From Salminus brasiliensis (Eukaryota > Chordata > Actinopteri > Characiformes > Bryconidae), in assembly GCF_030463535.1 (NCBI RefSeq), contig NC_132900.1:31953742-32017741 (forward strand): 64,000 nucleotides of DNA, written 5' to 3'. The notes under the pieces are model-generated. The model did not search any database. It saw only the letters and a list, made by a program, of their open reading frames with translations, and had not been told where the DNA came from. The position numbers and the translations under genes are program-made. Below are positions 1-64,000 of this stretch, one piece after another; positions within the stretch are counted from its first letter, which is position 1, and each line of letters begins with the position of its first letter.

Positions 1-1520
1 TACTAAACCCCTTAAAATAACGTCTCTCATTAAAGAAGTGTGTAAACTCTGTGAAGACCAGGCCTGTCTGCCTGTCTGCCGTCTCTACTACCGGCTCAGA
101 CAAACACACTGGCCTTCCAGCTCTTTGTAAAAGCAGAGACTTGGGTTTCTTAAGAGTTCCCGGGGAAACCCAACTCTCCACTCACGGCCTGGTGCTTTCT
201 GTGAAACTCTCCACACGTGACCGATACTGGAAGGGGGCAGGGAACAGGGAGTCGCTGGGTAACGAGAGTCATTAGAGTATAGGACTGGGAGACAGTGTGC
301 CTTTGTTAAGAGCAACATTCACTTCCAAATTAAGCGGGTTTACGGAGGACAGCCGAGCTCGGAGCAGCTTCTCAGTGGTTCTGAAACAGCACCTGGTCTG
401 GGAGAATAGACCAGCCTAAACTGCCCGGGGTGGAAGCAGCAGTCTGAAGTCTGGAGGCTGTTCAGCTGTTGGGATTATATAATAGGATTATAGTTAGGAA
501 TCAATGTTTTCAACCATATAAAAACAGTATAACCTGCGTCCAGTGCAACTTCATACTATACATAATTATGCATGATTAGTAGGATGCTTTAAATAGGAGC
601 CAGTTATTTTATAAGATTGTGGACGCGTCCAGAAAAAAGACCAAAGCGAAATGTAGTTGTTTGTCTCTGAGTTTCCTATAATACCCTTACTTTTATACTC
701 CAGATTTTATTACATGTTTTAAAGGGAATTAAGAAACAGCTTCAGTAGCTTTGGTTAGGATTCGATGTTTTTTAACAGAAATGGTAGAAAATGTCCTAAA
801 TGTAGATTTTGAAGCCAAGCAAGACAATTACTGTTTGGTAAACACACACACAAACCTAATTACTGTTTAATTTGCTTAATTTAATATATTTAACATTTCA
901 AAAAATAAAGCATCAGGCCAACAAAAAATAAATAAATAACATAAGGCAACAATTCGCATTAGGTTTTTGAATTATGGCAACTTTAGATTTAATTATCTGG
1001 ATCCAACACAATTTTATTTCATGTATGGTGAATTAGTGTTTCAGCCACAGCAGAAATGATTTTTTAATAATATGAATTTAACAACTGTCAACAGAAACAT
1101 ATATTCTTAACTTGACTGTACATTAAAAAAATAGGTTTTATTTTTATTTTTAAGCATTTTAGCATTAGGCCAACCAATTTCTTTTTGAGTTAGCTATCTG
1201 CTACATCTTTTAAACATGATGAATCATTTTTTTAGCTGTAAAAAGCATGTTTAAATAACATGAACATCAACATGAACAGATATTAATAAGTTGACTGAAC
1301 CTAAATAAAGACATTTTTTAATATGTGTTTTAAATACAGCTGTTTAACACATTATACACATTATACACATTATACCCACCTCAATCTTCTTTCCCACTAA
1401 TGTCTCAATAAAGTGAACTAAAGCAAATGTCTGAGAGTGCAGCAGTATGTCTGATCTGCAGTGTTTAATCACACTGTACTCACAGTAACACAGAAGTCTG
1501 AGCGAAACCATGAAACTTAC
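1..1520. other. Non-coding, no gene seen
   Basis: Left edge. Unique-looking sequence to about 850, then AT-rich sequence with poly-A/T runs. No exon with supporting splice sites or homology was recognised. Confidence 0.5.
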
Positions 1521-1680
1521 TGTACTGCCTCAGTGTACCTGCCTCAGTGTACTGCCTCAGTGTACTGCCTCAGTGTACCTGCCTCAGTGTACTGCCTCAG
1601 TGTACCTGCCTCAGTGTACCTGCCTCAGTGTACTGCCTCAGTGTACCTGCCTCAGTGTACTGCCTCAGTGTACCTGCTGT
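1521..1680. repeat. Minisatellite, 12-13 bp unit
   Basis: Tandem copies of CCTCAGTGTA separated by CTG or CCTG, about 13 units alternating between 12 and 13 bp. The apparent open frames here are products of the repeat. Confidence 0.9.
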
Positions 1681-1687
1681 ACACAGC

Positions 1688-2155
1688 ACGGCTCGCTCGC
1701 TCGCTAGCACATAGTTCGAGCCTACGAACGTTAGCTAGGCTAGCTAGGCTAGCTAGGTTAGCTACATACAACCGCAAACATGTCAGAGCTGACGGTCTTA
1801 CACAAGCATTTTCACAGAAATGGTAGAAAACGTGGTTTGTGGTCCATTAAAATGTTTTACTGAGTAAAAATAACGAGCTAGCGCGGTCTTTGAAGGCTTA
1901 AGCTGGTTGGCTAGTTAGCTATCCTAGCTAGCTAGCAGCTAATGAGTGCGTCCCGGGACCTTAAACAGAACAAAAAATCATATTTTTTACAAAAGCAAAA
2001 AACCCACAGGGGTCAGAAAACGTAGATTATGTAGTTTAAAAATATAAAACTCACCTTACTTATGAAAATGTGCTTCATCTTTATGTAGCTAATTGCTCGA
2101 GGCCTGTCCGACGGGGAAATAGCTAGCTAGCATAATTAGCACTAGCTAGCTAAGT
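1688..2155. repeat. GCTAGC/CTAG-rich palindromic cluster
   Basis: Dense GCTAGC, CTAGCTAG and TTAGCTA motifs in three groups (about 1688-1765, 1908-1942, 2120-2155), separated by ordinary sequence. Confidence 0.6.
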
Positions 2156-2624
2156 GCTAAGTCCCTCAGACTGTTTAACAGAGTTTCTTCCAGAAATTAA
2201 AAACTATTCTTTGTTATTTCATCAAACATTTTAAGTTCAGGTTAGTCATTAAACTGCGTTAAAACAACATCTATCATTTGGTGTCACCAAAACTATATAT
2301 ATATATAAACTGTAAAAATCATATGACTGTCTATAAAGGACTATCTTATAACTTAATTGTTTTTATCTTACATAGTACAGTACATAGTTATATTTAAATA
2401 TGGGCTAAATGTCATCTGAATGACTTATTACAGTGCATATCATTAGTAAAATGTCTTGTAAAATGTGATTTAGAGACTCTGGAGCTCTATTAGTGTCATT
2501 AGATTATACGTTTATATTAATTCTATATTAATTAGGGGGTAAATGGGGTAAGGGGGGATTAGAGAGTATGAGACACTGTTTTATCAGGATCTTTATTTTT
2601 AGGAAAAATGTAATGTTAGTTTGT

Positions 2625-2840
2625 AAAGGGGCAGTGGTGCTCAGCGGTTAGAGCTCCGGGCTGATGAGGTCAGGGTTGTGGGTTCGATGTTGGGCCCTTA
2701 AGCAAGGCCCTTCACCCTCTCTGAAGCTGACTGCACACCGCTCTGGGTGTGTGTGTGTGTGTGTGTGTGTGTTCACTACCATAGGTAAAATGCGCTGTAC
2801 AGTGGCAGATTCATGGACCTTTACCTTAGAAATAAAGATG
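2625..2840 (+). mobile_element. tRNA-derived SINE
   Basis: A tRNA-like head (CAGTGGTGCTCAGCGGTTAG) with a B-box-like GGTTCGATGT at 2681-2690. The body follows with AAGCAAGGCCCTTCACCCTC, an internal (TG)n at about 2745-2772, and a tail typical of fish tRNA-SINEs. Pol III promoter boxes are degenerate. Confidence 0.75.
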
Positions 2841-4228
2841 CTACAAATTCTTGGTTCTTGGATGCGATGGAAGAAAACTTTTGATGCTTTAAAGAACCTG
2901 AGTGTTTGTCGTGGAGGCGACTGGTAAAGAACCTCTACATGAAGCGATAGCTGTTTAGACCTTTAAAGGGTTCTTTATGCAATCAGAACTGCGATTGGTG
3001 CTGCTTGGTCTGATGTGATGAAATTTTACATTACTTTTGGTGTACTTAATTACTTTTGGAGTAATTAGTTTACATTCTCATATTTTAATTTTGAAAAAAT
3101 AACTAAATACATTTGGATTTGTTATTACGAGCTCCTATTACGAAACCCTGAAGGTGTTTATTACATGTTTATAAACCAATTCTAAATCAGATCATATCTC
3201 TCATTGATCTCACTACAATTATCTGTAGTTTTGAGGTACAGTCCTGAAGTATTCAGTGAGAGCAGGTCGAGAGCAGGACTTTCAGACTGCAGATGGGCCG
3301 AGTTTAACCCCTTCACACTCCAGGGCCTATCACACACTGAGGTGTATTACTCAGTAACTGCAGGGACCTCTGTACAGGCTGGCAGGGCTTCAGGCCCGCC
3401 GGCGGGACACAGGCTGTTCAAGACCCTCAGGCAGAAGCCTGTGTGTGTTCAGAGGGGATGACCGGTGCTGTACGCTCCTGTAACTACGTAGGTGTAGCTC
3501 TTTATGGGTCAGTCTGGTTACAGGTCACGCTTTCGGAATTCCTGCCGTTTTTATCTGAGTGTGTTTTCCACAAGACTGATGAGCTGGTGGATGAGTCTCT
3601 CTTCAAGGGGAGTTCTGCTGCAGATCCATCATCTAAATATTGATGACAGCGTCTGTAAATATTTAGAAGTCCTTCTGACTCAGGTAACATCCGCCTCTCA
3701 CTGTTTACAGCATTTTAATTCATACTGGAACACCCAATGCCCCTGTGTGTTAACACTCGCCAAGAACACTGAGCACACCGCGTTGCGTAACCGGCAAACA
3801 ACTGGCACAGCAGCTGGACAGTGTTCTTGTACCTGTCAGTCTTCAAGAGAAAGATGGTATGTAGGTCAGAGGGAAGCGCAGGGTTCGTCCTGGTGGAAGG
3901 GCCAATCCAAGTTCAAGTGCAATAAAATCTTTATAGATATCCCAGATCTCCTCCTAAAGTGGATGCCTCCTTAAATTCCTGTGTGAACCCCTCCCCTCTC
4001 CCAACACACACACACACATTTCAGCAACACTGCACAGTACTGATGCTGAATCACTGATACTCAAACCTCACTTTTCTTTTTTTTTTTTTAAACATCCTCG
4101 AGTCTTTAACCATGTTTATCTTGTCAAACAGGACCAAAGCAGAGCTGTAAAACGGGTCAAATCCAAACCTCCAAAACTGTTACATCACAGTCCTACAGTC
4201 CACAGTCCTCCAAAACTAACATACGAAC
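2841..4228. other. Non-coding, no gene seen
   Basis: The 156-residue frame at 3504-3974 has no recognisable domain and no splice support. I see nothing else I can name. Confidence 0.45.
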
Positions 4229-4738
4229 AAACACTATATGTCCAAATATTTTTGGACACTCCTTCTAATAAATTGCATTCAGCTACTTTAAGCTGCATCC
4301 ATTGCTGACACAGATGTGCAAATGCACACACAGCTTGTCTAGTCCCTGTAGAGGAGAAGTACTGCCAAAAGAATAGGACTCTCTCTCGGCTCCATGCTGC
4401 CTAATAATGCCAGGCGTGGGCTAGTAGAGGGGTATAAAGCCCCCCAGCATTGAGGAGCTGTGGAGCAGTGGAGGAGCTGTGCTCTCTGGAATGATGGTGG
4501 AGGAGCTCCATCCAGTACTTGATCATTATTTGACATCCTGAATCACTAAGGCTCTTGTAACTGAATGCAATCAAATCCTCACAGCAATGCTCCACCAAAA
4601 TCTAGTAGAAAGTCTTCTTCTCTGGACAGTAGAGACAGTTACTCCAACAAAAGCAGGATCAGCTCTTTTTAATACCCTTGATTTCAGAAGAAGCAGTAAA
4701 TGAGCAGGTGTCCCAATACTTTTGTCCATATAGTGTAC
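4229..4738 (+). mobile_element. Tc1/mariner-derived MITE, near full length
   Basis: One end is TACACTATATGTCC-like (CACTATATGTCCAAATATTT); the other ends in CCCAATACTTTTGTCCATAT then AGTGTA, so the termini are inverted. The interior has the GGTATAAAGCCCCCCAGCAT block and a residue of Tc1 transposase 3' sequence (CCAAAATCTAGTAGAAAGTC). Best copy of the family in the window. Confidence 0.85.
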
Positions 4739-4969
4739 TTTTGAGGCTGATCACTGTGGCTGCTTTGGGAGAATATTGAGCTCATCCAGCTGTTTCTCAT
4801 TGCGCCATCTTCTGGTGTAATAGAGAAGTGCAATACTCACACTTAACCACTAGAGGCCAGTGGTGAAGCGTGGTATTGGTTAAAGGCCCTCAAATGTCCC
4901 CAATTGGCAATTACCTGCTTTCTTAATTACATCATATTCTTGTGGCGTGATAATAGCAGGAAGCATTTA

Positions 4970-5395
4970 AGAGACACCTGATCATTCACTGTTTCTTCTG
5001 TAATCAAGGGTATTAAAAAGAGTTGCTGTGAAGATTTGATTGCATTCAACAATAAGAATGATAGTGAGGTCAGGATGTTGGATGATGATCACCACCCCAC
5101 CTCATCATCCCCAACTCATCCCAAAAGTACTGGATGGAGCTCCACCACCATCATTCCAGAGAACACAGTTCTTCCACTGCTCCACAGCTCCTCAATGCTG
5201 GGGGGCTTTATACCCCTCTAGCCCACGCCTGGCATTAGGCAGCATGGAGCCGATAGGGTCATGATGTTTATCTGCTCCAGAGGGACTAGACCAGCTGTGT
5301 GAATATGTAAACTTGCTGTGTCAGCAAAGGGTGCAACTTAAAGTAACTGAATGCATCATTAGAAGGGGCGTCCACAAACATTTGGTCACATACTG
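4970..5395 (-). mobile_element. Tc1/mariner-derived MITE, reverse orientation
   Basis: Begins GACACCTGATCATTCACTG and ends near GTCCACAAACATTTGGTCAC. It contains GGGGGGCTTTATACCCCTCT in the middle. It lies 230 bp from the copy at 4229-4738 in opposite orientation. Confidence 0.8.
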
Positions 5396-5703
5396 TTTTG
5401 ATCACTAATATGCTGGTCCACTGGAGAGGCTCCGGTCAGTCTGGAACCTGAACTACGGATTGGTGTTTCTCCTCTCACAACAGCAGATCATCCGTTGTCA
5501 GAAGCTTCTGATGGATTTCTCAGTAGAGCTCCAGATTTGGTCGTGGGGTGGTGCAGTAGTGTCTACTTCATTAATTCTCACTCCTATGCAGATTTCACTG
5601 TTCCAGACTGGTAAACAGGAACGGTAAGAGAATATCAGCCTCATAAACAAACAGGAGACACAATTTTAAATGGTAAAAAAAATATTTTTAATTGTTTCGT
5701 CTG

Positions 5704-7302
5704 TTTATTTCATAACGTAAGGCATCCACCTGTGTTTTTCAGCAGTGAATACAAAAACATGCATTTACAGGTATATTTATCAGCATCCAGATATCAACTT
5801 AATAATGTAATAACTAATACTAAGCAAGGTATAAACGGTATAGGGCTTCAGTCATTTTTAGGCATTTTTAGACAAAGACAACAAAGAGCTCAGATTCCAA
5901 CAGTCAGGCACAACAGTGCTGGAATAAATATCAGCAAACAATAGCTTAAAATAAATGATCAGTATTGGTCAGATTTCAGATTTGACCAATATTTTAAACT
6001 GATGATATTTGAAACTCCAAAAGCACAGGTCATCTGTGCTTTATTTAATTTACTGAATGTGTAACTCTATTTATTTATATATCTCAAATCTAGATTGATG
6101 TAATCCCAGTAAAAAATACTGGATAATGTCACCGGCTCACAATCCCCATATCGGTGCATCCCTACATTCCAGTCACAGACGACTTCCAGCTAATCTTCAT
6201 TTTTGTTCTATTTAGTCTCCCAGCAAACTTGGGAAACTTTTTTTCCTGGGTGATAAGACTGGAAAAGACTACAAACGTGGACTGCCTTGGGGACTAGACT
6301 GGGGATTTCTGTTGTACAAATGGAGAACCTAATGGAATATGGAGAACATCCAAATGCATAACTAAAAAACACCTACAGATCACTTGACCATCCTCCTCAT
6401 CCTCCTACATAATTCTTAAAACATATTTAGGGCCGGTGTCCCAAAACATAAAAGAGCCTAATCTGAGACTATATATTCCTCTAAATTCAAAATGCTGTTT
6501 AGATCAGATCTAGGCTTAATCCTTAGAACCAGCCCTAATAATGGGATGATATTTTCATGTTTTATAACATATGGCTGCAGCGTGGCGTCAGTGGGATGAG
6601 AGGTTTCTGCTAAATGCATTAAACTACACAACTAAACTCTAACTCTACAGGTTGGCACATAAATACTGAAACATGCAGGCTTTTTCTTCTGACCAGAGTC
6701 CCAAACTCCCATGTCTAAATAACAGATGAGGGTCATAAATCTAGTGTTTTTGTTCTATAACATGTTTAAATACCATCAACTCAATTTGAGTTATTTTAGC
6801 AATAATCTGGAGAAACTGAAACTATTCATTGCAGTGAAATCTGAATTTTCCAGAATTCTTCCTGTAAAGGAAGTAACTGTTCTAGATATGAACAATATGT
6901 AGAAACTCATTATAATCTACTCCATCCTTTAACTGTGTTTACCTTGTATTTCAACAAGTCAAAAGTGAACATTCAAATAAATACAAATCAAATAAATCCA
7001 CATGAAAGCATATTTGATCGAAGTGCTCACAGAAGTCAGTCTGAAGTCTGGTGGTTCTGAAGAGCTGTGCTGAAGGCTGAATCTACAGTATCCGTCTCTG
7101 TGAAGATTGGAATATGTGACACTGGTGTTTTCAGGCCTTAGAAGCACAGTGGTTTTCACTATGGCTTTCCTTTATCTCTGCTCGAGTACCCGACCCTCTG
7201 GGCCTCAGAGACGTGGTCAGCAGCCGATGCTGAAGCTCTCCGTCTACCACTGCTGGCTGGGCGGCTGATGTGTGTCCATTCCCAGGGCTCGCGGTAGTGG
7301 GC
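5704..7302 (-). other. probable bicdl2 3' UTR
   Basis: Non-coding sequence after the bicdl2 stop, with no recognisable repeats. Minus-strand AATAAA hexamers occur at about 6069-6074, 6040-6045 and 5704-5709, so the 3' end cannot be fixed from sequence alone. The 5704 hexamer would give a UTR of about 1.6 kb. Confidence 0.45.
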
Positions 7303-7506
7303 TTATTTGCCCAGTTTGAGCCAGTCTCTCCAAGGTGACTGATTGGGTGCTGAGGTGATCTCTGGCATGCAGGGCGGTGCGACCGAGGGTCTCTTGGACT
7401 TGCGGAGGAAAGATAGACGGGTAACTCCAGTCTTTTTCCGGTCTGTCTGCTGCTCTGTCTGGTGCTGGCTCTTCAGCTGCTGGTTGATGATAATTTGAAT
7501 GTCATC
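7303..7506 (-). CDS. bicdl2: bicdl2 exon 10, C-terminus and stop (residues 460-526)
   Basis: Acceptor CCTAAAG|GAT, preceded by a (TG)n tract. Encodes DDIQIIINQQLKSQ, the continuation of the WQDD motif, then a basic tail (RLSFLRKSKRPS) ending WRDWLKLGK and a stop at 7305-7303. BICDL proteins commonly end in a short basic hydrophobic tail after a variable linker. Confidence 0.9.
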   Translation of the reverse strand, partial: DDIQIIINQQLKSQHQTEQQTDRKKTGVTRLSFLRKSKRPSVAPPCMPEITSAPNQSPWRDWLKLGK

Positions 7507-10500
7507 CTTTAGGGGTGACACACACACACACACACACACACAGTATATCAATGAAAATGTAAAAATAGCAGCTTAAAGATGATACTAGTACTGTCTGACA
7601 CTGTATCTCAGTACAGTACTCAAAATTATACTCGAGCATAAGCAGCAAAAATAAAATAAAACAACAACAACTGAAGCACTGGTTCAAAATTAAAAATCTC
7701 TTTAGACTTATAAAATAAATAACTGCATAAATTAATTATCGATACCCAATAATTTGGTAAAATGCATTGCTATAAGATGTTCTGATGGACTACTGTATTC
7801 AGCTGACAGGGAATCTTTGATATGTTTGTCAAGCAGCCACTAGGGGGAGACAACAGAGCACAGTGTAATTTGCATAGCGCAGTGCAGTTTTAATGTTGCT
7901 ACTAATTAATAAAAAACTAATTAGATGATAACTAATAATATAATATTTGTATCACCCAGTAATTTTTTGTTATCTCATACTTTCACATCTATCTCATGCT
8001 TTCACTTAATTTAGTGTTACTATAGTCCTTTCAGACCAGCCATCACAGCGAGACAAACCTCCACGCTGTCTCAAGAGCCTTGATGCGTCTTAATTATTAG
8101 ATTTGTGTTAATTTGTTTTTCCTCCCTGGGAAGACTGACTTTGTCAGTTTGGACCATTTACTAAATACACCTACTGCCATTAAATTTTGCTTAATTGTAA
8201 GAACGGATGTTTTTTCTGCTGCCTGATGCATTACTGTTTTCATCCTGTTTTTCATGAGTTTGCTGGAGATATCCGAGGTACAATGCTTCACCTCACAGTC
8301 AAACATGACAACATAATGCAAAATACAAAGAAAGAGGTCTGAAAGGGTTAATTTAAAGAGTCTTATGGTTAGTTCATCATCCTACAGGAAGCATGAAGTT
8401 CCAGCGTGGAAATCGACCTTGACCCCAAGCTTTGAACATAAGTATGTGAACAAACGTGGAGGGGCTTATTAGGCTCCCCATGAATAGTGCCCCCAGTGTG
8501 ACTCACCTGCCAGGCCTCCAGTTCCTGGGACAGCTCCAGTTTGCGCTGGATGGCCTCCAGCAGCTGGTTGTTCAGGCACATTATATCGTTTTTACTCCTC
8601 ACCAGTTCCGCCTCCACCGCCGTCTTCCTGCAGTGAAGAGAATATAAACCACCATCACACACAAAACACCAAACTGAGGAGCAGAGTGCAGATAACCGCA
8701 GAGCTGCAGGCCTGCTGCTGTTACAGCTCCATATTAAAGCCTATGGGTTTAGAATGGGGTGCCAGAAAAGCTCCTGTAGGTTTAATGTGTAGGTGTCCCA
8801 ATACTTCTTTTTAGTGTCTATTTGTGTACAATACTGGGCAGAGGTTTTAGGCACCCAATTACAGTCTCATAAACAACAAGGCGTTATCTAGTTGCCTCAA
8901 AAATCGGCCCGATACTTACTTTGCTATAGCATCGTCTCTGTCCTTTATAGCCCGCTGGACAATCTCTTCATCCAGCCTGTTGTCTGCTTTGAGTCTCAGT
9001 TCAGCAATCTCTTCTAAGAGTTGTGTGTTCTGAGAGAGAGAGAGACACAGAGAGGAAGGAAGGAAGGAAATCAGTTATTGTTAGTTCACCAACAGCAACA
9101 CATGGAAATCAGTTTAATACACTTAACTTTCCAGCATCTAACAATTATTCAGTATTTACTTATTATTCAGTATCTACCTGTTTATTAGTATCTATTAATT
9201 ATGTAGTACCTACAAAATGTTTAGTATTTACTTATTATTTAATAAGTACTTATCATTCAGTATCTACTAATTATTCAGTATTTCCTTATTATTCAGTATT
9301 TACCTACACTTATATTCAGTATTTCCTTATTATTTAGTATTTCCTTATTATTTAGTATTTACCTACACTTATATTCAGTATTTCCTTATTATTTAGTATT
9401 TCCTTATTATTTAGTATTTACCTAAACTTATATTCAGTATTTCCTTAGTATTCAGTATCTACTAATTATTCGGTATTCACTAATTATTTAGTATGTTTAT
9501 TATTCAACAAGTACTTCAGTATCTACTAATTCAATTATTCAGTGTTGACTAATTATTCAGAATCTTTTATGAAACTAATGCAACTTTTTAAGTGTGTGCT
9601 CATAAACAGGCCTGTAAAAAAACAACAAGAAATATTATGCTGCAAGTGTGGCTTTCTCAATTTCAACTGTAATCTCAGTCTGGACATTCCTCTGGCGTTC
9701 TCAGCTCATTCCCGGATTTTTGTAACATAGAGACAAAAGGCTCAGTCAGAAGCCGTCAGCCATCGTCTCTGATAGCTTCAACACACAAGCCAGTGTCACC
9801 TGATCACGCAGCTCCTGTATCCAGCCTGTCTTCTCACACTGCACACGCCCCTCTTCCACAATGGGCTGCTTCAGCTCCTGCAGACACAGCGAAACACAGA
9901 TACCTCGCGTCAGTATCACCGGAGCGAGGGCGATGTGAGGTGGACCCTTTGTTTGGGGCCACAGGGAGGGGTGTGATGTGTGCAGGCTCGAGCTCAGGTA
10001 ACCCAGATATAAATGGCTTTCTATTCTGTCTCTCTGCCTCCCTCGCCCTCGCCCTCGCCCTCTCCCCAGCTCGCTCTCATTAAGCTAGTTTTCCAACCCG
10101 CTGCTCCTAAGCCAAGCTTTTGGCAACTGTGTGGAAAGCCAACAGCAACAAAGAGTGCTGACGCATGCCCCACTTATTACATACACTGTGTGTCCAAATG
10201 TTTGTGGACGCCCCTTCTAATGAATGCATTCAGCTACTGTAAGTAACACCTACTGCTGACACAGATGTGCAAATGCACACATACAGCTTGTCTAGTCCCT
10301 GTAGAGAAGTACTGCCAATAGAATAGGACTCTTTTGGCACCTGTTGGCACCATGCTGTCTATTGCCAGGTGTGGGCTAGTAGAGGGGTGTAAAGCCCCCC
10401 AGCATTGGTTAAGACAACTTAAGGGTTAATGACAACTGCTTAATCAACCAAAGCCCTGCTGCAGTGTATCCAGCTGTAATGTGAGAAGATGGTACAGTAA

Positions 10501-13500
10501 AAGCCCTGCAGGCAGGGAGTCAGGTTTCAGACATTTAGTGAAAAGGGCAGCTGGGAAAAGGGGTCATTGTTCAAGTCTATGAGTGGCTGTGTGTCTCAGC
10601 TTGGCCACTAAGCTCACCTGTAGTGTCTGCCCATGCACTATCCTTTCTGCTACACTCTTCAGCTGCCCCAGCATGCCTTTCAGGTTGTCCTCTTCATTTT
10701 CAAGAGACCCTGAGCTGGTGGAGCCAGGGAGCAGCATGTCCAGGATGGTGCTCACTTCCTGTGTGATCTACAGACATCATCAGACAGAAATCTGACATTA
10801 ATATTTATAGTTCCATCAAAGATTGTGATTGTGTGTGTCTCATAAAAGTGTCTGCTATAAGGTTAAGTGAACTGGATAGAGCTGGATATTTAGGTCGCAA
10901 TTACACAAATACAAATTTAATTTTGGAATTTAGAAAGTGATATGTAAAGCTATTTATCTGGGTATTTAAAATAAATAATTAATTTAAAAATGTTTAATGA
11001 AATAGAATAAATACTAATAAACAAATAAAAACTAGAGTGATTGTGTTTTCCCATGAAATTCCAGTATTTTCAGTCACCATCCAACACCTCTCTATGATGC
11101 TTATTGCCTGCTTACTGCTTCTGTATGTGACGTGTAAGGCCTTCTTCTGTTCGGTTCTGCAGTACTGCATTTCCGAAGTGACTTTCTTTAACCAACTGCA
11201 GGGTCGTCCCCAGAGCAACGTAGGGAAAGTACCTCTAGGGCACAATGGCAGCACCAATCATCTGGCAGTGGAACACACAACCTCTATAGCTTGTGCCAAA
11301 TTCACAACTTGCTAAGATGTTACAACGATCCTTTTACTGTATAACTTGTCCATTTAATACAAAACAGACATTAACTTCATTAGAAACCCTCACCTTGTTG
11401 CTGTAATTTGCTGGTATACAGCTGAAGACACTACCCATCCTCTCGCTCCCTTAAAGACCAGTTTCTGACCTCAGAGCTGCTCTTGGCTGGTAGATACCAT
11501 TCTACCTCATGCACTTCAATGATTACCAGTGTCACACAAACACACACACACACACACACACACTGCTATGCTACTACCATGTCAGTGTCAGTGCTGAGAA
11601 CAGTCCACCACTCAAATATAGTCTTGAGAACAGTGGCCCTAAAGACAAATACCAATGAGCAATGATGAGTGAGGTTGAGGTGAGGATGAAGGCGTTGTGC
11701 TGCAGTAGATGGGCTACAGTCTGTAAATGTAAGCTAGGTCATTTACCTCAAGGTACAAGGAAGGGCATTACATCCCCTAACAATGATTTTTTTGTAAAAT
11801 TGCAGACAAATTCTCTATGTTGCCCAGAAAAGCATGCGTGACCGCTAGGTTGCGTTGCCCAGTTAAGGTAAACAGATTTGGACGATAATGTTAGCTCAGC
11901 ATAAACACAGCACAAGATCCTATCGCCCGTTTCCTCGCTAGACTGAATTGTGTGTTTTCAGTTGTTCAGATTGACATATCTTTAAAGCCATTTACTCTTT
12001 ACATAATATGATATGAGCTAGTAGTGCCCATTATTTCTGCCATAGCCATCACTACTGAGCCTCACTGAAGAACACTGTGCACTAAATAGCTATAGCTACC
12101 GCTGTCTAGACAGATAGGTAGCTATAAACAGCTACTCTATTCTATTATAGATTACATCAATATCTATTAGATTACATTTAATACATTTATAGACATGTTG
12201 TTACTATATGCATGTCAGTGTTTTTGAATATGATGTAGTTCTACAGTATTACAGAGACTTGGGTCTCCACTTCCTGAATGGGACATCTGAAAAACAACCC
12301 TGAAACGTTGCTAAATGAGGACCCAGGAGCACAATTTTACTATACATTATTGCAGATGTATTTCTAAGCGTAAGATCTGTTAATTAAAGGGGTAAGGAAG
12401 GAGTTTTTAAGCTGTAGGATGACACTGCTTTATGTACGGCACATAGCGAAGGTATTTCCTTAACCTAGCACCCTAGTGCTGCACATTGACCATGCTGTCA
12501 TGCTGCTGCCTGTGAAGCTCAAAAAAACATTTTCTGTGGTAAAAGCCACAACACTATACATATTTCCTCATGACTCACGGCCACATGCAGTCTGAGGTAG
12601 GCACGAGTTGCTAAACGAATCATTACAAAAGTCCCTCGTGACTCAAGTGTTAAGGAAGGATCTTCTTTTTTCCATTAAAACCCAAAGTACTCCCAGCGTC
12701 AGTTAGGCATTAATCGAAACCCGACACACGAGACGACAGTCTTATCATAAAGAGCTCGGCAATAACAATAAATTCACGTTAGAAAGGCTCCTCGCAGACA
12801 AAGCACTGCATGAGCCACTGAATAAACAGTAAGGTGAGAAATGATTAAGCTGCTGACTGTGGAAGTTTCTATTTATTTCCATAAGGTGAGAGTACTATTT
12901 TCTTGTCGCCAAAATAAACAGCTGTTCCCGAGGCTGGGCATGACACCATCTCTCAGCCAACGGGTATTTGCTTAATGACTGTCCAAAAAATTAGGCAGAC
13001 AGACAGATTCATCACTTCAATCCACAAAATGCTTTTTAATTGATTATGTTGTCAGTTTACAATGATTTTGAATACAAAGCCATGTGGACAAAAGTATTGG
13101 GACACCTGCTTATTCACTGTTTCTTCAAATTAAGGGTATTAAAAGAGTTTCTCCAGCTTTTGTTGGAGTAACTGTCTCTACTGTCCAGAGAAGACTTTCT
13201 AGTAGAGTTTGGAGCAGAGTACTGTGAGGATTTAATTGCATTCGGTGACGAGAGTGTTAGTGAGGTCAGGATGTTGGACGACCCCCCCACCATATTGTCC
13301 CCAACTCCCCAAAGCATTCCACAAGTACTGGATGGAGCACCACCATCATTCCCGAGAACAGTGGAATGATGGGCAGCTGTGTTTAGGTCACTCACCTCCT
13401 CCTTGTCCTGGCTCCAGCCCATGGCATCCAGACTGTGCTCCATTTCGGACAGCAGGGATGTGTCCCCGTGGTCGCTGTGTTGAAGGGACACCTCTTCCTG

Positions 13501-14375
13501 CAGCTCCTCCATCTGAGCCTGAAGCTCCTGAGATCTGCCCCGAGCGGCCTCCACCTCCTGCCATGCTTCTGTTAACTACACACACATGCAAGCATTAACA
13601 AGGACGTACCTTGTTAGCCTCCTCCTACCTATTCTTCAGTGGTCAGGACACCACAGGACTGACCACCACAGAGCAGGTAGCATTTGGCTGGTGGGCTGGT
13701 GGTGTGGATCAGACACAGCAGTGCTGTTGGAGGTGCCATCTTGGTCATGCTGGTCGACCAGGTTGGTCATGTCGGTTTTACTGGACAACCAACTTGCTCA
13801 TATTGGTCTACCAGTTTGGCCATGCTGGTCATATGCTGGTTGACCAGCTTGGTTAGGGTTGGTCATACTAGACAACAACCTTAGACGTGCTGACCATGCT
13901 GGTCTAGCTTGGTCATGCTGGTCTTATTAGGTGTTTAGCATGGTCCTGGTTGATCATGCTTGCACAGCTAAACCATCAACTCAAACTAAACAATATCCTC
14001 TGCTGGTCAAAAGCTAAGCTGGTCAGCCAGCTTAACCAGCAGCATTACTTTTTGGGTTTGCATACATTTTATTTGCCCAATATCACTTTAACCCTTTCAT
14101 TGCGTTGTCTTTTTCAACTTTGAGGTAATGTTGGGTATCACTCTGCGTCTCTACAGAGCAGAAATCTTGAAGCACCAGATTCCAGACCAACACAGCTCAC
14201 AGAAACTCTGACAGAGAACCACACGGCGGCATGGAATCCTGCATTTCAGGTCTCAGTGTGCAGAACACACAGCACGAGAGGAAAACTGCGTGTGTGTTAT
14301 TTATTCGAAACCAAATAACTGGAAACTGTAAGCAGCTGAGCTGCATGCAAAAACAAACAGTACTACCGCAACCAG

Positions 14376-14415
<40 letters not shown>

Positions 14416-14585
14416 TTGACAACACAGGGACTGTACCTGCTGGGTCTGTGTATGACTCTGCTGTTCCTGCAGGGCCAGGCGGGTGTGTAGCGAGGACACA
14501 CGGTCCCTCAGCTCTGCGTTCTCCTCACACACTGTCTCTAGACGCTGAGTTAGAGTTTGCTCCTGCTGTGTTAGTCTCGCAACCT

Positions 14586-14621
<36 letters not shown>

Positions 14622-15788
14622 TACTACTGCCACTAAACCACTGACACAAATAAATGACCTCCCTTTAGAGCACAGTGTGTTCTGGGTCCAGCAGGCACCT
14701 GACTTATTAGCTACAGCTCTCAGATAAGTTAGTGCTGTGTGGTGTGGTGTGTCATCTACACTGCTGTATCAATGTGCTACCACTGTGATACCGTCCTTCA
14801 GCAAGGTCCAGTAATAACTGTTGTGATGCATTTGACTGATAATAAACATTATATCCATGATATATACTACCCGTCAAAAGTTTTAGAACACTTATTGACA
14901 TTTAAGCACTTCAAGTCCAGTGAATAACCTGTAAAGGTTAAAGACCAGTGACTTCAAATGGTACAAAGGTAAACTGTCAAAGATTTAAAGAAAAAAAATG
15001 AACTACAAACTGAAAAATACTCTAAATTGTATAAATTGTATACAAAACTGTGCTCCTGCATTTACCCAACACTGCACCTTCAGACTGCTCCCACAATGAC
15101 CAGAGAAACAGTCTAAACACAGAACCACAGATCCAGCTTCTAACTCTGAAGTGGAACTCAGTGGAGCTCCTTCCTTTAGAGAAAATTCTGAGGAAGCTGA
15201 AGAGGTCTGGTACAAGAAGAGGTCTGACCCACTCAAATCCACACAACAGCACCGGAAGACCAGTTTCTGAGAGTCAACAGCTGCTTGTGTGATGGGCGAC
15301 TCGCATGACCACACCCTGTATCTCAGCAGATTAAGCCTGGAGCAAGTCTGAGTTTCAGCTGTGAAGAGAAGAAGACCTGGAGCTGCAGCATACTGACTGG
15401 GAGTGACAGAAAATCCTGGTGGTGTTCTAAAACTTTTGACAGGTAGTGTTATGGAATACAATGTTCACATTGCCTCGCAGTTGGAGAGCTGGATTAGTGG
15501 TAATGATGAAGGCACTTTCAGCGGATGTCAATTAGAGCATTTCTATTGGTCCATACATCATGAAAATCAATACACGGTTTCTGCGTGCACTGATTTGTAC
15601 TCCGAAGCAACAGTGTGTGTGTGTGTGTGTGTGTGTGTGGGAGTAGATGTGTGAAGATATGTTTCTCACCTGTTCTCTGAGAGCGTTGAGCAGTTCCTCG
15701 TCCTGTGGTCTGGGATGGCCTCGCTCTCTCAGCTCCTGCTTTAGGCTGTGGAGCTCAGCTGTGACTGTTCGCTCCACCTCCATAGCCT

Positions 15789-15840
<52 letters not shown>

Positions 15841-18800
15841 GATTGAGTTTTATTATTCATAACGCATCATATCTTACTAGTATTGTTGCCTTTTGTCCAT
15901 CAGTTATGTATTAAATTCAATGGATATGTATGTATATTTATATGCTATATTATTAACTTGATTCATGGTCTAAAATCTGAATGTAATAAACAGAAATGAT
16001 CTCACACATACTGACATCACTATGTGATTTAATAGTGGAGACCATTCTGAGGCCCCTGGGAACTGGGCCCTACAGGCCCAATCAGGATTTAATGCCAGTC
16101 TTGGTGTACACTATAGGCTATCCAGTAATAGTCAGTGTTACAGGGTGTACATCTTTGACCTGATAAGGACCTGATAAATGATTCACTTTAATTTTATTGT
16201 TTATTTTTTTCTGAATCATAATATAAAAAAATACACATATATGACCGGACGCATTATGACACTAATTGATAATTCAGAAAATATGCACCAAATATTTTAG
16301 TATTTAGAACTAGCTAGATTTTTATATTTGTTTTTTACCGTCCATTTTATTTACAATCAATTCCGAAATTCTAAAACCCTCGAAAACTAAAGCGCTTCAC
16401 TGAAAATAAATTCTAATGTATTTCTATGGCGATTTTCACAATGAATGTAGTTATAAAGCAGCTTCACAGAGATCCAGGTTCGAGGCCTCTTTTGAGTAAG
16501 CCGACAGAGGCAACAGTGGCAGGAAAAACTCCCTCAGAACAAGTGGAAGAACCCTTGAAAGGAGCTAAGGGGAACTCAAAAGGGGAACCCATCCTCCTCT
16601 GGTCGACACCGGCTAGCACAACTCGGGTCCTCAGTTTCAGCTCGATGCTTTTTAAGACCCCCATCAGTCAGTTTCTCTATCAGTCACTTGTGCGGACACT
16701 AAGTGACGGCATTTTTCTGATAAAATAAATAATAAATAATTACCAAGTGACCAAGCAGTGAGAGAGAGTTATGCTCGCTTGTCAACACCACAACAAAAGC
16801 GGCTGATTAGGAGTCTGGCGAAAGGTCCGCGGCGGCCGGCCTGATTCAGCAGTTTGCGGGACCTCGCGTCAGGTCCCATCACACACGCTTGGTGGAGGAT
16901 CAAAGGCAGGCCCAGCAGATGGAGCGTGGCATCTTGGTCTTGGCAGTGACACATCATCACGCTGCATTAGGCACAGTTTGGGGCGTGGCGGGGGCGTGTG
17001 TGGTTGGGGTAGAGGCCAGCGGGTCAGTTTGTGGTAGAGGTGGACAGTCGGCTAAACGCTGTGACCCAGGCTGGGGGTCATTCAATATGGTGGTTAAAGT
17101 GAACACGCTGTGGGGTCCCAGTAGTCTCCCCACCCCCACCACGGTCGCCCCCCGGGGAGGCAGGAAAAGAAAAGAAGAGGAGGAGATGACCAAGCATAGG
17201 GTGTGGATGTAGGGGGGGTCGTTAGAATTAATTAAGATTAAGATTTAATTGTGCCACTCTTAATGAGATTAGGGGAGGGGTTAAATTGGGATATGAGAGA
17301 CCTTACTAATTTAACATTAACGTCAATGTGAGCACAATAGTGTTATACTCTTATTATAGGCAGGTCTCAGCGCCTATGATAACAGGTTTTCAATATTTTC
17401 ATCTATATCTACAATCTATAATTTATCATTTAATAATAGCCAGCTGGCAAAACAGCAAACACCACAGATGGCTTTAAAAAATTATGTTTAAAGAAATATG
17501 TATATATGTAATATGTATATGAAAGTGTATGAAATACGTAATATCTCAAATCTCTGGTAAACAGTGTCTCAGACGTCAGGTAGTGTATCCATGTTTATTT
17601 TGGGTAATAGTGCTTCTTAAAGGAGCTTTTAGAGGCATTAAACACTTCAGAACATCTGGTTCCCTCCACCACCACCACTGTGAGCAATCATGCCTCTGCA
17701 AGTTTCTCTAGATTCGAGCATTTCAGATTAAACCTAATCCCAGTTCTGGAAACCCTGGTTAAATAAATTAAAGACACACTGGAAGTGCTTCACAGATATT
17801 GCTGAACTCTGCAAGCACTGTTCCTGAGGTACTACATGTTAAATGACCAGCAGTGCTCCAGAATGACCGAGTTTGGAGACCTCCTGGTGTGGCTTAATCA
17901 ACAGCAACAGAAGCAGCTTAGACGCTTGCTTTAAATCCTCAGCTAGACAGGAACCCGTCATCATGTAGTCATTTTATGCTTAAGAGCTTTCATGCCAAAG
18001 CTGCATTATTACACACGCTACATGGGTATTGACAGTTCCCACAGAAAAGCGAACACCAGCGTCTCAAGTCAGGTTTCTGTCCTATGGGAAGATGCTAAGC
18101 TCTGAACTCATGCATTAGCTTCTGTATACTGACTCTGTAACGACACAGCAGTGAATAACTGATCTGATTTAAGGGAAGAAGAGACTCAACAAGAGAGAAG
18201 ATCTTCAACAAATTTCATTCTTAGCTTCCGGACTGACTGAACTCCCTTAAACCGCCCTGAATGCCTGGAACTCTGTAAACTTCCTAGAAGGTGGTGGTGA
18301 AGACGTGCAGTAAGGAAACGTGAGCTATTAAAAGCTTACTGTCCTTGTAAAAGCACCACCTTCTTCCTTGACAATAAAGCCTGTTTTATAGTTCTCGGTT
18401 AGACTTAGAGCACCATTAAAGCTCCATTCAGACATTCTGAAAACCTGAAACTAATATTTAATAAGTTATTAGTCAGCACTGTATCTCTCAGAACTTAGCA
18501 TCGTATATCCTCTTTGAGTTTTCGTCCATGAGTGTTCTCTCATTCCCATTTCCCACCACAGCGATAAAGAAGCCCACAGACGTTCCTCTGGAATAAACAG
18601 TGATAAAAAAAGATATATATGATTATAAGGTGAGCATGATTAGTCATAGTTAACTGGATTTGGTGCGGTGTAGGGTGTAAAAACGTCCAATAATAAGTCC
18701 TATTGTATAGTTTTATGGCTGTATTTGTCTTTTCCGTCCATTCCAATTTATTATTACTACAAATAATTACTGTGATCCTGTGTCTTCTGAAAGGTTTCTA

Positions 18801-21800
18801 AAGTAAGTGATATTATATCTATGACCTATCCTCTATTAGCTTCCCTCAGAAAAAGAGAAAAAAAGACCCGCCCACCTTCAAAATACAGAATCAGAGGGGG
18901 TTTTCCTAGGCTTTAAACCGGAAAGTCTCACTCTGAAGACTATAGTGGCAATTGCTAAAAGAGGTGAGAAAGCAGGTTTCTAATTTTTGCCCAAGTGCCA
19001 CTTTTTTAGTCACCTGTCAAACATTTACTAAAGTAAACACAAGTAAAACACATAGAACTTGAACACTTTAAAGCCCAGAGACAACTATGGAACTCCTATA
19101 GAGATCACACTGCCAGATTTCCCAAATTCTAACCGTAAATAAAATGCTTACCCCAAACCTGTCTATCCCCTTACCTTAGTTCTGTCTAACCCTAATAGCA
19201 AGTATTTCCCCAAATCTGTCTAATCCTAACCTTCAAGCCTAACCCTTATCCCAAATCTGTCCAACCCTAATTAAAGAGCTATAGAATAGTCCCTTATATT
19301 TTTAGGCTGCATGTGCCCTTATTTTACACTATACCATCACCGTTTCAGCGGTAGGAGCCTTTCTTACAATTGCGACAACATCCTGACACGCCTGCTTGTG
19401 ACAGACTTGCAAATAAGTTCCATCAAATGAGCTGTGAACTGTGTCCCTGCTGACCTGCTATCAGGCACACAAACTGACACAAGCTGGCAATAACAGCATC
19501 CATTTCCTTTCCCACAGAATCCAAACAACAGCCTGAACCTAACAGCGCGACAGAAAAGCTCAGACGCTCGAACGTCCCGACATCTGCGGGACGAGAGGCC
19601 AACGAAAGCACCAGCAGATCCTCTGGGGCCTGAGCTTGCTGGTACAGCCCAGCACGGCTTTCCTGGCACTGCGGCTGCTTGTTTTCAGGAGGCTTCTCCC
19701 ACGCTCCCATCCTTCCATCCTCCCTCACACTGCTGCCCCAGATAAGGAGTTTGGCCACTGCTGCCAAACCTCAGTTAGCCCAATAAGCACATATATACGT
19801 AAGCATGCCACCACACACCAAACATCCCTGAGCTCGCTAACTCACCGCTGGAGGCACGGCGTGCTTAGAAACCGAGGAGCCACCATTCACCACGTCTGGC
19901 AAAGGCACGTCTGCGACCCAGTGCATCTCCAAACCTGCCTTGTCTGCAGTGTCTGAAGCTTCCTTAACCCCCTTCAAGAGCAGCGACTCATCCATGGTGG
20001 AAAGCAGCAGCCGAATGAGGCACTTCCTTCTCCTTCGGAGTGGAGATGGACCAGTAGTTCTTGTAAACACGTGTTTTTTCCTCCTTTCTTCCCTGAACTT
20101 TGATTTCTGGAAAAAGCTGGTCACGGGGCCGGCCACCGCCGCTGCTGCCCACGGCCGGACGGCAGGGAGTTAAAGGGTGGGGGCTGAGTTAGATATTACA
20201 CCAGGCCAGGAGCACAACAATGCAAGGCTGCTGCCAGAGCGGAAAGCTCAGCCTTGATGGTTGTCACCTTTAACACTGCATATCTATTCCTGGTACGCAT
20301 AATAACACAGATAAGAAGTCCTCCTCAGTTCGAGCAGTTTTTGGTTGCTAACTCCGTGTTCTGAACAACTGACCTTGGGAAGCCGCAAACTTGGGAGATT
20401 AGATTAGAGGCTGAAAGAAGGGAGAGCAGCATGACTGCCAATGCAATTTTCACCACGTCTGCTGTGAGATCTGTGCTGGTCAGTTCTGTCCTGAACTTGC
20501 TCGGCTGTAAAACAGGTTGTCCAGATTAGGGCTGTGTGTCAGCAAGAACCTGGCAGTATGATACACATCATGACACAGGGGTTACCATTCAGTCTACTGT
20601 GAGATCTCAAAAATGCGTCATGGTTATTATTTTTTAACATCAAATATTAGAAAAATATTTCGTAACTCTACAGCCACTTAAACTTCGAGAGCTGGAAGGT
20701 AAAACTGCAGCCTTCACTAAGTTTCACTAAAAATACATTTTAATTCAGGCCCTAAAGGATTTTCCTCCTGGTCCTGTTTCCCCACAATCAATCTTAATGT
20801 TTTTCTGTCCTCAGGCCCTGATTAAACTTAATGACCATTTAATGCCAACAGTGTTTAAATTAAATTCATATCCTTGTACCCATGAGCCATGTCTCTAAAG
20901 TATGCACTGCATCAACATGAAGGAAGTCTCTTTCTTCCCCTCAGGTGCAAACTCTCAAAAAAGTGTCTGGTGTCATTAATGGCAAGCCATAAAATGTAAC
21001 ACGATATTGACGGGTAATATATAGCACAGAGAAAGAGCTTCCTGACAACAGCAGAACCTGTTTTAGTGAACCAGTTTTTAAAGCATTTTATAATAACCAT
21101 ATACAAGACGTTTCCATCATAGAGAAGAAGCAGAGAACCAGGCAAAGAACCATTCAAGTGTTCAAATGTTCATGGTCTGTTTATACAGACAGTGTAATCA
21201 GGATGCAGTGCTGGGGTACGACAAACAATTAAGGTGAACTTCAGAAAATAATCAATACAATAATGAAGCTGTTTTGGGTCTGAAGAATGATATTTCTTTC
21301 CAAAGTATTCAAGATTTACTGAAGAATGACACTAAAAACACACAGCTTGATAAAAACTATCTTAGGAAAATAGTGAAGAACTTGAGAATTGCTTTCAGGA
21401 CCTTCTTCACTGTGTGTTCTTAAGACAAAACGTCTCCTTAAAACCCACCGAATGCAGTTTTCAGGAGAATTCTGCTGTTCTCCAGAGTTTGTTATATGGG
21501 ATGTGATGAGTTTACTGTGGGATCATCAGTACAAGAGCAGCTTTAAAACACATCAGGAATCTGACCCGGACACCTCGGGCCTCATTCTCCAAATTCTTAC
21601 TAAGACTTTTCTGAAATTAGTTGTTGGGAAAACTCCAAACTGAACTATCAACGTCTAAAATGAAGATACAAGGTTTTTGCAAAACAGCTATTTCAGACTA
21701 TTTCATACCTGAGGACAGTATGAATTTCTTAAGAGGTTTTTGAGCTGGAACAGAATTCACCAGTGAAACAGTGTTACTACGTTTAAAAAAAGATTATTAA

Positions 21801-24800
21801 ATAGTATGATCTTTATGATTTTATAAATTCAAAAGTAAATAAACCATTTGGGATGAAAGAGGAGGGAAAATAATTCTAATCTAATAAATCTAAAATAAAA
21901 GATGATTATAACTGGTTGTTTTCTATATTGTGCATATATGTGTGTATATACTGCAATTCATATCTCTACACAGTTTAGTTACTATCTGTGTAAATGTTTT
22001 TTTCATATTAAATAATTATTTTATTTTGATTAGATCGTTATTTTAGCTTTTTATATATTTATTATATATTTTATACATTAATGTGAGCGGACAGTTATGA
22101 AAGCACTTGTATGAATATGCGCTAAATAGCCCAGACTTTGGGTTTTGGCTCAGTGTGCTGTTGCTGGTGTTGGAGGTGCTGGCCTGCAGCTTCTGTTTTG
22201 ATCACAGTGAGCTCCACCTATACAGTATTTAGTTGTTGTTTTCCTGTCTGGGTCACGTGCTCCTCTCGCTCAGCTTATGCTCTCTCACTCAGGAAGGAAG
22301 AAGGAAAAAAGAGGAGCTGCAGTGTCGACAGTAAACTGACCCATACCGGCAGCCGAGTCGAGCTTGATGTTGATACAGAATCTCAGAACTACATTCAGAA
22401 ACCCCCTGTCCTACAAACCTGTCTGTATGTAATCAGGGGGAGGACAGTGTATTAGGCCCTGCTGATCTGGGAGGTCTGTCTCAGGCCTTTTAACAGCTAT
22501 TGTCAAATATCACTCTGACGCAGTTTAAGTGAGTTCAGCCAGCAGCAGGGTTGTGTAACGCCACTCCTTATCTATTGTCTGCTGCGGCTTTGGTGCAGCT
22601 GGGTGAGCGGGGAGTAAAGCTGGGGGTAAATCCGGGAGCAGGGCTGCTCCGACCCGGAGTCGTGGACGTCTCAGAGACACACAGAGGGAGCGTTAGTTTT
22701 CCTGTCTGTTCTGCTTCATTACTATTCTTACATGAGCAAACAGTGAGCGGCATCTGAGTCTGTCACACTTAGTGTTTTTCAGTCCTGAATGTACACACAG
22801 CACCGTACACACACTACTGTACACACACTACTGTACACACAGCACCGTACACACACTACTGTACACACAGCACCGTACACACACTACTGTACACACAGTG
22901 TGCCAACACTTCTGCTGAATTTCTTACTCCATTGTTTATTCCACAGAAAGAGAGAGAGAGAGAAACTGCGTGGAAATGAAAGAGGGTTAAAGAGAGAGAC
23001 TTTCTTTTTTATTAATATTATTGTATATTTCTATATCAGATGTTTTATTTGTTTTGTTTTCTTAATGTATGATTGCAGTGCTTCGACATACATGTTGAAA
23101 TGTAGATTTGTCACGTCAACACAGTCTTAAACTGAATTAAACTGAATCGAGAGACAGAGAGAGATAGAGACAGTGAGAGAGAGAGATAGAGACAGTGAGA
23201 GAGAGAGAGATAGAGACAGTGAGAGAGAGAGATAGAGACAGTGAGAGAGAGAGAGATAGAGACAGTGAGAGAGAGAGATAGAGACAGTGAGAGAGAGAGA
23301 TAGAGACAGTGAGAGAGAGATAGAGACAGTGAGAGAGAGATATAGAGACAGTGAGAGAGATAGAGACAGTGAGAGAGAGAGATAGAGACAGTGTGAGAGA
23401 TAGAGACAGTGAGTGAGATAGAGACAGTGAGAGAGATAGAGACAGTGTGAGAGATAGAGACAGTGAGAGAGAGATAGAGACAGTGAGAGAGAGAGATAGA
23501 GACAGTGAGAGATAGAGACAGTGAGAGAGAGATAGAGACAGTGAGTGAGAGAGATAGAGACAGTGAGTGAGAGAGATAGAGACAGTGAGAGATAGAGACA
23601 GTGAGAGATAGAGACAGTGAGAGAGAGAGAGAGACAGTGAGTGAGAGAGATAGAGACAGTGAGTGAGAGAGATAGAGACAGTGAGTGAGAGAGATAGAGA
23701 CAGTGAGAGATAGAGACAGTGAGTGAGAGAGATAGAGACAGTGAGAGATAGAGACAGTGAGTGAGAGAGATAGAGACAGTGTGAGAGATAGAGACAGTGA
23801 GAAAGAGATAGAGACAGTGAGTGAGAGAGATAGAGACAGTGAGTGAGAGAGATAGAGACAGTGAGAGATAGAGACAGTGAGTGAGAGAGACAGTGAGAGA
23901 GAGATAGAGACAGTGAGTGAGAGAGATAGAGACAGTGAGTGAGAGAGATAGAGACAGTGAGTGAGAGAGATAGAGACAGTGAGAGATAGAGACAGTGAGT
24001 GAGAGAGATAGAGACAGTGAGTGAGAGAGATAGAGACAGTGAGAGATAGAGACAGTGAGTGAGAGAGATAGAGACAGTGAGAGAGAGATAGAGACAGTGA
24101 GAGAGAGAGATAGAGACAGTGAGAGATAGAGACAGTGAGAGAGAGATAGAGACAGTGAGTGAGAGAGATAGAGACAGTGAGAGATAGAGACAGTGAGTGA
24201 GAGAGACAGTGAGAGAGAGATAGAGACAGTGAGTGAGAGAGATAGAGACAGTGAGAGATAGAGACAGTGAGTGAGAGAGACAGTGAGAGAGAGATAGAGA
24301 CAGTGAGTGAGAGAGATAGAGACAGTGAGTGAGAGAGATAGAGACAGTGAGAGATAGAGACAGTGAGTGAGAGAGATAGAGACAGTGAGTGAGAGAGATA
24401 GAGACAGTGAGAGATAGAGACAGTGAGTGAGAGAGATAGAGACAGTGTGAGAGATAGAGACAGTGAGAGAGAGATAGAGACAGTGAGAGAGAGAGATAGA
24501 GACAGTGAGAGATAGAGACAGTGAGAGAGAGATAGAGACAGTGAGTGAGAGAGATAGAGACAGTGAGAGATAGAGACAGTGAGTGAGAGAGACAGTGAGA
24601 GAGAGATAGAGACAGTGAGTGAGAGAGATAGAGACAGTGAGAGATAGAGACAGTGAGTGAGAGAGATAGAGACAGTGAGTGAGAGAGACAGTGAGAGAGA
24701 GATAGAGACAGTGAGTGAGAGAGATAGAGACAGTGAGTGAGAGAGATAGAGACAGTGAGAGATAGAGACAGTGAGAGAGAGAGATAGAGACAGTGTGAGA

Positions 24801-24825
24801 GAGAGACAGTGAGAGAGAGAGAAAG

Positions 24826-24857
<32 letters not shown>

Positions 24858-27293
24858 TTGATCACTCACTGCCTGCAGTTGTTCTCTGAGCTGTTGGCTG
24901 ATCTCTGAGTGCTGTTGTTGGTTACGGCTCTTCTCTCTCTCCGCCTCACTCAGGGCCCGAGTCAGCCCCTCCACCTGAGCCCTGAGCTCTCGCACGTCCC
25001 GCTCCAGCTCCGCCACCTGACTCTCCCACTGAGCCTGGCAGCCCTGCAGTTTCAGCCGCAGCTCGTGTCTTCCCTGCTCCAGCTCCTGAGGAAGAGAACC
25101 GCAGTTAAGAGGTGGCTCAGTGTCTTACTTCAGAGGCGCTGGGTTGAGTTCTAACCGGCTTCAGTGGATAATTAATCAGAAAGTCCTGAAAAAACAGAAG
25201 CTTCAGTACAGCTGTGCTGACTCAGGACACGCAGCGCTTTCCTATATTTCTACTAAAGGTCCAGGTCCGCTCTACTTCCCCCTGAAGTTTGTATATCTGT
25301 GTGGGTTTCTGGTCCAAAAAACATGAAGAACTAGAGAAGTGTATTTCCTGAGGGACGGAAATACGCAGCGCAGGACGGAAGCACAGGTTCAGTGGATCCC
25401 ACCTCCAGGCAGTTGCGAAGCTGTTGCTATGTGGTTGCTATGGTGTTGCTACATGGTTGCAATTGCATTCCAGGTGGTTGCTTTAATGTTGTTAGCTGGT
25501 TGCTATGGTGTTGCTATGTGGTTGCTATGGTACACCAGGTGGTTGCTATGGTGATTCAGGAGGTTGTTCTAATTTTGTTAAGAGGTTGCTAGATGGCTGC
25601 TGTAGAGTTGTTAGGTGCTGGCTGTGTTTTCTTCTTCTTTTGACTGTAATGTTGTTTAGTGGTTGCTAGGGTGTTGCTGTGGTGCCCCATGTGGCTGCTA
25701 GGGAGTCTCAGGTGGTTGCTAGGGTGATGACAAGTAGTTGCTGTGGTACCCATGTGGTACAGATGGAAAATTCAGGTCCAGAATCAACTTTCAGTAGAAA
25801 AAATGACTTTAAAGTAAGTTAATAAGTTAATAAGTAAATAATTTTATGATATTATTACATCAACGTTAATGAGAAATATCAGATATTTACACGACGCTAA
25901 AGAGATTTTTTTCAGCACAGCTCAACCTGCCATGTGGCCTCGCAGACGTGATGACGCTGAGTACTTCAGTGAGCGTCACAGCCTGAGTCTGAAGTCCCTG
26001 AGTCTGGAGGCCATGAGTCCGGAGAGTCAGCCTGGGTGACTGAGGCCAGTCTCTAAAGCACTTCCATACAACCGCTCAGCTGTGCGGATTAATACGCCAC
26101 ATGTCCAAATGTTTGTGGACACCCCATCTAATGAATGCATTCAGCTACTACACACCCAGTCCTGTAGCGCCGGGCGAGCTGTTCATCTGATGTAACACTG
26201 ACGTCTTAAAGACGATCAATCTCAGATAATCAAATCATATGAAGATAAACGCCAGAGAAGCAAAGCTCACGCCTCAAACAAACCAGGACCTGGTTATTGA
26301 TTAATCAGCTGTGTATTGATGGATATTGCTAGAACTGATAGATAAGGCCGGGACGTCACTCTTCATGACAAACATAAAAAGGGTCACTATCTTAACATTT
26401 ATCAGACATTTGTTTGTAAATCTAATCATTCATTTTTTAGATGTGTTTCTTGATTATCTTCCATTTCCTCTCTTAAGAGGTAAATAACAAATGTCTGCGG
26501 CACAGCTAACGTTCTAGCTAACACTCTACAGCTAATAATGTTCTAGCTAATAGCAATGGCTAATACTCTAGCTTACTCGAGCTGAGTGAATGTTAACTAC
26601 TCCAGCTAATGTTAGCTACTCTAGCTAATGTTACCTAAATGTTAACTACTCTAGCTAATGTTGCCTAGATGTTACCTACTATAGCTAATGTTAGCTAGAT
26701 GTTACCTACTCTAGCTAATGTTGCCTAGATGTTACCTACTCTAGCTAATGTTAGCTATTTAATGGACTAATCCAGCTGGTGTTAATTAGCTATGTAGAAG
26801 TTGTGAGCTGCTCTACGTGTTAATGTTGGTTATAGTTAATTAGATGTTAATTAGATGTTAATTAGATGTTAATTAGGTTTATGTTTGTACCATGAGGAGA
26901 AAAGAAACCCGATCTTTTCCAGCTGTTTAATATTAAAATGTAAAGTATTTAAAGTTTTGATGTGATAAGTGAGGTGTATTGCTCTGTTATAGCTCGGCTC
27001 TCCGGCAGTGTTCCTGCTCCACACACCCGCCTTACCTCCACCCTGTCCGCGTACTGCTCGTGCAGTTTGCCCCTCTCCTCTTTCAGCTGCCGGTTTTCCA
27101 GGAGCAGAGCTTTTCCGAGCTGAGCTGCGAGCAGAACCTCCTCCTCTTTCTGCCGAAGAGCGGCGAGGAGCTCCTCTCCGTCCCGGTAAGCAGGCAGCTC
27201 CTCCTCGGGGTCGAACTCGTACGGGTAGAAGTCCTCCTCCTCCTCCAGCTCCTTTCTGCGAGCCTCATAACAAAGTTCCTCCACTCGACTCAT
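7303..27293 (-). CDS. bicdl2: BICD family-like cargo adaptor 2, whole coding span (10 exons)
   Basis: Joined exons encode 526 residues of almost continuous coiled coil. Members of this family link dynein-dynactin and kinesin to Rab6/Rab13-type vesicles on microtubules (family knowledge). Visible features: an acidic N-terminus; a CC1-box-like element around residues 48-62 with the AAxxG core at A56, A57 and G60, which in BICD-type adaptors contacts dynein light intermediate chain; long heptad regions in exons 2-6; and a conserved C-terminal coiled coil (residues about 405-475) containing the family sequence ELSQELEAWQDDIQ. The QQL segment after WQDD fits BICDL2 better than BICDL1, from memory of the families. 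Human BICDL2 is about 508 residues, so length fits. All nine introns are GT-AG, and eight junctions are phase 0. ATG at 27293 has no competing upstream in-frame ATG that I noticed. The paralogue name (bicdl2 versus a teleost bicdl2-like copy) is the main uncertainty. Confidence 0.87.
7517..7543. repeat. (CA)n microsatellite at the bicdl2 exon 10 acceptor
   Basis: Plus-strand CA; in transcript sense (UG)n ending about 11 nt before the exon 10 acceptor. Confidence 0.95.
8507..8627 (-). CDS. bicdl2: bicdl2 exon 9 (residues about 419-459)
   Basis: 121 nt. Acceptor CTGCAG|GAAG, donor CAG|GTGAGT. Completes the split Lys codon and encodes KTAVEAELVRSKNDIM, then LLEAIQRKLELSQELEAWQ. This is the best conserved part of the family (C-terminal coiled coil, cargo side) and the strongest evidence for the gene identity. 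Confidence 0.93.
8700..8825 (+). mobile_element. Tc1-like transposon right-end fragment in bicdl2 intron 8
   Basis: Contains CTCCATATTAAAGCCTATGG and TTTAGAATGGGGTGCC, then AAAAGCTCCTGTAGG, ending in AGGTGTCCCAATACTT. These are the 3' end and terminus of the Tc1-like element that gave rise to the MITEs here. It fills nearly half of a 292 bp intron. Confidence 0.75.
8920..9029 (-). CDS. bicdl2: bicdl2 exon 8 (residues 383 to about 419)
   Basis: 110 nt, entering in phase 0 and leaving after the second base of a Lys codon. Acceptor CTCAG|AAC, donor AA|GTAAGT. Encodes NTQLLEEIAELRLKAD and then AIKDRDDAIAK. The last part is nearly identical to the AIRDRDEAIAKK signature of the BICDL family. Confidence 0.9.
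9150..9545. repeat. Degenerate AT-rich tandem repeat
   Basis: Repeated TTATTCAGTATTTACT / TTATTTAGTATTTCC modules, about 12-18 bp, over nearly 400 bp in bicdl2 intron 7. Confidence 0.85.
9800..9877 (-). CDS. bicdl2: bicdl2 exon 7 (residues 357-382)
   Basis: 78 nt, phase 0. Acceptor CTGCAG|GAG, donor CAG|GTGACA. Encodes ELKQPIVEEG then RVQCEKTGWIQELRDQ. Assigned because it has consensus splice sites, stays in frame, and lies between well-matched exons 6 and 8. Confidence 0.78.
10180..10408 (+). mobile_element. Truncated MITE (left half) in bicdl2 intron 6
   Basis: Starts ACACTGTGTGTCCAAATG and stops abruptly just after GTAAAGCCCCCCAGCATTGG. The transposase-derived right half is absent. Confidence 0.8.
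10618..10767 (-). CDS. bicdl2: bicdl2 exon 6 (residues 307-356)
   Basis: 150 nt, phase 0. Acceptor CTGTAG|ATC, donor CAG|GTGAGC. Encodes a low-complexity acidic/serine linker (GSTSSGSLENEED) and a helix ending LKSVAERIVHGQTLQ, similar in position to the NELKRLIQSIVDG segment of BICDL1. The linker is shorter than in BICDL1. Confidence 0.8.
10768..13075. other. bicdl2 intron 5, mostly unique non-coding
   Basis: AT-rich intronic sequence with a short (CA)n at about 11535-11560. No internal exon or recognised transposon was seen. Confidence 0.5.
13076..13375 (-). mobile_element. Truncated MITE in bicdl2 intron 5
   Basis: Starts with GGACAAAAGTATTGGGACAC, continues through GTCTCTACTGTCCAGAGAAG and GAGGTCAGGATGTTGG, and breaks off after CGAGAACAGTGG, 20 bp before the exon 5 donor. 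Confidence 0.8.
13396..13575 (-). CDS. bicdl2: bicdl2 exon 5 (residues 247-306)
   Basis: 180 nt, phase 0. Acceptor GTGTAG|TTA, donor GAG|GTGAGT. Encodes coiled coil followed by DTSLLSEMEHSLDAM, which corresponds to the TSLLSEIEQSM motif that marks the hinge between coiled-coil blocks in BICDL1. Confidence 0.88.
13700..14050. repeat. Degenerate TTGGTCATGCTGGTC-type repeat
   Basis: Many imperfect copies of TGGTCATGCTGGT / GACCAGCTTGGT in both senses, so it can fold on itself. Related arrays occur at 35745-35920 and 45478-45560. Confidence 0.75.
14379..14413. repeat. (TG)n microsatellite after the bicdl2 exon 4 donor
   Basis: Plus-strand TG, that is (CA)n in the transcript, beginning about 24 nt into intron 4. 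Confidence 0.97.
14437..14583 (-). CDS. bicdl2: bicdl2 exon 4 (residues 198-246)
   Basis: 147 nt, phase 0 at both ends. Acceptor TGTCCAG|GTT follows a (TG)n tract; donor CAG|GTACAG is followed about 20 nt later by a (CA)n tract. Encodes a heptad region with LETVCEENAELRDRVSSLH, matching the family segment with the form LSATLEENDLLQ. Confidence 0.87.
14587..14619. repeat. (CA)n microsatellite at the bicdl2 exon 4 acceptor
   Basis: (UG)n in the transcript, ending about 4 nt before the exon 4 acceptor. Confidence 0.97.
14865..15447. mobile_element. Internally deleted Tc1-like element with paired termini in bicdl2 intron 3
   Basis: The left terminus CTACCCGTCAAAAGTTTTAG (about 14869) is matched at the right by the inverted GTTCTAAAACTTTTGACAGG (about 15423). 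About 580 bp long. The interior has decayed Tc1 transposase-related sequence (GACCAGTTTCTGAGAGTCAA). TA dinucleotides flank the termini. Confidence 0.85.
15612..15638. repeat. (TG)n microsatellite after the bicdl2 exon 3 donor
   Basis: (CA)n in the transcript, about 32 nt downstream of the exon 3 donor. Confidence 0.97.
15670..15786 (-). CDS. bicdl2: bicdl2 exon 3 (residues 159-197)
   Basis: 117 nt, phase 0 at both ends. The acceptor GTGTAG|GCT is fed directly by a (TG)n tract in transcript sense and has no ordinary polypyrimidine tract. Donor CAG|GTGAGA. Encodes AMEVERTVTAELHSLKQELR and a following coiled-coil stretch. Skipping it would preserve frame. Confidence 0.85.
15789..15837. repeat. 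(CA)n microsatellite at the bicdl2 exon 3 acceptor
   Basis: (UG)n in the transcript with one ATAT interruption; it runs into the acceptor GTGTAG itself. Confidence 0.97.
16440..16700. repeat. Interspersed repeat, family not identified
   Basis: Contains AAAGCAGCTTCACAGAGATC, GCAGGAAAAACTCCCTCAGA and GGGGAACCCATCCTCCTCTG. I recognise these phrases from dispersed fish repeats but cannot assign them to a class. Confidence 0.5.
16790..17215. other. GC-rich block inside bicdl2 intron 2
   Basis: CpG-containing, GC-rich segment in an AT-rich intron. Open frames occur in both strands but none shows a recognisable domain. It could be an internal CpG island or enhancer; function unknown. Confidence 0.35.
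17216..19360. other. bicdl2 intron 2, unique non-coding
   Basis: No transposon, exon or RNA gene recognised. A short run of degenerate CCCTAACC-like phrases occurs at about 19170-19270. Confidence 0.45.
19423..20136 (-). other. Candidate nested exon(s) or alternative first exon in bicdl2 intron 2
   Basis: An ATG in strong context (CACCATGGATGAG) at 19995-19993 opens MDESLLLKGVKEASDTADKA and continues about 50 codons to a consensus donor GCG|GTGAGT at about 19846. Another 110-codon open frame lies just downstream (19767-19423). I recognise no domain, and no acceptor joins the two in frame convincingly. Listed as a candidate only. Confidence 0.25.
20170..22780. other. bicdl2 intron 2, non-coding
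   Basis: AT-rich sequence. The part 21380-21640 shares phrases such as ACACATCAGGAATCTGACC with 38505-38720, so it is probably an old dispersed repeat. No exon seen. Confidence 0.45.
22786..22903. repeat. Minisatellite, 16-17 bp unit
   Basis: Tandem GTACACACACTACT and GTACACACAGCACC units, about seven copies. Confidence 0.9.
23137..24858. repeat. 1.7 kb GA-rich compound satellite in bicdl2 intron 2
   Basis: Built from GAGATAGAGACAGTGAGTGA-type modules with variable numbers of GA dinucleotides, giving unit lengths of about 14-24 bp; roughly 90 copies by eye. On the minus (transcript) strand it is a CU-rich tract with no stop codon in any frame. It begins within about 10 nt of the exon 2 donor. 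Confidence 0.97.
24870..25085 (-). CDS. bicdl2: bicdl2 exon 2 (residues 87-158)
   Basis: Acceptor CTCAG|GAG, donor GCA|GTGAGT, 216 nt, phase 0 at both ends. Encodes coiled coil beginning ELEQGRHELRL and ending REQLQA, colinear with the LEQEKHELRR segment of BICDL1/2. The donor lies only about 10 nt from a 1.7 kb GA-rich satellite. The reading frame stays open across the donor into that satellite. Confidence 0.9.
25405..25760. repeat. Degenerate minisatellite, GGTTGCTATGGTGTTGCTAT type
   Basis: About 15 imperfect copies of a 10-20 bp TGGTTGCTATGG module in bicdl2 intron 1. Confidence 0.85.
26095..26152 (+). mobile_element. Solo MITE terminus fragment
   Basis: TGTCCAAATGTTTGTGGACA and the adjoining TGAATGCATTCAGCTACT only; the rest is absent. 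Confidence 0.7.
26500..26880. repeat. Minisatellite, about 32-36 bp unit, plus short ATTAGATGTTA repeats
   Basis: Units of the form TACTCTAGCTAATGTTAGC with an alternating GATGTTACC segment, followed at 26836-26880 by three to four copies of TTAATTAGATG. Confidence 0.85.
27036..27293 (-). CDS. bicdl2: bicdl2 exon 1 (residues 1-86)
   Basis: Starts at ATG 27293-27291 (context AGCCATGAG) and ends at donor GAG|GTAAGG, phase 0. Encodes an acidic leader rich in E/D/Y, then the CC1-box-like helix containing EEVLLAAQLGKALL. It lies in a GC-rich region, as expected for a first coding exon. Confidence 0.9.
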
Positions 27294-27520
27294 GGCTGTG
27301 CCCTAATCAGACCCGAGGGTGAGCTGCAGGAGCGCGGGGTGAGTTCAGGTCTCGGGCTGTGGAGCTGCTCCTGGTGGCCGGGCTACATGCTGCTCTGTTC
27401 GCGCTGTGGGGAATGAACCTGCCCGGCGGAGGACTCCATCAGTCACGGAGGGCTGGGCTGTCACCTGCAGCCTGCTGTACCGAGGAGGAGGAGGAGGAGG
27501 AGGAGGAGGAGGAGCAGGGC
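27294..27520 (-). promoter_or_regulatory. GC-rich putative bicdl2 promoter / 5' UTR
   Basis: GC- and CpG-rich sequence immediately upstream of the bicdl2 ATG. It contains a GAG-repeat run on the plus strand at about 27482-27513 (CTC in transcript sense). I see no convincing TATA box on the minus strand. The transcription start is not determinable. Confidence 0.5.
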
Positions 27521-27601
27521 GGCTTACTTACAACGCTGCTACAACGGTGCCAGAAGGTGGCGCTGTTTACGTTGTCTCGAAACGTTGTCACACTACCTCT
27601 A

Positions 27602-28064
27602 GGTACACTATGTGTCCAAATGTTTGTGGACACTCCTTCTAATAAATACTTTCAGATATCTTTTAATCTGCATCCATTGCTGACACAGCTTGTCTAGTCC
27701 CTGTAGAGAAGAAGTACTGCCAATAGAATAGGACCCTCTGGAGCAGATCATCATCATGACCCTATTGGCTCCATGCTGCCTAATGCCAGGCGTGGGCTAG
27801 AGGGGTATAAAGCCCCCCAGCATTGAGGAGCTGTGGAGCAGTGGAGGAGCTGTGTTCTCTGGAATGATGATGGAGGAGCTCCATCCAGTACTTTTGGGAT
27901 GAGGTGGGGATGTGATCATCCTCAACATCCTGACCTCATGGACACACTCTAGTAGCCGAATCCAAAATCTAGCAGAACAAAAGCAGGATCAGCTCTTTTT
28001 AATGCCCTTGATTTCAGAAGAAACAGTGAATAAACAGGTGTCCCAATACTTTTGTCCATGGATT
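27602..28064 (+). mobile_element. MITE between bicdl2 and ppp5c
   Basis: Left end TACACTATGTGTCCAAATGT; right end CCCAATACTTTTGTCC. Contains GGGGTATAAAGCCCCCC at about 27803-27818. It lies about 300 bp upstream of the bicdl2 start codon. Confidence 0.85.
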
Positions 28065-29125
28065 GTATTAGTTGTTATGCTAAAGTAACTATATGTGAGC
28101 TAAATGTGGACGACCCTAGTAAACATGAACTTCAGACTCGTCAGATAAAGCCCATAATTGGATTTTCAGTCCAATCTCATGGTCAATTAATTGTCTTGAG
28201 GATAAAAACTGGTAAAGAAAATAAGAGCATTTATCCATCCTAATCATCAGATCAGGAAAAGAGGCTTAGAGCTTCAGTTTGAGGGTCAATTACCCCCCCC
28301 CCCAACCCCCCCAACCCCCTTCATTAAACCTGCATCTGGTTCTGGTTCTCTTTCAAGTGACAATGGCCCGGCCTGGCTCAGCCTGAACCTCTCCTGCGAG
28401 CGTTTGGGATTTGTTTGAGGGGGTATGTAAATGTGCTGTGGGTGTTTTCTACAGGTCAGGGGTCAGCGTATAAAAAGCTGTTTAGGAGAAGAACCAGTGG
28501 CGTGTGAATAAAGGAGGCGGCATCCCGACGCATGGCACCCTCATTGTGTCCGGGCGACCCACGCGTCTGTGCATATGGCATGGGGCAAGAAACCCCAGAG
28601 TGAAAGCGTGTACATCAAGAGGCCCATTGTCGCCGGACAGTTTACAGCCTTCTAATGAATGGATGAAGGCCTGCGTGAGGGAGGCCAGTGAAGAGGCCTT
28701 CATTCAGGGCCTGACTGAGCTGAACAGAACACGGGTCAACACAATTAAAGGCATGATACAGTTTCCCTCCCTCAATCCAGGCTTAGCCAATCAGATGAGG
28801 GTTGTTTGGTGTCTGAAATTGGACATTTTTTGGATTTAATGCTTTACTATATTATATATTAAACATATACTATATTTTATAATGCAAGTATATGTAGATT
28901 TACTTTCTTTATGATGAGATAACTCATATAGAAATAAATAAATAAAAAAGCTACACATGAGGTGAAGCTATTTTGAACTATGAAGCTATTTCATTTGTAG
29001 CTAATGATTATTTTCATAATGGATTAATCTGCTGACTTATGTTCTCTATTAATTGATTGACTAGTTTACAAAATTCTGAAAATAGTAAGAAATTGGTGGG
29101 AATCTCTGGTCGGTTGTTTTATCAT

Positions 29126-29156
<31 letters not shown>

Positions 29157-30230
29157 GCATATGGAGACATCATATGCATTAATTTTCATACCATTGTATG
29201 AATTGTATTGTATTGTAAACACAAGTGCCAAAAACATAAACCTTTATAAAATGTAAATATGAGACTCAGTTCATCTGCAGTAGCATCACAGATAAATAGG
29301 GCGTGTTATTAGAATGAAATAAAACTATAAAATCACTAGAAATGAATAAAATAACGTGTAGCTGTTATTTCTATTAGAATTACTGAGCTTCTGCTGGGCT
29401 CAGGTGGTTCAGACGGATTACAGAGGTGTTCTGCCCTCTGGTGGTTAAATTAAGACACTGCATTATTCCATCTCACCCTGGTGTCTTCAGTTCCAGTCAG
29501 CTGTGTTATTATTATACTAACATACAGGCTGTAGAGCAGCAGAATAGGTAGAACATGGTACAGCAGTAAAACAGGGAATTCAGGAGTGTGTGTGTGTGAG
29601 AGAGTGTGCTGAGCTAGACTACTATGCTGTTGCAGACTTAGTAAATAATATACTGTAAACTGAAATCAATTACATAGTTCCCTTTCTTCTAATAAACATA
29701 CATATACATGGGATATGGGGTGTGTGTGTGTATATATATATATATACATAGCCAGAATTAAGGATGCCAATCAGGTTATTTAGTAAAAATTGAATATTTG
29801 ATCTCTTAAACCATTATTATATATTAATAGACATTATATATTTAATGGCATTAAATAAATAATAAATCACAGAAAAACAAAAATTATTAAATCCACTACA
29901 TTTCCTGCCCCCTGCTGGATTATCAGTGTACTGTAAGCACCAGACAAAATAACCAAAATAGGTTTCTAAGTGAGTTTTAGGGGCTAAACAGTTCATGTTC
30001 TGTTTTAGTTTGTTTAAAAAAAAAACCTGCTATAAGCAATATATATATATCCTGTATACAATTTGATTTAAAGGTTCTCTATACAACATTATTGTTTTAA
30101 TTTATTTTTTTTAAAGATCAAATAAACACTAATATCAGGATTGTTAATGAAACGCTTTTGTCCGATCCAAGCTTAGACACCTCTCCTTACAAACAAAAAA
30201 GACCAAGACTGTGAAACTGGACTGGAATTT
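28065..30230. other. Intergenic, no gene seen
   Basis: Includes a C-rich run (28292-28318), an (ATA)n run (about 29128-29157) and short TG/TA runs near 29720. The GC-richer part at 28480-28730 has short frames on both strands but nothing recognisable. Confidence 0.5.
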
Positions 30231-30231
30231 T

Positions 30232-30237
30232 TTTATT
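30232..30237 (-). terminator. Polyadenylation signal AATAAA, probable ppp5c 3' end
   Basis: Minus-strand AATAAA followed downstream by a T-poor stretch. Cleavage would be expected about 10-25 nt further, near 30210-30220. It is the first canonical hexamer I found after the stop in transcript order. Confidence 0.5.
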
Positions 30238-31551
30238 CAATAACTTTTTTTCCAAACATGTACACAGGGATTTCTCATGTTACAGTATATACTGTATATA
30301 CATACACATTTGTGTATAACATTATCTAAAAAGTCGAGGGCATGGGGGTATGGCTGCTGTGCGTTTTTTTAAAGAGAGGAAAATGGGTTTTCTGAACATC
30401 TGCCATGATCTGTCACAAATCCACACGGGGTGGGGAGGGGAAGGGAGGTGGGGGCGGAGGAGGGTTTAGCTAAACGAACAAACAAACGAACGAACGGACG
30501 AACAGAGGGGACCACAGACATCTCAAGTGCATTTCAGTCAAGCGAGTTGGGAGAGAAACGTGTGGAAGCTGGAATTCCAACGGAATGGAGTACGACTGAC
30601 ACTTACCGAGCTTTACAACACTGCTCCCTCCCCATATAAGAAAACACAGGCGGGGAAAGAGCTGAAAGGGTGAAGCAGTAAGTGCTGGGGAATAGAAGAG
30701 AAGTTACAGTGCGATGTAATCTGTACAGCTGTCTGGTGAGGTTTCAACCACACCTGTATGACGGACAACAGTCGGACTACTAGACATTAAGAGTGAAGTC
30801 TCCTGAGACAGCTTCTGGAACCTATGAACCTCTATGTGGCTCTGCTAGAGAGAGAGAGAGAGAGAGAGATGGCGTACGGGTCGAGGTGGCCGGCTACGAA
30901 ACTAAGCAGCACAGAATGCTGAAGACGAGGATGAAGATTTCACTGCTACGGCATCACAGGAACACACTGTTGTCCCTCCCAACGAAGCTTTAAAAGGGGC
31001 GGGGTTTGACAAATGCAAATTGGTTTGGGAGGCCGGGGCGAGGGGTGACATTTCTAAATCGGTTCAAATTCAGGACCCATCGCGTCTCAACCAACTCGGA
31101 GGTAGTCAGTCATTCTGACAGCAAGACCAACGGACCTCTCGGTCAGTCCTCTTTCTCCGAGTCGTTTGGTACGCAGGGTCCCCGGTCTTTGGTACAATCC
31201 CCCACAGCTGAAGAATCAACCACTTCTATTTAATTAAAAACCTAGCAGCGGGGGAGAGGAGGCGTGGCTTCCTTCTAACCCAAGACTGACACTTGGAGGG
31301 GGGAGGGGCTTACGGACAGGAAATTGTCCTCACTCGTTTTTTTTTTTTTTGTGTTTTTTTTCTCACAGCTTGTAATTCTAGCTCTCTCCCTGCTACACCA
31401 CATGTACGCCGAATACTGTGAGCGCCTGCCTGCGAGAGACTAATCGCTTGTGCAAAACAGGAATGAGACGAGTGTGTGACGTGTCTGGAGGGTTTGGTGT
31501 GGACTTGAGATAGGAACAGCTGCTGAGAGACTGGTGGACGACCCGGAGCCT
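30232..31551 (-). other. ppp5c 3' UTR
   Basis: About 1.3 kb from the TAG to the first minus-strand AATAAA (plus-strand TTTATT at 30232-30237). It contains a GA run (30846-30870), a long plus-strand T run near 31340, and no transposon I recognise. Confidence 0.6.
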
Positions 31552-31614
31552 CTACATCATTCCCAACTGCAGGAGAGAGTTGGCGTACGCCATGGGCTTA
31601 ACATTCGGATGAGG
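31552..31614 (-). CDS. ppp5c: ppp5c exon 13, C-terminus and stop (residues 473-492)
   Basis: Acceptor TCACAG|CCT. Encodes [20 protein letters not shown] then TAG at 31554-31552. This is the C-terminal helix that docks on the TPR domain in auto-inhibited PP5. Confidence 0.96.
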   Translation of the reverse strand, partial: PHPNVKPMAYANSLLQLGMM

Positions 31615-34600
31615 CTGTGAAGAGACGGAGAGAGAGAGGACATTCAGTTTCACTGGTTCAGTCGGTCACTCACCTGAGGGATAAATGCTGGACTGTTCTT
31701 ATAGATTATGATTATTATATTAGGGCCAGTTTATTAGGTACACACACACTTTACTATAAACACTGGTCGTTATATCAGATCATCTGCGCATGCTGTAGAT
31801 GTACAATAACTTCCTCACCCATAAGCAATAAGCTGAGATCATAACCAACTAGATTATCTGGATCTTTCTCAACAGAGCAGTGAATCCTGGTTTTGGCACA
31901 TTAGTTCGTTTGTGTTTGAATGCAGAAACTGGACTGATACAATAACCCATAATCATCACTGTTCTGCTGGTGATACGGATACGTCAGTAAGTAAAAGGAG
32001 TGATTATGTAATAATTTGAATGTTTACTTCCTGGTGATATTTTACATTATTTAGCAGAACTCTTATCTGAAGTCATTCACAACTGGAAGTGATTAAAAAC
32101 AGGGATATGAAACAAATACCAGCTGTTGTAGCTGTAAATTTCACATCCCTCTTATTCATTTGAACAGTGTTACCGTTCACCACTGGCATCGACTAACAGA
32201 TGCTTTACCCAGTTCAATGATACATGAACTCAAAACTAGACCATTAAACAATGAATGTATAAAAACAAAACATATTTTATACTTAAATCATAAACTAAAC
32301 ACTGAAACCACGAGTCAGTCATTCTGCTAAAGACTGCATAGCAAAACAGCCTGCAAGTTTATTTATTTATTTATCATCATCATCATCATCATTATTATTA
32401 TCATTATTATTATTATTATTATATTTTATTTAGCTGTAGTTCTAGTTTTGAATAGTGGTGTGTTTAGAAAATCGATTTTTCGGTTCTAATCGATCTTCAT
32501 TTGAATGAATTTGAATCAATTCGTATAGAAGCCAGAAATCGATCTTCAAAATGCGCAGACTCGCCACCCCCCCCCCAATATTAACACAATATTTTTTAAT
32601 AATGGTAGGTTTAGTGTTCCTTGTACATTTACAACATTAGTTCTCTGAAAATCTCTTCATATTCCAACTGAAATATCCCTAAATGAATCAATATTAAATC
32701 AAATCAAATTGAATTGGGACCTTGCGAATTGGAACAAATCGATCCAGGAAATCCGCTGTGATACCCAGCCTCAGTTTTGACGGCTAAAAAATAAAAACTG
32801 ATTCCCCTCATTCCAGCAACACTAGAGTTAGCTACTCTTCAGTCAGCTTAGCTGAATTATGGAACTGGCAGCAGAATGTAAAAGCTGCACCGTTAAAGTG
32901 GAACGCAACGTTCTAACAACAATCAGCAAATTAGAGACCAGCTTCAACTGCTGAAATGATCTGTTGCCACTACAATTTAGATTAAAAGTGTATATTTCAT
33001 GACGAGTTGCTTTGTGTCAGAATTTGTGTTTGTGGGTGCATTAAAGTCAACTACAGGATGTGCAGCAGAGGGCGCTGTGGTGTCCAGTTGAAAGGAAATT
33101 CCCATCACTGCTGATTACGCTCCATCTGCACACTCCAGTGCTGTGCTGGGCTGGATATTTTTGGTTGATACCGTAAAATCATCAGCAACACTCAGGTCTT
33201 TGAAAACCCCATCAGGTGCATCAAGGGCATGCCAGGGTTGAGAATTGTCATTATACAAAAAGTGCCCCCACCTGGTAGGTGGACCTGATTTAAGGGCCGC
33301 TGAAGGTAAAAACACTGTAGAAATGATCAGCAATTGCTATTAAAGTCATTAACTGCTATTAAACTGTCAGAAATGTCAGTGTGATGATACTGACCACAGC
33401 AGTGAACTGGTGGAATTCAGGCTTGAGGTCAGATCCCCTGAGGTGAATGTAGGCTCCTTTGTTACCCATCTGGTCACTGCAGGCAGGAGAGAGATAACGG
33501 ACACTCAGATAAAATTCAAGTGCATAGAAGTGGAAGTACGTACTACACACTCAGTCAGATCTCATTATTAACACAATGTTGAAATTAATAAAAATGTAAC
33601 TACATGCACTGCCACTCATTATAGGGAACAATACAAATAAAGAATCAATTCTCATTACATTACATTAAGAACCTTATCCACTTCTATTTCAGAGATACAA
33701 GGTTTTATGATAATCTTTCATTTTCATTACAGAATCACAGAGTGCAATGCAAAGCCCGTCTCTGCACATCCAGCCCCTCCCCACAGTTACTGAGAGTTTT
33801 TATTTTTCTCAGAATAAATTTACTCCAAATGAAAGTTTGGGAGAATAAGCCAATTCACCAAAAGGTTCATTTCTTATAGGCTTTTTAACTCCTCTTTACC
33901 AGGGGTGCCAATAATTGTGAAGGAGACTCTAACCCTGATAACAAAATGAATAAGGTTTATGGAGCAAGGTTTTATGTGATTTTTGAAGTCAGCTAAATCA
34001 TCGGACAGCGGGACGTACCAGTAATTGGGCGCTGAGAACACCGTGATACACTTCCCTGAGTGAGTGACCTCATAGCCCTCGGCCTTCACCTCATGACTGC
34101 GCACAATGTACTGCAGCTTGTTCTGTTCCAGGAAGCGCTGGGTGACATCGGGCCCAAACTGACAGCTCACGCCCCGCTTACTGATGGACCGCCCGTTCTG
34201 AGAGAGCGAGAGAGAGTCAGTCAAATTAGAGGAACATTTAAGACTTACATCTAATAAATCCAGTTTAGGAGATCCTAACTATTTAAACTGTCAATCAACC
34301 AACAACAATGCCAACATAAACACCATATACAGTCTCTCAGCAACCTGAGCACAGCTCATTTCTACAGTTTTAGCAATTTGCGTGAAGATACAAGTATACA
34401 CTATATGGACAAAAGTATTGGGACACCTGCTCATTCAGTGTTTCTTCTGAAATCAAAGGTATTAAAGAGCTGATCCTGCTTCTGTTGGAGTAACCGTCTC
34501 TACTGTCCAGAGAAGAAGACTTTCTACTAGATTTTAGATTAGCATTGCTGTGAGAATTTGATTGCATTTAGTTGCAAGAGCGCTAGTGAGTTCAGGATGT

Positions 34601-35337
34601 TGGATGATTGATCACCATCCCAAACTCATCCTAAAATTATTGGATGGAGCACCATCCATCATTCCAGGGAAGTTCTTCCACTGCTTCACAGCTCAATGCT
34701 GGGGGGCTTTACACCCCTCTACTAGTCCACGCCTGGCATTAGGCAGCATGGAGCCAATAGGGTCATGATGTTTATCTGCTCCAGAGAGTCCTATTCTATT
34801 GGCAGTACTTATGTGCTTCTTTTTGTTTTGTGATTGGAATCAGTTTAGTGTTACTATTGTGCAGTGTTATTATTATTAATATTATTATCATCACTACGTA
34901 TATGTGCAAGAGTTTAGCAGAGCAGCCAGACTGACCTGAGGTTGAGGATCTGACCACAAGAGATCACACATTGGACCTAAGAGACAGATTGAGAGTCAGA
35001 GGGGAAGGAAATGAAGAGGAATGAGCTCAGATTTAATCATCAATAAATCTTCAGTCACAACAGGTTTACAGATACAGTATCTTACTCACTGGAGAAAGCC
35101 TCAAACTAAACCAGATTCTTATTCTGCTGCGAGTTCATGACCTTCTACTAAATAACCGCAAAAGCAGCTGCGTGTCTAATTAGAGATGGATGATTTCCTA
35201 CCCGAGTCTGGAGGCTGTCTGTTTCTGTCAATCTTTCTGAGGTCATCTAAGGTCACACCATCTTCACTGAACAGTCCTCCATGCATCACCTGAAACGTAA
35301 TACAGGTCTTTAATACACATTTAATACAGGTCTTTAG

Positions 35338-35390
<53 letters not shown>

Positions 35391-38300
35391 CCACAAACTT
35401 AACTACATCACGTAACAATAAGGAGGTCTATGGAGGCACAGATCTCAGATTTACCCAGCAATATCTATTTTCCTAAGGCTAAATAAAATAATTATTAATA
35501 ATAAACTGACCAGCAGGTAAATGTTATAAAGAAAAGGCAAAGGTCATTTTAGTAGTAATTTTTGAGTAAAATTTGAGTCTGGGGCATCCAAGACACCGAA
35601 CACCTAAAAGTCTAAATCTTAATTCTGTGGGTCACTAAAAATAAACCTTTTTTTTTTATTCAGAATATTATCATATTTATTTACAAACTGACGCTCAAAT
35701 ATGATTTAGGTAATTGTTTATTGTCTTTCCTAAGCCTGCTTTAACCACCAACTGGACCAAACTGATCATACCAGTTGACTAGTTTGGTAAAGCTGGTTAA
35801 CCAGTTTGGTCAAGCCTGGTCATACTGGTAGTCTAGCTTGGTCAGGCTGCTCATGCCTGTATATCGGTTAAACCATCTAACTATACCCTATGCTGGTCAA
35901 CCTTCGCTGGTCATGCTGTTGTGTGACTGCTAATGAGATTAAAACCTCAGGAATGAAAGGAGTTGCATCTTTCTTGCATCATAGGATTGATCAGCGTGAT
36001 GATGCATGCTCACAAAAAACACAAAGGCCACACTTTCAGACTGCACAACAGGCTGGAAATTATTGCTCACCAGCACTTTGCTGTTGATGCACTGAGCGAG
36101 TGGAAGCCACTGGAAGACCTCACTGAACAGCTGGAACATCTGCGCTGTGTACTTGGCCTTCACCTCACCCTCGAAGCCGTACATTTGATTCATGTTGTCT
36201 GTCTCGTGGTTACCTGGGGAATACCAGGAGATTACTCTTAGGAAAGTGAATCAGGCTGTAACAATACATACACTATGTACCATGTATTGATGTACACTAT
36301 GTACCAAAAGTATTGAGACACCTGCTCCTTCAAGGGTATTAAAAAGAGTTCATTCTGCTTTTGTTGGAGTATCTATTTAGTTTAAAGCAGCAGTATGGAG
36401 AACTGGTGTTCCTTGCCCGTACCGTTAGGAGGTAAAATTTGTGCTTTGAGTCACCCTAAAGAACATGCTGTACACATGCATTTCTGGACAAGCTGAGAGA
36501 GCTGCAGAAGCATCACTGAAAGGTAGAGCAGCATGTGAACTGAGGGGGTAGAGTAATACTACAGGATTGGACACTAATATGACTCTATGGGTTACGCAGC
36601 GCTACGCTCACAGTTCTGGAGAGCGCCGTCCTGCTCGCTTCACCAGAGCTCCATAGTGCAGTTAGCAGCGCTCCGAGCCCGGAGTAGCACCGCTAGAGAC
36701 GCTGTCCTCCCTGATACAGTCAGTGGAGCAGCACCGTGATCCTGAAGCTGCTGATTTAGGGTATAAGTGCTACATAATGATGCTTTAAATGCACCCCTGT
36801 AGTGCAAGTGTGCAGAGTGTGTTGTTGGTGCTCACAGGCAATAAGTACTGCTGAAGGCAGGACTCACCCCTCAGTAGATGGAAATGATCTGGATAAAGCA
36901 GCTTGAAACCAAATAGTGTGAGAATAACTTCCACTGAGAAAGAGCCGCGGTCCACAAAGTCACCGTTGAACAGCTGCAAACCGTGGTCAAGGCTAACGTA
37001 CAACTCACCGAAGAGGCTATAATTCCAGTGTTTCAGAACTACATAACTTCTATCCATGATTACATGCATTAATAAGACTCCCCTGAAACCAGCAGGTTAA
37101 TTTGAGCTGCAAATACAACCTTTAAAACTATTCACCTGACCAGGGCTGGACCTCTGGTGTCTGGAGTTTACACCTTACCTTAATTATCATACATATCGGC
37201 CCAAAGTGCTTTAAGCAAATGTGAAAGGATACATAAGGATTTGTCGGAGATGGTAAACCATTCAACTCGAAGATGTTTAGAAGATCGTAGTATTGGCCAT
37301 GCGTGTCCCCACAAATGGTTATTTTCTCTGTCTAAAAAAAGAAAAGAAGGGAGAGAGAAAAGAAGAAAGTTTCTACATCAAGAGGAAGTTTAAAGTCTGG
37401 AAAAAGAAACAGTTTTTTTAAATGATATGTTTTGATTTCCCCCCCCTTTTCTCCCAATTTGGTTCTGCCAATTAACTCACCCTATCACTAGTAGTATGCT
37501 CCTGACACTAGCAGGGTAAGGACTTAACACATCTCCGACGAAACATGTGAAGCCACCACCTCTCTTCCAACATCGCAGGACAGCTGGGTCCCCAGCCTCA
37601 CCCACCAGCTAACAGACGCCTGAGCCGATTAACATTGCTTAGAAGTGATGAGAAGAGAAAGCGCCATCTACCCACCCAGAGAAAGCATGGTCAATTGTGC
37701 CAACTGATGGCAGAGCGGCATGGTTCGTTATTCGAACCCGCGACCCCCGAGCCATGGTGGTCACACATTCGACTACTGAGCCACTCGGAGTCCCTGTAAA
37801 TGCTTTCATGTGACTAAGTGTAGTCTTACCTCTTTTAACGTGATTTCAACAAGACTTGGAAGCTTGGATAAAACTTCTTTGACTTGAACCAGCATCTGAA
37901 AAGCAGATTTTTTTAAAAAGGCACATCATTTAAATATTAAAGGCTAACACAGCTAATGTAGCATAAACCCCATTAATTAGCATTACCCAAACTGAACTCC
38001 CAAAGTCATCCCTGTAAATTCCAGACCCCACAACGGTCTAAATGTTGACCTCACCTGGTAAGCACACTTTCTGTGCAGTTTCTTCTGCTCCTTGAACCAG
38101 TCCATCAACTCCTTCATGAACTTTGGCGTAACTTTCCCATCTTCCAGTTTAGGGCCTGTATACTCGTCCTCAATTGCTGCAGGATGGCGGAGATATTTTA
38201 TTTATACATGCATCTCCGAACAGTAAACATGCGGTTCCGTTCATACAGATGATCTGCATGCTTTATGATCCACTCACTCATGTTCTCGATGTCTAAGGAG

Positions 38301-41300
38301 TCCACCACTGATCTTTTCAGCTCGTCGCTGGCAATGGCTCGCTCGAAGGCCTTCTGCTTTACAATCTTGTTGCACTCCTGGTATTTCATCTTAGCATCCT
38401 TGTCATTGGGACGCACCCTCACTACCTGTTCATGGCAAGAGAGGAGGGGGAAGGTGAAGACATTTTTTGGCTAGGTACACTCAGATGTTCACCAACCGTT
38501 CTTAAACCCCACTTACACAGTTTCCTAGAAGATTCGGCCGTTCTCCAGTGTTTCTATTAGGGATGGGTTGAGTTTAGGAGGACAGTGGGATCAATTCTCT
38601 TCTCAGTGCTCTTTAGAACACATCAGGAATCTGACCTAGACATTCTGTTAGGACTTTCCTCAACAATTTCATTTCAGAACATTCTTAGGAGGATGCTGCT
38701 GAACAAGGCCTAATGTTCTCATCAGGTAAAGCTGTCTGAGATACTGAACCGACCTTAAACTGCTCAAAAATAAAATACATCTCAATTTGAACCTAAAACT
38801 TAAACGAACTAGAGGTGCACTATAACCCCACACACACTTTAATGAGCTTAATTATTGTAAAATAAATTACAGAACCAATTGAGCTCAAAATAGAACTCCA
38901 CCATTTCCAGCAGCCAGGAAAACAAAGAGAGAACAGTATGTCCTCCTCCACACCAGAGCATTTACTATCCTTAGGGAAAGAATGGCAAAGAGAAGAGAGA
39001 CTAAATTAGCTCTGGAACGCCCTCATGGTGGATCCAAGTGGCATTATCGACGGCTTACTCGTTAATCCAGGTTCTGATCTTTTAAATAAAGCACTAATGG
39101 AACAGTGTTCCAGCTGGAAAGACCTGAATGCTCACATTAAAAAAAGATCATCCTGCCTTGTGAAGATGAAAACAACCAATACTATGGTTAAATACATCAT
39201 TACACCTCTACAACCCATCAGTCATCACCCAACTAAGGGAACACTAATCTAACATAGGGTAGGGCCTCCCTTTGCTCTCAAAACAGCCTCCATTCTTCAT
39301 GGCATGGATTCAACAAGTTCACAATATTCCTTTGAGGTACTGGTCCATGTTGGCATGGTGGAGTTACGCAAGTCCTGGAGATTTTTCAAGAGAACTAATA
39401 CTGTGAATAATCCGTTCTACCGCATCCCAAAGGTCATGAAGGGATGAACATGATCAGCAATTTTCTAAGCAATGATTGATTGGTGTTAACAGGGCAGAAA
39501 GGCACCGATAACCAATCCCCACACAGTTACACCACCACCTCCTCCTCCTCCTCCACCATCCTGGACTGCTGACGCTAGGCAGGTTGGGTCCATAGATTCA
39601 TGCTGTTGACACCAAATTCTGACCCTACCATCAGTGTGTCTCAGCAGAACTCCAGATTCATCAGACCAGGCTAGACTGGTGACCCTGTGCTGAGCCACTG
39701 CATCCTCAGCTTTCTGTTCCTGGCTGACAGATGTGGTTCCCAATGTGGTCTTCTGATGTTGTAGCTCATGCTCAAGGTTGGAGTTGTTGTTCATCCTGAG
39801 ATGCTTTTCTGCTCTCCACAACTGTATGGAGTGGTTACACCATTCTGAGAAACTCTAGAGACTGTTGTGCTGAAAATCTCAGGAGATCAGCAGTTCTACA
39901 AACACTCAGACCAGCCCATCTGACCCCAACAATAGTTTCATATTGCGTGAGGTATAGACTGTTGGCATGCCCAGAAACGGTGCGTACATTCATTTTATTA
40001 AACAACAGTCTTTATGACTCAAAATCTGATCACTGCTCATTCTGAAATCATAATTGTAGAAATTAGTCAAAGCAGTGAACGATCATTAAACCTACCGTCT
40101 CATAATCTTTGAGGGCAGCTTTGAACTTGCCCAGGGCCATGTTAGAGGTGGCCCGCCGGTAGTAGCCCTTGATGTAGTTCTTGTCGATCTCCAGGGCGCG
40201 GGTGGCGTCTGCCAAGGCGTAGCCATAGCACTCAGTGCGCAGGTACGCCAGGCTCCGGTTACTGTAGTAGATGGCATTGGATGGGTTTAGCTCCAGCGCC
40301 TCCGTGTAATACTTGATTGCGTTCTCATAATCTTTCTCTGAAAACATAACCATTAACACATGAATCAGATCACACCATCTCAAATCCACACCATTATAGT
40401 TCTGGTGCCCCATCCAATACTTAGGATAGTCCATCAGTTAAAGCAATGGTTCTCAAACCGATCCTCAGAGTCTCCAAACGCGTCCACATTTTTACTATAT
40501 CCCTGTGTGTAGGGATCTTTAATGGCCAGTTTGAAATTGGGTTAAACTACTAGCCTGTATTTGGTACTGTACATTTCCAAAATGTGATTATTAAGATTGT
40601 TGCCTGACTGGTCCTGAGGACTGGTTTAAAGACCTTGCTATATGCTCATGAGTTGTATTACCAGCCTATGTTTTCTGCTGCAATCAGTTCAGCTTTGGTT
40701 ACTTCTCTCATTACTAGTTACTCTCATTACTTTAGTGACTCTCGTCACTAAAGTTCCCCAAATAACAGCAGGACTGAGCTGGCAAGAACCTGGTGATACA
40801 ATATAGATCATGATATTGGGGTTATGATTTAGTATATTGCGATATATTGTAATTTTTCTAATCAAATTAACACCAATCTTCACCTGTAACATATTAACTA
40901 AAAATTCATACTGTTTGAAAATTGATACAGTATTGAAAAACATAATATTGCGATATATTGTGATATATTGCTACTCCATTACACCCTCACGAATGCATTA
41001 CAATAAATGAAATTCAGAAAATCACTTTTCTATCACACTATTATATCCATTGTCTCTCTTCTCTGTTCTTTAACAGACACTTTAAAGTTCGACAGGCCAG
41101 TCACCCCACTCCCGAAATGATTCTGCTGCTGATGCAACGAACATTCAGCACAGACAAAGGTGCCAACAGCCAGGACCGGTGGGACATTTCTGATTCTCTC
41201 CACACATCTGATGTTGCTCGTCAGCAAGTTCGTTGTAAACAGCAGCAGCAGGAGCAGCAGGACTAGAACAGTGAGGCTAAAGCAAACTGCTGCCCTATCA

Positions 41301-43122
41301 AATTCCTCTCCCGACTGATCACTTGTTGAACACTAGTATTAAAGAAATACTCCGCTGTGGCACTGCTCTCACTGGTCTAGAGAAAAAGGACAGTGAACAT
41401 TATACGAGGCCGGACAGGCTGTGTGGTCTGAGGGCTTCGGTCCATCCAGACAAAGAAGCGTGGCCAGAAGGATGGCTTTTCTGACCCTCAGTGGAGGAGA
41501 TGGTGTGAAGCCTGTAGAGACGTTGTTGAGACTAGGGCTGCACAGTATATCGTCTCAGCATCGTCAGCGCAATGTGCACATGTGCAATAGTCACATCACT
41601 GATGGAGAATATCACATAAGGCACATGAAATCAAACAGGTCCTGCTTTTTTACTGTTTGATACAAAAGGAAAATCCCAATATTCTTCATTTTACTCTGAT
41701 CATCAGTACAGAGGTTATTATTAATATCATGGCATTAACACCAAAACCAAGTGAAATCTTGTGAGTTGGTGTTCCTGTATTTTTTATATTGCAATAAGAG
41801 TAATTCTGCAGAAAAATATGTTGCAATGTCAGCTTTTCCAATATCATGCAGACTTTTTGAGATTGTGTCAAAGGGGTATTAATGAAATTGGCCACAGAAA
41901 GTTTATTTTTTGTACATTTCAGTTTATTACAGTATATTGCTTTAGCTTAGCCAGTGCAAAGCCTGCACTGCTCAATAGTCCCGTCCCAGGATGCACAAGG
42001 TCAGGTGCAATGGGCATATCTATGCATTATATCTGCCCAATATTGTTTATTTTACTCCTGTTTTTTTATTATTTCATTATTATTATTATTATTATTATTA
42101 ATATATAATATAAGCAATTAGGGTTGAGCGATATGGCAAAAATATGTATTGAGATATTTAAAGACGTTTTCATGGTAATTGCGGTACACATGCTCATAGA
42201 AAAAAAAAATTGTTAGAGACAGTCTTAAAAACTACTATTCAAATACTCTCCCGTACTGAGTACAGTGATTTTTTACTCATTTTTAATATGCTGCATTTAA
42301 TACCAATTACATTAGACTAATTACACTGTTTGTAATGAAGCGTGCAGTTGATCAGTGTTCTTTAAGCACTGACGAAATTCTCGATATGCTTAGAAAAGCA
42401 TACTGTTAACAATAAAATAAAATAGTGTCATATTGCTGAATTTCCTCAGACTCCCCTGCCTGTATTTAGTATTTCTTTAACGGCAGTTTTCGTTTACACA
42501 TTATACTGTTCTGATGTTTCTGCGGGTGAAACTCAAGCACAAAGTGACCTCTTAATAAACCGATGAATGTATTTGTATGTAATGTACTGGTAAATGTTCT
42601 GTTATTTATCTACAGTGCGATACAGTGTGCTCCCTTCCTGACTGACTCCATTACTGAACTTCAGTCAAAGCAAACGCAAGACCAGATAAACTAGATTGGC
42701 TCCATGCTGCCTAACAATACCAGGCGTGGGCTAGAGGGGTATAAAGCCCCCCAGCATTGAGGAGCTGTGGAGCAGTGGAAGAACTGTGTTCTCTGGAATG
42801 ATGGTGGTGGAGCTCCGTCCAGTACTTTTGGGGGGGGTGAGTTGGGGAGTTGGGGATGATGATGATGATGATGATGAGGTGGGGTGGTGATCATCATCCG
42901 ATATCCTGACCTCACTAATGCTCTTGTTGCTGAATGCAATCAAATCCTCACAGCAATGTTCCTCCTCCAAAATCTAGTAGAAAGTCCTCTTCTCGGGACA
43001 GTAGAGACAGTTACTCCAACAGAAGCAGGATCAGCTCTTAACACAGAGAAGCTGAACATCACTGAAGTCTGTAACCTGACTATAAGGCCGGTCTGTTAAC
43101 CAGCACCACTGACCGGCTAATC

Positions 43123-43178
<56 letters not shown>

Positions 43179-44431
43179 GAAACTACAGTTTATAAGAGTG
43201 TATTATGAACATGCTGAACACGAGCCTGAACGTCGCAGAAAAACGTGGAACAATAAAGTGAGCTCACTTCCTCCCATGTGCTGGATGAATGAATGAATGG
43301 ATGAATGAATGAATGAATGAATGAATGGATGCCAGCCGCTCGGAGCTCACTCCGCTCGCTACGCTACTTAGCTACGTTCCGACTCGGTCCACAGGCTGGT
43401 TCCGAGGACTACACACCAGCACAGAGCTCAGGATCGCTGTGTTTACAGATAGATTCCCGATCTCAAACTCACGCTGTAACTACTTAGCCGGCTAAAGTGT
43501 AGCGATTCAGAGTCGATCGTCTGATCCGATTCGTTTACAAGAACCAGTCGCTTCGACTCACGAGTCAAATTGAATCGTTTGACAACTTCATTTAAATCAA
43601 CGACCAAAAAAATCACCTATTTAGACCAATTGTGCACTAAAACTGCCCTCTATAGTGTGACATTAGTGTTATTCAAAGTGAACGAGTCAACAAGTGAAAC
43701 ATGCTGATCGCAGTTCCATCAGGATATAGATAGAGGTGGCTGCACTTTAACTGAGGGAACGATTTATTAAACTTAGGAAAATTTGTTTTACGAAGAAACG
43801 TGTTTATTAAATGTAGGGAACATTTTAAGAAATATTAATGAAAAAATTAATAAATAAATACATACGAATCGTTACACAACTGTTTATTTGAACAAGGAAT
43901 CAAATAGCTGCAGATTTGAACGTTTGATTCCCGTTCGAAAGAACCGGTTCAGTAAAATGAATCGAACTTCTAGGACTACTAGCCGGCTAAGCTAACACAC
44001 CAACCAGCATGACGTGGTTAGCCCATCGGCTAACACCACCACCACCTCCATCACCACCATCACTGAGCAAAATCCTGCATTAACCACCAACACCGCAGAC
44101 TTGCCAGGGCTCTCGGCGAAGACCGCGCTGTCGGGGAGCTTCTCCCCGCTGAACCGAGTCCGCGCCGCGGGCGGATCAGTGTAGAAGCTCCGCTGCTAAA
44201 GCTAACCACTCCACCCCGAGCGCACACTCACAGCCGCGGCTCCGCACAACGATCCCCCCGGCCCTCCCGCAAAACACACAGCGAAGGCTGAAGCGCTGTC
44301 CCGCTGCATCTGAGCCGCGGTTCCTCTTTACCTTTAAAGTAATGGTTGGCTTTCTCCTTCAGTTTCTCAGCCGAGCCGCTCCTCTCCTCCTCCGCCATCT
44401 TCTCACTGCCGTAATCCGCACCGCCGGTCAT
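31552..44431 (-). CDS. ppp5c: Serine/threonine protein phosphatase 5 catalytic subunit, whole coding span (13 exons)
   Basis: Joined exons encode 492 residues (human PP5 has 499). PP5 is an Hsp90-associated phosphoserine/threonine phosphatase of cytosol and nucleus. TPRs at about residues 21-122 bind the Hsp90 C-terminus and auto-inhibit the enzyme (family knowledge). The catalytic core is complete: GDTHG with D235 and H237; GDFVDRG with D264, D267 and R268; GNHE with N296 and the acid H297; H345 in HGG; R393; H420 in RSHE. These sit at a constant offset of 7 from the human positions as I recall them. The C-terminal inhibitory helix ends in LLQLGMM. All 12 introns are GT-AG and every junction keeps frame. 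Start: ATG 44431 is the first in-frame ATG; ATG 44398 (residue 12) has a much stronger context and may be the real start, giving 481 residues. Confidence 0.96.
32365..32422. repeat. (ATC)n/(ATT)n microsatellite in ppp5c intron 12
   Basis: Contiguous trinucleotide runs. Confidence 0.9.
33395..33476 (-). CDS. ppp5c: ppp5c exon 12 (residues 445-472)
   Basis: 82 nt. Acceptor CTGCAG|TGA, donor GTG|GTCAGT. Encodes [20 protein letters not shown] and EFHQFTAV, completing the SAPNYCD motif that shapes the active-site rim. Confidence 0.96.
34019..34197 (-). CDS. ppp5c: ppp5c exon 11 (residues 386-444 plus two bases)
   Basis: 179 nt. Acceptor CTCAG|AAC, donor TACTG|GTACGT. Encodes [20 protein letters not shown], then [14 protein letters not shown] and ITVFSAPNY. 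It contains substrate-binding R393 and metal ligand H420. Confidence 0.97.
34396..34812 (-). mobile_element. MITE in ppp5c intron 10
   Basis: Begins ATACACTATATGG then GGACAAAAGTATTGGGACAC, has GGGGGGCTTTACACCCCTCT in the middle and stops after CTATTGGCAGTACTT, lacking its far terminus. Confidence 0.85.
34936..34976 (-). CDS. ppp5c: ppp5c exon 10 (residues 372-385)
   Basis: A 41 nt micro-exon. Acceptor CTTAG|GTC, donor CAG|GTCAGT. Encodes [14 protein letters not shown], the invariant LLWSDP segment of PPP phosphatases. Too short to appear as an open reading frame; found by following the reading frame and homology. Confidence 0.95.
35202..35289 (-). CDS. ppp5c: ppp5c exon 9 (residues 343-371 plus one base)
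   Basis: 88 nt. Acceptor TTTCAG|GTG, donor TCGG|GTAGGA. Encodes [20 protein letters not shown] and DRNRQPPDS, with metal ligand H345. A (TG)n tract in transcript sense lies about 50 nt before the acceptor. Confidence 0.97.
35340..35389. repeat. (CA)n microsatellite in ppp5c intron 8
   Basis: About 24 CA units; (UG)n in the transcript, about 50 nt before the exon 9 acceptor. Confidence 0.97.
35745..35920. repeat. CTGGTCA-type degenerate repeat in ppp5c intron 8
   Basis: Imperfect GGTCATACTGGT / GACTAGTTTGGTAAAGCTGG modules, same type as 13700-14050. Confidence 0.7.
36071..36213 (-). CDS. ppp5c: ppp5c exon 8 (GNHE motif; residues 295-342)
   Basis: 143 nt. Acceptor CCCCAG|GTA, donor CTG|GTGAGC. 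Completes [18 protein letters not shown] (N296 ligand, H297 general acid) and runs to [12 protein letters not shown]. Confidence 0.97.
36288..36375 (-). mobile_element. MITE fragment in ppp5c intron 7
   Basis: ACCAAAAGTATTGAGACACC followed by GGGTATTAAAAAGAGTT and TTTTGTTGGAGTA; one terminus only. Confidence 0.7.
36868..36973 (-). CDS. ppp5c: ppp5c exon 7 (GDFVDRG motif; residues 260-294 plus one base)
   Basis: 106 nt. Acceptor TTGCAG|CTG, donor GG|GTGAGT. Encodes [20 protein letters not shown] and [15 protein letters not shown]. It carries bridging metal ligand D264 and catalytic-site D267 and R268. Confidence 0.97.
37233..37331 (-). CDS. ppp5c: ppp5c exon 6 (GDTHG motif; residues 227-259)
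   Basis: 99 nt, phase 0. Acceptor TTTAG|ACA. Encodes [20 protein letters not shown] and [13 protein letters not shown], with metal ligands D235 and H237. The donor TAT|GTATCC is a poor match to consensus, but the position is required by homology to exon 7. Confidence 0.95.
37435..37796 (-). mobile_element. tRNA-derived SINE in ppp5c intron 5
   Basis: In minus sense a tRNA-like head (GACTCCGAGTGGCTCAGTAG) with a B box GGGTTCGAATAACG at about 37727-37740. The body is shared with the copies at 48168-48500 and 55125-55512. It fills most of the 498 bp intron. Confidence 0.8.
37830..37895 (-). CDS. ppp5c: ppp5c exon 5 (residues 205-226)
   Basis: 66 nt, phase 0. Acceptor TTTCAG|ATG, donor GAG|GTAAGA. 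Encodes [20 protein letters not shown] followed by KE, matching the [16 protein letters not shown] segment of PP5. Confidence 0.96.
38055..38176 (-). CDS. ppp5c: ppp5c exon 4 (residues 164-204)
   Basis: 122 nt. Acceptor CTGCAG|CAA, donor CAG|GTGAGG. Encodes [17 protein letters not shown] and a helix ending [10 protein letters not shown], the linker into the catalytic domain. The intron before it is only 101 nt. Confidence 0.96.
38278..38425 (-). CDS. ppp5c: ppp5c exon 3 (residues 115-163 plus one base)
   Basis: 148 nt. Acceptor AACAG|GTA, donor ATGA|GTGAGT. Encodes [20 protein letters not shown] and [20 protein letters not shown], the end of TPR3 and the linker helix before the phosphatase domain. 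Confidence 0.97.
39246..39965 (-). mobile_element. Decayed Tc1-like transposase remnant in ppp5c intron 2
   Basis: The minus-strand frame 39821-39486 carries the IS630/Tc1-type segment [18 protein letters not shown], then [15 protein letters not shown] and VTVW. The D of SDES and the GGG..V.VWG context mark the catalytic core. Upstream sequence with ATCTCAGGAG/AGATCAGCAG resembles the N-terminal DNA-binding part. Broken by frameshifts. Confidence 0.75.
40096..40337 (-). CDS. ppp5c: ppp5c exon 2 (TPR1-TPR3; residues 34-114)
   Basis: 242 nt. Acceptor TTTCAG|AGA, donor ACG|GTAGGT. Encodes [20 protein letters not shown] and the near-invariant PP5 run [19 protein letters not shown], then [18 protein letters not shown]. 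The TPR signature residues (N, Y, A, G, Y) are present. Confidence 0.97.
40338..42690. other. ppp5c intron 1, proximal part, non-coding
   Basis: AT-rich intronic sequence with an (ATT)n run at about 42070-42107. No exon was recognised. Confidence 0.5.
42693..43041 (+). mobile_element. MITE, both ends lost, in ppp5c intron 1
   Basis: Runs from TTGGCTCCATGCTGCC through GGGGTATAAAGCCCCCC to AGAAGCAGGATCAGCTCTTA. Contains an internal (GAT)n expansion near 42856-42880. Confidence 0.8.
43125..43174. repeat. (CA)n microsatellite
   Basis: About 25 uninterrupted CA units in ppp5c intron 1. Confidence 0.97.
43280..43331. repeat. (GAAT)n microsatellite
   Basis: GAATGAATG repeats with GGATG interruptions. 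Confidence 0.95.
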
Positions 44432-44560
44432 CACACCCCAGCCTGCAGTCGCAAAGATTTCCCCTCAGCTCAGCCCCCAGCTCCTCTCCCCTGTGGGACA
44501 GAATTTACCAGAAACCCGGAGAGAACCCGGACTAACCGGCAGTGAGACCGTCCGGAGCGG
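44100..44560 (-). promoter_or_regulatory. GC-rich CpG-island-like ppp5c promoter and exon 1 region
   Basis: Locally GC- and CpG-rich sequence around exon 1, in contrast to AT-rich flanks. There is no clear TATA box. This fits a housekeeping promoter. Confidence 0.55.
44332..44431 (-). CDS. ppp5c: ppp5c exon 1 (residues 1-33 plus one base)
   Basis: Donor AAAG|GTAAAG, phase 1. Encodes a variable leader and [14 protein letters not shown], the first helix of TPR1. It contains a second in-frame ATG at 44398 in context GAAGATGGCGGA, close to the TISU initiator consensus. The reading frame is open upstream through a GTG at 44434, which I do not use. Confidence 0.9.
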
Positions 44561-45335
44561 TCAGCAACAGCACAACTGACCCCAGCTCAATCTGACCCCT
44601 GTTTAACCCTGATAAACAAGACAAAAATAGTTAAAAACAAGAGTTTTCTCCATAAACACGATCTTCAGCTCAGTTAAACTAAACCATAAAATAATCCATA
44701 TTCAATAATGTGTATTAAAAATATTCACCACATGCAGATCATGGTTTACTCCTGATAATTCACAATACATTAAAATAAATATAAGAATACGTACATGCAC
44801 ACATGAGGCCCAGCGTTGGCCTAAATGTTACATTTTTACCCTTTCCATTTGTACCAAATTGAGAGCTTCTGTGATATAAACATTTATTAACATACATAAT
44901 ATTAATAAGTTATATATTATATCTAGTATAATATATTTTTCACTTGCATGTTCATTACACCAGTTACCTCAGTCAGCAGAAAAGGTTTCATGTTCCAGAA
45001 ATGATTAAATATATTTTTTCTGTATTTTCTAAATGGCAAGTGTTTCATATTTGATACATATTTGAATTTTTGAGACCTCTACAATATATGTTTGATAGTA
45101 AAATACCTTAATATTTTAAACCGTTATTAAATAATATAGAAATAATAAGAATTATGTATAATAAACAAAATAAATAATAACGAACCATCCTTTCACTGCA
45201 CGCACCAGAAAAATACATACAGATTTGTAGTATATTTCTAAATTGTATTCTGCAGGTTTTAGTTAGTTAAAAAAATCTGCTGTGAACAATACGCTTATTG
45301 TCATATGCACAGCAGAACACACACACACACACACA

Positions 45336-45395
<60 letters not shown>

Positions 45396-46310
45396 GAAAT
45401 CAAGACATAAATAAGAAGAAGTAGAGAAACTTAGTAATTAAACATCCTGGCTGAAAAATCCAACTAAGCTTGTTTTTGATGGTCAAACTGGTACAACATA
45501 CCCTGTACTGGTACGCCAGCTGGTTAACCAGTATATTAACTGGTCTATCAGTATGACCAAAATAAATGCTAAGAGTGATGGAAGCTGAACAGTTTTGGCT
45601 ATTGCCTGTTTTAATTTCTATTTTTAATGGTTTATACAATTTGTAAAATTTAATCCCCCAACAATATAAAGACTATGTTTTTAATGGGATCCTAAATGTT
45701 ATAATAGTAATTTATATTAGATATAAGGTAGACACACTTCTGGTCCTGTTTTTTTATGAATGTCGTTTATTTGCACAATTGTTGTAATGTTTCACCTTGG
45801 CCTCTAGGTGGCCATCTCTGCTCAGTACAGCAGATTTTTCATGGGCCTGTGGAAAGCTTCTTTTTCCTGACCATCTCAAACCGGCTGTCCTGCTTGGCCT
45901 ATAGAGTCTGGTCACAGGCCTGACCATCTATCATTATTATGCTTTTCTAAAACCCCATTATTTTTACCAGCTGTTCCCAGCTGACATGTCCATGCAGGGC
46001 CCGTACGGTTAGCTCAACTGGGAACCAGAAAGTTTTGTCCATGGGTTCCATGTTGACCCCACATATTGATGCCCACCAGGGTCAGTGATGGAACCAGGAT
46101 GGGTTAAACATGGGTCCTATCTGGGTTGTACGCTGCACATGGGGCCTGGATGGTATAAGGTGGGCTGCTGCAGTGGGAGCCATTTGGTAAGCTCAGTGGG
46201 TCCCAGTAACAACGCATGTACAAACCCACTCAGAGCCCAGAGCCCCACCTGGAACCCACCTAGCCCACATTACACCCCTGTGAGCCCCACATGTTGTCTG
46301 GGTTCTCAGC
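44560..46310. other. Non-coding upstream of ppp5c
   Basis: AT-rich sequence. 45478-45560 holds CTGGT-type repeat modules. 46000-46300 holds a GGGTCC/CCCACAT-rich repeat that resembles dispersed fish repeats. No gene seen. Confidence 0.45.
45316..45393. repeat. (CA)n microsatellite
   Basis: About 38 CA units with one TCA interruption. Confidence 0.97.
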
Positions 46311-46329
46311 ATCGATCATAATGTGTATC

Positions 46330-46560
46330 TATCTATTTAATATCCAAAAGTATCTAGACACCCTTTACGTTATTGGATGTAGCTATTCTAATTTGCTGTA
46401 TGAGCTTAAGGTCACCATGTCCATCATCCGACCTCACCAATGCTCTTGTAGCAAAATCTTCACAGCAATGTTCCATCATCTGATGTAAAACCTTCCCAGA
46501 AGACTAAAGTCTGTTTCTGCAGCAGAAGGGGAACACACTCCCTGTGAATGCCCCTGTTTC
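46330..46560 (+). mobile_element. Tc1-like transposon fragment
   Basis: CCAAAAGTATCTAGACACCC terminus, then CACCAATGCTCTTGT and ACCTTCCCAGAAGACT, matching the 3' transposase/terminal region of Tc1-like elements. Confidence 0.6.
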
Positions 46561-46715
46561 AACACCAGATTCAACAAGCCCTCGTCCACTTGGCCTCGCC
46601 ATTTCCCCTCGGGGGAATCCCGGAAGCCATCTTAAGGGCTGTTATTAGCTAAAGTGAAGTTTATGGGAGCTTGTGAGAGTGGAGAGATCAAGTGAACACA
46701 AGAGTATTGGACGTG

Positions 46716-47140
46716 CACACTATTTGGACAAAAGTATTGGGACACCTGGACACTCATTCAGTCTTTCTTCTGAAGTTAAAGATATTAAAGAGTTTCTCCT
46801 GCTTCTGTTGGAGTAACTGTCTCTACTGTCCAGAGAAGAAGACTTTCTGCTAGATTCTGGAGGAACATTGCATAAGCCACAAGAGCATTAGTGAGGTCAG
46901 GATGTTTACAGGATGATCACCACTTCATTGCTCCACAGCTCCTCAATGCTGGGGGGCTTTATACCCCTCTAGCCCACGCCTGGCATTAGGCCGCATGGTG
47001 CCAATAGGGTCATGATGTTGATCTGCTCTACAGGAACTAGACAAGCTGTGTGTGTGCATTTGCACATCTGTGTCAGCAATGGGTGCATCTTAAAGTAGCT
47101 GAATGCATTAATTAAAAGAGGTGTCCGCAAACTTTCACAG
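46716..47140 (-). mobile_element. MITE copy
   Basis: From CACTATTTGG and GGACAAAAGTATTGGGACAC to GGTGTCCGCAAACTTTCACA, with GGGGGGCTTTATACCCCTCT in the centre. Confidence 0.85.
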
Positions 47141-48165
47141 TTTAGCATGTAGCTTGACTTTCAAAACATTCCTAGTGAGACCACAAACACACACTAGTCG
47201 CCCCCTCCTGTACTTTGTCATGAAACATGGGCTGAAAGGCTGAGGAGCTTTTCAGAAGTGAGACCCGATTGTTTACATATGTGCTGACCAGCGTCTCCGG
47301 CTGCTCTGGGGCTTGTTTGTGCTGTGTGTAGAGCTCCTCTCAGCATGTGGACTTCTTGGAAGTAAGAAAGCAATATGGGATCCAGGGGGAGTCAGTGTAA
47401 CGCAGGTGTGTGTAACGTTACTCACACACAGGCCTGCCATCTGACGCACACACACCCGCCCTCACCTAGCGCTTGGCAAAAACAACACCCAACCTTAAAT
47501 TAGAACCATGCCAGCTCACAAAGCCTCAGTGAGGGCATCTGTCCTGAGGCCTGAGTGCGTATCACATCTGACAACAGCACGGCTCTCACTGCGGACAACC
47601 ATATCTGAGTTAGATGGAGCCTAAATATCTGAAATAACTTATTTTTACATTGTTGTAAGAATATTAGCAGATTATTCAACTGATTACTAACTTACTTTTG
47701 CTTCTTTTAAGTCATTGAAGCCATTCAAAGTGTTTTATTTGTCTAATTTAGTTTTAAGCATTCCTTTTTTTGACAAAAGCTAAATTATATATATATATAA
47801 TTAAGCAAAATGATCTGCTAATAGAATAAGACATGTTTGGAGGTAGATAAAATACTTTAAAACAACACATTTTATAATAATAATAATATAAATAATAATA
47901 ATAATAATAACAATAACACAATAACAACAACAATAATAATAATAATAACATGAACAACAACAACAATAATAATATAATAACTATTCTTCTTCTTCTTCTT
48001 CTTCTTATTATTATGTTTATTATTTATTTTTTATTATTATTCATAATATTTTTTTTGTTATAGCATCTTTCACAATCCTGAGGTGGCTTTACAAGATGAT
48101 GCTTTATGCTTTACAGAAAGGAAGAAAGAGAAGGGGGACAGGAAACAAACTGGGGGAGGTCTACT
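47141..48165. other. Non-coding with ATT/CTT trinucleotide runs
   Basis: (AAT)n/(AAC)n mixed runs at 47872-47975 and (CTT)n/(ATT)n at 47985-48040. The rest has no recognisable gene. Confidence 0.6.
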
Positions 48166-48167
48166 GG

Positions 48168-48520
48168 CTCCGAGTGGTCCAGTGGACTAAGGCGCTGCCG
48201 CTATGTCCCGAAGATCGCACAGCTCAAAACCTGGCTCATGCTCTTTGCCATCAGCAGCCAGAATCACAGAGAGCACAATTGACCTGGCTCTCTCCGGAAG
48301 GGTAGATGGCTCTCTCTCTCTCCCCATATCACTTCAGTGTGATGCTAGCTGGCACGAGTGTCTGCTGGTCGGTGCGTGAGATCTGGGTATCTGGCGGTTG
48401 CCTGGAGTTGAATACAGGCGGTGGCTGGTTGCATAGGAGGCATGTTTCAGTCCTCACCCTCTCAGTGTTGGGGGCATGTGATATGGGGGGGGGGGGGTTA
48501 TGGGATAGGGGGAGAGTACT
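48168..48520 (+). mobile_element. tRNA-derived SINE
   Basis: Head GGCTCCGAGTGGTCCAGTGG, then ACTAAGGCGCTGCC, is strongly tRNA-like. The body has GCCATCAGCAGCC and GTAGATGGC in the same order as the minus-strand copies at 37435-37796 and 55125-55512. Ends in a G run at about 48486-48497. Confidence 0.8.
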
Positions 48521-49369
48521 TGGGTAATGCTGGAGTCACTAACCAGTGTTCGAACCTCTTTCTCATTTTTCCAGGGTCTGACTAAATTAGACGTTCCAGC
48601 CTTTGAATCACTGAGAGCCTGGAGTTCTTGGACAGCTGCTGTCAGACGGAGCACCTTCCTGGACTGTAGTGGACTGATATCATGACTCAAAAGCCAAACG
48701 AGTTTGAGACAGTCATCCAAACAGAAGGGGTGCTGGTGTGGGTATGTGTGTGTACAGGGGGTGGTGAGAGGGGGAGGAGGAGGGGGGGGGGTCGTGTCTG
48801 GTGGTTTGACTCACTCGGGACGTCCCGCGTCGGAGTAACAGAGGCCAGGCAGCAGGAGTGAATCACAGGCCTCATCAAACAGCTCCAGAAGTGAATGTTC
48901 AAATGTGAGCGAACTTTCACTCACCAGTGTTTGAGGAGTGAGTCTCTCTGCCCCAGTGACATCACAGCCCGGCTTTCACTCCCTTCGGCAGGACGGAAAG
49001 CGCCGGGGCCTGGGGTGAGCACAGGTGAGAAACAGGAAGAGAGAAATGAATGGAAACAGTTCCTCATAGGAAGGTATGATGCCGACGTGGTGTGAAAGCA
49101 GTGAGCGGGACAGACGGAGTGGGTGGATGACAGTTACAGAAATAAAAGAGACAGAGAGCAGGCGGGATTATTACTAAATATTTGGCAACCCTGCTCAGAA
49201 TGAATGGAACTGTGAATAGCTTGTTGAATTGAGGATGGAGAGATTCTCCAGAAGACACAAAAAAAATAAAATAAAGATCAAACCTTCTTTTTAACATTTT
49301 AAGCAAAATCATTTTAGTTTTCTACAATTTTAGAGTGAAATGGGAAAGAAGCACCATGCAAAAGTTTGG

Positions 49370-49628
49370 GCACTCCAAAAAATTGAGCTCTCAGATAACA
49401 TTGACAGCATTTAGCTGACACTTTTAACCAGGGAGACTTACAAGGTTACTGGTATTACAGATGAGGGCCAATGCAGTGTTAGGAGTCTGGCCCAAGGACT
49501 CTTATTAATGTAGCGCAGCAGCACAGTCACCCAGACCAGGAATCGAACCCCAGTCTCCCACATGGTGTGGTAGCTGACTGGCCGGTAGTGGTGTTATCTG
49601 TTGTGCCACACCAACCACACCACACCGG
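49370..49628 (-). mobile_element. tRNA-derived SINE, second family
   Basis: In minus sense a head with AACAGATAACACCACTACCG, B box GGTTCGATTCC (49539-49549), then a LINE-like tail containing GCCAGACTCCTAACACTGC and ACCTTGTAAGTCTCCCTGG. Confidence 0.75.
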
Positions 49629-49729
49629 CCACCATTTACCAAGATCACAGACATTAAAAGACATAATCTAAGTGGGTGTATGGATTTTTAAAATATTTTT
49701 ATGTTTTTTAACATTTTATGTTGATTTCA

Positions 49730-49800
49730 GAAAGAGCCTGAGAGAGCAGCAAGGCCAGTTGTGCTCTCTCAGGCTCTGGCTGCTGATGGCAGGCAGCATG
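49730..49800 (+). mobile_element. SINE fragment
   Basis: GGCCAGTTGTGCTCTCTCAG followed by TGGCTGCTGATGGCA, an internal piece of the SINE family of 55125-55512. Confidence 0.7.
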
Positions 49801-50137
49801 GTGTGTTTTTTATTTTTTTATTTTTTTAAAACCAACCAACAAAAGGATCTGTGGAGAGCGTGAGTTTATATTTATAGTGGGCAACAACTGATAAGCTAAA
49901 ATGGGTTTGGTTCCTCTCAAGGTTCCTCTTCCTCTAAGGGACTTTTTTATTCACTACTGTCAGCTTTGGTTTGTCAGAAGAGGCTCAGTGGTGTGTACAG
50001 TCGCACTGGAGCCGATATTTCTACATCCTACAGACTTACAGGACTTACTCTACATGTCTGAATGCACACATCATGCTACCTAACACTGCAGTAACCCCTA
50101 CTATTGTTCTTGCAGGGGGCCTTACACTAGATGTCAG

Positions 50138-50215
50138 AGCATTGCTGCGAGAATTTGATTGCATTGATGCACAAGAGTGTTAGTGTGGTCAGGTACTGAT
50201 GCTGATTGATCACAA
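50138..50215 (-). mobile_element. MITE internal fragment
   Basis: GAATTTGATTGCATTGATGC, ACAAGAGTGTTAGTG and GGTCAGG match the middle of the MITE family; no termini remain. Confidence 0.55.
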
Positions 50216-50934
50216 AGGCCACTCCCACTCACCTCACAGGCATTTGAGCTCCATGACTTCATAAAACAAAGGTCCGCTGCTCCTCAGCCTGACGCTGTGA
50301 GCGTTACATCTGGATCTGGTTCAGTTTTCAGTGAAACTGAGAGTGTTTAGCTCATGCTCGCTTCATGAAGGAAGACAGTAGTTAATCTGGCTGCCGGCGC
50401 CTCTGTGGTTAATTGATTCACTGTGAAACAGTAGCTCTCCTTCTCCAGATGGAAAGGCTTACCTTGTATAAATAATGAAGCTACTTTATTTATTTATTAA
50501 ATGTTGGCAACAGTTTTGTTAAGCGACTTTATGTCAAAGTTCATTAGACACTTTCCCCCATGTCATAGTCACACAATAAAAGGACTATTGCAAATAGTCA
50601 TTAATATTGATTTTACAGATTTTTTGTGAAATTTATTAACATAATTAGATGTGCAACAATTATGAAAAAGCCCATATCATGGAAAACTGGACAATTTGAT
50701 AACTGAATAATAAGCCTAGGGTTCAAGGGCAGGGTTCAGTGGTCTTAATTAGGTATGTTTTCTTAAAACTGACTAGCTGGACTCGGGGTGTTGTGTGGAC
50801 GTAACCATAGTTAATGTCTACAACATAAATATAGCCACTTTATTTACTATCCAAATAGACAGTGAACTTACTTGGGTCTTCTGTGCAAGGTAAAGTAATT
50901 GAACTGTTAGAAATTCCTGGATTTCTGTCCTGAT

Positions 50935-51130
50935 TACATTTACGTTTATATTTAAGGCATTTAGCAGATTTTACTTACAGAAGAGCTTCACTGTTACTGA
51001 AGTAGAATCCAGAGGACCTCTCTAATCTTAGACTCTACTAAATACAGAAGTCAGTCTGGAGACACAGTCCTCCACACACTCTACTCTACACTCGGCCTGA
51101 GTACTCTCAGAAGAGGAGGGTCTTCAGTCT
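50935..51130. repeat. Interspersed repeat, family uncertain
   Basis: TTTAAGGCATTTAGCAGATT and CAGAAGAGGAGGGTCTTCAG are phrases common to dispersed fish repeats. I cannot assign the class. Confidence 0.4.
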
Positions 51131-51989
51131 GCGTGAGTGAGCGACTCTGCTGTTCAGACTTATGCTACAGTTCTTAAAAACATGCTCGAAGCCAAAACCG
51201 TCATCATAACACACAGTCTCAGGCATCACGCAACACATTCACTACCCATCCGTGTGATACCCGTCAGTGATGCAGCTTCTACAGGCATTAAACACAGAGG
51301 CAGATGTCTGGTTCGTTTCACCACCACTGTAAACACTCCTGACTCTGAACACTGTTTGGGCCACCAGATCAACACTCTTCACATCTGAACAGGCTGTTTG
51401 TGGACATGCTGGTTAATCTGGGCCCTTGAAAGCACATTACCCCATCCCTGTGTCTGTTCTGGAATAACCGACGGTGCTTTGTAGTGGTGTGTGAAAGCAG
51501 GGGTGTGGTTCTTCGGTTAGCTTCTTCCTCTTCTCTCTTACAGTTTCACTACTTAAAAACCAAAAAAAACAACAACACACAGAGTTTGGGCATCTCCACA
51601 AGCCATGTAACAGAACACACACTGGGTTTATGCACAGCCCAACATGCTGGATCATAACAGTGGCACAAATAATATATGCCTACTTTGACCCGAGCTGAAC
51701 TGAACTTAGCACAAAAAGTAATTTCTTAGTTGCTTCTTGGCAATAACTCTTACACCGTTGGAAAGTCTGTTAATTTTCCTCTTAAATGGAGCCACATTTG
51801 TGAGGAACATGCATTTGTGGGATGAGCAGCAGAGCTGAACATGTGGGCTGCGCCCATACAAAATTGGCCAAATCCTTTCCGCCATTGCCAAACAGCTTTA
51901 TTCTGCCATTGACTGGTTTGGTGTTTGGTGGACTGGATGATTGGTTATTGTTGGCTATTTATCAATAAATTGCTGTAGAAACTCTGGAG

Positions 51990-52520
51990 GGATGGATTCC
52001 GCTTCACTACCTGGCGGTCTGACACCTGAATCTAGGTTTGGCAGCTGCTGTGAAGTTTGGTGGAGAAGGAATGATGGTCAGGGCTGGCTTTCAGACTTTG
52101 GGACCAGTCCCTGATCAGGTTCCAGTGAAGGGTAATAATAATGCTGTAATTAAGACATTTAACAGTAATATGCTTTGCGGCAGCAGTTTGGGGAAGGCCC
52201 TTTCCTGTTCCAGCATGACTGTGTCCCTGCATGTGCACAAAGCCATAGAAGACCATAAAGACAAGATATGGTTTGATGAGTGAAGTTGTGGGGGGCTGCA
52301 GTGGCCTGCACAGACCCATGATCTCAACCCCCAGGCCTTCTTGTCAAATATCCTAGAGCCTGACCTCACACAGGCTCTTCAGACTGAAGGAACACAACTT
52401 CCCAAAGACACACTCCAAAATCTGGAGGAAAGACTTCGAGGGGAAGCCGGAAGTTGCTCTTTATACTGTGTCAGACTTTTATGATGGATGGACCAATAGA
52501 AATGCTCCAAAGTGCCTATA
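51990..52520 (+). mobile_element. Decayed Tc1-like transposase fragment
   Basis: Translates in pieces to VKFGGEGMMV, PVPDQVPVKGN, a FQHD/VHKA-like segment and IWFDE, then the DLNP-like CAGACC..ATCTCAACCC region. These match the Tc1 catalytic-core order VKFGGGG, VPVKGN, HDCAPVHKA, PDLNP. Broken by several frameshifts and stops. Confidence 0.8.
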
Positions 52521-53244
52521 AAATCTTTAAAAGCTTTTTTCCCTTTCCTGTATTTTGCTGTATTTTAAAGACTTGATTTTTAAATGAAATATTGAATATT
52601 AATAACATACTGGTGTGTTGACATCTTTCATTTTGTTTTATAAGGGTGAGAACATCCAGAACCCTCCTCCTCCCTCCTCTCTGCTAATGAGAAGATGACC
52701 ACAGGGGGTCCACTGGAGATCTGGCAACAGAGCACAGAGGGCATTTATTACAACCACATGTGCTTGGGACTGGTGGGAGGGGGTGGGCAGGAATGGGCAC
52801 TTCAAAAAGAATTGAGATAAGTCATTGTTTGAGTAAATACATGCCGATTCGTCCGGTCACGCCCTTCCTCTCCTTTCATGCCCCAACCCCCACCCTCTCA
52901 CTTTCTGTTCATTTCCTTTCTAAATCGCTCCGCAGCACAGAGAACATCTTCTCAGACACGCTCAGGAACTGACAAACCAATCTGAACAACAGCAAAATCA
53001 GATCCAGTCAATCAACCAGGACATATCTGCTACCTAAAGTGTGCTTCTTTACTTTAGATCTGGAGATGCTAGGCTAACATTGCTAACAGACTCACCAATC
53101 TAATCTCTGTAGGTCTGTAGGCCCAAAATGTCTGTTAAAAACACCAGCTCTAGATCTTCACTTGTTTGGCGCAGACACATCAGTGAGGCTCAGAACACGG
53201 TATGACTTCATTTAGTCCACAAAATCAAACTTAAACCTCTCTGA

Positions 53245-53803
53245 ATGGTCCAAATGTCCAAATATTTGTGGACACACCTTCTAATGAATGCATTCAGCTA
53301 TTTTTTTATAGTTGCATACACACACACATAGCTTGTCTAGTCCATGTATAGAAGTACCGCCAATAGAATAGGACTCTAGAGTAGATGAACATCATGACCC
53401 TATTGGCTCCATGCTGCCTAATAATGCCAGGCGTGGGCTAGAGGGGTATAAAGCCCCCCAGCATTGAGGAGCTGTGGAGCAGTGGAGGAACTGTGTTCTC
53501 TGGAATGATGGTGGAATGATGGTCATCCAGTACTTTTAGATGTGATAAGTTGGGGAGTTGGGGATGATGAGGTGGGGTGGTGATCATCATCCAACATCCT
53601 GACCTCACAAACTCTCTTGTTGCTGAATGCAATCAAATCCTCACAGCAATGCTCTGCTCCAGAATCTAGTAGAAAGTCTTCTTCTCTGGACAGTAGAGAC
53701 AGTTACTCCAACAGAAGCAGGATCAGCTCTTTTAATATTTGTGATTTCAGAAGCAACAACGAATGAGCAGGTGTCCCAATACTTTTGTCCGTATAGTGTA
53801 TTA
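53245..53803 (+). mobile_element. MITE, near full length
   Basis: Left end GTCCAAATATTTGTGGACAC; right end CCCAATACTTTTGTCCGTAT then AGTGTA. Central GGGGTATAAAGCCCCCC at about 53443-53459. Confidence 0.87.
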
Positions 53804-54119
53804 TGTAAAAATGTATTTAGTGTATAACCGGTTCTGCCAGTTTTGTTGACACTAAAACAAACCGGAAAGAACAGTCGGACTCTGTTGGCTCTGGTTAATA
53901 TGAATGTGTTGGGGGTTGTGATGTCCCTCACCATGCCCCATTATAGGTGGTAAGGGGTGGCACGTAAACCAACCAACACTCAGAAATACCACTTTCACAA
54001 GTTCACTGGGGTTGTTTTGAGGGATGGGGAGGGGAGTGGAAATTTGATGCAGTGGAAAAAACTACAGAATGCATACCTGACTGAAAACACTGCCGCTTTA
54101 CCTTTCCTCATATAGGCCT

Positions 54120-54121
<2 letters not shown>

Positions 54122-54161
<40 letters not shown>

Positions 54162-54168
54162 ACACTGT
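54122..54168. repeat. (CA)n microsatellite followed by GA-rich sequence
   Basis: CA run with one ACATAC interruption; GAGA-rich purine tract continues to about 54232. Confidence 0.95.
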
Positions 54169-54233
54169 ATTCCAAAAGACAGAGAGACAGAGGGAGACAG
54201 AAGAAGAGAGAGGGCGAGAGAGAAAGAGAGTGT

Positions 54234-54533
54234 TTATAGGTTCTCGAGCGTCTGTTTACATTTCTCATGGAGCTGTTTAAGACGTAGCGCAGGGTATTTA
54301 CCCTCGCTGGATGCTCTAAAATTCTCTAAACCTTCTAACTCCTCATGTCCAGTGGGGTTTACACACCGATTAGGCCATTCTGACAAATGGGCAGTGCTTG
54401 GAGAGGCAGATTTCCACGATAGTCCAGCGATTAAGTGAATAAGATACACAGGAACTAGAAGCTGCTCTTTTATTCTAATTTGGGATCCACTGCCTCTCCT
54501 TAAACCACAGCCTTCGCTGGAGTTGCTGCTCAT
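54234..54533 (-). other. Open reading frame of 99 codons, unrecognised
   Basis: ATG-initiated frame starting MSSNSSEGCGLRRGSG and ending with a helical, charged segment (LRLKQLHEKCKQTLENL). No domain recognised, no splice sites needed. It could be a transposon remnant or chance; low confidence that it is a gene. Confidence 0.2.
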
Positions 54534-55124
54534 GGTTGTTGCAGACTAACAACTGGGTTCACCTTTTCATTATACTGTGAGATAACAGAGTGAGCTCAAA
54601 TTTGAAAAAAGCCAGAGCATATTCTTTTCACACTTTGTATATAAATATGGTTTTATTGTGGAGAAAAAGCTACTCTGTCTGATCAGGGAGTGATTTAAAT
54701 ACAGGGGCGTCGCCATGACAACATAAATAAATAAACAGCTTTTTCAATTTGAACTTTTTTAAATTTAGTTTTAAGTCATAAGACAAAGTATTTTCATACA
54801 TTATATATATTTTTCCTTTTTGCAATTTAAATGACAAAAAAAACACATAATAGTCACATACAAAGAGGGTATAAGAGGTATCATAATATATAAATAATAA
54901 TAATAATAAAAAAATAATAATAACAAACAAACAGAAAAAATAACAAAAAGCCCCAACCATAAGCTCTTTTTTAAGCTCTGATTTTTATGTTTTTGCTATT
55001 TTAAAACATTCCTTAATCATACGATACTCAGACCGGCCAGCACCCTCTGATAGGTGGAGCTCGACTAAGAGATATGACTTAGTTAAGGGAGCGTGACGGG
55101 GTGGTGGTTTGTGAAAACTTCAAC

Positions 55125-55512
55125 ACAGGCATGCCCCCCCCCCGTTTGGTTCTACCAATTAACCCACCAGTTGTAATTCCCTCTAGCACTAGCAATGCCC
55201 CCGACACAGGAGGGTAAGGACTTGACACCCGCCTCTGAAAGCCTCTGATGTCAGCCACCACCTCTTTTATTACTGCTGTCGATGCGGCATCACTGGGCAG
55301 GTGTCGGGTCCCCAGCTCCACAGCTCCACCACACCAGCTAACAGACCCCTGTGCCGGCCAACATCGCTTAAGAGTGATGAGGAAAGAGAGAGAGCGCCAT
55401 CTACCCACCCGGAGAGAGCACGGCCAGTTGTGCTCTCTCAGACTCCGGCTGCTGATGGCAAAAATGCATAGCACAGGATTTGAACTCCTGACCACTGGGC
55501 CATAGTGGCACT
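55125..55512 (-). mobile_element. tRNA-derived SINE
   Basis: Same body as 37435-37796: plus-strand ACCAGCTAACAGACCCCTG, AGCGCCATCTACCCACCCGG and GCCAGTTGTGCTCTCTCAG, ending in a degenerate tRNA-like head. A C run marks the distal end. Confidence 0.8.
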
Positions 55513-57630
55513 GCACTAAACACATTCAGTTTTGCATGACAACAACAATAAATACACATATATAAATATATATAAATATGTCATGAAAAATCTCCAAAAT
55601 ATCAACATTAATAAGAGAAAACCTCTTAACTTAAATATTCAGAGACATTTTGGAGCATTTCTATTGGTCTATTCATCATGAAATCATGATACATTATAAA
55701 GAACAACTAAACAGGTATAGATATACAGTATATTTATAGACTGTTGTTTATGGGACAAGAGAAGAAGAGCAGGGTCATATAAGGAAACGCTTTCTGTGGT
55801 AGAGATTCACAATCAGTGCATCATTTCCCATGAAGCTCTCAGCAAAATGACATAAATGTCCCTTCCCAACTGTAAAAACTGCTTTTTTCCACCAGTAAAA
55901 CAAAAAAACTGCTCCCCAGGCTCCTTCCCTTCTGGTTCTGCAGGCCTTTTTGTGGTTCCCCATGGATGTGTAAGTTGTCCTGGATGGACACCCGGGACGA
56001 ATCCTCCACTCAACCTCTCAAAATCCTTCTCTCCCTTGAGCACACTTCTGGACTTAGCATTAATTTAAGCTATGATGTGGATTCTGAATGAAATGAGCGC
56101 AGGGATTCAGAGTTATTGGATTAAGCGAGTCCGGAACCCCCTCCAGATCGTCTGGCACCACAGCCTCATTAAAGTGGATTAAGAAAATGACCGGTTAAAT
56201 GTATAATCGGCGTAAATAAACCAAACAGAGTGGAAGAGAAAGTAGGCTGCTTCTGGTAAAGACTCAGCGTGAAGGTGAATGGGAAAGGGAGCGTTATTTG
56301 GGATTTGGGAGCGTTTTAATCAGCTCATCAGACCTGCCGTCTGCCTGGTGAGGTTATCAGGAATTCATGTGGAGAAAAGATGGGAAACAGTAAACCTTCC
56401 TGATCTTTACCCCTGCTTTCGTCTCCTCTCTGCCCGCCTGTCCTCCTCCACTTGCTTCTCATGGCTCCCCCTTGCATGCTTCAGTAGCTGCTTTGTCTGC
56501 ATTCACTTTGTCCTTTCCGACCCTCCTCCTCTTTGTAACGCTGTCAGTGTTGGCTTGGATGCCCCCCTCTCTACACCATGCTCCCTTACTCTCCCTTAGG
56601 CTTCCTGTACTCCCAGCAACTGCCATTCTTTCTCACTCTCTTTCCCAAACTCCCACTTAGCGCTGGGTGATGTAACATCCATCAAACAGTTGTAGTTGTA
56701 GTGGTGCTGTTAGACAGCCGAACTGTGACGAACTCCTCTGCTAATCATACTAATTAGTTCATACCCTCAAAACCAAGACAGTCCAGGCCTCTCTACTGGT
56801 AGATGTATTCTGCTGTATTCTTCCATTAACAATTACTATGCAATATTATACTGGGTCAGAACATCTCCAAAACATCTGGCGGGTCATGTAAGGTGTTCCC
56901 GGTATGCAGTCAAGGTCAGTTCCTATCAAAAGTGCTCCAAGGAAGGACAACCGGTGAACTGGTGACAGGGTCATGGACGCCCAAAGTCTCACTGATGCTC
57001 ACGGAGGCCCCGCCCACCTCACAGCTTACAGGACTTAAAGGATCTGCTCATGTTGTTTTGCTGCCAGATACAGAGGGCAGTCCATGCCTCAAACAGTCAG
57101 ATCTGCTGGAGGTATTCATGTTCTGGCTGATATAGTTGCACGTCCACCACATTTGAATCTATGACATCGTGACATCTCGTCTCTTTCTTAAGCTCTCTGA
57201 GTTGAACGTCCTCCGTTTCTCTCTCTCTCTCGAACCCGGCCGTCTTTGATGTGTGTTGGGCAAAAGAACAAGGGATAGGATACACACCCCAAACAGGAAA
57301 TGAGAAATTCAAGTGAATTGGCCGATGCCTGGAAGAGCATGCGTGCTGCTTAGGGAGGGAAAGTGAAGGAAAAGGACACAATAACAGAGGAAGGTCAAAT
57401 TGCAGGACTATGAAAAGGTCAGTGAACCAAATCTGGGGAATGAGAGGTCACTGTCATATTATGGTGGAATCTAAAATAACACACTTTTTGATGGACGCCC
57501 TGAATAGGAGTGGTCTTTTTAACTACCACCCTAGGTTTCCCGTTGACATTATCCATTGACTAGCATCCACTGCCGCACAGAGGCCGCATCTGTCCACAGA
57601 CGCAGAGCGCCACACCCAGCCACCTCTCGC
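55513..57630. other. Non-coding, no gene seen
   Basis: Pyrimidine-rich at 56400-56650. 55650-55690 shares ATTTCTATTGGTC and CATCATGAAAT phrases with 15533-15575 and 52495-52515. No exon with homology. Confidence 0.45.
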
Positions 57631-57634
57631 TTAC

Positions 57635-57739
57635 CTTCCCCGAGACGGACACGCTGCCATCCCAAACACGGCAGACGCTGCACTGTTTGTTTGTCCTCCT
57701 TGCCACTGGGCAGGGCCTGTTTTCGCTCTGGCTTCCACG
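57635..57739 (-). other. Candidate orphan exon (105 nt)
   Basis: Minus strand: pyrimidine-rich TTTTCTTTTTCTTACGGG then TAG| acceptor, and donor AAG|GTAAGC. The length is divisible by three and all three frames are open. I recognise no protein family and no neighbouring exon. Confidence 0.25.
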
Positions 57740-57877
57740 CTACCCGTAAGAAAAAGAAAATATATGGACATGTATTTTTATACATTTAAATACACAGATA
57801 CACCTCGCGTTGAGGACAGTGGAGGCCCGATTCAACTGCATACACTTAAGGTTAAGCATTGGAAAATGCTTGGAAAA

Positions 57878-58185
57878 TTCCATACACTGTATGGACAAAA
57901 GTATTGGGACACTGCTCATTCACTGCTTCTTCTGAAATCAAGGCTACTAAAAAGAGCTGATCCTGCTTCTGTTGGAGTAACTGTCTCTACTGTCCAGAGA
58001 GGAAGACTTTCTGCTAGATTTTGGAGAAGCATTGCTGTGAGGATTTGATTGCATTCAGCAACAAGAGTGTTGGTGAGGTCAGGATGTTGGATAATTGATC
58101 CCCACCCCACCTCATCATCTCCAACTCATCCCAAAAGTATTGGATGGAGCTCCACCGCCATCATTCCAGAGAACACAGTTCTTTC
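57878..58185 (-). mobile_element. MITE, truncated
   Basis: Begins ATACACTGTATGG and GGACAAAAGTATTGGGACAC and stops after CCAGAGAACACAGTTCTTTC. Confidence 0.85.
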
Positions 58186-61100
58186 AGTTTTTTTAAAAAA
58201 TATAATATATTAAATATTTTTTACTGGCTATTTTCATATATTGGATGTGTAGGCAGTGCTAGTAATGTGTTGGATCACCAGCTGCCAGTGATTAGCACAT
58301 AAAAATGGCCACGTTCACGAGTTCCCCACAGTGCGCTGAAGCCGAGCTGGCACTTTTATCCTGCTTCGTTTATCTGGGAGTGCGGTCGCTATTTCTCACG
58401 CTACTTAACAGTAGCCGCCGTGTGTGTGTGTGTGTGTGTGGTGGTAATTTAAATGTGCTTTTTAGCGCTGGGTTTATTTGTTTATGAGCAATGAGCAGTG
58501 GCAAAAGAGCACATGGTCTACCTAACCCACAGCAAGAACCCACACAGAGACTGAGTAAAGGCCGCGCGTAGGCCACGCTCAGTTAGCGCAGCACCCAGAC
58601 TGTTCAGTCAGAGTGTGCAGGAAAGCCATGAGGAAATGACCCCTCTGCAGGGATTTTTCAGACGTGTTATTAGCCAGCAGACCGGCCGCGGTTCATGACA
58701 CAGATGAGACAAGAAAACATTTGTCTCTGCATTACAGTCACCCTCACACAGCGACGCTGTCCCCCGACAGACAGGATATGAAGTGCGGAGGTGTGTTTTC
58801 CTGTTCCGGTTTCTCAGCCTCATGGAACTTCCTACTGTGTCAGGTTAGCACTCAAACACAGCAGCACAAAACAAAGAACCTTCTAGGTCTTAAAGGGGAA
58901 TTCCACTGAATTTGTAAAATTTCTGTATAATTCAGTCATTAGGCTGCAGACAGGGTCAACAGAGTGAGTCTGAAGAGTACCGCTCCGTTCCAGAGAAGCT
59001 AACAGAGTCTGATTTGTTCATAACAGTGGCAGTAGAGGACAGACGTCTGAGTTCAATCCGTCTAGACGCTGCCTCACAGACCCAATTATTACTTTAAAAC
59101 TTTGGCTTTTGAATACACTGTCTGCCCTGGACATTTGTCTTTTGATTTCATGTTTATCTATTCATGGTGGAGGAATACATGCTAAAAGTTATTTAAGACA
59201 AAATAGTCCCCAAATAAAACCTTATTTACACATTGAAACCCAATAGTTTCATACCTGTCAATCATGTAGAAGGTTCACTGGTAGGTTAGATAATAAATAC
59301 AATCTATATATTAATGAAGTTATGATCTCTGGTTTCTGGTCTCCAACCCCTCAAAGCCCCATTGAACCTAAATCTGAGTTAGGTAGTAATCAGGCTCCTC
59401 TGGGCTCCCAGTGTAAATGTACAAAGTCGTATGAAGATCTTTCCAAAGTTTCACCAGTATGGCTCTCCTCTCCATGTGGAATGGGAAGTTCTAAAAGTGG
59501 GTCAGATTTACGTCAGCATACAACTAACCAATCAAAAGGCTTCCGTAGCTCTGCCTTCTCTTCCAGGCTAAACCTAAAGCTCAAGCTGCGACTGTGGGAG
59601 CAGCCACTTAATAAGTCCAGTCATCCCTCACATCAGGCGCCCATCGGAAGCGGAAGGTCCCAGTGTAGCTCCATAGCTAGAGAGAGCTGCTGCTGGCTGC
59701 CCTCCCATACCCGGCCCTAATCACACAGTGTGTAGCTGGCCACCGACGTGGAGAGGGCATAGACACTGAATGGGAGGAACTCGGTTCCAGATATCAGAAC
59801 CTCAGTAAACTCTAAAGGTGTCAAGGCTACAGAGTCAGGGGTTGAAGAGAACGCAGCAGAGGAGCTGAACATGGTTAAACTTAGAACCGTTGAAGGGCTT
59901 TAAACCCTCAGTTTATAATGAAGTTATTAATCCTAAAGCAGAAAAACGATTTCACAACCGTTTTGATGACCAGAGTCCCACAGGGTTCTATTTTAGGGCC
60001 TCTGAGACTGATATAAATGTGAATAGTAATGAAGTGGGGGTCTACGTACGGAGGACAAAGGGTTTAAGGGTTAAACTCTACTACAAAGAAATCTGAAACA
60101 GTACATTCCTCTACATGAATCTACTCAGAATAACTAGGTTTTGTTGGAATTCCCTTGTAAAAGCCAAAGGTGATGCTGCTTATTAGTGTCAAAGGGTGCA
60201 GTCTATTAGCACTTGTGCACAATGTTTGAATTGTGGTCAAACCAGCTTCTTGAGAAACTTGTTCATCTTGCCTCCCTGATGTCACTTCCTCTTCCATGGG
60301 TGGCCTAAAAGTAGGGCGCTTGTGGAAGAACCACTAAAAGTACGCTGGGAAACTTTGCACTCATTGTCAACATAGTTGGACTATCAGTCTGAGAAGGTTG
60401 AGACAGTTCATCACCCACTGACTCATCAAATAGGACCCCCCCCGTGCCTTACGTCGCAGATTACGGCGTTTATATTAGTTCTGTGGAGAAATTCAGCAAG
60501 AACACTCTCGCTGCTTAACGTACGTCACATATATTTGTGGTGTTAAGGTAGTAAAAGCAAACTAACGAGAGACAGATGGGGCAGATCATGTTTGAGTTTA
60601 GCCTGAATTCACTACTTTCATGAAGCCCTTCTGGACCCCCCTCCATCGAACCATCAGCGTTACATAAACTGTGATGAATGTGAAGCATTCTCCACCGATC
60701 AGCTCACAGAAAGCCGTCCTTAACACCAATAAAGTGCTGACGAGTCCATGCATTGCTCACGGGAGATGCTGGAGACATCTGAGGTTCTGTAGAGCTGTTT
60801 ATGGATGTTCAGGAGTGTTCCAGGCCATTCCACAGACGTGTGTTGGCCCATGGTGAGGAGACCAGAGGAGAAGTGGACTCTAGCTTCAGGGCTGCTTTGC
60901 TCTGCTGAGGCATCCACTGACTGGCTTGAATTACAGGCCAACGTGAAGGTCTGGGTCTACTTAGCTCTCCCTTTCTAGGCCCTCCTCATGTGTGTGTGTG
61001 TGTGTGTGTGAGTAAGAGAGAAAAGTAGCGTAGCCCCTTAAGATACTTGGGCTAAAAATCAAATTTACCCATTTTTCCCCGTACGACAAATGCAGGCGGT

Positions 61101-61345
61101 CAGCCAAGTCATCTTTGGTGTCCACAGTGTGCTTCTTTGCACTGGAGCTGTGAGGCCAGTGTAGCTGACAAGTTCGGTCATCCAGGGCTGCCAACTTTCA
61201 CAATTTTCTTGGACTGGGATACAGATCGGTCCAGCTCCAAACAGAGGGGGGTCCAAGTCCTGTTATTTTTTGGTTGCTAGCCATGAGTGCCGTTACACAG
61301 CAGTGTTTAACATGGAAACCTTTTCATTTGCTTTGTTAATCGTTC
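58186..61345. other. Non-coding; possible reverse-transcriptase scrap at 59978-60010
   Basis: Includes a short (GT)n at 58419-58440 and (GT)n at 60991-61011. At about 59978-60007 the plus strand reads VPQGSILGPL, a signature of LINE reverse transcriptase, but the frame stops soon after. A 132-codon frame at 59322-59720 has no recognisable domain. Confidence 0.4.
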
Positions 61346-61349
61346 AATT

Positions 61350-61650
61350 AGATCATCAACCAACATCCTGACCTCACTAATGCTGTTGTAGCTGGATGCA
61401 ATCAAATCCTCACAGCAATGTTCTTCCAAAATCTATTAGAACGCCTTCTTCTAAGTGAGTGAGCAGGTGTCACAGCTCAATGCTGGGGGGGCTTTATACC
61501 CCTCTAGCCCACGCCTGGCATTAGGCAGCATGGAGCCAATAGGGTCATGATGTTGATCTGCTCCAGAGGGTCCTATTCTGTTGGCAGTACTTCTTCTCTA
61601 CAGGGACTAGACAAGCTGTGTGTGTGCATTTGCACATCTAATTAGAAGTG
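61350..61650 (-). mobile_element. MITE, rearranged and truncated
   Basis: Has CAACATCCTGACCTCACTAA in one sense and then GGGGGGCTTTATACCCCTCT and CTATTCTGTTGGCAGTACTT in the other, so the copy has an internal inversion or is two joined pieces. Confidence 0.7.
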
Positions 61651-62482
61651 CAGAACTCATTTGGCCTGCCTCTGGGATTCTAGTAGTATGTTAGTGTAGA
61701 CAGTCTTTATTTAGTGTTTTATGAATTTAACCCTTGTCTTGCCAACAAACCTGATCAGAAATAATGCAGCAAGACTGGTACTGTAATCATACAGAGAGAA
61801 AAGAAGAGCATCATCATACTGAACTAAAATAAACCTGAGCTGCTGTGTCTAATTCCCAGAAATCATGCGGCCCTCTCTGAAGGCCTCAAAGGCCCTAAGG
61901 GGGTCCAACTGGTATCTTTATGAATAACAGTGTGTAAACGCTCTCAAATCTGTGTGAGTCTCTGTGTGCGTGTGAGGTTTATAAGCACAAAGTTAGCGCC
62001 CTCGTCCCCTCCGGACTGCCCTCTCGCAGGAAGCAGCCATCAGGCATGACTCAGTCTCCCTCCCCCTGCCAGGGCATCTTTAATTAGAGCCACCACTTGT
62101 TTGTTTTTTAGCCTCTCTCTCTGTCTCTCTCTCTCACTCTCTTTCTGAAACACATGCCCCACTCTTTTGGAGATGACTCAGAGCTTTCTCCTCCACCCAT
62201 CCCTTTCTCTCCCTTCTCTTAAATCCAGCTGCCCCAGAGTCTCTCCCCTTCAGTGAGGGATGGCGAGGACACAGCTGGGTTTGCTGCTTTGCTATATGCA
62301 GGCAGGTGTGAGACAATTTTCAGGTGCCGTCAAGAAACCATATCAAAACCATTTCGTCACTGACATCAAAACCTCATATCAGTTTTTGCCTCAGAAATAT
62401 ACAATATTACAAAATTAAATACCTAAATGTGATAATATCATATGTTGTATAAATGTAATATTGGTCCTATATGTAATTGATA

Positions 62483-62483
<1 letters not shown>

Positions 62484-62571
<88 letters not shown>

Positions 62572-62572
62572 A
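62484..62572. repeat. (TA)n(TG)n compound microsatellite
   Basis: About 22 TA units followed directly by about 19 TG units. Confidence 0.97.
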
Positions 62573-62795
62573 ATATGTGTGCATGTCTATAATACATGTA
62601 TTAGAAGCTATTAATAATGGCCGTATTTACCATAATCATTAAACATATATGTACATACCTACATGTAATATGTCCATTATAAATTATAATATACATATAA
62701 TAATTGGTCCTATATGTAGTGTATATAAACGTATTTTATAATATACCAGAAACACCTATATGTAGTATGTTTTGTCTAAAAAAATGTTCCTAAGC

Positions 62796-62796
<1 letters not shown>

Positions 62797-62841
<45 letters not shown>

Positions 62842-62848
62842 ACACAGT
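62797..62848. repeat. (CA)n microsatellite
   Basis: CA run with one TCA interruption. Confidence 0.97.
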
Positions 62849-62965
62849 TGTTTGTGCGGTCAGATAAAAGGACAGCATGTCTGAACAGACTGGGAAAAAG
62901 AAGGAATGCACTGATCCGTGGGGAACTGGGAGAAACCCACAAAAGGGGGAGACATAGTAGAAGAA

Positions 62966-62967
<2 letters not shown>

Positions 62968-63002
<35 letters not shown>

Positions 63003-63006
63003 GAGA

Positions 63007-63082
<76 letters not shown>

Positions 63083-63094
63083 GAGAGTGAGAGA

Positions 63095-63165
<71 letters not shown>
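62968..63165. repeat. (GA)n satellite with GAGT interruptions
   Basis: Nearly pure GA with spaced GTGAGA interruptions. The long open frames here are repeat artefacts. Confidence 0.97.
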
Positions 63166-63167
<2 letters not shown>

Positions 63168-63359
63168 CTAAAAAAAGTCCACTGAATGACTTCATTCACC
63201 CCATTAATAAAATAAAAAACATATCAGCACCCTTCAGTCTTTCAGTCTCTTACTAGCAGCAGTTACAGTGTTGATGTCATATGTTTATTAATGTGAAAAT
63301 ACGAACATTTAAATGAAAGTAAATTCACTGAACGACTTTCTTTTAGTGCGTAGGCGGAA

Positions 63360-64000
63360 AGGGGGCCCACACTGACCTCACATCCTTCACTGTGGTCATC
63401 AATTCCACTACAGGGCCAGTGACTGGCAGGCCAAAGAACATGTGATACCAAAAGGCTAATAGAACCAGCAGACGCATTCCATCCACCTTTCTTAGCCCCC
63501 TGGTGTTCCTCGAGAGGGTCCAATTGCATAACACACTCAAACACAATCTGAAATATAGGCCTGGGCCCATCAGGCCCCTGCAACTTATCCAGAACACAGC
63601 AGCCCGGGTCGTTTTCAACGTTACTAAGTTCAGCCATGTTCAGCTCCTCCTCTGCTGCGTTCTCTCCTCACTGGCTTCCTGTAGCTGCTGCCCTGGACGC
63701 TGGCCTACAAAGCCAAGACTGGACCAGCCAGCCCCTCTGTACTTGATGGCGATGGTCAAAAGCCGATCTGCACCAAGAGCCCTTCCAGCTTCAAGTACGG
63801 CTCGGCTCGACCCGCCATCCTTTAAGATCCACAGAAGACGAGCGTCCAGACTTTTTTCTGTCCTGCACCGAAGTGGAGGAATGAACTTCCCCTGTGTGTC
63901 CGAACAGCAGAGTCCAACACTCACTGTCCTCAAACCCAGACTGAAGACCCTCCTCTTCTGAGAGGACTCAGGCGAAGAGAAGAGTATTATGGTCTCCATA
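63360..64000 (+). mobile_element. LINE fragment (CR1/L2/Rex1-like), end of ORF2
   Basis: The translation contains PLQLIQNTAARVVFN followed by F-HV, the conserved region after the reverse-transcriptase palm. After frameshifts come SAPRALPASSTARLD, SRLFSVLHRSG and LKPRLKTLLF, matching the C-terminal order of these LINEs (SR-LFSV-AP-WN-LP, FK-RLKT-LF). It reaches the window edge and is not functional. Confidence 0.8.

What the first reader, a model, noticed from the sequence alone, without database searches (positions are those of the whole stretch)
14379..15837. bicdl2 exons 3 and 4 are each bracketed by complementary (UG)n and (CA)n tracts
In transcript sense the order is (UG)n at 15837-15789, exon 3, (CA)n at 15638-15612, intron 3, (UG)n at 14619-14587, exon 4, (CA)n at 14413-14379. 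UG and CA repeats pair perfectly, so each exon could be looped out. Such pairing is known to promote exon skipping or back-splicing. Both exons are phase 0 (117 and 147 nt), so skipping either or both keeps frame and shortens the coiled coil by 39, 49 or 88 residues. The two ends of intron 3 could also pair with each other, giving a competing structure that depends on repeat length.
Basis: partly seen in the sequence, partly recalled or inferred. Interest (0 to 1): 0.75.

Follow-up and report, generated by a model that had tools for sequence, protein, structure and literature searches.

The report
Complementary repeats around two fish exons
Two exons of a fish motor-adaptor gene sit between matching repeat tracts of a kind already known in fish to help splice introns; the layout is real, but there is little sign so far that it makes the exons skip.

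Summary
In a bicaudal-D-related adaptor gene (protein identical to a Salminus brasiliensis record), four UG/CA tracts flank exons 3 and 4 at the stated places (within 1 nt), always UG before an acceptor and CA after a donor, more often than random placement gives. The reading 'exon-looping device' is only partly supported. Intron 3 carries CA at its 5' end and UG in place of a polypyrimidine tract at its 3' end: the layout of the known fish AC-GU introns, whose ends pair and splice without U2AF2. Exons beside such introns are easily bracketed. Intron 2 has only the UG half and intron 4 only nine UG nucleotides, so exon looping remains a real competitor. Predicted energies of 'two exon loops' and 'intron 3 bridge inside an outer UG:CA helix' are nearly equal, and a two-repeat change in some tracts switches between them. 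In 135 retrieved fish proteins (capped lists), exon 3 is missing in one and exon 4 in two; 20 transcript-like entries keep both. The commonly missing exon is exon 7, which has no such tracts. Phase 0 is not special: boundaries throughout exons 1-7 are phase 0. Best reading: a new member of the AC-GU class, exons 3 and 4 mostly constitutive.

The parts
15789..15837 (-). (UG)n tract, 49 nt with one UAUAU interruption; occupies the polypyrimidine-tract position of the intron 2 acceptor (UG3)
   Evidence: longest pyrimidine run 1 nt in the 30 nt before the acceptor triplet
15670..15786 (-). exon 3, 117 nt, phase 0-0, 39 aa
   Evidence: protein identical to P0001
15613..15639 (-). (CA)n tract, 27 nt, 30 nt after the start of intron 3 (CA3)
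14584..15669 (-). intron 3, 1086 nt, CA tract at 5' end and UG tract at 3' end: AC-GU intron layout
   Evidence: class described in PMC7404189 section 4.1, PMC9198270, PMC12962679
14866..15447 (.). repeat-like element inside intron 3 with inverted ends (exact over 15440-15422 and 14891-14873, about 26 nt with one mismatch); folds away about 570 nt of the intron
   Evidence: arms share 18.87 of 19 expected pairs in the ensemble
14588..14618 (-). (UG)n tract, 31 nt, in the polypyrimidine-tract position of the intron 3 acceptor (UG4)
   Evidence: longest pyrimidine run 2 nt
14437..14583 (-). exon 4, 147 nt, phase 0-0, 49 aa = exactly 7 heptads in length
14378..14413 (-). (CA)n tract, 36 nt, 23 nt after the start of intron 4 (CA4)
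13578..13586 (-). short UG run (9 nt) at the acceptor of exon 5; weak possible bridging partner for CA4
   Evidence: pairing with CA4 under the 0.3 expected pairs printed
24870..25085 (-). exon 2 (216 nt); its donor is followed by a CU-rich array, not a CA tract, so intron 2 lacks the 5' half of the AC-GU layout
19846..19995 (-). probable alternative first coding exon 1b (50 aa) in intron 2, predicted to splice to exon 3
   Evidence: phase 0, donor gtgagt; similar sequence directly before exon 3 in P0004, P0049 and (part of it) P0135
7303..27293 (-). coding span of the BICD-related adaptor gene, 10 coding exons, 526 aa
7518..7542 (-). (UG)n tract, 25 nt, near the acceptor of exon 10; no CA partner at the start of intron 9

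Best explanation
Intron 3 is a new member of the known fish class of AC-GU introns: CA near its 5' splice site pairs with UG at its 3' splice site, brings the two sites together and replaces the polypyrimidine tract/U2AF2 step (layout shown; pairing predicted; U2AF2 independence inferred from the class). Introns 2 and 4 carry one half each (intron 4 also a 9-nt UG run), which is why exons 3 and 4 appear bracketed. Exons 3 and 4 are mostly constitutive; the bracket is mainly a by-product that at most causes low-level skipping, exon 4 being the likelier because its 49 aa are 7 whole heptads (inference).
For: UG sits at the acceptors of introns 2 and 3 with pyrimidine runs of only 1 and 2 nt, against 3-30 nt at the other 17 mapped acceptors. 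All 6 tract-bearing splice sites of 38 are in the class direction, none reversed. Citing papers state that fish introns have dinucleotide repeats at opposite ends that pair and splice without U2AF2 (passages of PMC9198270, and PMC12962679; section 4.1 of PMC7404189). An inverted-end element folds away about 570 of the 1086 nt of intron 3, bringing its ends closer. Exon 3 is present in 134 and exon 4 in 133 of 135 retrieved proteins, and both in 20 of 20 transcript-like entries.
Against: In the model ensemble the intron 3 bridge takes only about a third (10 of 28 pairs), and before CA4 is transcribed the exon 3 loop wins outright (26.2 expected pairs; the bridge is under the 0.3 printed). The bridge alone (-550.8) is 39 kcal/mol less stable than two exon loops and 13 less than the exon 3 loop alone (-563.5). 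Introns 2, 4 and 9 do not have the full layout. Conservation of the tracts in related species could not be examined. Two protein models lack exon 4 or exons 3+4 exactly (P0007, P0121). Protein lists are capped and may hide isoforms.
Confidence: 0.5

Rival explanations
1. One reading: UG and CA tracts pair across exons 3 and 4, loop them out singly or together, and give regulated skipping or circular RNA.
For: Two exon loops are the minimum-energy fold; both-loop ensemble -589.7 against -589.4 kcal/mol for the rival topology. The exon 3 loop forms first as the RNA is made. P0007 lacks exactly exon 4; P0121 lacks exactly exons 3 and 4.
Against: Exon 3 absent in 1 and exon 4 in 2 of 135 retrieved proteins; 0 of 20 transcript-like entries lack either. 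Of 12 proteins listed in a search aimed at an exon 3-5 junction, only P0007 spans it at high identity (93%; the others that cover the whole stretch have 36-47%). Exon 7, without tracts, is the recurrent missing exon (15 of 133).
Confidence: 0.15
2. The tracts act single-stranded as protein sites: TDP-43 (or CELF, recalled) on UG at the acceptors lowers exon use, hnRNP L on CA after donors alters it; pairing is secondary.
For: UG-rich sequence upstream of the CFTR exon 9 acceptor binds TDP-43 and causes skipping (passages of PMC12171016); CA repeats are bound by hnRNP L (passages of PMC2777938 and PMC13174678). The UG tracts here (24.5 and 15.5 units) exceed the TG11-TG13 of the CFTR passages.
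Against: Does not by itself explain UG at the end and CA at the start of the same intron; no binding data in this species.
Confidence: 0.2
3. Neutral microsatellites: UG/CA repeats are common in this genome and are tolerated near splice sites without function.
For: 25 tracts or tract pieces of 10 nt or more in 64 kb; several stand far from the mapped splice sites.
Against: Placement and orientation are non-random in the mapped genes, although five of six sites come from one gene and the null is simple.
Confidence: 0.15

Closest known systems
Fish AC-GU introns with paired ends (Lin et al., Genome Res. [quoted passage not shown] title seen in reference lists, the paper itself not held)
   Same: CA tract after the donor and UG tract at the acceptor of the same intron, in a fish, with no polypyrimidine run at the acceptor (intron 3).
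   Different: Flanking introns carry half sets, so the tracts also bracket exons 3 and 4 and can pair across them with equal predicted stability.
CFTR exon 9 (TG)mTn acceptor with TDP-43
   Same: Long UG tract just upstream of an acceptor with a poor pyrimidine tract; an RNA-structure effect of that repeat is also in the title of Hefferon et al. 2004, seen only in a reference list.
   Different: No complementary CA tract after the exon is mentioned in the passages read; no evidence of TDP-43 action here.
Inverted repeats flanking exons that promote skipping or circular RNA (Alu pairs and similar)
   Same: Complementary sequence on both sides of an exon.
   Different: Simple repeats of 27-49 nt next to the splice sites; no circular RNA and no transcript-level skipping shown.

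Membership tests
Fish AC-GU bridged introns | CA (AC) tract near the 5' end and UG (GU) tract near the 3' end of the same intron | tested here: met
   Intron 3. Intron 4 only weakly (9-nt UG); introns 2 and 9 not met.
Fish AC-GU bridged introns | Predicted pairing of the two intron ends | tested here: inconclusive
   CA3:UG4 helix in about a third of the ensemble, equal in energy to exon loops only together with an outer UG3:CA4 helix.
Fish AC-GU bridged introns | Acceptor without a polypyrimidine tract (feature inferred from U2AF2 independence) | tested here: met
   Longest pyrimidine run 2 nt at the intron 3 acceptor, 1 nt at intron 2; 3-30 nt at the other 17.
Fish AC-GU bridged introns | Splicing independent of U2AF2 | not testable with these tools
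   Needs depletion or minigene assays.
Exon-bracketing inverted repeats (skipping or circular RNA) | Complementary sequences on both sides of the exon | tested here: met
Exon-bracketing inverted repeats (skipping or circular RNA) | Exon skipped or back-spliced in transcripts | tested here: inconclusive
   Protein entries only: exon 4 absent in 2 of 135, exon 3 in 1 of 135; 0 of 20 transcript-like entries. Back-splicing not testable.
BICD-related dynein adaptor (BICDR/BICDL) | Sequence homology to BICDR1 over the coiled coils | tested here: met
E 1.2e-67 to PDB 6f1u chain X, query residues 34-480. My Pfam scan gave 0 families at E 0.001, although the precomputed domains of P0001 are PF28219 and PF27654.

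The most novel reading that the evidence does not exclude
The four tracts form a two-state, repeat-length-tuned splicing switch: either both exons are looped separately, or intron 3 is bridged inside an outer helix that brackets exons 3 and 4 as one unit. Two microsatellite units would move a fish between single-exon and double-exon outcomes, changing a dynein-adaptor coiled coil by 49 aa (seven heptads, register kept) or 88 aa (register shifted) between its dynein-binding and dynactin-binding motifs.
Probability: 0.08. Interest if true: 0.75.

Novelty: new member of a known kind. Interest (0 to 1): 0.38.

Why it matters
If AC-GU pairing really helps splice many fish introns, exons next to such introns must somehow avoid being looped out by the same tracts. 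This locus, where one full AC-GU intron is flanked by half sets and two topologies are predicted to be equally stable, is a compact test case for how the cell chooses, and for whether microsatellite length variation alters splicing between individuals.

Tried and rejected
Whole-genome count of CA-after-donor and UG-before-acceptor: not possible. Conservation of the tracts in other fish: I had no fish genomic DNA to compare. Phase 0 as evidence of cassette design: rejected, boundaries of exons 1-7 are all phase 0. Folding as proof: rejected, any UG and CA tracts of this length pair. A pUG quadruplex at the UG tracts was considered (abstract and passages of PMC12962679) and left open. Lin et al. 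2016 could not be read, nor the 2016 RNA Biology review; what I say of the class rests on passages of PMC9198270 and PMC12962679 and on section 4.1 of PMC7404189, the rest on recall. Paper searches showed me no paper, in the listings, on exons bracketed by UG and CA in fish; the library is partial and I read no listing beyond titles and abstract starts there.

Caveats on counts. The protein lists are capped: the best 120 of 966 hits, the best 120 of 311 and all 12 of the junction search; they are representatives of 90% clusters, so rare isoforms can be hidden. 133 come (the gene's own record P0001 included), P0134 and P0135. Exon absence was called at under 35% coverage in one pairwise alignment; four of the 15 exon 7 cases (P0026, P0047, P0051, P0052) still align 23-26% of it. 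P0121 also lacks part of exon 8, which suggests an imperfect gene model. 'Transcript-like' means the 20 entries of source 'lgn', on contigs of 1.6-2.8 kb that hold nearly the whole frame of a 20-kb gene; that they are transcripts is my inference, and 15 of them are 545-aa entries probably of one group. In one search the splice sites of the ppp5c-like gene were set by eye from translated pieces (10 acceptors, 10 donors used); its tenth donor is one base off, and its last exon was not found; the gene name is from recall of the protein, not from a search. The names CC1 box (AAQLG, aa 56-60) and Spindly motif (LLSEM, aa 287-291) come from matching by eye to descriptions in PMC8047447 and PMC7615804 and from recall.

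Full report
What is there. The window carries, on the minus strand, a gene for a bicaudal-D-related dynein adaptor. Ten coding exons (27293-7303) join to 526 aa, identical over the full length to a database protein named 'BICD family-like cargo adapter 1' of Salminus brasiliensis (P0001); it matches 'BICD family-like cargo adapter 1' chains in the PDB (E 1.2e-67). The four tracts lie where stated, within 1 nt.

More than chance. With 19 acceptors and 19 donors of this gene and a neighbouring gene that I take for ppp5c (recalled protein), 6 of 38 sites have a tract in the direction UG-before-acceptor or CA-after-donor within 60 nt, and none in the reverse direction. Random placement and orientation of the 25 tracts reached at most 5 in 50,000 trials. 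The six are the acceptors of introns 2, 3 and 9 and the donors of introns 3 and 4 here, and one acceptor of the neighbour. The null does not model base composition near splice sites, and five of six come from one gene.

What the tracts look like one intron at a time. Intron 3: CA near the start, UG at the end, just before the acceptor. Intron 2: UG at the end; its start is a CU-rich array (tandem array 23150-24857; sequence). Intron 4: CA near the start, nine nt of UG at the end. Intron 9: UG near the end only. At the acceptors of introns 2 and 3 the longest pyrimidine run in the 30 nt before the acceptor triplet is 1 and 2 nt; at the other 17 acceptors it is 3-30 nt. So UG has taken the place of the polypyrimidine tract.

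Known class. Passages of PMC9198270 and PMC12962679 and section 4.1 of PMC7404189 describe fish introns in which AC/CA and GU/UG repeats at opposite ends pair and bring the splice sites together; the first two add that this replaces U2AF2. They rest on Lin and colleagues 2016, not held. Intron 3 has this layout. An exon with such an intron, or half of one, on each side is bracketed by UG and CA as a matter of course.

Folding. For 14300-15900 the minimum-energy fold loops out both exons (UG3:CA3 26 pairs, UG4:CA4 30 pairs). Ensembles with other tract pairings penalised give -589.7 kcal/mol for two exon loops, -589.4 for the intron 3 bridge inside an outer UG3:CA4 helix, -563.5 for the exon 3 loop alone, -562.5 for the exon 4 loop alone, -550.8 for the intron 3 bridge alone and -527.7 without tract pairing. 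Extending to exon 5 changes little. In two shorter prefixes, ending after CA3 and after UG4, only the exon 3 loop appears, so order of synthesis favours exon looping, against my preferred reading. An element with inverted ends inside intron 3 pairs almost fully and removes about 570 nt from the distance between CA3 and UG4, which favours the bridge. Changing one tract by two units, eight variants: UG4 -2 or CA4 +2 gives the nested state only; UG4 +2 or CA4 -2 gives two exon loops only; UG3 -2 and CA3 +2 shift mostly to nested; UG3 +2 and CA3 -2 change little. These are equilibrium estimates for naked RNA.

Isoform evidence. From two capped searches 133 proteins, the gene's own included, were compared exon by exon. 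Missing: exon 3 in 1 (P0121), exon 4 in 2 (P0007, P0121), exon 5 in 1 (P0009), exon 6 in 2, exon 7 in 15, exon 9 in 1, exon 10 in 3, exons 1, 2 and 8 in 0. Twenty entries from short contigs that hold nearly the whole frame (transcript-like, 15 of them probably one group) all have exons 3 and 4; two lack exon 7. A third search with a 44-aa stretch across an artificial exon 3-5 junction listed 12 proteins; only P0007 matched across the junction at high identity (93%), and two new ones (P0134, P0135) contain exons 3 and 4. P0007 is a UniRef entry of Pygocentrus nattereri lacking exactly exon 4; P0121 is a Bagarius yarrelli entry lacking exactly exons 3 and 4 and part of exon 8.

Protein consequences. 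The best heptad register is the same in windows from residue 139 to 285, through exons 3 and 4 and into exon 5 (a simple scoring of my own). Exon 4 is 49 aa, seven heptads, so its loss would keep the register; loss of exon 3 (39 aa) or both (88 aa) would shift it. The exons lie between the CC1-box-like AAQLG (aa 56-60) and LLSEM (287-291), which fits the Spindly consensus given in PMC7615804 (passages). PMC8047447 (passages) notes that the distance from the CC1/CC2 boxes to the Spindly box varies by up to 63 aa between BICD2 and BICDR1 although dynactin has a defined length, so a 49-aa change is of natural size. Whether it would work is unknown.

A probable alternative start. Intron 2 contains a coding exon 1b (19995-19846, 50 aa, phase 0, donor gtgagt). 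Related sequence stands directly before exon 3 in P0004 (Serrasalmus, score 142) and P0049 (Electrophorus, 75), there inside longer models with upstream parts, and more weakly in P0135 (Salvelinus 'isoform 2', score 46, 0 of 1000 shuffles as high), where it lies in a different N-terminus that replaces exons 1-2. The predicted short isoform would lack the CC1 box. The UG-bearing acceptor of exon 3 would then serve two donors, which argues for exon 3 being a fixed exon (inference).

Verdict. Decisive data would be RNA-seq junctions, related genomes and a minigene, none available here.

Noticed in passing
window 19995-19846 (minus strand): Probable alternative first coding exon 1b inside intron 2; the isoform it starts would lack the CC1-box region.
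   Followed up: partly
exon 7, window 9877-9800: The recurrent missing exon of this gene in fish proteins: absent in 15 of 133 including zebrafish, and in 2 of 20 transcript-like entries; no UG/CA tracts beside it here.
   Followed up: partly
exon 5, window 13575-13396: Piranha isoform X2 (P0009) lacks exactly exon 5, which holds the Spindly-like motif LLSEM.
   Followed up: partly
window 14866-15447: About 580-bp stretch with inverted ends in intron 3, perhaps a non-autonomous DNA transposon; not identified.
   Followed up: partly
window 23150-24857: 1.7-kb CU-rich (transcript sense) tandem array starting about 12 nt after the exon 2 donor.
   Followed up: no
window 35339-35389: A 51-nt UG tract about 50 nt before an acceptor (35289) of the ppp5c-like gene on the minus strand.
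   Followed up: partly
window 7507-7542: UG tract followed by CACCCCTAAAG at the acceptor of exon 10, an unusual acceptor without a CA partner in intron 9.
   Followed up: no
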